IMG/VR virus record: IMGVR_UViG_3300012964_000029
Span: 1-37,714 of that record
Origin: a virus
Strand: one strand, 5' to 3'
DNA length: 37,714 bases
The notes under the pieces were generated by a model that had not been told where the DNA came from, searched no databases, and worked only from the letters and a program-made list of their open reading frames with translations. The position numbers and the translations under genes are program-made. Below, piece after piece: positions 1 to 37,714 of this stretch; the first letter of the stretch is position 1, and each line of letters starts with the position of its first letter.

Positions 1-395
1 GCCATCTTCACGCGCTCGCGCTTGCCGTAGTCGTCGCCGGCCATCCGGTCGAGTTCGTCGTCGGCCCAATCGAGAATACCGCCGTCGCCCGCCCATTCGT
101 GCGAGCAGGAATCGACCACGATGACAGGATAACCAGCCTTGTCAGCGGCCATGATGGCCTCGGCGTAAGCGTCCGGTCGGAACGGTGGCTTCAGGTCACC
201 GTGGTCGAAATTGAATTGATCCGCGTAGTGCTTTGCGCGCCCGGCTTCGGTGTCGATCACGCAAAACGGCTTGTCGCCGCAGATGCCGCTGGCGAGCCGC
301 ATCGCGGTGTAGGTCTTGCCGCTGCCGCTCGCCCCGATCAGCCCGATCAGCAGACCGACATTCTCGCGGGTAGCGTGCTTAAAGAGGAATGCCAT
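1..395 (-). CDS. Sak4-like RecA-fold ATPase (3' end missing)
   Basis: The first 131 residues of a P-loop ATPase; the C-terminus lies beyond the left edge. Walker A GASGSGKT is at residues 21-28, with a Walker B-like strand PVIVVDS at 90-96. This matches phage AAA_24/Sak4 proteins, RecA-core ATPases that assist single-strand annealing. The ATG at 395 has an AAGGAG Shine-Dalgarno seven bases upstream, inside the end of the exonuclease gene, giving a 17-bp overlap. Pairing with a RecE-type exonuclease gene supports a recombination role. The alternative is a generic phage nucleotide-binding protein; family assignment is firm, in vivo role inferred. Confidence 0.85.
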   Translation of the reverse strand, partial: MAFLFKHATRENVGLLIGLIGASGSGKTYTAMRLASGICGDKPFCVIDTEAGRAKHYADQFNFDHGDLKPPFRPDAYAEAIMAADKAGYPVIVVDSCSHEWAGDGGILDWADDELDRMAGDDYGKRERVKM

Positions 396-1293
396 TTTCT
401 AACTCCTTCTCGCTGAAACTGCCATCTTCCTGCATCGCCTGTTCAGCCCTCGCCATATCCCACGGCGACGGCTCGATGTAATGCACGCTGCCGTCATAGG
501 CCGGGAACTTGCCGGACTTCATGCAAGCGGCCCAAGCGTTGATCGCCCGCTCAACCTTGCGCGCCGAGATATCCTCCTGCGCGCTCGATAGCCCGAACGG
601 TTTGCAGGCGTAGGGCGGATTCTGCTCGATGGCCAGTATCAGGTGCCGCTCGCGCTTGATGCCGCGCGCGTAGAACGCCAGTGACACGTCGTAGCCCATG
701 TTGATCGCCATGCGCTCAAATGCGCTAGGATTGACGCTGCGCGCCGTGGTCTTGAGGTGCAGGCAAACATCGGCGTTGAGCCAGTCGGGCCTCGCCTTGC
801 ACAGCGTAGCGCCATCCTGCCATACGATTGTCTGCTCCGGTGCGCCGGTATCGAACACGCCGGCTAGTTCGCTGGTGGCGATGAAAGCCTTCGCGTTTTC
901 GACTATGGCCGTCACCGCCTCCACATTGGCAGGGAATAACGGAATTTTGCCGGCCGCTCGCGCCGCATCCCTCGCCGCCCGGATCGCCTTGTTCGTCCAG
1001 CCAGCTGGGATCGCGCCCGTCTTTTCAGCCGGGTAATCGTTCGGGTCGATGCACTCGATTATTCCCGTCCCACCTTCCAGCAATACGTCGTGCGCGACGG
1101 TGCCGAGATCGGACGCCGCGTTATTGTCAGTCTCGCGGTTCGGGTTCCACGGCGAATCGACCCATGCGTGCAGGGGGGATTGAGTCAGTAGCCGCACGCA
1201 CATGCCCGATGACAACGCTTTGATGGCAAGATACTCTTCCATGCTCATCTTCGGATAGACCCCCCGCACAACCTCCTGCCTCGCGTTCGTCAT
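379..1293 (-). CDS. RecE/Exo8-type PD-(D/E)XK exonuclease with altered active site
   Basis: 304 residues matching the putative exodeoxyribonuclease 8 PDDEXK-like family, which resects double-stranded DNA for phage recombination. Visible motifs are GTVAHDVLLEG (residues 64-74, His68), an acidic E153, KARPDW (166-171, Asp170), LHLKTT (178-183, Lys181) and GYDVSLAFY (200-208). In the family the core normally reads (V/I)DLKTT and GY..Q...Y. Here the acidic residue before LK is His179 and the glutamine position is Ser204, so catalysis may be lost or changed. The start has GAGGAG eight bases upstream and an ATGA overlap with the preceding gene. Confidence 0.82.
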   Translation of the reverse strand: MTNARQEVVRGVYPKMSMEEYLAIKALSSGMCVRLLTQSPLHAWVDSPWNPNRETDNNAASDLGTVAHDVLLEGGTGIIECIDPNDYPAEKTGAIPAGWTNKAIRAARDAARAAGKIPLFPANVEAVTAIVENAKAFIATSELAGVFDTGAPEQTIVWQDGATLCKARPDWLNADVCLHLKTTARSVNPSAFERMAINMGYDVSLAFYARGIKRERHLILAIEQNPPYACKPFGLSSAQEDISARKVERAINAWAACMKSGKFPAYDGSVHYIEPSPWDMARAEQAMQEDGSFSEKELENGIPL

Positions 1294-1457
1294 CGCGTCA
1301 ACTCCTCGGCAATAAAATCCTCGATTGTGGTTTGAATTATCTGGGCTAACTCCTCGGCCAGTTCTTTTTTATGATCCGCGCCAGTGTGGGCATTTTTTGT
1401 ATCGCAATCATCAAGAAATAACTGCGCCAAAACGTAGCATTTAACATCGTAACTCAT
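1290..1457 (-). CDS. small hypothetical protein, 55 aa
   Basis: Unrecognised acidic, probably helical protein. The Met at 1457 is preferred over an upstream in-frame codon because it overlaps the previous stop as ATGA and has AGGGGG four bases upstream. Its own stop overlaps the exonuclease start as ATGA, so it is translationally coupled on both sides. Confidence 0.6.
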   Translation of the reverse strand: MSYDVKCYVLAQLFLDDCDTKNAHTGADHKKELAEELAQIIQTTIEDFIAEELTR

Positions 1458-1666
1458 GCCGCCCCCTGTTGAGTTTTCGGCTTCCACCACTTGCCCTCTT
1501 TGGTACAGCCAGTCACTTCCATCTGCCGCTGTATGTCAGCGCATGGCCCGCTGACCGTTTCGCCGGTTACCATGTTGACGCGCTTATTCTCCGGCGCGCG
1601 GCAGTCGCTAGGAGTGCCGGGGAAATGCCATTTGCACGCGACGCAGAATTTCGGGACGTCGGTCAT
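1454..1666 (-). CDS. small Cys-rich hypothetical protein, 70 aa
   Basis: Unrecognised protein with a CVAC pair near residue 8 and further cysteines near 22, 42 and 54, plus KWWKPK near the C-terminus. The cysteine spacing could bind a metal. It overlaps both neighbours by ATGA. The upstream Shine-Dalgarno is weak, so expression probably depends on coupling. Confidence 0.6.
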   Translation of the reverse strand: MTDVPKFCVACKWHFPGTPSDCRAPENKRVNMVTGETVSGPCADIQRQMEVTGCTKEGKWWKPKTQQGAA

Positions 1667-1893
1667 GCTCGCTTCTTTCTTGGTGTACTTGGTGTATACA
1701 GACCGGAACCATTCACAACAATTTTTGACTCGACATTCAGCACATCATGGAGCATATATCTCCCGACGCGCCGCTTTTCACCAATAATCGCGGTGTCGTC
1801 AGTGTCGGTATGAACCAGCAGCCATTCGTCGTCTGTTCCGGCCTCTTCGACTGTCACGTAAATTTCGTTCGGGAAAACTCTCGGTCTGCTCAT
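1663..1893 (-). CDS. hypothetical protein, 76 aa
   Basis: Unrecognised protein with alternating hydrophobic stretches (EIYVTV, EWLLVHT) and a basic C-terminus (TPRKKRA). The ATG at 1893 is chosen over a GTG at 1899 because AGGAGG lies exactly five bases before it and would abut the GTG. That Shine-Dalgarno is formed by the final Arg-Arg codons of the preceding gene. Confidence 0.6.
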   Translation of the reverse strand: MSRPRVFPNEIYVTVEEAGTDDEWLLVHTDTDDTAIIGEKRRVGRYMLHDVLNVESKIVVNGSGLYTPSTPRKKRA

Positions 1894-1895
1894 TA

Positions 1896-2099
1896 TCACC
1901 TCCTAGAATGTAGCAATTCATCGATGCTGCGATACCCGCGCTTTCTCGCGTAGGTGTCCTGCTTGGTGTCCATGATGTCGGGGGCCGCAGCGGGCGCATG
2001 GTCTACGGTCGTCTCAACCCGCTTTCCCCGACTCTCCTGCGCCGCTGCGGCTTTTCTGGCCCTTTTCCTTGTCGCCCTAAATTTGGCAAGCTCGCTCAT
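1896..2099 (-). CDS. basic hypothetical protein, 67 aa (short start preferred)
   Basis: Unrecognised basic protein beginning MSELAKFRATRKRARK, with a central Ala-rich linker and an RGYRSIDELLHSRR tail. An in-frame ATG at 2171 would add 24 residues but lacks a ribosome-binding site. The ATG at 2099 overlaps the stop of the preceding membrane ORF as ATGA, the junction used throughout this operon. Choice of start is inference. Confidence 0.5.
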   Translation of the reverse strand: MSELAKFRATRKRARKAAAAQESRGKRVETTVDHAPAAAPDIMDTKQDTYARKRGYRSIDELLHSRR

Positions 2100-2209
2100 A
2101 GGCATTTTAGTAAATTCGCGCATAAAGTTACTACCATCCAGTTCCACACGTATTCGATCACGAATAGCCATAACAAGATAAAAATCACCAAAGCTATTTT
2201 GTATCTCAT
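2096..2209 (-). CDS. 37-residue single-pass membrane peptide
   Basis: Starts MRYKIALVIFILLWLFV, a nearly continuous hydrophobic segment over residues 4-18 followed by a second hydrophobic stretch. It overlaps the preceding stop as ATGA and its own stop overlaps the next start as ATGA; GAAGG lies just upstream. If the next gene starts at 2171 the two would overlap by 76 bp, so either that start or this ORF is wrong. Function unknown. Confidence 0.5.
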   Translation of the reverse strand: MRYKIALVIFILLWLFVIEYVWNWMVVTLCANLLKCL

Positions 2210-2373
2210 GCCTTCACCCGCTTCCTCGTCGAGCGGATACGCAGACAGCGATCACAAATGCGATACTTATCTGGCGGAATCAACTCCGGCTCGCGCTCGG
2301 GTTTACGCAGCCGCCTGTCCTTGTGGATTGGCGCGAGGCGCAGCAGGGCGCGCAATAGGCAGATGAGCTTCAT
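2206..2373 (-). CDS. small basic protein with a CxxC pair, 55 aa
   Basis: Short basic protein starting MKLICLLRALLRLAP and containing CDRC near residue 41, ending RKRVKA. No family recognised. ATGA overlaps at both ends place it in the translational chain between the 122-residue gene upstream and the membrane peptide downstream. Confidence 0.5.
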   Translation of the reverse strand: MKLICLLRALLRLAPIHKDRRLRKPEREPELIPPDKYRICDRCLRIRSTRKRVKA

Positions 2374-2738
2374 TTCGTGTCCTGTGCTTTTACTGCGTCA
2401 TGCCACATTTTCATCATGCCGATTGGTTCCGGCTCATCGGTGCATGGCTCCGGCAGCGAAGGCAGCAAGCCCGCCTGCGCGGCCATCAAGAATGCATTGA
2501 GTTGGCGCATCTTGTTTAACTCTGCCTCGATCCGCATCCATTCCCAGGAGTCTTTCCCGTAATGAGTCATGACCGCTCCGACCGCGCCCTTGAATTGGAC
2601 TTCGCGGTCAAGCACCATCCAGTGATCTTTTGCGACATTCATTGCCGCGCGCAGCTTGTCCTCTAGTCCACCAGAACACCGCTTTACTGCGTCTTCACAC
2701 TCGGAAGTTACCAGAGACAACATCACATCATTTCCCAT
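2370..2738 (-). CDS. hypothetical protein, 122 aa
   Basis: Unrecognised, mostly helical protein with a conserved-looking HYGKDSWEWMRIEAELNKMR segment in the middle. The second of two adjacent in-frame ATGs (2738) is chosen because AGGAG lies six bases before it, whereas the first abuts AGGAG. It follows the upstream stop by 14 bases, one of the few true gaps in the operon. Confidence 0.6.
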   Translation of the reverse strand: MGNDVMLSLVTSECEDAVKRCSGGLEDKLRAAMNVAKDHWMVLDREVQFKGAVGAVMTHYGKDSWEWMRIEAELNKMRQLNAFLMAAQAGLLPSLPEPCTDEPEPIGMMKMWHDAVKAQDTK

Positions 2739-2752
2739 CGCCATCTCCTATA

Positions 2753-3037
2753 TTATTTCGCCGCCTTAATTTTCGTCACTTTCGCTAATGGCTTGCCAGG
2801 CAACGGCTCACCGCCTTTGACATTGGCAAACACATCCGGTGTCACCATGACCTCTCTGTCGAGTCCCTTCGCCGCGCACTTGAACGGCTTGCCATACTTC
2901 GCTGCGGCCTTCAGCAATGCGCGCTCACGCCAGTCACGTTTCTTTTTCGGCGGGATCACGGGGACATGATCCATCACCATGTCATCCGGCTGGGAGAGCG
3001 CGCGTTTGATTGCGGCGAGAATTGTTGAGAGAGTCAT
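2753..3037 (-). CDS. hypothetical protein, 94 aa
   Basis: Unrecognised basic protein with PPKKKRDWRERALLKAAAKY in the centre and a Lys-rich C-terminus. CGGAGGA lies eight bases before the ATG, and the start overlaps the preceding stop as ATGA. Confidence 0.6.
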   Translation of the reverse strand: MTLSTILAAIKRALSQPDDMVMDHVPVIPPKKKRDWRERALLKAAAKYGKPFKCAAKGLDREVMVTPDVFANVKGGEPLPGKPLAKVTKIKAAK

Positions 3038-3423
3038 GGTTTCAGTCCTCCGTGCGCGTTGATTATTTCCTCGACCACGGACACAGGAACGTACCCATAA
3101 ACGCTGTTCAGCGGGTCGCTATCCTGCCCGCCGTCAATGTATGGCATCAATTCTTCAATGCGCGCCGATGGGTATCCGCATTCCACCGACGAATAGTGTT
3201 CCGCGAAATCATCGCGCGGGCGACTGTAAGCCCCGAAGTGTGCCTGCACGCTCAGAGTCAGTCCGTCGGCGCACTCCATTGGCGGGAAAATTGTATTAAC
3301 CTCGCTTCCCTTGGTGCGCGGATACTCATTCATTCCTCCGAGCATTGAACTGTAGTGATACTCAGCAGTCTGCCAATCGGCCGGGTAGAACCGTTTGAAA
3401 TAATCGTTTACCAAATCGCTCAT
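3034..3423 (-). CDS. hypothetical protein, 129 aa
   Basis: Unrecognised soluble acidic protein, rich in Tyr (DYFKRFYPADW near the N-terminus, YSSVECGYPSARIEELMPYI in the second half). ATGA overlap with the upstream membrane-protein gene. Frame conservation and coupling support a real gene; no function can be assigned. Confidence 0.6.
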   Translation of the reverse strand: MSDLVNDYFKRFYPADWQTAEYHYSSMLGGMNEYPRTKGSEVNTIFPPMECADGLTLSVQAHFGAYSRPRDDFAEHYSSVECGYPSARIEELMPYIDGGQDSDPLNSVYGYVPVSVVEEIINAHGGLKP

Positions 3424-3620
3424 ATCCGCCCCCGTAAAGATTTGAACGCCGCGTCAAGCTGCTCCTGCCGAAGCTGATGCGCGATGCCCGCCCGGTACCG
3501 CCACCCGAGCCACGTGATGGCCACGCCGGCGCCGAGACAGGACGCGGTGAACAGGATGCCAAGCGTGGTCAGCCAGTCGGGTGCGGCGATGAGGGTGCGC
3601 AGGAGGGCGGTGCAGGTCAT
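3420..3620 (-). CDS. small single-pass membrane protein, 66 aa
   Basis: One strong transmembrane segment at about residues 17-40 (WLTTLGILFTASCLGAGVAI), then a charged cytoplasmic tail with a short helical stretch. It could be a superinfection or host-membrane effector. A spanin or holin role is less likely this far from a lysis cassette. ATGA overlaps on both sides. Confidence 0.6.
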   Translation of the reverse strand: MTCTALLRTLIAAPDWLTTLGILFTASCLGAGVAITWLGWRYRAGIAHQLRQEQLDAAFKSLRGRI

Positions 3621-4018
3621 TTCAGTAGCTCATCCGGCACGTTGAAGAATCCCTGCGCCCCTTTGAACGGAATCGGCTCTGGCAGCGCAACGATATCGGT
3701 CAGGAACCACGCGAAGCGGCCGGGAGTATAGTTCCCGTAGATGCGCTCGATCGCAGTGATCTGATGCTCAACATCTTCGGTGCGGCGGCAACCCATGAGC
3801 GTGCAGGTTGCGACAATTGCGCCGAGCGGAATTTCTTTCGGCAAGCGCCCCATCATCTGTTCCATGCTGGCAAAGTTGCGCTCGTCCGGGCCCCATCGCT
3901 TCGCTGCATGGATAGCCAGCGGCCCGGTGTAATTCGTTGACCAATGGCGGGTCTCAACGCGCTTCGTGCCGACGGCGATCGCGGTCGCCCATGGTTGCCA
4001 CAAAGAAATAGCGCGCAT
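3617..4018 (-). CDS. ASCH (PUA-like) domain protein, 133 aa
   Basis: MRAISLWQPWATAI at the N-terminus, KRVETRHWST at about 25-34 and PLAIHAAKRW at about 38-47 form the ASCH signature of a small PUA-like RNA/nucleic-acid-binding fold. Some ASCH proteins are ribonucleases or modified-nucleoside hydrolases; which applies here is not visible. The start at 4018 (TGATG junction) is preferred over 4033 because GGAGG lies eight bases upstream. Confidence 0.78.
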   Translation of the reverse strand: MRAISLWQPWATAIAVGTKRVETRHWSTNYTGPLAIHAAKRWGPDERNFASMEQMMGRLPKEIPLGAIVATCTLMGCRRTEDVEHQITAIERIYGNYTPGRFAWFLTDIVALPEPIPFKGAQGFFNVPDELLK

Positions 4019-4185
4019 CAGACCATCCTCCAAAAATACCCCGCGACCACCGCCAGCACCAGGATCGCGATGGCGGCGGCCAACCGATTGCGCGCCCGGC
4101 GTTGCTCATCGATGAGCTCGTCATCCTCCCGAATCTGCTGCGCGTAGGTCTTCAGGCGGCGGCTGCAGCTGACTGGGGTGTTCAT
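4018..4185 (-). CDS. tail-anchored membrane protein, 55 aa
   Basis: A charged N-terminal helix (REDDELIDEQRRARNR) is followed by a C-terminal transmembrane segment (AAAIAILVLAVVAGYFW). This tail-anchored arrangement places most of the protein in the cytoplasm. The ATG at 4185 has AAGAGG upstream and an ATGA overlap. Function unknown. Confidence 0.6.
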   Translation of the reverse strand: MNTPVSCSRRLKTYAQQIREDDELIDEQRRARNRLAAAIAILVLAVVAGYFWRMV

Positions 4186-4652
4186 GGCCACCTCTTCTGC
4201 ATCGGCATCAGAAGCCCAATGCCGCCGTCGAACCTGAACCATGCCGGCCACTTCTCATTCGGCGATATCGTGCAACCCGGCAACATTTTGATCAGCGCCA
4301 GGTATTTGCGTTGAAATGGAATCCCCCCAATGTCCACAGATTTGATTACCTCGACGAAACCGTTGGTGCATTCCGAGCAACCGTGCTCGCAGTTGTCGCA
4401 TGGAGTCATGATTGCGTCCGGCAGGTCTGGAATCGGTAGCCATTGCCTGTCCTCGCCGATGGCATGGATGGCATGTTCCGCGAACAATTTATCGGCCCTC
4501 GGCGCGAACTTTGACTCCGGGATTTCGCCGCGCAATGGCACGCGGATCAGGATATGGCCATTTGTCGCGTAGGTATATTCGGCATCGGAGAATGGCGCGG
4601 CGATCTCCGAGCGACAGTCATTCGCGTTGTAGAAGGGCGTAAGATTGATCAT
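4182..4652 (-). CDS. phage protein with a zinc-finger-like loop, 156 aa
   Basis: The N-terminal half (TYATNGHILIRVPL) resembles a phage protein family that reads like a sliding-clamp subdomain. The middle carries CDNCEHGCSECTNG at about 85-98, a CxxC...CxxC zinc-binding pattern. The C-terminus ends FDGGIGLLMPM, also typical of that family, whose function is not established. ATGA overlaps on both sides. Confidence 0.65.
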   Translation of the reverse strand: MINLTPFYNANDCRSEIAAPFSDAEYTYATNGHILIRVPLRGEIPESKFAPRADKLFAEHAIHAIGEDRQWLPIPDLPDAIMTPCDNCEHGCSECTNGFVEVIKSVDIGGIPFQRKYLALIKMLPGCTISPNEKWPAWFRFDGGIGLLMPMQKRWP

Positions 4653-4819
4653 GATTTCGGCCTCTGCCTCGTAATGAATAACCAGATGCGGCTGGCGGCA
4701 CGGCCAAGCAGAAAACAGAAACCGATACCAATGAATAACGCCGCCGAAATCACCAACCCGCCGACAAAGAATTTCATCGCGAGCGCGACCGATTCCTGCA
4801 GATAGGAGATGGCGATCAT
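4649..4819 (-). CDS. small membrane protein, 56 aa
   Basis: Hydrophobic over about residues 14-38 (MKFFVGGLVISAALFIGIGF), then basic (RAASRIWLFITRQRPKS). The start at 4819 is chosen for its ATGA overlap with the preceding gene; a longer in-frame start at 4861 would lie inside that gene. No family recognised. Confidence 0.55.
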   Translation of the reverse strand: MIAISYLQESVALAMKFFVGGLVISAALFIGIGFCFLLGRAASRIWLFITRQRPKS

Positions 4820-5013
4820 CTGTACGTCACCGTATCGGCGTGAACCGAATCGAGCAGGCAATCAACTCGATCCACGGATTTGATGGCGGTCCAATCAAAG
4901 TGCACCGAGTTGATACGGATGCCATGTTGGCGCCACACTTCCCGCGCGAGGTCGCGCAACGCGCCATGCACCGCGCTTTCGATAGCTACCGAAATTCCGT
5001 TTACGCTGGCCAT
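4816..5013 (-). CDS. hypothetical protein, 65 aa
   Basis: Begins MASVNGISVAIESAVHGALR and ends DSVHADTVTYR. It resembles no family I can name. CGGAG lies about seven bases before the ATG at 5013, and the upstream stop is one base away. Confidence 0.55.
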   Translation of the reverse strand: MASVNGISVAIESAVHGALRDLAREVWRQHGIRINSVHFDWTAIKSVDRVDCLLDSVHADTVTYR

Positions 5014-5014
5014 T

Positions 5015-5401
5015 TCACGGCTCCGCCTCATATCGGGCCAACATTTCCCTTTCCGCGAGTTCCATACATTCCTCGCGCCAAACCACCTGCGCCGCCGCCC
5101 GGATCACATTCGCGAATTGCCACATCGCGGCCAGCACATAGGCGGTCGCAATCCCATCCCCGGCGCGCGCATTGTCGATGTTCATGAGTGCGCGATGCAG
5201 GTAGGGCTCATAGGCGCTCGCGTCGATGCCGGCCATCAGGTCGCAGAAACGCGGGCCTTCGGTCAGGCGTTCGGTGATCAGTTCCGATGTGAGAATTTCG
5301 ACGGCCTGCTGCTCGGTTGCGTCGAGTTCGCGGGCGAGGTGTTCGTCACCGTGGATATGATTGTTGCGGCTGGCGCCTTCTGGAGCTATACGAGTGTTCA
5401 T
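5015..5401 (-). CDS. hypothetical helical protein, 128 aa
   Basis: Predominantly helical and acidic, with ATEQQAVEILTSELITERL and a C-terminal helix ending LAEREMLARYEAEP. AAGG lies seven bases before the ATG, which overlaps the preceding stop as ATGA. No function assigned. Confidence 0.6.
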   Translation of the reverse strand: MNTRIAPEGASRNNHIHGDEHLARELDATEQQAVEILTSELITERLTEGPRFCDLMAGIDASAYEPYLHRALMNIDNARAGDGIATAYVLAAMWQFANVIRAAAQVVWREECMELAEREMLARYEAEP

Positions 5402-5607
5402 GATTGAGCCTTGGCGATTGCGGCCTTCAGTTCGGAATAGTTCTCCATCACGAAACTATAAGCATCAGCAGAAAGTCCTGTAGCGCGCTTGGCGCGAGGA
5501 TCAAACATGTTGAATTGGCCTGATCTGCGCACCTTTTCATAAGCCTTCCATTGGCTCAATTGATTGGCGCTGAAGGCGGCGCCGGGTTGGGCTGCGCGGG
5601 CACTCAT
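5398..5607 (-). CDS. conserved phage hypothetical protein, 69 aa
   Basis: Contains FNMFDPRAKRATGLSADAY followed by FVMENYSELK, a pattern I recognise from uncharacterised small proteins in early regions of proteobacterial phages. The start at 5607 is supported by an ATGA overlap. Function unknown. Confidence 0.6.
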   Translation of the reverse strand: MSARAAQPGAAFSANQLSQWKAYEKVRRSGQFNMFDPRAKRATGLSADAYSFVMENYSELKAAIAKAQS

Positions 5608-5738
5608 AACCAAATCCAATCGCTCAGCAGCAGGCCGAGCAGAATGACGGCGAGGCCGACTATCACGATCAGGTCGGCGCGCGTCGGAGCTGGGTCGAGG
5701 GCGCGCAGCTTGTCGGCGGTGGGCATGTGGTTGATCAT
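5604..5738 (-). CDS. 44-residue membrane peptide
   Basis: A short polar N-terminus precedes one transmembrane segment (LIVIVGLAVILLGLLLSDW) that runs almost to the end. The ATG at 5738 overlaps the preceding stop as ATGA, with a GGGTGA ribosome-binding site upstream. It is one of at least five tiny membrane proteins in this operon. Confidence 0.55.
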   Translation of the reverse strand: MINHMPTADKLRALDPAPTRADLIVIVGLAVILLGLLLSDWIWL

Positions 5739-5926
5739 GCCGTCACCCTTGCGCTTACTGGCACCATCGGCATCAGGCATTGATCGCACATGGGGTGCTC
5801 GCCTGCGGGTATCGTTCCCTGCGTGATCTGGCGAATGTGGCCGCACCCGATGCAGCGACACTTAATGACGGTAATGCGCGATGGCGTCGGGTCGAGTGGG
5901 CCGAAGGGCTGGGGGGTGCGTGTCAT
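5735..5926 (-). CDS. zinc-ribbon protein, first gene of the leftward operon
   Basis: 63 residues with CRCIGC at about 23-28 and CDQC at about 47-50, a two-knuckle zinc ribbon. As the promoter-proximal gene it could be an early regulator, but no specific role is visible. CAGGAG lies seven bases before the ATG, and the leftward promoter lies about 50 bp upstream. Confidence 0.65.
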   Translation of the reverse strand: MTRTPQPFGPLDPTPSRITVIKCRCIGCGHIRQITQGTIPAGEHPMCDQCLMPMVPVSARVTA

Positions 5927-5975
5927 CGTCTTTCTCCTGTCCTAGAATTCGGTGGCGATTAATTACTCAATCGCT

Positions 5976-6003
5976 ATAATACAGTGCGTATTGAAAAAAG
6001 CAA
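5976..6003 (-). promoter_or_regulatory. leftward early promoter (PL-like)
   Basis: On the minus strand TTGCTT (6003-5998) and TATTAT (5981-5976) are separated by 16 bases. Operator copy 1 covers the spacer and overlaps the -10; copy 2 overlaps the -35. This arrangement fits a repressed promoter for the 21-gene operon. Start site is inferred. Confidence 0.55.
5978..5992. promoter_or_regulatory. immunity operator copy 1
   Basis: AATAC-AGTGC-GTATT: perfect inverted 5-bp arms around a 5-bp spacer. It lies between the -35 and -10 of the leftward promoter, partly overlapping the -10. Confidence 0.7.
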
Positions 6004-6016
6004 TACCCTGCGTATT
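6002..6016. promoter_or_regulatory. immunity operator copy 2
   Basis: AATAC-CCTGC-GTATT, centred 24 bp from copy 1, so the two sites are two to three helical turns apart. It overlaps the -35 of the leftward promoter. Confidence 0.7.
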
Positions 6017-6059
6017 ATTTATTTTCGACAACAGGTAAACTACTGATTACTGCGGGGAT

Positions 6060-6410
6060 TTACTGCAGACGCCGGTCTGGGATGGAGGGATTCCTGCGCT
6101 CTTTGCCGCGATATTTCGTCGCTTTTTGAGTTTTATTATCGTTTCTTAGGACTGCTGGCGATGAGGTCACCAGTTTTTTGATTTCGTCGATCAGTTCGCT
6201 ACCACCAAGGACGGCGCCGAATAGAATCTGCTGAGGAACCGCCCCGGCCGCCCGGCAGAGACGCAGGAATTGGCTCAGTTTTATCTCGTTACGAGACGTG
6301 AACCAATGCCCGACACCGCCTTGGGTCATTCCAAGCCGCTTTGCGATGTCATCCTGCGTGATTCCGGTAGCCCTCATATGGGCTTTTAGGCGCGTTTGCC
6401 ATGATTCCAT
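6060..6410 (-). CDS. CI-like phage repressor (XRE family), 116 aa
   Basis: An N-terminal XRE helix-turn-helix spans about residues 16-36 (GITQDDIAKRLGMTQGG, then VGHW). The remaining 80 residues carry no LexA/CI peptidase motif, so this is a short repressor not obviously cleaved in the SOS response. The ATG at 6410 is chosen; a TTG at 6464 would add 18 residues and lie inside the operators. No clear Shine-Dalgarno precedes it. It is divergent from the Cro-like gene and both flanks carry the operators, as expected for the immunity repressor. Confidence 0.75.
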   Translation of the reverse strand: MESWQTRLKAHMRATGITQDDIAKRLGMTQGGVGHWFTSRNEIKLSQFLRLCRAAGAVPQQILFGAVLGGSELIDEIKKLVTSSPAVLRNDNKTQKATKYRGKERRNPSIPDRRLQ

Positions 6411-6434
6411 GGACAAAATGGTAGCGAAATTTTC

Positions 6435-6449
6435 TATACCGTCCGTATT
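6435..6449. promoter_or_regulatory. immunity operator copy 3
   Basis: TATAC-CGTCC-GTATT, one mismatch in the left arm. It lies between the divergent repressor and Cro-like genes, upstream of the repressor start. Confidence 0.6.
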
Positions 6450-6471
6450 GACATCCCTTCCCAAATATAAT
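6448..6471 (+). promoter_or_regulatory. possible rightward promoter elements
   Basis: A perfect TTGACA (6448-6453) and a perfect TATAAT (6466-6471) occur, but only 12 bases apart, too close for one standard sigma-70 promoter. The TATAAT may work with a different -35. Either way the transcript would start almost at the Cro-like start codon. Confidence 0.3.
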
Positions 6472-6483
6472 ACCGTGCGTATT
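6469..6483. promoter_or_regulatory. immunity operator copy 4
   Basis: AATAC-CGTGC-GTATT with perfect arms, overlapping the TATAAT and ending on the base before the GTG start of the Cro-like gene. Binding here should block transcription of that gene. Confidence 0.7.
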
Positions 6484-6726
6484 GTGAAAACCCCCCATCC
6501 TTTGAAGTCCTACCGCACCCAGCACAATTTGTCGCGCGAGGAATTGGCAGCCAAACTCGGCTGCTCTCCCCAGTTAATTCAGTTGATCGAATGCGATCAC
6601 CGCCGGATCACCCCCGAGAAGGCGGTTCAGTGGTCTCCGATCCTCGGTATATCGCGCGCTAAGTTGTGTCCTGACATATTCGGTCGGCCATCCACGCCGT
6701 CGACTTCCGCGCAAGAGGCGGCATGA
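6484..6726 (+). CDS. Cro/YdaS-like helix-turn-helix regulator, 80 aa
   Basis: A helix-turn-helix spans about residues 16-37 (SREELAAKLGCSPQLIQLIE), followed by PEKAVQWSPILGISRAKLCP, typical of Cro/YdaS-type phage regulators. The start is a GTG at 6484 directly after operator copy 4; another GTG at 6475 lies inside the operator, and no ATG exists nearby. No Shine-Dalgarno is visible, so the mRNA may be nearly leaderless. It opposes the repressor across the shared operators. Confidence 0.72.
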   Translation: MKTPHPLKSYRTQHNLSREELAAKLGCSPQLIQLIECDHRRITPEKAVQWSPILGISRAKLCPDIFGRPSTPSTSAQEAA

Positions 6727-6760
6727 TCCGCCCCTCTTCACCGCCGCCGGCAGGTAGGCC

Positions 6761-6979
6761 ATGAGCATTCGCGGCAAAGAGGTGCGCCCGTACATCGACG
6801 ACATCATGCACGAGCGGCTTTCCATCATTGCCGAATACCGTGACGTGCAGCTCGCGGAACTTGCTGCACGCTTCCTCGAAAAGCAGATTGCGGCTGAGTG
6901 GCATGAGGTAAGCGTACTCATCGAGCGTTCCGAGCGCCTCGGAAAACGGTGGAAGGCTGCGGAAAGCGACAGAAAGTGA
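6761..6979 (+). CDS. small hypothetical protein, 72 aa
   Basis: Begins MSIRGKEVRPYIDDIMHERL and continues with a long helix (LAELAARFLEKQIAAEWHEV). It resembles ribbon-helix-helix-sized regulators but has no diagnostic motif. GGTAGG precedes the ATG. It is downstream of the Cro-like gene and probably co-transcribed. Confidence 0.6.
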   Translation: MSIRGKEVRPYIDDIMHERLSIIAEYRDVQLAELAARFLEKQIAAEWHEVSVLIERSERLGKRWKAAESDRK

Positions 6980-7044
6980 CCCAACTCGTCCGCTATGACG
7001 CCGCTCGCCATGCGCTGCAAATTGCAAACAGCGTGGATGAATAG
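6976..7044 (+). pseudogene. N-terminal remnant of a conserved 'LVRYDAA' phage gene
   Basis: A GTG overlapping the previous stop (GTGA) opens a frame reading VTQLVRYDAARHALQIANSV and DE, then TAG. The start strongly resembles a family common in prophages and plasmids that begins LV.YDAA..AL..A..VDE and normally runs on as VK.IRDKA for over 100 residues. Only 22 codons remain, so the rest has been lost or replaced. Recognition rests on memory of the family. Confidence 0.4.
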
Positions 7045-7062
7045 CCTACTTCAAAAACAAAC

Positions 7063-7091
7063 GCGCCCGAGGGATTTTGTCCCCCAGGCGC
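7063..7091 (-). terminator. candidate rho-independent terminator (leftward)
   Basis: Arms GCGCC/GGCGC and GGGA/TCCC with symmetric 3-base internal loops and a 5-base loop. On the minus strand it is followed by a T-rich GTTTGTTTTTG, so it would stop leftward transcription approaching the immunity region; on the plus strand the following sequence is less T-rich. Confidence 0.4.
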
Positions 7092-7164
7092 ATTACGTAC
7101 TATTTGTTCGACTTCGCGCTGATGGCGCTGGCCGAACACCTGGAACTGAGTGGGTCAGCAACAG

Positions 7165-7183
7165 GCTTAGACTAATTCTAAGC
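7165..7183. promoter_or_regulatory. 19-bp palindrome
   Basis: GCTTAG-N7-CTAAGC with perfect 6-bp arms, the size of a dimeric repressor site. It overlaps the end of a degraded reading frame. No promoter is clearly paired with it. Confidence 0.35.
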
Positions 7184-7419
7184 ACTATTCTTGATCTATG
7201 TCAATACCCAGGCGCACAAGGTGTCGGGTAACGACTGGCTTTGTGGGATATCCGCAACAGTGGGATTGATCTGAGATAGCGGAATGGGTGGCGAAGGAAG
7301 CGCCCTTGATCGAAAGGCTTCCGGGTAAACGCGGCTCCGAAGAGCATACGTTTTGAAGGCGTATCCAGTTGACTCAGGATGGCTGGGTACGCTCACCAAA
7401 GAGCAGGAGGGTTAAAGAA

Positions 7420-7626
7420 ATGTATGTGTATTTCGTAAGAACGACCGGAAGCCCGAAAAGAATCAAGATCGGAAAAGCAAAAGACCCAATCAGCCGAATG
7501 AAAACTCTACAGACCGGATGCCCTTACAAGATAACTCTTGCTGGCGCAATTAAATGCGCGAGTGACGCGCAAGCCCTCCGGGTGGAAAAGGCGTTCCATG
7601 GATTTTTTGGGGAATTACATCTTTAA
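7420..7626 (+). pseudogene. GIY-YIG (MUG113/T5orf172-like) protein, N-terminal part
   Basis: Starts MYVYFVRTTGSPKRIKIG, the first two motifs of the GIY-YIG-like MUG113 fold, followed by RMKTLQTGCPYKITL and EKAFHGFF. The next six codons (GELHL, stop) are foreign. At residue 63 the frame meets the 8-bp repeat ATTTTTTG, and the missing C-terminal half (REQRQGEWFRCT...) resumes in the same frame after a second copy at 7938. AGGAGG lies nine bases before the ATG. The 68-residue product would lack the family's GEWF end. Confidence 0.75.
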
Positions 7627-7945
7627 CTCCCCTCGATAAAGGGGGTAACTCAAGGAGAAGCAAATGCACTACAGGAACGGACGTGAAGCGAAGAACGGCG
7701 ATAAAATCGTGCAGCTTGAGGGTGGAAACGTCGTTGCCTTCGGTGTGCTGCACAGCGCGGTTCCAGGAAATGACTATTGCAATGGGAACATCGCCCTGAT
7801 CCAGAACCCGCAGCAGTACGCTTGCATTGTCGACTGTCTTCACGTCGATGACGTGGCGGCGTTTCTGGCCGAGAAGGGACTGGACAGTCGCCCCGCTGGC
7901 AAGTAAGGCTTGGCGCGGACTGAAGTATATAAATCCCATTTTTTG
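7602..7945 (+). mobile_element. 336-bp gene-carrying insertion within the GIY-YIG gene
   Basis: An 8-bp direct repeat ATTTTTTG lies at 7602-7609 and 7938-7945, exactly 336 bp apart. Deleting one repeat plus the interval restores a continuous 110-codon GIY-YIG frame. The interval carries one complete gene (7664-7906) with its own ribosome-binding site. The inner ends (GGGGAATTACAT, and GGGATTTATAT on the opposite strand) are loosely alike. No transposase is present, so the mechanism is unknown; target-site duplication and illegitimate recombination at a T-run are both possible. Confidence 0.6.
7664..7906 (+). CDS. conserved phage hypothetical protein carried by the insertion, 80 aa
   Basis: Begins MHYRNGREAKNGDKIVQLEG and contains VPGNDYCNGNIA. 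I recognise this start (YRNG..A..GD.V) as a small phage protein family of unknown function, probably beta-rich. AAGGAG lies six bases before the ATG. It is the only gene inside the 336-bp insertion in the GIY-YIG gene. Confidence 0.7.
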   Translation: MHYRNGREAKNGDKIVQLEGGNVVAFGVLHSAVPGNDYCNGNIALIQNPQQYACIVDCLHVDDVAAFLAEKGLDSRPAGK

Positions 7946-8088
7946 CGCGCGAGCAACGGCAGGGGGAATGGTTTCGCTGCACTGATTATGTTTTGGCGCG
8001 TGTGTGGGATGTGCTTAACCAGATTGATGACGTGGATGGAAAGATCAAGACATTGACAGCTACGGAACTTGCTGAACTTCACGCATGA
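7939..8088 (+). pseudogene. GIY-YIG protein, C-terminal part
   Basis: In the same frame as the N-terminal part this reads FFAREQRQGEWFRCTDYVLA and continues for a total of 49 codons to TGA at 8086-8088. GEWF is the hallmark of the C-terminal end of MUG113/T5orf172 domains, which confirms that the two pieces were one gene. There is no credible start codon for separate translation. The stop overlaps an ATG at 8085. Confidence 0.72.
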
Positions 8089-8100
8089 CGGGAGAGATTG

Positions 8101-8445
8101 GTGAGACTGGCAGGCAAGAGCGGGGAAGTCGAAGTAAGCGAGGTAGTAATTCGGGGCCTTCGCCTAAAGTGGAAATCGAAAGACGTGGAAGCGGAACTCT
8201 TGAAGATGAATTTATGGTTGACGCGCTATCCCAAGAAAAGGCCGGTCAGGATGTGGGTCTTTATAGACCGCTGGTTGAAAAATGCGCCCGCGGTGCTGAT
8301 GCCGCCGGTCTTGGTCGAAGCGTGGTGGTCAACCGATGAGCGAACCTTGAACCAAGGGAAGGCCGTAGGAATTTTGCCGCGCCCTGGAGAGGGTATGCAG
8401 GACTACCGGGTGCGATTAACCCAAGCCATGAGAAAGTCAGCATGA
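8101..8445 (+). CDS. replication-associated phage protein (putative), about 115 aa
   Basis: GTG start at 8101 with GGGAGAG a few bases upstream. The protein has NLWLTRYPKKRPVRMWVFID and a C-terminus GILPRPGEGMQDYRVRL. The W...ER....G...GI.PRPGE pattern resembles C-terminal segments of phage replication and helicase-loader proteins, but homology is not certain. An overlapping frame from ATG 8085 to 8339 (84 codons) is Gly/Ser/Arg-rich and less protein-like. Confidence 0.55.
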   Translation: MRLAGKSGEVEVSEVVIRGLRLKWKSKDVEAELLKMNLWLTRYPKKRPVRMWVFIDRWLKNAPAVLMPPVLVEAWWSTDERTLNQGKAVGILPRPGEGMQDYRVRLTQAMRKSA

Positions 8446-8483
8446 TGCGCCAGCCCGGCGAAGACCTGGACGAAGCCGCATGA
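8442..8483 (+). CDS. 13-codon coupling ORF
   Basis: ATGATG at 8442 opens a 13-codon frame. It overlaps the preceding stop and ends in an ATGA overlap with the next gene. Its perfect fit between two stop/start junctions suggests a translational bridge rather than a functional peptide; chance is possible. Confidence 0.3.
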   Translation: MMRQPGEDLDEAA

Positions 8484-8680
8484 CACCAGACCCAAGCATG
8501 GAAAGCCTGATTTCGCTATCTGCCGGTCATCCACTTGCGGTAAAGGCGTTGCGGGAGCTGCTGAAGGATGCGGAGAGATTGAAGCACCTGCACGATGACC
8601 CGAAGCGCGCGCAGGCATATTTCTGGAACCATCAAGGCCGCAAGGAACGCAATGCCGCAATTGACGAGGCCATGAAATGA
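8480..8680 (+). CDS. hypothetical protein, 66 aa
   Basis: Helical acidic protein with HPLAVKALRELLKDAERL and a C-terminal NAAIDEAMK. Unrecognised. It is linked by ATGA overlaps to the 13-codon ORF before it and to the nuclease gene after it. Confidence 0.6.
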   Translation: MTPDPSMESLISLSAGHPLAVKALRELLKDAERLKHLHDDPKRAQAYFWNHQGRKERNAAIDEAMK

Positions 8681-9306
8681 CCACTCGCAACGGCTGGCAG
8701 GCGCTATACGAGGCCGCGCAGATCAAGCCGACCGGTGCCAAGGTGGTGCATCCGTTGGCCATTGATCCGGTTGACCGTGGCGGCAGGCCGAAATCCCCTA
8801 TTCCCGCGAAGGCTCGGGCGAACGCTCGTAACGAAAAAGTGAAAGCGGCGCGGCGGGCCAAGCGCAAGGCAGAGGCAGTCTACAAGACGAGTGCGGGCGA
8901 GGCGCTGCTGATCCAGCAGATGGGCCTGGCTGGCATCACGGACTGGCAGCGGGAGTACCGATTCAGCGATACCCGCATGTGGCGGCTGGACTTCGCGTGG
9001 CCCGCCGTCAAGCTGGCGGTTGAAATTGAGGGCGGAACCTTTTCAGGTGGCCGTCACACTCGCGGCGTGGGATTCGCCAAGGATTGCGAGAAACATTCAG
9101 AATTAACACTGGCTGGCTGGAGTCTGCTGCGCTGCACCACGGAACAGGTAAAGTCAGGGCAGGCGCTTCAGTGGGTCACGGATATGCTTTGCGGATTGGG
9201 AATGGTGGCTCAAAAGGCTCGGGAAGGCACTCAGGCGGGCCGTGGCGATTGCACCCTTCCCAATGGGCGCATGTGTGGTGGGCGTCAGACGTTGATTGAG
9301 TTCTAA
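8677..9306 (+). CDS. Vsr/DUF559-like PD-(D/E)XK endonuclease, 209 aa
   Basis: The N-terminal half is basic (KARANARNEKVKAARRAKR). From about residue 105 it reads WRLDFAWP, KLAVEIEGG, GRH and then CEKHSELTLAGWSLLRCT, the order of conserved motifs in Vsr-like/DUF559 nucleases, with D and ExE as likely metal ligands. In phage early regions such proteins are proposed recombination or restriction-type nucleases, and they sometimes stand where a RusA resolvase would be. It ends two bases before a convergent minus-strand gene, with no room for a terminator. Confidence 0.72.
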   Translation: MTTRNGWQALYEAAQIKPTGAKVVHPLAIDPVDRGGRPKSPIPAKARANARNEKVKAARRAKRKAEAVYKTSAGEALLIQQMGLAGITDWQREYRFSDTRMWRLDFAWPAVKLAVEIEGGTFSGGRHTRGVGFAKDCEKHSELTLAGWSLLRCTTEQVKSGQALQWVTDMLCGLGMVAQKAREGTQAGRGDCTLPNGRMCGGRQTLIEF

Positions 9307-9308
9307 CC

Positions 9309-9440
9309 TTACTTTTCACACCTAAAGCGTAGATTTGCATTGCCAGCAGCGAAGGTCCCGCCGCCGCCTCCACCGCCCGAGGGACTGACCGACACAGCAA
9401 CGGCGCTCTGGTATACGTCCCGTTCCTTGGCGTCGCTCAA
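9309..9440 (-). CDS. Gly-rich small protein with TTG start, 43 aa
   Basis: The frame reads LSDAKERDVYQSAVAVSVSP, then a run of six glycines and a C-terminus NANLRFRCEK. There is no ATG. A TTG at 9440 has AAGGAG eight bases upstream, formed by the last codons of the preceding gene, whose TGA lies three bases before it. Composition looks coding. It is the last gene of the minus-strand cassette. Confidence 0.45.
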   Translation of the reverse strand: MSDAKERDVYQSAVAVSVSPSGGGGGGGTFAAGNANLRFRCEK

Positions 9441-9442
9441 GC

Positions 9443-9658
9443 TCAATGCTCCTTTGGTGCCACGTGCAGCGGTCCGGTGGCCGATTGGAGTTCCACCAGG
9501 ATCGATTCCGCCGTCTCGCCGTACACAAGCAGCACGTCATCGGCCCCCCCCATCTCAGCGAGGCTCACCATGATCGGCCGTCCCGCTTTCAGGCGGGCCA
9601 TATTCCCGGCGTCGATGCCCAGAATGAAAACGCCGTTGCTCGCGCGCGCTTTGAGCAT
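9443..9658 (-). CDS. conserved phage hypothetical protein, 71 aa
   Basis: Reads MLKARASNGVFILGIDAGN, then ARLKAGRPIMVSLAEMGG and VLLVYGET. The FILGID..N...LKAG.PI pattern is familiar from uncharacterised phage proteins. It starts 13 bases after the lipoprotein stop without a clear Shine-Dalgarno. Confidence 0.6.
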   Translation of the reverse strand: MLKARASNGVFILGIDAGNMARLKAGRPIMVSLAEMGGADDVLLVYGETAESILVELQSATGPLHVAPKEH

Positions 9659-9671
9659 AATTTAGGAATAA

Positions 9672-9908
9672 TTACTGTTGCTGGCAGTACAGGTTTTGCC
9701 CGATGGCATCGCGCCAGCAGTGCATAACGGGCGCCGGTGGAGTTGCCTGGCGACCCGCACGGCGCGCCTGGATTTGCTCGATACAGGCCGGTTCCGGGCG
9801 CCCATCGACGCCGTTTGCAAATGCCTGCATGAGACAGCCTACACGTTCGCCATCACCGGTGGCGCAACCTGCCAGTAGTGCGATGGCTAAAATCAATGCT
9901 GTTTTCAT
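9672..9908 (-). CDS. phage-encoded lipoprotein, 78 aa
   Basis: MKTALILAIALLAGC is a type II signal peptide with lipobox LAGC (Cys15). The mature part has four more cysteines and a basic/proline segment (RRAGRQATPPAP). It should be anchored in the inner or outer membrane. Superinfection exclusion or an Rz1-type role are both possible, but no Rz partner is present here. AAAGGGA precedes the ATG, which overlaps a 26-residue ORF as ATGA. Confidence 0.72.
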   Translation of the reverse strand: MKTALILAIALLAGCATGDGERVGCLMQAFANGVDGRPEPACIEQIQARRAGRQATPPAPVMHCWRDAIGQNLYCQQQ

Positions 9909-9985
9909 GATTTCCCTTTCGTTATGGCGGCTATGATAGTATGAATATCGGCAACTGCGGGACGTGCTGATTTGCGCTTGCTCAT
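9905..9985 (-). CDS. 26-residue ORF chained between two genes
   Basis: Reads MSKRKSARPAVADIHTII and ends TKGKS. ATGA overlaps occur at both ends: with the coiled-coil gene before it and the lipoprotein gene after it. Basic N-terminus, then a short amphipathic helix. Translational coupling supports expression; function unknown. Confidence 0.45.
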   Translation of the reverse strand: MSKRKSARPAVADIHTIIAAITKGKS

Positions 9986-10242
9986 ACCGCATCCGCTTTG
10001 GCGAGGGCGGCGCGGGCGGCTTGGCAATCTGCAAGAGTTGGCCAGACACCGGGCGCGCAATCTCGTAACGGTGTTTGTGGGTCAAGCCCCAGCAACTGCA
10101 TGATTGCGGCAACTCTCACAAACGGCTCCAATGCCATTCGCAACTCCGCGTTGAGCGCGCGCAATCTCACTAGTTCTGCGTGCATCGCGTCGTGTTCGCA
10201 GGCGCGGACTTCGATCAGGCGGGTGGACGAAAGATCACTCAT
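9982..10242 (-). CDS. coiled-coil hypothetical protein, 86 aa
   Basis: A Leu-zipper-like helix (MHAELVRLRALNAELRMAL at about 19-37) is followed by a segment with RDCAPGVWPTLADC. AGGAG lies eight bases before the ATG at 10242; a longer in-frame start at 10326 would overlap the preceding gene. Unrecognised. Confidence 0.6.
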   Translation of the reverse strand: MSDLSSTRLIEVRACEHDAMHAELVRLRALNAELRMALEPFVRVAAIMQLLGLDPQTPLRDCAPGVWPTLADCQAARAALAKADAV

Positions 10243-10285
10243 GTTCGTTGCTCCTATAGTCACCGGACCCGCCGGCACGGTCAAT

Positions 10286-10468
10286 CTAAACAGCCGATAG
10301 TCGGTCGCATTTAGGGCACGGTCCAAATGTGTGGCGCTCCAGCCCGCAGGCGCAGATATACGTTACCGGGCCGTTGCATTCTTGGCATTCGCAAACATCA
10401 TCGCCATGACAGCGGTGCTCCCAGGGTTTTGCAACCCGGCAGCCGGCGCATAATTCATAATCGTCCAT
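10286..10468 (-). CDS. multi-knuckle zinc-binding protein, 60 aa
   Basis: Ten cysteines arranged as CAGC, CHGDDVCECQEC, CAC and CPKC, with histidines between, suggest two zinc sites. Small proteins of this type occur in many phages without a known role. GGAGA lies eight bases before the ATG. It is the first gene of the minus-strand cassette, and a 15-bp repeat lies about 50 bp upstream. Confidence 0.65.
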   Translation of the reverse strand: MDDYELCAGCRVAKPWEHRCHGDDVCECQECNGPVTYICACGLERHTFGPCPKCDRLSAV

Positions 10469-10519
10469 GATGTCATTCTCCAGTTTCCCGCATCAGTCTG
10501 CGGTATGTGAGTAGTATCT

Positions 10520-10535
10520 GCTTATCCGTCAAGCA
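10520..10535. repeat. regulatory repeat copy 1
   Basis: GCTTATCCGTCAAGCA. The first 15 bases have inverted GCTT/AAGC arms around a 7-bp core. On the minus strand it contains TTGACG, a possible -35, about 50 bp upstream of the zinc-binding gene. A near-identical copy lies at 10793. Confidence 0.5.
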
Positions 10536-10594
10536 TTGCAATACCGTTCGTCGGATAGGAATAGCTCGCATTTAGCGGCTAAGTAACTGAATCG

Positions 10595-10777
10595 CTACGG
10601 TTTGACCTTGGCACGCCTTTTGCTGATATGCCCAGCCCATCGAACAGCTAGGGCAGCAGCAGATATGGCCTTGCGCCGCTCGGGAGTTAGCGCCGCAGCT
10701 CGCGCACGTCCGCCCTTACTACCCAGCAGCACCAGGTAGTCATGCAATGATTTAGGTTTATCGTCTGGAATATCCAT
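10595..10777 (-). CDS. small putative DNA-binding protein, 60 aa
   Basis: Carries LGSKGGRARAAALTPERRKA and then ISAAALAVRW, the GGRARA..LTPE.R..I...A...RW pattern of many small phage and plasmid proteins thought to bind DNA by a helix-turn-helix-like fold. Basic C-terminus (KRRAKVKP). The ATG at 10777 is preferred; another at 10798 lies inside the upstream repeat. Neither has a clear Shine-Dalgarno. It may regulate itself and the cassette through the repeats at 10520 and 10793. Confidence 0.55.
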   Translation of the reverse strand: MDIPDDKPKSLHDYLVLLGSKGGRARAAALTPERRKAISAAALAVRWAGHISKRRAKVKP

Positions 10778-10792
10778 AGGCGGCAAGCATAC

Positions 10793-10808
10793 GCTCATCC
10801 GTCAAGCA
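10793..10808. repeat. regulatory repeat copy 2
   Basis: GCTCATCCGTCAAGCA, identical to the copy at 10520 except for one base. It lies directly upstream of, or overlaps, the start of the small DNA-binding gene. Confidence 0.5.
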
Positions 10809-10857
10809 AGGCAAATAATTCGCTTGCAAGCCAAAAGAAGTGAGCGCACACTAACTT

Positions 10858-10876
10858 GTAGATACCTTTAATCTAC
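10858..10876. promoter_or_regulatory. 19-bp palindrome before the initiator gene
   Basis: GTAGAT-N7-ATCTAC with perfect 6-bp arms, lying just before the GGAG ribosome-binding site of the plus-strand gene at 10892. It may be an operator, or an RNA hairpin controlling access to that ribosome-binding site. Confidence 0.4.
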
Positions 10877-10891
10877 TGTGGAGCTTACAGA

Positions 10892-11320
10892 ATGTCCGGC
10901 TATTCATTCACAAAACTGTTCAGCAGCATCACGGAAAGCACGATCTGGGTTGAGCCATCGTCAACGCGGATAGTCTGGATAACGATGCTGGCGATGGCTG
11001 ATCGACACGGCAGAATTGCAGCGAGCGTGCCCGGCCTTGCCAATCGCGCCGTTGTGCCGCTCATTGACTGCCAGGTGGCGATAGACGCATTGCTATCACC
11101 GGACCGCTACAGCCGCACGCCGGACCACGAGGGAAGGCGTATCGAGGTTATAGACGGCGGCTGGCGGCTTTTGAATTACACCAAATACCGCGACATGAAA
11201 GATGAGGAAAGCGTCAAAGAGGCAAAACGCCAATACATGGCGCGCCGGCGGGCAAAGGAAAGGCAGCAGGTTACAATGAACGTCCACGCAACCGAGGTAA
11301 ACGTTGTAACCAAAACGTAG
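10892..11320 (+). CDS. replication-initiator-like protein, N-terminal domain only (142 aa)
   Basis: Reads SGYSFTKLFSSITESTIWVE, then VWITMLAMADRHGRI, SVPGLANRA and LLNYTKYRD. This is the winged-helix N-terminal domain of a widespread phage replisome-organiser family. After a basic linker (RRRAKERQQ) it stops at 142 residues. Longer relatives continue through an acidic repeat linker into a C-terminal domain. Here a repeat encoding such a linker occurs at 11345 in another frame, after the stop, so truncation is likely. GGAG lies eight bases upstream of the ATG. Confidence 0.65.
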   Translation: MSGYSFTKLFSSITESTIWVEPSSTRIVWITMLAMADRHGRIAASVPGLANRAVVPLIDCQVAIDALLSPDRYSRTPDHEGRRIEVIDGGWRLLNYTKYRDMKDEESVKEAKRQYMARRRAKERQQVTMNVHATEVNVVTKT

Positions 11321-11344
11321 GGTAAACGTACGCACAGTGGACCC

Positions 11345-11374
11345 AAGCAGAAGCAGAAGCAGAAGCAGAAGCAG
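11345..11374 (+). repeat. hexanucleotide tandem repeat (AAGCAG)5
   Basis: Five perfect AAGCAG copies, encoding either (Ala-Glu)n or (Lys-Gln)n according to frame. It resembles the linker of longer initiator proteins and lies 25 bp after the initiator stop codon. Confidence 0.8.
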
Positions 11375-11496
11375 TACATCAATACACAGATCGTTTATCT
11401 GACTGCGGGTTTCGAGCAAAGCGAGCCGCCGGAGAGCGCAGATCATCCCTACCAGCAGTGTCAGGATCCAAGCCCGCATCAGCCATTTCCTGCCAT

Positions 11497-11529
11497 ATGA
11501 CGAGATTTCGACATGACGAGATTTCGTCA
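11497..11529. repeat. tandem 14-bp repeat with palindrome
   Basis: ATGACGAGATTTCG occurs at 11497-11510 and 11513-11526 (period 16). The second copy extends into a perfect inverted repeat TGACGA-GATT-TCGTCA (11514-11529). Iteron-like. Confidence 0.7.
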
Positions 11530-11547
11530 GGTATGAATCGACAAAAA

Positions 11548-11690
11548 CCACAAGATGTGGGCAAAAACGGCAAAAAACGGCGTTTTTATCTATTAGTGGT
11601 GTACGTAAAATTACGTAGGTGAGACCTGTAGCAGCTCAAAATCGCCATTCCACGTTTCACGATGTGGGATGGACTAAGGGTTTACCCTAG
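11548..11690. other. palindrome cluster, candidate replication origin
   Basis: In order: CCACA-AGA-TGTGG (11548-11560), AAAAACG/CGTTTTT arms (11563-11587) in an A-rich tract, TACGTAA-AA-TTACGTA (11602-11617) and AGGGT-TT-ACCCT (11677-11688). Together with the iteron-like repeats just upstream and the initiator-like gene, this looks like a phage origin. Origin function is inference. Confidence 0.45.
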
Positions 11691-11969
11691 GTTTTTACGG
11701 TCATGTCGTATAATTCTTGGAAGCACTGCACCATTTACAACATTCCCCTTAATAATCAACGATTGTGCACCATGTCGCGTAATGGTCATTATGTCAAATA
11801 GTCAATAAACATGCGGCTCTCGGGGGATAGAAACGACATTAATGAGGTATTGCTGCTGTGCATCATGAGCGGTGCAGCATGGGCTAGGCTCCTGCGATCT
11901 AGGCATGGGCGCCCGCCATCAGATCAGGCCAGGCACGCCAGGATCGCCGTAGCGCGACGCAATCAGGCG

Positions 11970-11999
11970 CGGTGATACTCGGGGATGTCCCGAGCACCG
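11970..11999. other. strong hairpin upstream of the terminase genes
   Basis: CGGTG/CACCG and CTCGGG/CCCGAG arms with a 3-base bulge and 5-base loop. No T-run follows on the plus strand. A CCGTAGCG sequence occurs both about 25 bp before it and at its right edge. It could belong to a packaging site, which often precedes the small terminase gene. Confidence 0.4.
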
Positions 12000-12221
12000 T
12001 AGCGTGCAGCCATGGCCCGCCTGACCACGCTGCCGACGATGTTCCGAGCTGGCCGACCGGCAGTTCGCGCAATCGGCGCACCCCCTCCCGTGGGCTTGTG
12101 CGCTAGGGGTGGTCCTCACCGACCCGAGAAACAAATGGACCTTGTGTGCTACCAGGTATTGCAGCGGATCGAGTTGCCGAGCCGGTTGCATTTTCCGCGC
12201 ACCGGTAGCATTATCCTGCGC

Positions 12222-12899
12222 ATGGCCGGTCCCGACACGCTTTCCCCCCGCTATGAGGCGGCGTACCAGATGAGAACGGAGGGCATGTCCTGGGAGCAGA
12301 TCGGGGGGGCGCTCGGCATCTCAAAAGAAGCGGCTCAGAATTACGCGGCTCTGTGGCGCAAACAAACAGGCTTGCCGCGGCCCTTAAGGCAAGCCAGAAG
12401 GATGCCGCCTGAATTGCCGATCGGCGCCGCGATGAGTAACCCTCAGAAAATTAAAGTCCCCGACGACCTGGATGATGACTCGGACTCGCGCAGCCTGAAC
12501 GGCCCGAAGTTCATGGAATTGGCCGCACAGGCCGGCGTGCCCGCCAAGATCGCCAACGGGCTGCTGGAGCGGTGGAATAATAAATACGCGCGCATGGGGC
12601 ATGCGGATCGCATCGTCAAGGGCAAGCAACTCGCTGATGAGTTGTCCGGCAAGCTGGGCCGTCTCATCGATTATCTCGATGACTACGCGATGGCCAACAT
12701 GAGCGGCAAGGACTTGACGATCGCCATCGGAATTCTGGCTGAGAAAGTCCTGCTGCTGGAAGGCAAACCCACGCAGGTGTACGACGTGAACGTGTCGCAT
12801 AAGATCGAAATTCTTATGCCGCAATTCATGGCCGAGGCGAAGCGGCGTGGGTTGACGATTGATTCGGTTGCGACGCGGGTTACTGAGTCGAGTCAGTGA
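12222..12899 (+). CDS. terS: terminase small subunit
   Basis: 225 residues. The N-terminus has a helix-turn-helix (YQMRTEGMSWEQIGGALGIS at about 15-34), as expected for recognition of the packaging site. The middle (LADELSGKLGRLIDYLDDYA and following helices) is a helical oligomerisation region, and the C-terminus includes VNVSHKIEILMPQFMAEAKR. Position immediately before the large terminase fits. The ATG at 12222 lacks a strong ribosome-binding site; an upstream in-frame ATG at 12012 would add unrelated-looking sequence. Confidence 0.75.
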   Translation: MAGPDTLSPRYEAAYQMRTEGMSWEQIGGALGISKEAAQNYAALWRKQTGLPRPLRQARRMPPELPIGAAMSNPQKIKVPDDLDDDSDSRSLNGPKFMELAAQAGVPAKIANGLLERWNNKYARMGHADRIVKGKQLADELSGKLGRLIDYLDDYAMANMSGKDLTIAIGILAEKVLLLEGKPTQVYDVNVSHKIEILMPQFMAEAKRRGLTIDSVATRVTESSQ

Positions 12900-14599
12900 G
12901 CGAGATCGCTGCCCCTGATCTTGGCGCGCTCTCCGACGAAGAGTTCAAATCGAAGTTCGCAGAGATCCTCGCGCTCGCGCAAAACGAGCGCAGAGACAAC
13001 CAGCTTTTACATTATGTGCCTGTATCGAAAACCGCGATGGCGGTGCATGAGTCCAAGGCACAAGTTCTGGGAATCGGGGGCGGGAACCGCAGCGGAAAAT
13101 CTGAGTTGCAGTTAATCGAAATCGTGATGGCGATGACTGGCGTGTTTCCACATTCGCTACGTCACCTTGCGCGCCAGAAATTTCGCGGCCCTGTGAATTG
13201 CCGCCTCGTGCTTGAATCGCTGACGACGACATTGCACCCGACGATCCTGCCGAAGCTGCAGTTCTGGAAATGGAACGGAACCGACAAACCTGGCGGCGAA
13301 CGCGGGCACTGGGGTTGGATTCCGAAGTGGTGCCTGAAGGGCGGGGAGTGGGACAAGTCGTGGAGCGAGAAGCTGCGAACGCTCACCGTGCTTTGTCGCG
13401 ACCCTGACGACATGAGCCGCGTGGTGGGTGAATCAACGCTGCAATTTATGTCGAAAGATCAAGACGACAAGGCGGCGTCGGCTTTTGCTTCTGGCGAATT
13501 TCATATTATAGGACACGACGAACCCCCTAACCTTGCGATCTGGCGCGAATCCGAAGCGCGCGTGATGTCGGTTGCCGGGCGCCTGATCGTGGCGATGACG
13601 TGGCCCGATGATCCGTCGATTCCTGTGGACTGGCTATTCGATGAAGTCTATGAGCCGGGGGTGCAGAAGATTCGTGATCATGAGTGGTTCAATATTTACA
13701 CCACGGACAACAAAAATCTCGATCAGACTGCGGTGGCAAAGCAGGCCGCGAACTGGACAACAGAGACGAAATCCGTGCGCTTGTATGGCCAGCCGATCCG
13801 ATTCTCGAACCGCGTGCATCCGCTATTTACCGATCAGACGCAGTACTGGTGCTTCACCTGCGGGATCGTGGTTCATGCGACGGAAAATCCAACGCACAAG
13901 AGTTTCGACGATCAATTCGTCTGCGAGGAATGCGGCAGCGGCATGGTCTGCGAGTTCAATCACGTCAAGGAGTTCGTGCCTGCCGAACGCTGGCCGGCGG
14001 TGTGGCTCCTCGATCCGCACCCGAGGAAGGCGCATATGTTCCTGTGGGCGTGCGTCGACCCGTCGGATGACATCTGGGTCGTGGCGGAAGGTGCAGAACC
14101 CGGAGACCCGATGGACGTTCGCAAGAACGTGGATTCGGTTGAGCGCGAGTTTGCGTTGCAGATCGCAGCCCGCATCATCGACCCGAACATGGGGCGAAGC
14201 CCTTCGTCCTCGAAACGCGAGACAGTCTGGCAGGACGATTTCGATCAGGCCGGGCTGGTCACGAGCCTTGCCGACGACGGGGAATCCGGTCGCGCAACGC
14301 TCAATACCTATCTCAAGCCCGACAGCGGGCGCTGGCAACCGCGCATTCACATTCACCCGCGCTGCAAGCAGACGATACATCAATTAAAGAGATTCGTATG
14401 GGCCGACTATAAACTGTCTAGCGAGCGTGCTCAACGCCAAATACCAAGAGATCGAGAGGACGACTACCCGACTTTGCTTAAATACCTGATGAACATGAAT
14501 CCGTCTTACGCTATGCTCAACGGCATCGGGCAGGTGATCCACAGGCCGGGCGCGCAACGCTTGAACCCAAACCAAAATCGGAATATCCTGATTCGATAG
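12896..14599 (+). CDS. terL: terminase large subunit
   Basis: 567 residues from a GTG overlapping the previous stop (GTGA). Walker A GGGNRSGKS is at 61-69, and a Walker B-like FHIIGHDEPP is at about 202-211. The C-terminal nuclease half has RIIDPNMG and a late REDDYPTLLKYL segment. Between motor and nuclease, about residues 318-350, CFTC and CEEC form a zinc-finger insertion. The enzyme cuts concatemers and drives ATP-dependent DNA packaging through the portal. Confidence 0.93.
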   Translation: MSEIAAPDLGALSDEEFKSKFAEILALAQNERRDNQLLHYVPVSKTAMAVHESKAQVLGIGGGNRSGKSELQLIEIVMAMTGVFPHSLRHLARQKFRGPVNCRLVLESLTTTLHPTILPKLQFWKWNGTDKPGGERGHWGWIPKWCLKGGEWDKSWSEKLRTLTVLCRDPDDMSRVVGESTLQFMSKDQDDKAASAFASGEFHIIGHDEPPNLAIWRESEARVMSVAGRLIVAMTWPDDPSIPVDWLFDEVYEPGVQKIRDHEWFNIYTTDNKNLDQTAVAKQAANWTTETKSVRLYGQPIRFSNRVHPLFTDQTQYWCFTCGIVVHATENPTHKSFDDQFVCEECGSGMVCEFNHVKEFVPAERWPAVWLLDPHPRKAHMFLWACVDPSDDIWVVAEGAEPGDPMDVRKNVDSVEREFALQIAARIIDPNMGRSPSSSKRETVWQDDFDQAGLVTSLADDGESGRATLNTYLKPDSGRWQPRIHIHPRCKQTIHQLKRFVWADYKLSSERAQRQIPRDREDDYPTLLKYLMNMNPSYAMLNGIGQVIHRPGAQRLNPNQNRNILIR

Positions 14600-14606
14600 G
14601 AGGCGT

Positions 14607-14759
14607 ATGGAACTATTCGCGCTTTGCAGTTTTATTTTCTCCGCTATCGTGTTGCTCGGCATAATAGCCAAGGCTATCACTGATGTCTTTGGCGATAATG
14701 CAACGTTCGGCGATTGGGTGGAGCCGCGTCTCAGAGAAATGATTATGAAGCTCAAATAA
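14607..14759 (+). CDS. small membrane protein between terminase and portal, 50 aa
   Basis: Starts MELFALCSFIFSAIVLLG, a transmembrane or signal-anchor segment over residues 3-22, followed by a polar tail (NATFGDWVEPRLREM). AGGAGG precedes the ATG. Unusual in a packaging operon; function unknown. Confidence 0.6.
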   Translation: MELFALCSFIFSAIVLLGIIAKAITDVFGDNATFGDWVEPRLREMIMKLK

Positions 14760-14772
14760 AGGGGGCTTTATC

Positions 14773-14817
14773 ATGGCCAAACGATCCTCGACTCTGGATA
14801 AAAAGCATGGCCGCTGA
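14773..14817 (+). CDS. 14-residue leader ORF overlapping the portal start
   Basis: MAKRSSTLDKKHGR, with a good AGGGGG seven bases upstream, overlaps the portal ATG by 11 bases in another frame. The portal start itself has only a weak ribosome-binding site, so ribosomes finishing here could reinitiate on the portal gene. Confidence 0.4.
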   Translation: MAKRSSTLDKKHGR

Positions 14818-17215
14818 GACGGCAGTCGTTACGCTCCCTAAACGCGTCAAGCGCACCCGTAACCGCGCGAGCCTCCTATCGGCGGACAAGACCGCCATCG
14901 CGGATCGCGTCATCAAGTTTTTCATTGACGACAACGCGGACCGCGCTTTCGACATCGCGGCGAGGCTACAACGCTATGCCAAGTTCCGCATGTGGACGGA
15001 AGGCCGCGACTTCCCGTGGCCGGGCGCCTCCGACGTGGGGCTTTCCGACATCGCGGCCGCCGTGCTGAAGCTCGAAGATACGATGGTCAATGCGGTCAAT
15101 CAGACGCGTCCCTGCATCGCCTCCAAAGCCTACAAGAAAACCGACGCGGAGAAGCAAAAGCGCGTTGACGATCTACTCGATTACCAGTTCTTCGACGAGG
15201 CCAACGGCGAGGACAAAATCGGGAAGATGGCGCGTAACTTCGTCGTGGACGGCATTGCGCGGGCGTTCATTCCGTGGATCAAGGAAAAGCGCAGCGTTCA
15301 CACGATCCGCCAGATCGAAGCCATTCCCGCGGGGACGCTGCCGGGTCATTATTTCGCGCAGCAGATGATGACAGCCTACCCGGCTCCATACCAGATCGAC
15401 GCCATCGACAAGGAGGGCTGGCGCTGGCGCGTAACGAAGGATGGCGAAGCCTTTGTCGTGGACTTCTATACCAATCAGGACGGCACGGTTGAAATGGACG
15501 CCGAGCGCGTGGCGACCGTGTTCGATGGCCCGTGCCCGCTCGTTAAGGACTACGAGGAAATCTGCTATCCGGCCGGCGCCGAAAACCTTCAGATTCCGGG
15601 GCCGTCGAATCCCCGCGGTTCGGCGCATGTCGTCATGGTTGACTACCCGACTCTGGACGAGATCAAGCGGCTCGTTGAATCCGGCTACTACGATCAGCCT
15701 GACGAGGAAGAGCTGAAAAAGTTCGGCATGGCCGTTCCCGAGAAGGGCGAAGGCCAATTTCTACGCGACCAGAAGGACATCATGGCCGGCGTGCAGCGGC
15801 GCGATGAGCCGGTCGTGACCCACGAAACGAAGCCCGGGAACCCCATTGAACCGGTCGTCAACGATCACAAGCCGCTGACCCGCCTCATGTGCTTCGACAT
15901 CTACGACTACGACGGCGACGGGGAGAACGAGGATGTTATCTGGTGGGTGATCAAGGAAACCAAAACGCTCCTGCGGGTGCGGGAGCTCACGCAAGCTTTC
16001 CCGTCGAACCCTCCTCGCAGGCCGTTCGCGGAAGCGCAGTTCCTGCCGGAGAACGTCTCGCTGCCGGAGTTGATGGAAGGGCTGCACGACGTGTCCAAAC
16101 AGGTGCTGGACATGACCATCGACAAGGGATCGCTCGAATTGACGCCGTGGGGTCTTTACCGGAACACGTCCAGCATCAGAAACGAGACAATTCGTTATGA
16201 ATTGGGCGCGTTGTACGGAGTATCCGACCCGAAAAATGACGTGCATTTCCCGCAGATGCCGAATTCCGGCTCGAATTACGGGTTCAACATGCTTTCGACC
16301 CTGACTTCGCTAGAAGAACGGCTGGTGACACAGGGCGATTTGCAGTACGGACGCGTTCCGCAGGGCAAGGCGTCCGCCCTACGCACCGTGCGCGGCATGC
16401 AGAGCGTGTTGGGACAGGGCGAGGGGCGCCCGGAGCGGGTCATCCGCCGGTTTTTCGCAGGACTGAGCGAGATTTATGCCCAAATGCACGAGTTGAACCA
16501 AGCGTTTTTGCCCAAGGGCAAACAGTACCGGGTTTTCGGCGTCGCGCGACCCGGCGATGACCCGTACCGCGTGCTGCAAGACCCTGCCGCCGAGGTAAGC
16601 GGACGTTTCACGTTCAGTTTTTCGGCCAACGCCATGAATACGTCCAAGCAGGCGTTGCAGGACGCTATCGGTCAGTTAATGGGAGTGCTTATCAGCCCGC
16701 TGGCGATCCAGCTTGGCGTCGTGAAACCTGATGGTGCCTATAACATGATGCGCGACTTCTCCAAATCACTCGGTCAAGACCCAGACAAGTACCTCTCACC
16801 TCCGTCGCCGGAATCAAACCTGCCGAAGATGACCGCAGAGGACGTGATTAGCTCGATCATGTCGGGAAATCTGCCAGAGTGTCAGCCGCTTGAGCCTGCC
16901 GAGCAGCACATGGCGACCATCATGGAGTTCGTCAAAACACCGGAATTCGGACTCCTGACTCCCGAGCAGGTAGACATTCTGAAAGCCTATCTGAAGCTCA
17001 CCGTGCAGCGCGTAGCGAACGAGAAGCGGCAAGCGATGCTGGTAGCCGCCGCGGGCTCGCAGGGCGGCATGGGCGCGCAGGGGGGCGGCATTCCAGGGCC
17101 TGTTCCGGGGCCGCAGGCTCCTGACCAGCAAGCCATGATGCAGCCGAACGAGTTGGCGAATGAATCGCTGCCCGGCGCAGGGGGCGGGGCCAACCAAATG
17201 GGAATGATGCAATGA
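14807..17215 (+). CDS. portal protein
   Basis: 802 residues, in the size range of podovirus portals. The N-terminus (WTEGRDFPWPGASDVGLSDI) and the core (FPQMPNSGSNYGFNML) are typical of portals that form the dodecameric DNA channel. The C-terminal 50 residues are Gly/Pro/Gln-rich (GGMGAQGGGIPGPVPGPQAP). The ATG at 14807 is chosen because it begins the conserved region; a frame extension to 14714 lies in the upstream gene. Order terminase, portal, scaffold supports the call. Confidence 0.88.
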   Translation: MAAETAVVTLPKRVKRTRNRASLLSADKTAIADRVIKFFIDDNADRAFDIAARLQRYAKFRMWTEGRDFPWPGASDVGLSDIAAAVLKLEDTMVNAVNQTRPCIASKAYKKTDAEKQKRVDDLLDYQFFDEANGEDKIGKMARNFVVDGIARAFIPWIKEKRSVHTIRQIEAIPAGTLPGHYFAQQMMTAYPAPYQIDAIDKEGWRWRVTKDGEAFVVDFYTNQDGTVEMDAERVATVFDGPCPLVKDYEEICYPAGAENLQIPGPSNPRGSAHVVMVDYPTLDEIKRLVESGYYDQPDEEELKKFGMAVPEKGEGQFLRDQKDIMAGVQRRDEPVVTHETKPGNPIEPVVNDHKPLTRLMCFDIYDYDGDGENEDVIWWVIKETKTLLRVRELTQAFPSNPPRRPFAEAQFLPENVSLPELMEGLHDVSKQVLDMTIDKGSLELTPWGLYRNTSSIRNETIRYELGALYGVSDPKNDVHFPQMPNSGSNYGFNMLSTLTSLEERLVTQGDLQYGRVPQGKASALRTVRGMQSVLGQGEGRPERVIRRFFAGLSEIYAQMHELNQAFLPKGKQYRVFGVARPGDDPYRVLQDPAAEVSGRFTFSFSANAMNTSKQALQDAIGQLMGVLISPLAIQLGVVKPDGAYNMMRDFSKSLGQDPDKYLSPPSPESNLPKMTAEDVISSIMSGNLPECQPLEPAEQHMATIMEFVKTPEFGLLTPEQVDILKAYLKLTVQRVANEKRQAMLVAAAGSQGGMGAQGGGIPGPVPGPQAPDQQAMMQPNELANESLPGAGGGANQMGMMQ

Positions 17216-17421
17216 CCAGAGACGAAATATGGCACCTATACGCCGCCTCGGTGTACGGGGCCATCCTTGGGCATCACTCGTTCTGGTCTGGAGAAAATGG
17301 GATTGTGAATAGCGAGAGTCTTGATGTGGCGGAAATGGAAATTGCTGCGGCAACAGCAGCCAAAGCCGCAGATCAGATGACGTTTTTTCTTGGACGTAGA
17401 GACATGCTTAAAAAAGCGTGA
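17212..17421 (+). CDS. hypothetical protein, 69 aa
   Basis: Small helical, Ala-rich protein (MEIAAATAAKAADQMTFFLG) overlapping the portal stop as ATGA. Unrecognised. Confidence 0.55.
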   Translation: MTRDEIWHLYAASVYGAILGHHSFWSGENGIVNSESLDVAEMEIAAATAAKAADQMTFFLGRRDMLKKA

Positions 17422-17425
17422 TGCA

Positions 17426-17683
17426 ATGACAATGATTATCACAAAGTTTGAATTGTTGGCGCGTCTTGGGGAAATCGCGCGCTTACATAGGCCAATGTGT
17501 ATGTGTGGTCATTTTGAATCGTGCGAAAGTTGTAACCCATCTTCTTCCCTAAACAAAATGGCCGATGATTTACGTCGGTTGGGAGAAGATATTGCAAACG
17601 GGGAATTCCCTCCGACGCCGCCAGCGGAAAAATGGCTGCTTGATCCAGCCCAATGGAAGATGGTCTACGGAAGCGCGCGATGA
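17426..17683 (+). CDS. Cys-rich hypothetical protein, 85 aa
   Basis: Contains CMCGHFESCESC at about 24-35, a possible zinc knuckle, in an otherwise helical protein. The ATG at 17426 is preferred; a second ATG follows two codons later. The preceding stop is five bases upstream. Function unknown. Confidence 0.55.
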   Translation: MTMIITKFELLARLGEIARLHRPMCMCGHFESCESCNPSSSLNKMADDLRRLGEDIANGEFPPTPPAEKWLLDPAQWKMVYGSAR

Positions 17684-18087
17684 CCCTATCACTTGACGAT
17701 TTCCGCGCCCGCGTTCGCTCATCCGAACCCGGCCAAGAGCGTATCCGGCAGCTTATGGCGCAGACTCACGAAGCGGTGAGGGCAAGTGCTGTTACCGGGC
17801 ACGCGGACTGGGATCATTTCCTTGCCGCTATCGAGGGCAGGATTAAATCCTATCAGGCCATGGTCGCAACGGAGCAGATCAAGCTGAACAACCCCGCTCT
17901 GGTCAATGCCGACGAGATCATGCTGATCAAGGTGCGGCTTGCGTGTCTCAACGAAGGCCGCAGTGCGCTTGAGGACATTATCGAACTGCCGAAAAAGCTG
18001 ATCGAGCAAGGTGCGACAGCCGTTGAACGGCTACGAAATTTATCCATAAGTGAGAATGAGAATCACAATGGTTCTCATTTACCTTGA
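17680..18087 (+). CDS. conserved head-region hypothetical protein, 135 aa
   Basis: All-helical protein (LSLDDFRARVRSSEPGQERI, later MLIKVRLACLNEGRSALEDI). It starts at 17680 by ATGA overlap with the preceding gene. It lies between portal and scaffold, where several podoviruses have a small uncharacterised head gene. The last codons form part of a palindromic regulatory element. Confidence 0.6.
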   Translation: MTLSLDDFRARVRSSEPGQERIRQLMAQTHEAVRASAVTGHADWDHFLAAIEGRIKSYQAMVATEQIKLNNPALVNADEIMLIKVRLACLNEGRSALEDIIELPKKLIEQGATAVERLRNLSISENENHNGSHLP

Positions 18088-18113
18088 CATTCTCATAATC
18101 GAGGGAATAGGAT
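18051..18113 (+). promoter_or_regulatory. promoter with TGAGAA/TTCTCA elements before the scaffold gene
   Basis: TTGACA (18084-18089) and TAGGAT (18108-18113) are 18 bases apart. Around the -35 are two TTCTCAT copies (18072-18078 and 18090-18096), preceded by inverted tandem TGAGAA copies (18051-18062); AATGAGAA/TTCTCATT can form an 8-bp stem. This looks like a regulated internal late promoter. Confidence 0.45.
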
Positions 18114-18169
18114 GCATCCAAGCCGTAAGGGAATTCGGCTAACCCTGACACACGGAAAGGCGTGGAAAC

Positions 18170-18991
18170 ATGAGCGAAGCTAATACCCAAGGCCAAGACG
18201 AGATCGAAGGCCAAGGGGCAGTACAGGACGGCGCTCCTCCTGGCGAGTCGCACAAGGGCAATGGCGAATTCAAGCCTCCCAAAGACGGCTCATGGCTACC
18301 TCGGGATCGCGTGAAAGAAATGATCGCGACTGCGGTGAAAAAGGCCAAGGACGAGTTCAGCGCCCAGATCGAAGAAAAAACCAAAGCGCAGAATGAGGCC
18401 AACGCCAGCAAGCCGGCGCAACAGTACACGAGAGCGCAACTCAGCGAATTCGTGGAAGCCGGCAGACTCACGCAGGAGGCCGCGGATTCGATCTACGAAA
18501 AGCAGATCGAGGAGCGCGCAACCCGCAGGGCAATCGAAGAAGCGACCAAGGCAGTTGCCACCCAGCACCAGCAACGAACGGTTGTTGAGCAGATGGCAGA
18601 GTTTCAGGCTTTGGTTCCCGACGCTTGGGAAGAAGGCACTCCCGAGCGCGCACAGGTGGCGGCAGCTTATGCTTCAAACAAAGCCATCGGCATAACGGGG
18701 ACCAAGGACCAACTGGAGCTTGCTGCTTTGAGAGCGGCTTTCGGCGACCCTGCGAAAATCCGTAAAGCCAGGGGCTTAGGAAGGTCTGGCCCATCGGAGT
18801 CGTTTGAGGACTCCGGTAGTTCAGGCGGCAGGCGTAGGCAGGGCAGTGAAGGTGACGCGGACGAATCCCCACGGGGCATCACTCCGGCACAGAAAGCCCA
18901 CTACGAGAAAGGCATTGCCGCAGGACGCTACAAGGGTTGGGCTGATGTCAGGGAAGAATTGAAGTACGCCAGCAAGGCTAGACGAGTGTAG
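18170..18991 (+). CDS. scaffolding protein (putative)
   Basis: 273 residues, strongly charged, Gln/Glu/Ala-rich and helical (EFSAQIEEKTKAQNEANASK), with an acidic N-terminus and a basic C-terminus (KYASKARRV). This composition and the position between portal and capsid genes are typical of an internal scaffold that guides procapsid assembly. No protease domain is seen. GGAAAGG precedes the ATG. Confidence 0.7.
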   Translation: MSEANTQGQDEIEGQGAVQDGAPPGESHKGNGEFKPPKDGSWLPRDRVKEMIATAVKKAKDEFSAQIEEKTKAQNEANASKPAQQYTRAQLSEFVEAGRLTQEAADSIYEKQIEERATRRAIEEATKAVATQHQQRTVVEQMAEFQALVPDAWEEGTPERAQVAAAYASNKAIGITGTKDQLELAALRAAFGDPAKIRKARGLGRSGPSESFEDSGSSGGRRRQGSEGDADESPRGITPAQKAHYEKGIAAGRYKGWADVREELKYASKARRV

Positions 18992-18993
18992 CG

Positions 18994-19350
18994 GTGGATG
19001 TTCTGGTTCGCCAGAATTATTCGCCGCGTGAGGTCGCTCAGGCTGAGACGAAACGCGCTGAATTCAGGCGCAACCGCTACACCAGCGGATCGGCTCATCT
19101 GGATGACCTGATCGAACTCCGTAAAGCCATAATCCTATGCGACTCACACGCGCTGAAGTTCAAGCCGCGCGCCGCTCACTACGAGCTGCACCCGGCGAAG
19201 AACATGAGGCGCGTACAGGGAAATTGCGACGTGTGCCAAGAATTCGGCGCAGCAACGCTTTTCCTGCACGAGTCGCAGGCCGTTGACGAACGCAGGAAGT
19301 ACGATAACTACAGGCGCTGCTCTGAATATGCACATGTCGTAGCTTATTAA
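18994..19350 (+). CDS. hypothetical protein, 118 aa (GTG start)
   Basis: Reads MDVLVRQNYSPREVAQAETK and later NCDVCQEFGA with several His/Cys residues. It starts at GTG, two bases after the scaffold stop, without a strong ribosome-binding site. Unrecognised; probably head-associated from its position. Confidence 0.5.
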   Translation: MDVLVRQNYSPREVAQAETKRAEFRRNRYTSGSAHLDDLIELRKAIILCDSHALKFKPRAAHYELHPAKNMRRVQGNCDVCQEFGAATLFLHESQAVDERRKYDNYRRCSEYAHVVAY

Positions 19351-19385
19351 CTGTCGCGGCGCGAGCCGCATAGGAGCTACGCATC

Positions 19386-20105
19386 ATGGAATTCCAGGGC
19401 GATTTAAGCGGCGGGTCAACTGCCGTCATCAAGCGTTACCAAGTTGCCGCGACCAAAGCTACGGCTGGCGTCCCGGTTCTTGTTCCAGCGGCAGCCGGTT
19501 CCGGCCTCATCGTTGCCACCACAACCAGCACTGCCAAGGCAGTCGGCGTCACGGTCGATACCTCCGGCACCTACGTCACGGCGCAGCAAACCGACAATTC
19601 GGATACTGCGCGCACCGTCGGCGTGATTCTCAATCCGTTCGCCGTCTACAGCCTGCTGATGTCTGGCGGAGCTACTGAAGGCACGGCAATGATCCTGCAT
19701 ACGGCAGCTTCCGGCGCCTCCGACGGCACGTCCTTTGTCAGTGACGTGAACACCGATTCCCCCGAGCTCGCGGACGGTACCGTGTTCTGCCTGACCGGGG
19801 CGAACGCAGGCATTTCGCGCAAATGCACGTCCAATTCGACTACCACGATGACCTTCGTCGTGCCGTGGCCGCGCGACGTGGCAGCGGGCGACACGTTCAT
19901 CGTCGCGCCCTACGATCCGCCTCGCGGTATCAAGGTGCAGTTGACGACGCTCCTTACCCAAGCCGATGCATCGATTGCGGTAGGCACGGGCGCCGCCTTC
20001 AAGACGGTCGAACTCAAATTCGACCAACATGCTGGCCGCACGAATAGTTACGTGAACGCGGTCCTTGCGAATCACGTATTCGCGTCCACACTGGCCGACA
20101 GCTAA
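19386..20105 (+). CDS. capsid decoration-like protein, 239 aa
   Basis: Ala/Thr/Val-rich beta protein (VPVLVPAAAGSGLIVATTTS), with repeated short strands and no enzymatic motif. Placed just upstream of the major capsid gene, it resembles decoration or head-stabilising proteins. AGGAG lies nine bases before the ATG. The homing-endonuclease gene separates it from the capsid gene. Confidence 0.6.
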   Translation: MEFQGDLSGGSTAVIKRYQVAATKATAGVPVLVPAAAGSGLIVATTTSTAKAVGVTVDTSGTYVTAQQTDNSDTARTVGVILNPFAVYSLLMSGGATEGTAMILHTAASGASDGTSFVSDVNTDSPELADGTVFCLTGANAGISRKCTSNSTTTMTFVVPWPRDVAAGDTFIVAPYDPPRGIKVQLTTLLTQADASIAVGTGAAFKTVELKFDQHAGRTNSYVNAVLANHVFASTLADS

Positions 20106-20107
20106 CC

Positions 20108-20611
20108 ATGACCCGCCCAACTGAAGTAGAACTTGCGTGGCTGGCCGGTATCGTGGACGGCGAGGGAACTGTGGGTATTTCCCGAACCAACAACAAAACC
20201 CAAGCGCATCCGTACCTCCGACCGCACTTTCAAGTCGTGAACACGGACATGAGGATTATCGACAAAACCGCGCAGATCATCCGCGATATCGTAGGTAAAC
20301 GCGTGTCCGTAGTCGTCAGCAACAAGGGCGGCAAGGGCTGTAAGCGCGGATATCGGATCAAAGTCAGCACTCAGTGGGAATTACTTCTTCTTCTGCCGAC
20401 TCTCATGCCGCATCTTGTGGCGAAACGTGAGCAGGCAGAGCTCGCGATTGAGTTCTGCAAACGCCGTCATATTCGAACTGAGCGTGGCGCGTATTGGTAT
20501 GAATTCAAAAACGAGGACGAGGCGGCCTATTCCCGCAGTCTTGAATTGAATCGACGTGGCGAGCCGCAAAGCGCGACAGCCAACGTCATTGAACTGAAAA
20601 GGAGTGCGTAA
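20108..20611 (+). CDS. LAGLIDADG homing endonuclease, 167 aa
   Basis: WLAGIVDGEGTVGI at about 11-24 is a single LAGLIDADG helix with the catalytic acidic residue, so the enzyme should act as a homodimer. It begins two bases after the decoration-like gene, has no visible ribosome-binding site, and its final codons contain the AAGGAG that serves the capsid gene. No intron or intein is seen in the neighbours, so it is freestanding. Its target is probably in the capsid region of related phages. Confidence 0.82.
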   Translation: MTRPTEVELAWLAGIVDGEGTVGISRTNNKTQAHPYLRPHFQVVNTDMRIIDKTAQIIRDIVGKRVSVVVSNKGGKGCKRGYRIKVSTQWELLLLLPTLMPHLVAKREQAELAIEFCKRRHIRTERGAYWYEFKNEDEAAYSRSLELNRRGEPQSATANVIELKRSA

Positions 20612-20613
20612 TC

Positions 20614-21531
20614 ATGACCACACCCATGCAAAGTAGCGGCTTCGCCGATTTATTGGATCCCCGATTTCAAAAGATTTTCGCCGAAGAGCAGAAGCAGCTG
20701 AAGTCGATGCTCTCTGAAATCTACACCATCATTCCGACGAATGGCCGGAATAACATGACGTTCTCCGAAATCGGGACGCTTTCCGACTGGGAGGAATTCA
20801 CCGGCACGATCCCGTACTCGTCCATCAATCAGGGCTACGACGTGACGATGACCCCGGTGGAATTCGCCAAGGGCATCCAGGTCGAACGCAAGCTCTACGA
20901 CGACGATCAATATCATATCTTCGATCAGCGTCCGAAGAACCTGGCCACCAGCGGAAACCGGAAACGCGAGAAGGACGGCGCGCGCATCTTCAACAACATG
21001 TTCAGCGTGGACACCTACTTTTACAATCACTCCGAAGGTGTGGCGCTTTGCTCAAATTCTCATACCACGACAAGCGGCGCGTCCACGGCATCCGGCTTCG
21101 ATAATCTCTCGACCGCTGCGATGTCGGCTACTGCCGTATTCGCGGCACGCCTTCAGATGCTCGGCTTCCGCGACGATCAGGCGCAGCTCTACGATGTTGA
21201 GCCTGATGCGCTATGGTTCCCGCCCGATCTCTCCGAGATCGCGTTCGAGATCACCAAGAGCGCCGGCAAGGTTGACACGGCCAACAACAACCGCAACTTC
21301 CACGAAGGCCGCTACGCGCTGCATGAGTACCGCCGGCTCACCGACACGAACAACTGGGCCTTGGTTGACTCCAGCCAGATGAAGAAGTATCTGTTCTGGG
21401 CAGACCGGATTCCGATGGAGTTCGCGATGGTGGAGGACTTCGATACGCTCGTGGCGAAGTGGAGAGGATACATGCGTTATTCGATGACTTACACGAACTG
21501 GCGGTTTATCAACGGATCGCAAGTCAGCTAA
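20614..21531 (+). CDS. major capsid protein
   Basis: 305 residues resembling Mu gpT-like/HK97-fold heads: FADLLDPRFQKIFAEEQKQL at the N-terminus, then GIQVERKLYDDDQYHIFDQR and FYNHSEGVALCSNSHTTTSG, the strongest family signature. It forms the icosahedral shell. AAGGAG lies nine bases upstream, inside the end of the endonuclease gene. Confidence 0.88.
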   Translation: MTTPMQSSGFADLLDPRFQKIFAEEQKQLKSMLSEIYTIIPTNGRNNMTFSEIGTLSDWEEFTGTIPYSSINQGYDVTMTPVEFAKGIQVERKLYDDDQYHIFDQRPKNLATSGNRKREKDGARIFNNMFSVDTYFYNHSEGVALCSNSHTTTSGASTASGFDNLSTAAMSATAVFAARLQMLGFRDDQAQLYDVEPDALWFPPDLSEIAFEITKSAGKVDTANNNRNFHEGRYALHEYRRLTDTNNWALVDSSQMKKYLFWADRIPMEFAMVEDFDTLVAKWRGYMRYSMTYTNWRFINGSQVS

Positions 21532-21701
21532 TGCCTTCGGTTTCTGCAAAGCAGATGCGCTTTATGGCGGCGGCAGCCCATGACCCGGCCTTCGCAAAGA
21601 GGGCCGGGATCAAGGTTTCGGTAGCGCGGGAATTCAACTCTGTCGATGCCGGGCGGGCCAAGAAGCGCAAGATGCCGAGCAAGCCAACACCTTACAAATA
21701 G
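21531..21701 (+). CDS. small basic head-region protein, 56 aa
   Basis: MPSVSAKQMRFMAAAAHDPA followed by FAKRAGIKVSVAREF. This PS.S..Q..FM.A...P.FA...GI pattern recurs in phage structural regions (often annotated as hypothetical or DUF3008-like). Starts by TAATG overlap with the capsid stop. Confidence 0.65.
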   Translation: MPSVSAKQMRFMAAAAHDPAFAKRAGIKVSVAREFNSVDAGRAKKRKMPSKPTPYK

Positions 21702-21710
21702 GAGTCGTTG

Positions 21711-21923
21711 ATGGCCAATAAACTGTACAACGGTCTCGCCGGCAAAGGTGGCGGCAAGGCTGAAGGCGGCACGCAAGGCGGCACGGCGCAATCGACTGCC
21801 ATGCCGATGAAAACCGCGAACTGGCCGGGACTGCCGGGCAAGACGCAGCGCGGTTCTCGTGCAAACGGGATGCCGACGAGCGGATATTGCGGACCGTTCT
21901 CGCACAAAAAAGAGGGTATCTAA
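21711..21923 (+). CDS. Gly-rich small protein, 70 aa
   Basis: Gly/Thr-rich (NGLAGKGGGKAEGGTQGGTA) with a C-terminal GYCGPFSHKKEG. AGGAG lies six bases before the ATG. Probably a minor virion component by position; no family named. Confidence 0.55.
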   Translation: MANKLYNGLAGKGGGKAEGGTQGGTAQSTAMPMKTANWPGLPGKTQRGSRANGMPTSGYCGPFSHKKEGI

Positions 21924-21998
21924 AACTGGTAAGGGTCGGTGAAATTCCGGCTGGCGGCTCCGTAACCAATCGGAGGCGTTCCTAGACAGGAGAGCAAC

Positions 21999-22979
21999 AT
22001 GCCTATGACCAACTTCACGTATGGCGTAACAAGTTTCGGTATCCCGATGGTTGGTGGCGGAATGCCTATCCCGGTGCCCGGCAACGTCTACTGGGTTCAC
22101 CCTGCATCTGGTAATGCATCGGACGGCAATGCCGGGACAGACCCGCTGCGGCCTCTCGAAACACTGAGTCGCGCGCACACCATGATGACCGCGAATCAGA
22201 ACGACATCGCCATCGTGATCGGTAACAGTTCTGCCACAGCCGGTAATGTCGTGACCGAAGCATCGAGTTTGGCATGGAGCAAGAGCCTGTGTCACATCAT
22301 CGGGACCGCGCATAACCGCGTTGCCCATCGCGTAAGCCTTCGCGGGACTGCGCCAACGAACCTATGGGCGGTGAGCGCGCAGGGATGCGTGTTCGCTAAC
22401 TTCCACGTCAACAGTGCCAACGCGGGTGCCGTGGACGAAATCGCATTGGCTGAAACCGGGCAGCGCAATTCGTATTACAACATGCACATTACCGGCATGA
22501 TCGACTCGACAGCGAGCGGCCCATTCTCTCGCGCAGGCGCAAGGCACATTACCCTGACGGGCGATGGCGAGCGATTCTTCAAGGACTGCGTGATCGGAAA
22601 CGATACCGTTGCCCGTTCAGCGGCCAATGCGAATATCGGCTTCCTGTCGGCAGCGGTTCGGGACTGGTTCGAGGATTGCATGATCCTGTGCGGGACAGGC
22701 GCGGCGACCCCTGTCTGGATTAACGCCAATGCCTCGGGAGCCATTGACAGATGGATCATGTTCAAGCGTTGCCAGTTTTTTGCTCAAGACGCGCTGTCCG
22801 GTGGCACGCAATTGACTCAGGGGCTGTCTGTTCATGCTGCTGCTGGCGGCGCTCTAATTCTCAACGAAAGCCATCAGTGGGGTGCTGCGAAGTGGGAAAC
22901 AACCGCCTCCACAAACGTCATCTTGAACAACGTCAATGCGGCTGCCACAAGCGGATTACAGGTGGCGAACACGAACTAA
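21999..22979 (+). CDS. parallel beta-helix virion protein, 326 aa
   Basis: VYWVHPASGNASDGNAGTDP near residue 31 is the 'dialled-in' start of many pectate-lyase-like beta-helices, followed by repeats of short strands with Asn/Gly turns. No catalytic carbohydrate motif is evident. Next to the capsid gene it may be a head fibre or surface protein rather than a tailspike. AGGAG lies six bases before the ATG. Confidence 0.65.
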   Translation: MPMTNFTYGVTSFGIPMVGGGMPIPVPGNVYWVHPASGNASDGNAGTDPLRPLETLSRAHTMMTANQNDIAIVIGNSSATAGNVVTEASSLAWSKSLCHIIGTAHNRVAHRVSLRGTAPTNLWAVSAQGCVFANFHVNSANAGAVDEIALAETGQRNSYYNMHITGMIDSTASGPFSRAGARHITLTGDGERFFKDCVIGNDTVARSAANANIGFLSAAVRDWFEDCMILCGTGAATPVWINANASGAIDRWIMFKRCQFFAQDALSGGTQLTQGLSVHAAAGGALILNESHQWGAAKWETTASTNVILNNVNAAATSGLQVANTN

Positions 22980-23299
22980 TGCTCTACGAGTTTCATTGCC
23001 CGGAATGTGGGCGCTCTTGGGAAGAGCGGCGCAGGCTTGCGTTAATTGACGAGTCTGCGCCATGTGAATGTGGCGCGCTTGGAGAAAGGCAGATATGTGC
23101 TACGGCAGTTATCTTCAAGTGTGCTGGTTTCCCTGGCAACGACTCGAAGGGTTCATGGAACCGTAGGGACGGCAGAACCATGTCGTTCGGAGAGCATGAG
23201 TTTCTTGCGAAAGAAGCAGCAGACGACGCGGCAGCGAAACCGGATACCTGCGTGAATGTCGCAAAGCGCGGGGACGCCAAACTGATGATAGGAGCCTAA
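22979..23299 (+). CDS. FmdB-like zinc-ribbon protein, 106 aa
   Basis: MLYEFHCPECGRSWEER begins a zinc-ribbon of the FmdB/Zn-ribbon_8 type, with CPEC at 7-10 and CEC at about 29-31. The C-terminal half is variable and charged. It starts by TAATG overlap with the preceding stop. Role in a virion operon is unknown. Confidence 0.65.
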   Translation: MLYEFHCPECGRSWEERRRLALIDESAPCECGALGERQICATAVIFKCAGFPGNDSKGSWNRRDGRTMSFGEHEFLAKEAADDAAAKPDTCVNVAKRGDAKLMIGA

Positions 23300-23303
23300 C
23301 TTT

Positions 23304-24062
23304 ATGCAACTCGCACCGACTACCCCAGAAGCCACCAAGCCACTGCTGCGCCCGGATCAAGCTGCTGAAGCTCACCGGGACATCAAGGCCGCGGAAGAAA
23401 AGCTCAAAAGCCCTCACATCGAGGACAAGCGCGAGGCTCGGAATCAGCTTATCCGGCTGAGAAAGACGGTGACCGAACAGCTTCCCAAGCCTCCGGCAAG
23501 CGCAGAAGAAGAGGGGCGCATGGCTACGCGCTCCAAGCAACTGCTTGAGCATATCGTGTCGGATGGCATGTTGAGCCAAGCTGAGATGCGCGCGTGCCCT
23601 CCCGGTGCGCCGGATCAGCATCTGGCATGGGAGCGCAGGAACAAGGCTGCGATTCTCGAATGGAAAAATCTGCAACTGAGGCTCAAACCCGGCGAGCGCG
23701 AGGCGGCGAACCTTGAACGGCATCGCCCAGTGGCTGGCCGCATGAATCTGGATAACGCTGTAGTTGAACGTAAAATGCTGTTCAACATCGAGAACGTGAC
23801 CGGAGCTACGGTGACGTTTTCCGATGAGGAACTGATCGCGATGCAGACGATTTCCCCGGAAGATCATGCGCGCGTTCCTACCATGTCGAACGAGGAACGG
23901 CAGGTCTGGAAGAAGATGGTCGTGCTGCTGATGGAAAAGGGTGCGTCCGCACCGGTTGCTGTAGTGAAAGCCAAGAAGCCGAAGTATCAGATGACGCCTG
24001 AGCATAAGGCGAAGCTGAAAGCGAGCTGGGCAGCCGCCGCGGCGAAGAAGAAAGCAGCGTAA
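23304..24062 (+). CDS. helical virion-region protein, 252 aa
   Basis: Charged helical protein (AEAHRDIKAAEEKLKSPHIE) with a conserved-looking LNLDNAV-like segment and a Lys/Ala-rich C-terminus ending AAKKKAA. Not recognised. AGGAG precedes the ATG. A structural or assembly role is inferred from position only. Confidence 0.55.
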   Translation: MQLAPTTPEATKPLLRPDQAAEAHRDIKAAEEKLKSPHIEDKREARNQLIRLRKTVTEQLPKPPASAEEEGRMATRSKQLLEHIVSDGMLSQAEMRACPPGAPDQHLAWERRNKAAILEWKNLQLRLKPGEREAANLERHRPVAGRMNLDNAVVERKMLFNIENVTGATVTFSDEELIAMQTISPEDHARVPTMSNEERQVWKKMVVLLMEKGASAPVAVVKAKKPKYQMTPEHKAKLKASWAAAAAKKKAA

Positions 24063-24074
24063 CCGGGGAACGAT

Positions 24075-24602
24075 ATGGCATTTCCGTGGTTGAAAACCGG
24101 CGAAGGACCTCCGAATAAAGGTAAAACACTATCAGATGTAGTTCGCGCAAAAATTTCGGCCACAAAGAAGCGTTTATATGCCGATGGCCTTCGCTCTTGG
24201 AACACTGGTAAGACAATGAATTATTCACAAGAGCATATCGAAAAAATAAGACAAACCGGTAAAAACAATATCGGCAGAAAACCTAGTTCTGAGGAAATAG
24301 AAAAAAGAACAAAATTATTTCCTGGGGATAAATTTGTTGATCCTACAAGCGGATACGTAATGATATGTGATCCGTCTTATTACATTGGGAAAAAACGCAT
24401 TGTCCCCGAACATAAGTTAATTGCCGAAAATGCGCTTGGCCGTAAACTGGCAAGAGACGAAGTAGTGCATCATATAAATGGAGATAGATCAGACAATAGA
24501 ACTAATAATTTATTGATTTGCACTCGCGCATACCACCAATGGTTGCACGGTCGCATGTCTTACCTTTTTCAACGCCTTATGTTTTCTGGGGGTGTAATTT
24601 GA
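24075..24602 (+). CDS. NUMOD3/HNH homing endonuclease, 175 aa
   Basis: The N-terminus has NUMOD3-type DNA-binding repeats (PPNKGKTLSDVVRAKIS, then SWNTGKTM). From about residue 114 the HNH core reads EHKLIAENALGRKLARDEVV and HHINGDRSDNRTNNL, with the His pair and Asn expected for catalysis. The gene is visibly richer in A and T than its neighbours, indicating recent acquisition. Its last codons overlap the next gene's TTG start. Confidence 0.85.
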   Translation: MAFPWLKTGEGPPNKGKTLSDVVRAKISATKKRLYADGLRSWNTGKTMNYSQEHIEKIRQTGKNNIGRKPSSEEIEKRTKLFPGDKFVDPTSGYVMICDPSYYIGKKRIVPEHKLIAENALGRKLARDEVVHHINGDRSDNRTNNLLICTRAYHQWLHGRMSYLFQRLMFSGGVI

Positions 24603-25618
24603 GCTTCCCTTATATTTTTGAAGCGAATTTTGAGAGCGGGACTAGCGGAGAATGGGATAGTTCGACTGGTTCCTTGATTGATTTTCCGCACTACTCTGTG
24701 CTTTCAGGGATTCCCGGTATGGCCATGCCGTACCGCGGGGCATACTGCATGAGAGTGCAGATGAATGCGACGACGGCTTCTCAAGGCGTAGTTGAGGGTG
24801 ACGTAGATATTGCCGATCAGGGCACGGATTGGTTCAGGTTCTATTTGTTTGCGCACTCCAGCGTGACCGCAACGGCTGATGATGTATTCAGCATCTTCGA
24901 GTTACAGCAAGCGGGCGGCGCGACAACCGAATGCACGCTCGGGATGCGGATCACGGCTGCGACGAACCTCCTTGAGATTGGCATAGGTGACGGCACTGCG
25001 CCATCAAGCTATGTCGAATTCCCGCGCGGACGCTGGGTATGCGTTGAATGGAAAGTCAAGGTTGCGACTGGCGGTTCTGGCACTCAAGACCTTTATCTTG
25101 ACGGCAGCGGATCGCTTATTGCCCTGACGAGCCTCACCAATTCAGCGGCAGTAGGAACTTGCGCGTTCGGCACCAAAAACACGCTTTCAACTACGGCCGG
25201 AACTCTGCTCTTTGACGAATTCGCAATGGACGATGCCCGTCTCGGGGCCATCGTTGACCGCCGCAGGGAGTCAATGTATCTGACGAAAACCGGCCATGCG
25301 TTTGTTGGTCCTGGGAAAATCGACAGACTTTCCCTGCAAGCCGGCGCGGCCACAGACAACACGATCACGATCTACGATACCGATACCGGGTATACCACTG
25401 ACGCTACTAACGTGGTGTATCTCGGCGGGAACACGGTATCCAGCGAGGCGAAGGACTTCGATCTGCATCATTGTGTCGAGGTCAAGCGCGGCGCCTACGT
25501 TGTGCTGGCCGGCACGAATCCTCGCGCCATTGTTGGGTTCAGAGCACCGATGTCAATGAGCGATGGTGTCATGCGGAATTACGGAAATCGCAGGACGCCT
25601 CATGCAGTCGGAGCGTGA
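24599..25618 (+). CDS. LamG-like adhesin/structural protein, 339 aa (TTG start)
   Basis: Begins (M)SFPYIFEANFESGTSGEWD, a concanavalin/LamG-like jelly-roll opening; GRWVCVEWKVK and LYLDGSGSLI are further typical strands. A C-terminal beta domain (from about 230) follows. The only start is TTG at 24599, with GGGGGTG upstream inside the HNH gene. The protein probably binds carbohydrate or decorates the particle. Confidence 0.68.
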   Translation: MSFPYIFEANFESGTSGEWDSSTGSLIDFPHYSVLSGIPGMAMPYRGAYCMRVQMNATTASQGVVEGDVDIADQGTDWFRFYLFAHSSVTATADDVFSIFELQQAGGATTECTLGMRITAATNLLEIGIGDGTAPSSYVEFPRGRWVCVEWKVKVATGGSGTQDLYLDGSGSLIALTSLTNSAAVGTCAFGTKNTLSTTAGTLLFDEFAMDDARLGAIVDRRRESMYLTKTGHAFVGPGKIDRLSLQAGAATDNTITIYDTDTGYTTDATNVVYLGGNTVSSEAKDFDLHHCVEVKRGAYVVLAGTNPRAIVGFRAPMSMSDGVMRNYGNRRTPHAVGA

Positions 25619-25634
25619 TGTGGGGTGAGTTGTG

Positions 25635-25662
25635 AACAAGCAAGTGAATCACGGTGCTTGTT
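25635..25662 (+). terminator. intergenic hairpin before the adaptor gene
   Basis: AACAAGCA and TGCTTGTT form a perfect 8-bp stem with a 12-base loop in the 58-bp gap. Only a short AT stretch follows, so it may be a weak terminator, an RNA-processing site, or a structure that governs the adjacent ribosome-binding site. Confidence 0.4.
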
Positions 25663-25676
25663 AATTGGAGCCATAA

Positions 25677-26696
25677 ATGTCAAGTACCTCACAGCCAACC
25701 ACGTTTTCCGACCTTTATACCGACCTCCTGAATCGGATGCGCGCGGATTCGTCCGCGACGGCAACTATCGCGCAGGCAAAACGCTACATCAATACAGCCC
25801 TTCAAGATGTCCACTTAGGTCAAGAGTACAAGTTTCCGTGGGCCGAGCGCAGGACAACCCTCAGAACGCAGAGCGATTACACGACCGGTACGATTGCCGT
25901 CACCCAAGGATCGGCAACTGTCACCGGTTCGAGTACGACATGGAACACGGCAAACGCTTTCGGCGTTGCAAATGTGCGGCCAAACGGGAAGATGGTGTTT
26001 TCCGGTTCCCGTTCGCCATACACCGTGCGCTCGGTTGAAAGCGACACCTCGCTTACGCTGACCGAATTATTCTCGGATACGACGCTTGCATCGGGTTCGA
26101 GCTACACGTATTACGAGGACGAATATGATCTTGCGACTGACTTCCTGCGACCGGTTGACATGCAAACATTCTCCGACGAGCTGGAAATCAGGATCATCAG
26201 CCGCACGGAATTTCGTCGGCGCTATCCGAACAACACGATTCCCGGTAGCCCTCGCGTAGCCTGTCTGCTCGACTACGCGCCGGCTGGCACGACTGCGCCC
26301 GTGCGTCGCGCGCGCTTTGCGCAGCCGCCTGACGACTACTACCGCATCCCGTATGCCTATATCACATGCAATTTGGCGGTCAATGAAAACGGGGTGACTG
26401 GCCCGGCAATGATCGGCGACAAGGATGAACCGATTATCCCTCTTCGCTACCGGCACGCGCTGGTATTTCATGCGGCCTACCACTGGTATCGGGATAAAAA
26501 AGACGACTCGCGCTCGCAGGAAGCCAAGGGCGAGTATGTCGATCTCATGTCACGCATGATGATGGATGTGGAAGTCGGGGCCCCGCGCCCGCGCTTGGAA
26601 CCACGCATCACGCCTTATGTGCGCTCGGCAAGAACGCCTTGGGGGCGCGGCAGGGGCCGTTATGACGCAGACGGCCGCTTTGATCGGGGCGACTGA
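25677..26696 (+). CDS. head-tail adaptor protein (putative), 339 aa
   Basis: TFSDLYTDLLNRMRADSSAT at the N-terminus and later YYRIPYAYITCNLAVNENG and HALVFHAAYHWYRDKKDDSR match the phage adaptor/tail-tubular-A-like family seen in podoviruses. It should form a ring under the portal. GGAG lies six bases before the ATG. Confidence 0.72.
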   Translation: MSSTSQPTTFSDLYTDLLNRMRADSSATATIAQAKRYINTALQDVHLGQEYKFPWAERRTTLRTQSDYTTGTIAVTQGSATVTGSSTTWNTANAFGVANVRPNGKMVFSGSRSPYTVRSVESDTSLTLTELFSDTTLASGSSYTYYEDEYDLATDFLRPVDMQTFSDELEIRIISRTEFRRRYPNNTIPGSPRVACLLDYAPAGTTAPVRRARFAQPPDDYYRIPYAYITCNLAVNENGVTGPAMIGDKDEPIIPLRYRHALVFHAAYHWYRDKKDDSRSQEAKGEYVDLMSRMMMDVEVGAPRPRLEPRITPYVRSARTPWGRGRGRYDADGRFDRGD

Positions 26697-26872
26697 TGCC
26701 GGGACCTATCCAATACGTTCCGGTGCTGCGCAAGACCACGCTTGGAAGAGGCGGACTTTCGAGGGGAATCTTTGACGACGAAAAGACCGAACTTGCCGAC
26801 TACGACATCCTCATTACCGAGGATGGCTTCGACCTGACCGACGAAACCACGGAAGCGACACTTGAGCCGTGA
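26696..26872 (+). CDS. small acidic protein, 58 aa
   Basis: MPGPIQYVPVLRKTTLGRGG then an acidic C-terminus. It starts by TGATG overlap with the adaptor stop and ends in a GTGA overlap with the fibre gene. Short proline-started proteins occur in this position in related phages; function unknown. Confidence 0.6.
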   Translation: MPGPIQYVPVLRKTTLGRGGLSRGIFDDEKTELADYDILITEDGFDLTDETTEATLEP

Positions 26873-28749
26873 CCTGGGACCCCAACAGCGGTGGATTCAC
26901 CCCGGGCGGCTCTGGCTATACCGCGTTATTCGGCCCGGAGTCTGCCAGTCGTGGCGTCACGGTTCAAGACCTGATCAATCTGGGGCTGATCGACGCGAAT
27001 GGCAGGAGTCTCGCTGGTCGAAGTGTTGGTGGCACCCTGTTGAATCCAACGGACACGAGGCTTGCAGCATCCATTTCCGCGATCTTGCAAGACTCGGCAT
27101 CCTCGATTGAACTGAACTCCCCGACACTATTCAAGAAGATGAATGGCGCAGCGGGCGTGGTTATCGGTTCGGCTGGCATTGCCGGATACGATTCGACCGG
27201 CACGGCGACTTTTACGATTGACCCTGCTACTGGCAACGTAACACTCTCAGGCACGATCACCGCGACCGCGGGTGCGATCGGTGGCTTTACTATTGGTTCT
27301 GATTACGTCAGGGATGCGGCCAATTCATTCGGGCTTGCTTCCACCGTTAGTGGCGGTGACGATGTGCGGTTTTGGGCTGGTTCCACCTTTGAGAGTCGAG
27401 GAACCGCTGCCTTTCGCGTTACCGAAGCCGGCGATGTCACCGCCAATAATGCAACCCTCACCGGGACGGTTTCCGGTCGGTCTACCGCCACTCTCGCGGC
27501 GGCGATCAATTCCAGCGGGAACTTGGTCAACGATCTCATCAATGCCAGGCTCGATTCGTCCACCAAGCAAATTCTGAGCGATTTCAATTTCGGAACGACC
27601 GATTATTCTGGCGCCGTCAACGCCGGTAATGTCACTTGGAATGCTTCAACCGGAGCGATTACCGGAGGCAGCGGAGTAATCGTATACCGTAAGGGTATAG
27701 TCGGAGTCGCGGGCGGGGTCACGACGTTCTCGATTGATGCGACCACCGGTGCGGCCACCTTCGCCGGCGCCTTGTCGGCCGCCACCGGCACTTTTGGAAC
27801 CATAACAGCCGGAACATTGAATGGTTTGACGTTCCAGACCGCAACCAGTGGCGCTCGTCTCACCATCAACGAATCCAGCAATAACAAGCTGATCGTCTAT
27901 CCATCGAGTGGTGGGGCAATAGTCGAAATTGGTGGAGGAACTGGCGTGATTTGGGCCAGTTCGTCCTCTATCCTTCAGGCGACCATCCAGAGCACTGCGA
28001 CCGGTTCGGGTATGTCGGCCCTCGTCGGGGCGAGCACGAGCGGTTATGGTCTCTATGGGTCGTCCGCAACCGGGGATTCGGCTTGCCGCGGGGAGAGTAG
28101 CAGCACCGCGCACGGTGTTAGAGGGGTGCATTCGGCGGCCACGGCTACCAGCGGTCTCGTGGGCGCGAACAATGGTTACGACTTTTACGCAGACGGCGGT
28201 GGCACGAATTACGGGCCGTTTACCGGCGCGCACGATGTGCTGTATAAGCCCGCGTCCATCATCGACATCGGGGATATCGTGATCGATGTTCTGTGTGTCG
28301 CCAGGAAAAACATATCGAACACCCTCTTTGAGGTCGAGGCCTCTTCGACACCCGGCCAGAGCGGATCGGTGGGTGTCATGGCGGTGAAGTCCGGTTCGAT
28401 GATAGAACATTACACTCCCGCGGCCTTGTCGGTGAGCCGCAAGAAAAGCAACGGCAAGAACAAGGACGATGACCGTCCGGAAATCCGCCACCCCCAGTAC
28501 GGCAGTATTGAAAGTACTTACCACTTGGGCGCATGTAACTCGCTCGGGGAAGGGCAGATTAATGTCTGTGGGGAGGGAGGTAATTTTCAGGTGGGCGACC
28601 TGATCGTGACCAGTTCCATGCGCGGCAAGGGGATGCACCAGGCTGACAACATCGTTAGAGGAAATACCGTTGCCAAGGCCCGGGAAGCCGTATCATTTGC
28701 GAACGCGGCAGAGGTGAAAATGATTGCATGCATCTATTTGTGTGGTTAA
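26869..28749 (+). CDS. tail fibre / spike protein, 626 aa
   Basis: GTG start in a GTGA overlap. A long Gly/Ser/Thr-rich fibrous region with repeated AGSITA.. and GTGTFGTI-like strands runs to about residue 440, then a GYGLYGSSATGD and GVRGVHSA repeat. The last 170 residues (VGDLIVTSSMRGKGMHQADN) resemble the C-terminal peptidase_G2/chaperone-like domain of fibres. Likely receptor-binding. Confidence 0.75.
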   Translation: MTWDPNSGGFTPGGSGYTALFGPESASRGVTVQDLINLGLIDANGRSLAGRSVGGTLLNPTDTRLAASISAILQDSASSIELNSPTLFKKMNGAAGVVIGSAGIAGYDSTGTATFTIDPATGNVTLSGTITATAGAIGGFTIGSDYVRDAANSFGLASTVSGGDDVRFWAGSTFESRGTAAFRVTEAGDVTANNATLTGTVSGRSTATLAAAINSSGNLVNDLINARLDSSTKQILSDFNFGTTDYSGAVNAGNVTWNASTGAITGGSGVIVYRKGIVGVAGGVTTFSIDATTGAATFAGALSAATGTFGTITAGTLNGLTFQTATSGARLTINESSNNKLIVYPSSGGAIVEIGGGTGVIWASSSSILQATIQSTATGSGMSALVGASTSGYGLYGSSATGDSACRGESSSTAHGVRGVHSAATATSGLVGANNGYDFYADGGGTNYGPFTGAHDVLYKPASIIDIGDIVIDVLCVARKNISNTLFEVEASSTPGQSGSVGVMAVKSGSMIEHYTPAALSVSRKKSNGKNKDDDRPEIRHPQYGSIESTYHLGACNSLGEGQINVCGEGGNFQVGDLIVTSSMRGKGMHQADNIVRGNTVAKAREAVSFANAAEVKMIACIYLCG

Positions 28750-28765
28750 CAGAAAGGAATCCAAA

Positions 28766-28948
28766 TTGACTTCTCAAGAACGCCAAGCCGCCCTGCAAAA
28801 CCTCGTGCAACTGCTTCACGATAATGCAGGAAACAGGCTCACCTTGTCTCTGGTTAACGGGGTGAGTGTCACTCACGGCCAGTTTCTCGATACCCTGCTG
28901 GTTACGGAACCTTCCGCACCGGTAGAAAATGGGGGCGCAAAGGAATAA
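28766..28948 (+). CDS. small hypothetical protein, 60 aa (TTG start)
   Basis: Reads TSQERQAALQNLVQLLHDNA after a TTG at 28766 that has AAGGA seven bases upstream. An ATG at 28724 lies inside the fibre gene. Composition and spacing fit a real small virion-operon gene; role unknown, possibly a fibre assembly factor. Confidence 0.55.
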   Translation: MTSQERQAALQNLVQLLHDNAGNRLTLSLVNGVSVTHGQFLDTLLVTEPSAPVENGGAKE

Positions 28949-28950
28949 TC

Positions 28951-29325
28951 ATGGCAAACGAACTATCGCTATCCGGCCTCGTGGTCGCGTTTACGAAAGC
29001 AAACGTGCCAAGCGTGAGCTTTACGGCGAGCACAATTACGCCGAGCGTCGCCGGAACTCAATGGATGGACAACGTGCAGTCTATCGGCTTTGCGGCTGAA
29101 GAAGCGATTTTAATGGGGGATGTTGCCGGCGGCGGCTACTGTTTCTTCCAAAATATGGATGCGACCAATTTTGTCAGTCTGCGGCAGGGTACCGGCACCT
29201 CGAACTTCATCAAGCTGCTGGCAGGGGAATGGTGCATCTTCCGCATGAGCGCGGATACCACAGCGCCGTATGCCATTGCCGACACCGGGGCGGTCAATCT
29301 GCGCTGCCTGCGGTTCGATCTTTAG
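28951..29325 (+). CDS. beta-rich virion protein, 124 aa
   Basis: Short beta strands with LAGEWCIFRMSADTTAPYAI, a pattern seen in small phage particle proteins. GGAATAATC precedes the ATG, two bases after the previous stop. No family named. Confidence 0.55.
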   Translation: MANELSLSGLVVAFTKANVPSVSFTASTITPSVAGTQWMDNVQSIGFAAEEAILMGDVAGGGYCFFQNMDATNFVSLRQGTGTSNFIKLLAGEWCIFRMSADTTAPYAIADTGAVNLRCLRFDL

Positions 29326-29335
29326 AGGGGATGCC

Positions 29336-31186
29336 ATGAGTTTGCTGGGCACGATTGAAGGATTCCAGACCACGCACAAGGTAACCCAAGCGCAGATTGA
29401 GGCGCTAGGCTACACGCGCATGGAAGATGGGCGCTACCGGTCGCCGGATGGCGAGAGCATGATTGGTGCCGATGAAGCCGCGCAACTGGTGGAAAACCGC
29501 CCGGATGCTGACCCGCTTATTAATGGTGTGCAGTATCGGAATATCGAGGGATTTGCCAATGTCGGGCCGAATTTCCGTGGAGATGAACGGATGTCACCGG
29601 CACAAGAGGAAGAATCGATTCGGTCTGAGATTGAACATCTTCGTCGGTTCGGTATTGAGCCGATCAACCATCCAACGTATGGCTGGATAGCGCCTGATAA
29701 CGAGGCGTTCGCCAAAGCGCATCCGATTCAACAGGAAAGCGGATTCGACAAGGCGCTTGGTGCGATCATGAAAACCGCCATCGCTGGCGGCATGACTGCC
29801 GGCATCGGAACTGGCTTGGCTGGCGCTGCTGGCCTGACGGGCCTTCCTGCTACGGCGGCAAGGGCTGGCACGAGCGCGTTGTTGAGTAGCGTCACAGGCG
29901 GAAATCCACTCACCAGCGCCGGAATGAGCCTCGTTGGTTCAGGAATCGGTGATCTTGCGAGCGGCGATCTTGCTGACCCGACTTCCGGCATAGGAGATAC
30001 TTCAAACCTGCCTGTTGGAGGGGGTAATTTGCCCGCTGCTGCGGGCACTGGCATGTTGGCCGCGGTGACTCGTTTGGCTAACGGGACGGCGACTGCCGGG
30101 GATTATGCTGCCCTTGGTCTAACTGGAGCCGCTGCTATTGGAGGATTGGCGACTATGAGCGGAGACAGAACGACGACCTCAACGCAGCAAACAGTGGTTC
30201 CCCAACGAACGCCGGAAGAAATCAGGCTGCTTCAGCTTCAGATCGAAGCTTTCGAGCGCGACGCGAGATTGAACAACCAGATTACGCCTGTTATTCAACG
30301 GCAGCTTGATGCCCTCAACGCCGAGCTTGACAGACAGGCCGCGCATACCACTACGGGAATCAGGGAGGCACTAAGGGATGCTCATGTAAACATCTTGTTG
30401 GGGCCTGATAATGTAGCCTCAGATTCTGAAAAGGCGGCGTTTAGAAGTTGGGTTGCCTCCAAGGGTTACACCTTGGAGGAACTCGCCGACGCGCAGGGTG
30501 ATACGGTAGAGCATGTAGCGGAAGTCTATGGCATGCCGTTGTCTGAGGCTTCTCGTTTGCGGAGATCGCAACAGGAACTCACAGATATTGCGTTGCGTAA
30601 TGCGAGACAAGGAACCAATGCGACACCTGAGCAGATCACGCAGATCGACGCAGCGACGCGGGCGGCGCAGACCGCTGGAGAGATCGATATCGCGCGATTC
30701 CGTGATGAGACGCTGCGTAGAATTAATGAGGAAGTCTCGGCCGCGTCCGGCCTGATGCCGACCGATACGCCCATCACGGCATTGGGCGACAGGGCGGCGG
30801 CGGAAGTCATCCGGCAGCAAGGGGGTCTTACCGCGAACTTGCAAAATGCGAATGCCAATGCTCGGCTTAATTATCCGCTGGCCGCGCAGACTGTCCAAAA
30901 TGCGACGACGGTCAATGCCTCGAATCTCAATATGGCATCGCAACAATTCCAGCAGCAGCTTGAACAGACCGCCGCGAACAACCGCTACCGCCTGTTTGCA
31001 ACGCCGTATTCCCTGCCGGCGACCAATACGGGCGCCGGGAATTTGGCTATGAACCTTGGGCAAGAGCGGTTTGGATTGGGCGCCACAAGCAGAACCTCAA
31101 CGACCCCACTTGGATTGTCAGATTATGGTTCTTTCTTGGGTGGGCTTGGGGGCGTGATACGAGGCGTAAGTTCGCTGTTTGGATAA
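29336..31186 (+). CDS. internal virion (ejection) protein A, 616 aa
   Basis: The middle has long Gly/Ala hydrophobic stretches (AGGMTAGIGTGLAGAAGLTG and LTGAAAIGGLATM) that could cross the host envelope during DNA ejection, then a helical half rich in Gln/Asn. Residues 216-227 carry TSGIGDTSNLPV, shared with the next protein. GAGGGG precedes the ATG at 29336. Role assigned by composition and position; no enzymatic motif seen. Confidence 0.65.
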   Translation: MSLLGTIEGFQTTHKVTQAQIEALGYTRMEDGRYRSPDGESMIGADEAAQLVENRPDADPLINGVQYRNIEGFANVGPNFRGDERMSPAQEEESIRSEIEHLRRFGIEPINHPTYGWIAPDNEAFAKAHPIQQESGFDKALGAIMKTAIAGGMTAGIGTGLAGAAGLTGLPATAARAGTSALLSSVTGGNPLTSAGMSLVGSGIGDLASGDLADPTSGIGDTSNLPVGGGNLPAAAGTGMLAAVTRLANGTATAGDYAALGLTGAAAIGGLATMSGDRTTTSTQQTVVPQRTPEEIRLLQLQIEAFERDARLNNQITPVIQRQLDALNAELDRQAAHTTTGIREALRDAHVNILLGPDNVASDSEKAAFRSWVASKGYTLEELADAQGDTVEHVAEVYGMPLSEASRLRRSQQELTDIALRNARQGTNATPEQITQIDAATRAAQTAGEIDIARFRDETLRRINEEVSAASGLMPTDTPITALGDRAAAEVIRQQGGLTANLQNANANARLNYPLAAQTVQNATTVNASNLNMASQQFQQQLEQTAANNRYRLFATPYSLPATNTGAGNLAMNLGQERFGLGATSRTSTTPLGLSDYGSFLGGLGGVIRGVSSLFG

Positions 31187-31191
31187 CGACA

Positions 31192-32883
31192 ATGGACAAT
31201 CTATCTCTTGGGTTTGACGAGCAACAACTTCCTGACATACTGCCGGTCGGGAGTCCCAGCGACGGGCTGCCCCCGGAAGCCCCATCGTTGGGGTTGACCG
31301 ATGTTACTGCTGGCATAGGGGATACCTCCGCGCTGCCGGTTGCCCAACCGCGCAGTCTTGGCCTCGGTACCACCGGAGGAATGTCAGGCCGCCCGCAGTC
31401 AGATCAAGACTATCTTCGCAGCCTTTCCGCGGGAGAAAAGATCGGCCTGATGATGCAGGAATTCTCCGCTGGCGTAGCTGGCAGGGCTTCACCGATCGAC
31501 ACGCTGCTCAAGCAGAAGCGCGAGAAGGAAATGCGTGGGATGCAAGAGTTGACGAACACGATTACGGTGCTTCAGAAAGGCTCGGAAATACTTCGCAAGC
31601 TCCCGCAAGGAAGTCTGCAACGGGCGGCGATTGCGGAACAATTGGGAAAGGCTGTAGGGCCTAGGTTTGCCCCTGTTTTTGCCGCTGCGGGCTCCGAGCA
31701 GGACGATGCCATCAAGAATTACCTCGATGTGATGGGCGACCCGGAAGTCAAGCAAATGGCCGTCAAGCAATGCGCGCAATCGTCTGATTTTCAGGGTTGC
31801 GTTCTGAAACTATCCCTTGATGACTCGTGGGGCAAGAAGGCCGAGACAGTCGTTGATGCCAAGCGGATGCCGGCACTGACGACGAAGATGCGCGCCGTTG
31901 CTGAGAGCATGAAAACGAGCGGCAAGGAAACCTTTGCGCTGGCCGATATTGAGGCTGCGAATCAAGGTAATGCCCTATTCAGTTTCGAGGAAATGCAGAC
32001 GCTCAAGCGCAACGAGTCGATGTTCGCGCCATTCGGACTCAAGACGAAGGAAGTCCAAAAGGCCGGCGACATTGCCCGCGAGCAGGCCGCCGTAAAAGCG
32101 TTGAACGAATCAAAACTCCCAGTTGAAAAACTTATCGAAGCGCGCGATAGGATGAAGGCCGCTAATCCTGATAATCCTAACATCAGGATACTGGATCAAG
32201 CGATTACCCATGCTGTTGATCCGCAGTCTCAGAAGATAATCATTCCGCCGCAACCTCGAAATTTGCAACTGACTACAGACGAAAAAGGCAACCAGCTTAT
32301 CGTCAATCCTGATGGCACAACCAGACCACTAACGAGGGAGGAAGGTGGTGGGGTAAGAAAGGCTGTTGCCGCAGATAAGCCAATGACTGAATTCCAAGGA
32401 AAGGCGGCTCTATATGGGACTCGATCAGCGCAGTCTGACAAGGTTCTAAAATCATTGGAGGACAAGATTTCAACTACTGGGCTTGCGGCAGGGCAGGCAA
32501 CTGGAGTTGTCGGGAATGCCCTAATGAGTTCAGATCAGCGCCGAGTCGATCAGGCCCAACGTGATTTCGTCAATGCTGTGTTGCGCCAAGAATCAGGGGC
32601 AGTTATCTCCGATGCTGAGTTTGCAAATGCAAAGAAGCAATACTTTCCGCAGCCCGGAGATGATCCGAAGGTTGTAGCCCAGAAGCGGGCGAATAGGGAC
32701 TTGGCTATCAAAGGGTTTGCAAGAATGAGCGGGCCTAAAGGCGCAGCAGATATTCAGTCTGTCATTGATGAGCCGTTACTGCCTGGGGTATCAGCTATTA
32801 ACCCAACTCCTGGGCAAAGAGGGGTTAGTGGGGCTGTAAATATTTTAGACCAAGCGGATGCTATTCTTAAGCGGAAACGGTGA
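31192..32883 (+). CDS. internal virion (ejection) protein B, 563 aa
   Basis: Mostly helical. RRVDQAQRDFVNAVLRQESG followed by ISDAEFANAKKQYFPQPGDD at about 450-490 is a signature of phage ejection proteins. The N-terminus holds TAGIGDTSALPV at residues 39-50, matching protein A. It begins five bases after protein A and ends in a TGATG junction. Confidence 0.7.
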   Translation: MDNLSLGFDEQQLPDILPVGSPSDGLPPEAPSLGLTDVTAGIGDTSALPVAQPRSLGLGTTGGMSGRPQSDQDYLRSLSAGEKIGLMMQEFSAGVAGRASPIDTLLKQKREKEMRGMQELTNTITVLQKGSEILRKLPQGSLQRAAIAEQLGKAVGPRFAPVFAAAGSEQDDAIKNYLDVMGDPEVKQMAVKQCAQSSDFQGCVLKLSLDDSWGKKAETVVDAKRMPALTTKMRAVAESMKTSGKETFALADIEAANQGNALFSFEEMQTLKRNESMFAPFGLKTKEVQKAGDIAREQAAVKALNESKLPVEKLIEARDRMKAANPDNPNIRILDQAITHAVDPQSQKIIIPPQPRNLQLTTDEKGNQLIVNPDGTTRPLTREEGGGVRKAVAADKPMTEFQGKAALYGTRSAQSDKVLKSLEDKISTTGLAAGQATGVVGNALMSSDQRRVDQAQRDFVNAVLRQESGAVISDAEFANAKKQYFPQPGDDPKVVAQKRANRDLAIKGFARMSGPKGAADIQSVIDEPLLPGVSAINPTPGQRGVSGAVNILDQADAILKRKR

Positions 32884-35096
32884 TGGCATCAGCGGAAGAA
32901 TATGCTAAGTGGATAGTTGATAATCAGGATCAACAAGGGACTCCTGAGTTTGAAACTGTTGCCAAGGCGTATCAAGTTGCTAAAACGCAAGGAGCATCAG
33001 CACAAGAACTTTCCGATCCAACTTCTATCGAACGCGCCCGCGCCACTGTTGGCGGGGTGAACCGTGGGATAGCGGGGTTACTTGGCCTGCCAGTAGACAC
33101 GGCGGAAAATGTAGTCAATCTCGGTAAGGCTGGATTAGGAGCAGCAGCTACCGCGCTTGGAAGATCAGACCTTGCGCCAGAACTTACGCGCGGCACTCCG
33201 GGCGGGTCAGAATCAATCGCAAGGTTGATGGAAGGCGCCGGTATCAATACGCGGAATCCTCGCCCTGATGATCCTGCAAGCAGAATGTTGAATACCGGCG
33301 GCATGATTGCCGGTGGTTCAATGGTTCCCGGCGCAGGCATTAAGAGCGCACTTGCTGCTGCGACTGCTGGCGCTGTTGCTGGCGAGACTCTAGGCTCAGA
33401 ATGGACTGGTGTTGGCGCTCTAGCCCCTGCGGCAGCAAGCCAAGCTGCCGCCGGAATAAAGAACTCTATCGCGGCAAGAACTGCTCCGACTGTTGAAACA
33501 TTCAAGCAAGCCGGGACAGTGCCTTCTGTTGGACAGGCAATGGATAACGTGTTTCTGCACGGCCTTGAGAATCTGGCATCCAAGTTTCCGGGCGGCGCTG
33601 GCGTCATGGAGAAGTTCATCAAGGGGCAGCAAAGAGCAATGGGGGCGCAAGCTCGGACGGGCGTTTCTACCGAGGCTGCTGGTCGCGCCATTGAGTCTGG
33701 CGTTACTGGTGAGGGTGGGTTCTTAGCTCGCACGAAAGCAACATGGAACCAGTTGGATGACGCAGTAGCAGCGAAGATACCCAAAGGGGTTGCATTTCAG
33801 CCAGCCAATACCGTTCAAGCTCTTGATGACTTGACCCGTCCAACCCAAGGCGCAGAAAAAACTACAGGGGCGCTGGTAAACCCGAAAGTGGCAGAAATGC
33901 AGAAAAACCTTATGGCTGATTTAGAGGCCAATGGCGGACAAGTACCATTCGAGGCTATGCGAGCGTTGCGTTCAAAGGTTGGGTCGATGCTTGATGAGTC
34001 TCTTGTGACAGGAATCCCAGGAGGCGAGCTTAAAAAGGTTTACGGCGCATTGTCGAAAGACCTTGAAGCGGCGGCGACGCAAGCGGGCGCTGGCAAAGAG
34101 TTCGCACGGCAGAACAACTACTATCGCGGACGGATGCAACGCATTGAAGCTGTGCTTGACCGAGTGATAGGAACGAGCAAGCAGCCAGAGGATATTTTCA
34201 AATCGTTCTACCCGACCGACCCGGATCAAGCGAATAAGGTGCGCTCGGTAATGCGAAGTCTCGAACCATCTGAGCGTCAGGTGGTTTCTGAAGCGGTTGC
34301 AAACCGGATGGGCAGGGCGAGGCCCGGCGTTCAGGATATGGACAGTTCCATGTTTTCTTCCGAGACTTTCCTGACCAACTGGAACAAGTTGTCACCGGGG
34401 GCAAAGGCACAATTATTTCCCGATCCTCCGCCCCGTGAAAATATGAACAAGATAGCAAACGCGGCTTCGAACATCAGGACTGGAAAAGGGATTTACGCGA
34501 ATCCGTCTGGCACTGCTGGCTCGTTCGCGGCTTACAGCATTTATCTTTCTCCGCTAACCGCCTTAGGATTGTTTGTTGGGGGCTTGCCTGGTGGGGCTAG
34601 TGTTCTCGCTTCTGCCGCCGGATCGGCAGGGGCGGCGAATGTTGGGGCAAAAATGATGACCAGTCCAAAAACTGTCGAGTGGCTTGCGAGACCAATAAAC
34701 CCCTCCAAACCAGGAGAGGCGGCGGCGCATTTGGCTCGTCTCGGCGTAATCTACAACGAATCAAAAGATACTGCGTTGAAGGATGACATTTCTGGATTTA
34801 TTCAATCCGCTCAGATTGTAGGAATTCTGAATGAAGCGGGTGGAGCATTACCGCGAAGAAGCAACCCTATAGATTCCGCTGTAGGGACTGACGCAAAAAT
34901 CATTGCCGCGCGCAGTATGGTAGAGGGCATGACTAAAGAACGAGCTATGGCTGGCGATAGAGCAACGCAACGTGCATGGCGACTGGCGGGGAATAAACTC
35001 TCTACAGAGATAAGTGCTCCTGGGACAAAAAAAGCCACGGCCAGCAAATACAACGATGAACTGATCCGGGCGCAGGTTAACGCGTTCTCTCCATAA
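32883..35096 (+). CDS. internal virion (ejection) protein C, 737 aa
   Basis: ASAEEYAKWIVDNQDQQGTP and EFETVAKAYQ at the N-terminus is the 'GTPEF..VA.AY' motif of podovirus ejection proteins. Long helices and Ala/Gly-rich membrane-like segments follow (for example at about 550-590, LTALGLFVGGLPGGASVLAS). No lysozyme or transglycosylase active site is recognised. ATG at 32883; a GTG three bases earlier is possible. Confidence 0.7.
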   Translation: MASAEEYAKWIVDNQDQQGTPEFETVAKAYQVAKTQGASAQELSDPTSIERARATVGGVNRGIAGLLGLPVDTAENVVNLGKAGLGAAATALGRSDLAPELTRGTPGGSESIARLMEGAGINTRNPRPDDPASRMLNTGGMIAGGSMVPGAGIKSALAAATAGAVAGETLGSEWTGVGALAPAAASQAAAGIKNSIAARTAPTVETFKQAGTVPSVGQAMDNVFLHGLENLASKFPGGAGVMEKFIKGQQRAMGAQARTGVSTEAAGRAIESGVTGEGGFLARTKATWNQLDDAVAAKIPKGVAFQPANTVQALDDLTRPTQGAEKTTGALVNPKVAEMQKNLMADLEANGGQVPFEAMRALRSKVGSMLDESLVTGIPGGELKKVYGALSKDLEAAATQAGAGKEFARQNNYYRGRMQRIEAVLDRVIGTSKQPEDIFKSFYPTDPDQANKVRSVMRSLEPSERQVVSEAVANRMGRARPGVQDMDSSMFSSETFLTNWNKLSPGAKAQLFPDPPPRENMNKIANAASNIRTGKGIYANPSGTAGSFAAYSIYLSPLTALGLFVGGLPGGASVLASAAGSAGAANVGAKMMTSPKTVEWLARPINPSKPGEAAAHLARLGVIYNESKDTALKDDISGFIQSAQIVGILNEAGGALPRRSNPIDSAVGTDAKIIAARSMVEGMTKERAMAGDRATQRAWRLAGNKLSTEISAPGTKKATASKYNDELIRAQVNAFSP

Positions 35097-36661
35097 TGGC
35101 CACCAAACGCCAAGTTGTGACGCACCGATTCAACGGGGGTTGGGTCGCTGACGTTGGCGCTTCCCACAACGCCGGAGCCTCGCAATCCGGCGATATGGCG
35201 TTTCCATTCCTGACGGCCGCACAGAACATCTTCTACGAACCCGACGGTGCTCCGCACAAGATACCTGGAACAACGAAGCTCAACTCATCGGTACTCGCCT
35301 CAGGCGCCGAGATCATGGGGCTGCACGACTTCTGGCTGTTCGGGACTGGTGGCACTGGGACGAACAAGCGCGTGGTGCACGTCTCGACCGTCATTATGGC
35401 CGATGCAGCCAATGGCACGTTCGCCAACATTCAGACCGGCATGACGGACAACGCGGTGCCTTGCTACACACTGTTCCAGGGCGCGCTCATCATGTCGAAC
35501 AGCGCAGGCGACGCGCCGCAGACCTACGATCAATCGACTTGCGCGGCTCTGGGCGGGACTCCTCCGGCATTCCAATTCTCGACCAATCACCGAAATCGGG
35601 TATGGGCGGCTGGCGTGAACGCCACCCCGCACACGCTGCACTACTCGTCTTTAAACAACGCCGCGCAGTGGAACGGAGCAGGGACTTCAGGAACGCTCAC
35701 CATAGGCTCTGCGGACGGCGATAGGATCACAGGGCTGGTGTCGGTAGGGGCTGATCTCTACGTGTTCAAGGGGCCGTATTACGGCTCGATATGGAAGGTG
35801 ACTGGTTCTGCCAGCACCGGAGCGGATGCCTTTGCCGTGAGCAACATGCCGCTCGTCAAGGGAATCGGCGCGGTCTGGCACAATTCGATCTTCAAGTTCA
35901 GGAATGACGTCGGGTTCATGTGGTCGGATGGCTCGATTCACAGCCTGTCGAACGCGATCAACTATGCCGGCTATGGTGAGTCCGCCCTGTCGCGCCCGAT
36001 CCATTCTTACCTTCAAGACAATCTCACGCTCGGCTCGCTTAAGATAGTATCGGTTGCCGTGAATGAAGCGCGATCTTTTGCGCTCATCGCCATTCCCACG
36101 GCGGCATCGACCTACCCGAATAATCTGCTGATGATGGATTACTCAAGGGACAAAGTTTGGTGGGCGCAGTGGCCGGCATTCAACGGATGCTGCGTTGCCC
36201 GCGTAATCGATTCGGCGGATTCCAACAAGGTCAAGATATTTTTGGGTGGCTCTGATGGTTACGTTCGCAAGACTGATGCCGCAGACCGCTCGATTGATAC
36301 GACGGGCGCCTATACCGGAAAGGCCACGGCACCGTTCACGAACTACGGCTCGTCATTGCTGACCAAGACGGTATCCAATATCGGGGCTTCGATGGTGCCA
36401 AAGGGAAACTACAGCGTAACGATAGGCTGGACGCGGGACAAGCAACCGCAGCAAACGGCAACGCTGGCCCAAGTCAGCACCAGCACCGCTTGGCCATTCG
36501 TTGACGTGTTCACGGAAGCCGAGACCGGCGGGGAGTTCAAAAACATCCAGTTTGAAATATCTGACGCGACTGTCTCGCAGGATTTCGAGGTCCACGCCAT
36601 AACCGCTTCAATTGAAGTAGGAGCGGAAGAAACCGCACCATTACAGGTATCGGGATCATGA
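35096..36661 (+). CDS. tail nozzle / stabilisation-like protein, 521 aa
   Basis: FNGGWVADVG, then AQNIFYEPDGAPHKIPGT near the N-terminus and repeated beta-propeller-like strands (HNSIFKFRNDVGFMWSDGS). This matches proteins that close the short tail (nozzle or P22 gp10-like). TAATG overlap with protein C. Likely the hub for fibres. Confidence 0.68.
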   Translation: MATKRQVVTHRFNGGWVADVGASHNAGASQSGDMAFPFLTAAQNIFYEPDGAPHKIPGTTKLNSSVLASGAEIMGLHDFWLFGTGGTGTNKRVVHVSTVIMADAANGTFANIQTGMTDNAVPCYTLFQGALIMSNSAGDAPQTYDQSTCAALGGTPPAFQFSTNHRNRVWAAGVNATPHTLHYSSLNNAAQWNGAGTSGTLTIGSADGDRITGLVSVGADLYVFKGPYYGSIWKVTGSASTGADAFAVSNMPLVKGIGAVWHNSIFKFRNDVGFMWSDGSIHSLSNAINYAGYGESALSRPIHSYLQDNLTLGSLKIVSVAVNEARSFALIAIPTAASTYPNNLLMMDYSRDKVWWAQWPAFNGCCVARVIDSADSNKVKIFLGGSDGYVRKTDAADRSIDTTGAYTGKATAPFTNYGSSLLTKTVSNIGASMVPKGNYSVTIGWTRDKQPQQTATLAQVSTSTAWPFVDVFTEAETGGEFKNIQFEISDATVSQDFEVHAITASIEVGAEETAPLQVSGS

Positions 36662-37714
36662 CGCGCAAAAAGATCAGCGAACTAACCGAAGTCACTACCT
36701 ATGAAGCCGCCGATACTATGCTGGTCGTGCGAAGCGGGGCATCAAGACGGATAAGCGCTGATGTCATCAAGACCGCCGCAACCGGAGCGGCTGGGGCGAC
36801 TGGGGCAACAGGCGCCACGGGTGCGACGGGGGCAACAGGGGCAACCGGGCCTGCGGGGCCGATCTCAAGCGTAAGTTGGACGGGCGGTATCGTGACCGTC
36901 GGAACGCCGACCACTACGCCAGCATTCACGCTTGCCGGGACAAGCGGCGGCATTCCTTATTTTTCGAGTGCCTCTGTGTGGGCTTCGTCGGCGGCGCTGG
37001 CTGCTAATGCGCTTGTCCTTGGTGGTGGCGCCGGTGCGGCTCCGGCTACAACTACGACCGGAACTGGAGTAGTCACTGCGCTTGGTGTAAATGTCGGCAG
37101 CGCGGGAGCGCTCGTTACAAATGGTGGAGTACTTGGCACGCCATCATCTGGCATCGGTACGAACCTAACCGGGATACCGATGTCAGCCTTAGTGAGTGGG
37201 ACGCTGGCTGAGAACGTTGATTTCGCTCTCGATGCTACTCTATCTGCCGATGGCAAATATTCAGGAATCGTTGAGGCGGGGACTTCTGCCGCGGCGCTTG
37301 CTTTTGGCGAATTGTGCTATCGCGTGACCGCCACCGGAAAATGGGCGTTGGCAAAATTCGATGCTGCTGCAACCTGCACGAACGAACTCGGGATATGCGT
37401 GTTGGCTGCTATTGGCGCTGATGCGGCAACGACCATGCTGTTGTTCGGGAAGGTAAGGGCTGACGCGCTGTTTGATACGTTCACAGTTGGCGCCCCGTTG
37501 TATGGTAGTGCGGCAACAGCAGGCAAGATCGTATCGACTGCGCCGACAGGCACGGCTGATTTTGTAGTCATGGAAATCGGCAAGGCTGAGGATGCGAATA
37601 CCGTTTTCTTCCGCCCGAAGATGCACGTCACGCTTGACGCTTCATCCACGCTGAAAACTGTTGGCGGGGTTGCGTTGCCTGCTGGGGGGAGTGGTGCACT
37701 GACCCTGCTTTCCA
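36658..37714 (+). CDS. tail fibre with collagen-like repeats (3' end missing)
   Basis: 352 codons are present, with the frame open at the right edge. The N-terminus (TRKKISELTEVTTYEAADTM) is the common phage-fibre attachment start. Nine Gly-X-Y triplets, mostly GAT, follow at 36784-36864, predicting a collagen-like trimeric stalk. Beta-rich Ala/Thr/Gly repeats continue. ATGA overlap with the nozzle stop. The receptor-binding tip lies outside. Confidence 0.78.
   Translation, partial: MTRKKISELTEVTTYEAADTMLVVRSGASRRISADVIKTAATGAAGATGATGATGATGATGATGPAGPISSVSWTGGIVTVGTPTTTPAFTLAGTSGGIPYFSSASVWASSAALAANALVLGGGAGAAPATTTTGTGVVTALGVNVGSAGALVTNGGVLGTPSSGIGTNLTGIPMSALVSGTLAENVDFALDATLSADGKYSGIVEAGTSAAALAFGELCYRVTATGKWALAKFDAAATCTNELGICVLAAIGADAATTMLLFGKVRADALFDTFTVGAPLYGSAATAGKIVSTAPTGTADFVVMEIGKAEDANTVFFRPKMHVTLDASSTLKTVGGVALPAGGSGALTLLS

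Follow-up and report, generated by a model that had tools for sequence, protein, structure and literature searches.

Introduction

Phage genomes constantly gain and lose single genes, and the route by which such genes enter is mostly unexplained. The 37,714-bp viral contig analysed here (the whole stretch is referred to as the window), which carries portal and major head genes, raises this question at a single locus: a GIY-YIG gene is divided into two halves by 336 bp that hold one small gene. The original prediction proposed that this insert could be a minimal mobile unit, or else a relic of phage-phage warfare in which a nuclease gene was disarmed. Herein, the nature of the insert, its relatives and its likely mode of arrival are considered.

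The interrupted gene and the inserted element

The broken GIY-YIG frame runs from 7420 to a stop at 7624-7626 and gives a product of 68 aa, which was matched by Pfam to PF13455 (MUG113; E 3.8e-8) and PF10544 (T5orf172; E 8.2e-8). As predicted, the GEWF half is encoded from 7939 onwards without a change of frame, and in silico removal of 336 bp yields a frame of 110 codons that resumes inside the right copy of ATTTTTTG. Upon rejoining, the MUG113 match improved from E 3.8e-8 to 2e-11 and spanned the GEWF half, the scanned protein being one residue shorter than the true fusion. A full-length GIY-YIG domain with its GEWF half is therefore absent from the frame as it stands and present after rejoining. 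Four GIY-YIG homologs (L002, L003, L004 and L006; 34-43% identical) align across the junction to the GEWF motif with no break, making it likely, at the level of sequence, that the ancestral gene was intact. The proposed comparison with the empty site was thus answered in part: uninterrupted homologs were found, while a second scan of viral contigs with the fused protein as query recovered no close relative in which the site occupied in the window is empty, so that the empty-site case rests on homologs at 34-43% identity. The function of the GIY-YIG protein was probably lost through the insertion.

Both copies of ATTTTTTG lie at the predicted break points, and the 336-bp insert can be refined to a 328-bp element plus one 8-bp target duplication (Table 1). 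The two 22-bp ends of the element, read inward, form imperfect inverted repeats, and each end pattern occurs once in the window, with 0.00-0.01 occurrences expected by chance from shuffles. The 80-codon gene with its ribosome-binding site is as originally described, and no matching transposase is encoded in the 37,714-bp window. The element thus shows the defining arrangement of a mobile insertion cassette (MIC), namely transposon ends around a passenger gene without a transposase. It departs from a miniature element of the MITE type, which has no gene, in that a conserved 80-aa gene occupies most of its length. Since each end departs from the consensus, the window copy may no longer be mobile.

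Table 1. Coordinates of the interrupted GIY-YIG gene and of the inserted element in the window
Feature	Position	Strand	Basis
5' part of interrupted GIY-YIG gene (MUG113/T5orf172-like)	7420..7609	+	Pfam; uninterrupted relatives L002-L004, L006
Target site duplication, left copy, ATTTTTTG, 8 bp	7602..7609		Sequence; same size at 82/102 related sites
Very probable non-autonomous IS1595-type mobile insertion cassette, 328 bp	7610..7937	+	Ends common to 102 distinct sites (window's included)
Left terminal inverted repeat GGGAATTACATCTTTAACTCCC, A-type end	7610..7631	+	1 mismatch to GGGAATTACATNCTTNACTCCC; chance expectation 0.00 in window
Ribosome-binding site AAGGAG of cargo gene	7652..7657	+	Sequence
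Cargo gene, 80 aa	7664..7906	+	No Pfam, PHROGs or PADLOC family; at least 363 viral-contig relatives
Right terminal inverted repeat CGGACTGAAGTATATAAATCCC, B-type end	7916..7937	+	1 mismatch to GGGANTNAAGTATATAANTCCC
Target site duplication, right copy, ATTTTTTG, 8 bp	7938..7945		Sequence
3' part of interrupted GIY-YIG gene (GEWF half)	7946..8088	+	tblastn with fused protein, in-frame match 7939-8085

The surroundings of the locus include a helix-turn-helix regulator at 6298-6726 (+; PF01381, E 5.3e-9), followed at 6761-6979 (+) by a small protein matching PHROG 7146, 'transcriptional regulator' (E 2.6e-11). A match to Rfam RF02932 (Betaproteobacteria-1 RNA; 91.7 bits, gathering 49.4) at 7213-7326 (+) lies immediately 5' of the GIY-YIG gene and suggests a betaproteobacterial host. 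Further downstream, at 8677-9306 (+), a 209-aa protein belongs to PHROG 503 (function not annotated; E 2.8e-36) and has sub-cut-off similarity to DUF559/MTES_1575 nuclease-like proteins.

A family of elements with the same ends

Exact scans of viral contigs located the left end in 54 contigs and the right end in at least 120, the two sets partly overlapping. Facing ends 60-6000 bp apart were paired, which gave 131 elements among the matches listed. A perfect 8-bp duplication was found in 91 of the 129 elements with both flanks, compared with a mean of 0.74 expected when right flanks were permuted among sites; this count is slightly inflated by a preference for the right end with a matching duplication where several were available. 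After removal of redundant contigs, the same ends were present at 102 distinct insertion sites among the matches listed. Perfect 8-bp duplications flank 82 of these sites, and 5 more agree at 7 of 8 positions; the duplicated target sequence is 82% A+T. Cleanly paired elements without matching flanks also occur (e.g., L110, L179/L224 and L191), perhaps owing to later rearrangement.

A source of transposase is present within the family. The L110 element (1807 bp, perfect inverted repeats) encodes a 305-aa protein with the Pfam domains DDE_Tnp_IS1595 (E 1.7e-45) and Zn_ribbon_IS1595 (E 1.3e-10). By similarity to this protein, on which the Pfam scan was run, an IS1595-family transposase was recognized in 32 elements of the dereplicated set of 102; one of these copies is just a remnant. 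Pairwise identity among 27 near-full-length transposases is 58-97%, with D135, D204, E240 and the four zinc-ribbon cysteines invariant, and most transposase-bearing copies contain at least one extra open frame. For IS1595 elements, 8-bp duplications, a zinc finger and this type of DDE domain have been reported, and terminal GG for the related eukaryotic Merlin elements (PMC8101967). The present family agrees with the IS1595 definition in both respects examined, as its ends occur with a DDE_Tnp_IS1595 transposase and its insertions are flanked by 8-bp target duplications.

The remaining 70 elements have no transposase, a median length of 472 bp (173-1357) and usually one short gene. A cargo-only insertion, originally regarded as unusual, is therefore the majority form in the sampled family. 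Where the two ends could be distinguished, the longest frame runs from the A-type to the B-type end in 29 elements versus 6 in the opposite direction; for at least 4 of these 6 (L092, L115, the 588-bp element of L122 and L132), the frame in the other direction was judged visually to be more gene-like. Cargo genes take up nearly the whole element: many frames begin some 33-54 bp inside the left end and stop within 5-35 bp of the right one, and the stop falls inside the right repeat in 34 of 68 cases. With respect to the neighbouring genes, cassettes show only a weak orientation bias, and their orientation is often undecidable. The plain MITE forms of the family are represented by two same-end elements in which no frame reaches 50 codons, L120:14-194 (181 bp) and L278:3793-3965 (173 bp).

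The proposal that a nuclease was disarmed in phage warfare gained no specific support from these sites. The targets are simply AT-rich, and when the flanks were joined in silico, an open frame of at least 150 codons resulted at 34 of 85 tested sites, a raw count given without a null.

Movement and distribution

Comparison of two related contigs reveals a site that is occupied by a cassette in one and not in the other. L247 has two adjacent cassettes, with CTATATTG between them and at the outer flanks; in its relative L221, the second cassette stands alone, and the 605-bp cassette together with one 8-bp copy is absent. The two contigs are 97.0% identical on one side of the 605-bp cassette and 99.4% on the other. 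From these alignments, the difference looks like a recent insertion adjoining an older cassette, as transposition predicts. A separate pair, L135:2052-3005 and L136:1644-2765, occupies one insertion site; its D12-methylase cargos contain a PHLGDAGTGVHRK-like repeat region, read from the protein sequences, in which they differ by about 56 residues.

Among cultured phages, no match was obtained for the local DNA of the window, the L110 element or the 181-bp same-end element, and a remote relative of the transposase (36-39% identity) was found in two faecal phage records only. Plasmids matched L110 over 39 bp in three Rhizobium replicons and nothing more. An end was present in 5 of 666 sampled bacterial genomes (raw counts, with collection sizes not normalised). 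One of these bacterial elements has a prophage-like setting that includes integrase and tail genes; another, a decayed transposase copy on a bacterial contig, has neighbours that look chromosomal by eye. Given these occurrences in bacterial genomes, the cassettes are not claimed to be phage-specific.

Cargo genes of the sister cassettes

A Pfam scan of 57 dereplicated cargos identified N6/N4 methylases (6), Dam (PF05869; 4), Mom (2), D12 methylases (2), DpdA (1) and a C5 methylase (1), along with NUDIX, MazG-like and TnpB-type proteins. DNA-modification genes thus make up as many as 16 of the 57 cargos, assuming that no protein is counted twice, versus 3 of 126 genes flanking the cassettes (Fisher p = 6.6e-7); this ratio is indicative, since the cargo set was chosen by ends, save a few loci reached via the 80-aa gene, and the gene was picked by frame length. 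Structural genes occur among the cassette neighbours, which supports the phage identity of the contigs. Among the known genes of variable islands in cryoconite phages, orphan DNA methyltransferases were reported to rank first in frequency (PMC7468147). The TnpB-type cargo (OrfB_IS605 and Cas12f1-like domains in the pooled cargo scan) was placed by reading the sequence in L242:2178-3311, a same-end element of which it is the sole large gene; this is possibly a nested or hybrid mobile unit.

The 80-aa cargo protein

The cargo of the window element belongs to a family without a Pfam, PHROGs or PADLOC match. Viral contigs contain at least 363 relatives, of which the 80 best-matching show 75-89% identity, and bacterial genome records contain 32 loci; searches of 50,697 phage records and 72,556 plasmids returned no match. 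Across 46 diverse members, 20 residues are invariant, including H2, C39, C58 and D63. The predicted structure has a mean pLDDT of 90.7 and no credible relative in PDB or BFVD. Two subfamilies, MHYRNG and MHYANG/MHYKNG, can be distinguished, and both occur in cassettes. Most 80-aa genes are located in unrelated surroundings, and the few that share the window's ends each have a different 8-bp repeat at their site. Outside cassettes, the gene is often found amid terminase, head and tail genes, in the manner of phage accessory genes. Judged solely by the company that the 80-aa protein keeps, its likeliest role would be that of a helper against host defence.

These data bear on two alternative explanations of the insert. 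One is recombination, illegitimate or homologous, between short ATTTTTTG repeats, importing a foreign gene without a transposase. Five non-cassette 80-aa genes (L016, L034, L039, L044 and L156) do lie between direct repeats of 13-33 bp, with a maximum of 11 in the permuted control; at these loci the gene can evidently arrive by other routes, and the repeats may mark a second route of gain. For the window element, however, this explanation is very unlikely, as the same 22-bp ends and 8-bp duplications that differ in sequence from site to site recur at 82 distinct sites around unrelated cargos, with the matching transposase encoded in 32 elements. As a general means of acquiring the 80-aa gene, direct repeats were likewise rejected: repeats of at least 13 bp were found in 5 of 96 contexts, the remainder being near the permuted control.

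According to the other alternative, the insert is a plain MITE, a deletion derivative whose open frame arose by chance and whose cargo is not under selection. The family does include short elements lacking a frame (the 181-bp and 173-bp forms), yet this reading is highly improbable for the window element in view of the conservation of the 80-aa protein over dozens of phages, both in and out of cassettes, the recognisable enzymes carried by other cassettes and the frames that start and stop close to both ends.

GIY-YIG proteins are often linked to introns, and removal of the insert restores the reading frame, but a group I/II intron or other self-splicing element that still allowed the GIY-YIG protein to be made has a negligible probability in the face of transposon ends, an 8-bp target duplication and the same ends around unrelated genes elsewhere; furthermore, no intron family of Rfam matched the window at the gathering threshold, or positions 7000-8500 by E-value.

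Proposed mechanism and implications

Altogether, the insert is with very high probability a non-autonomous IS1595-type transposon, or mobile insertion cassette, that carries one phage accessory gene and would depend on a transposase supplied elsewhere. The minimal mobile unit of the original prediction is borne out by observed structural features: inverted-repeat ends, an 8-bp duplication, an intact gene in relatives of the target, more than 100 other same-end sites, transposase-bearing kin and a site present with and without a cassette.

In the mechanism proposed for this transposon, an IS1595-family DDE transposase would come from a full-length copy in the same cell, in another phage or in the host. 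It would bind both 22-bp ends and move the 328-bp unit, so that the window element was most likely mobilised in trans, a reading to which the L247/L221 difference lends indirect support. Joining of the unit to a staggered cut in AT-rich DNA, here in the GIY-YIG gene, would then leave the 8-bp duplication. The cargo could be expressed by read-through of phage transcripts via its own ribosome-binding site, and it may be kept for its benefit to the phage, perhaps against host defence like the DNA-modification genes of the sister cassettes.

A broader reading is offered tentatively, and with more doubt than confidence: uncultured phages might share an IS1595-type cassette system that acquires and spreads single accessory genes, above all those for DNA modification and other anti-defence roles, with the 80-aa protein as an anti-defence protein. 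Phage-borne, single-gene transposons whose transposase is encoded by sister elements and whose cargos are rich in DNA modification offer a concrete route for gene gain by phages, and a large family of them in uncultured phages, many with DNA-modification genes, suggests how useful genes may be passed around. Because the ends are defined, a simple search can reveal such cassettes in any phage genome; the ends also point to small conserved, unannotated cargo proteins as anti-defence candidates.

Comparison with known systems

The cassette principle is known from bacteria; a phage cargo system built on IS1595-type ends is apparently undescribed, no account of IS1595-type cassettes in this role having been found in the open-access literature, with ISfinder outside the search. 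A close relationship with the IS1595 family itself (ISXO2-like transposase; Merlin-related) is indicated by the same-end transposase with DDE_Tnp_IS1595 and Zn_ribbon_IS1595 domains, the 8-bp duplications and ends that start with GGG; the window element differs in being 328 bp long and without a transposase.

Mobile insertion cassettes have been described as MIC231 of Bacillus cereus and as Tn3-type MICs of Xanthomonas (PMC4619425, PMC6542083), and MITE-type trans mobilisation of a resistance cassette has also been reported (PMC10969869). The MICs share with the present elements transposon ends around a passenger gene, the lack of a transposase and presumed movement in trans. In contrast, the elements described here are phage-borne, have IS1595-type ends and usually consist almost entirely of a single small phage gene, with many different cargos associated with one set of ends.

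In phage genomes, parallels are offered by the ultra-small mobile elements MPME1/2 of mycobacteriophages (MPME1, 439 bp), which likewise sometimes split a gene (PMC3029335). They are described as one small family of two types, and at the left end their insertions carry 6 extra bp that are unexplained (PMC3029335). By these descriptions, they are set apart from the present elements, for which 8-bp duplications, a transposase-bearing parent and swapped cargos are seen. Phages can also carry integron gene cassettes (PMC9892861), which resemble the present elements as single-gene cassettes moving between phages; the elements reported here are distinguished by IS1595-type inverted repeats, a matching DDE transposase and variable insertion sites.
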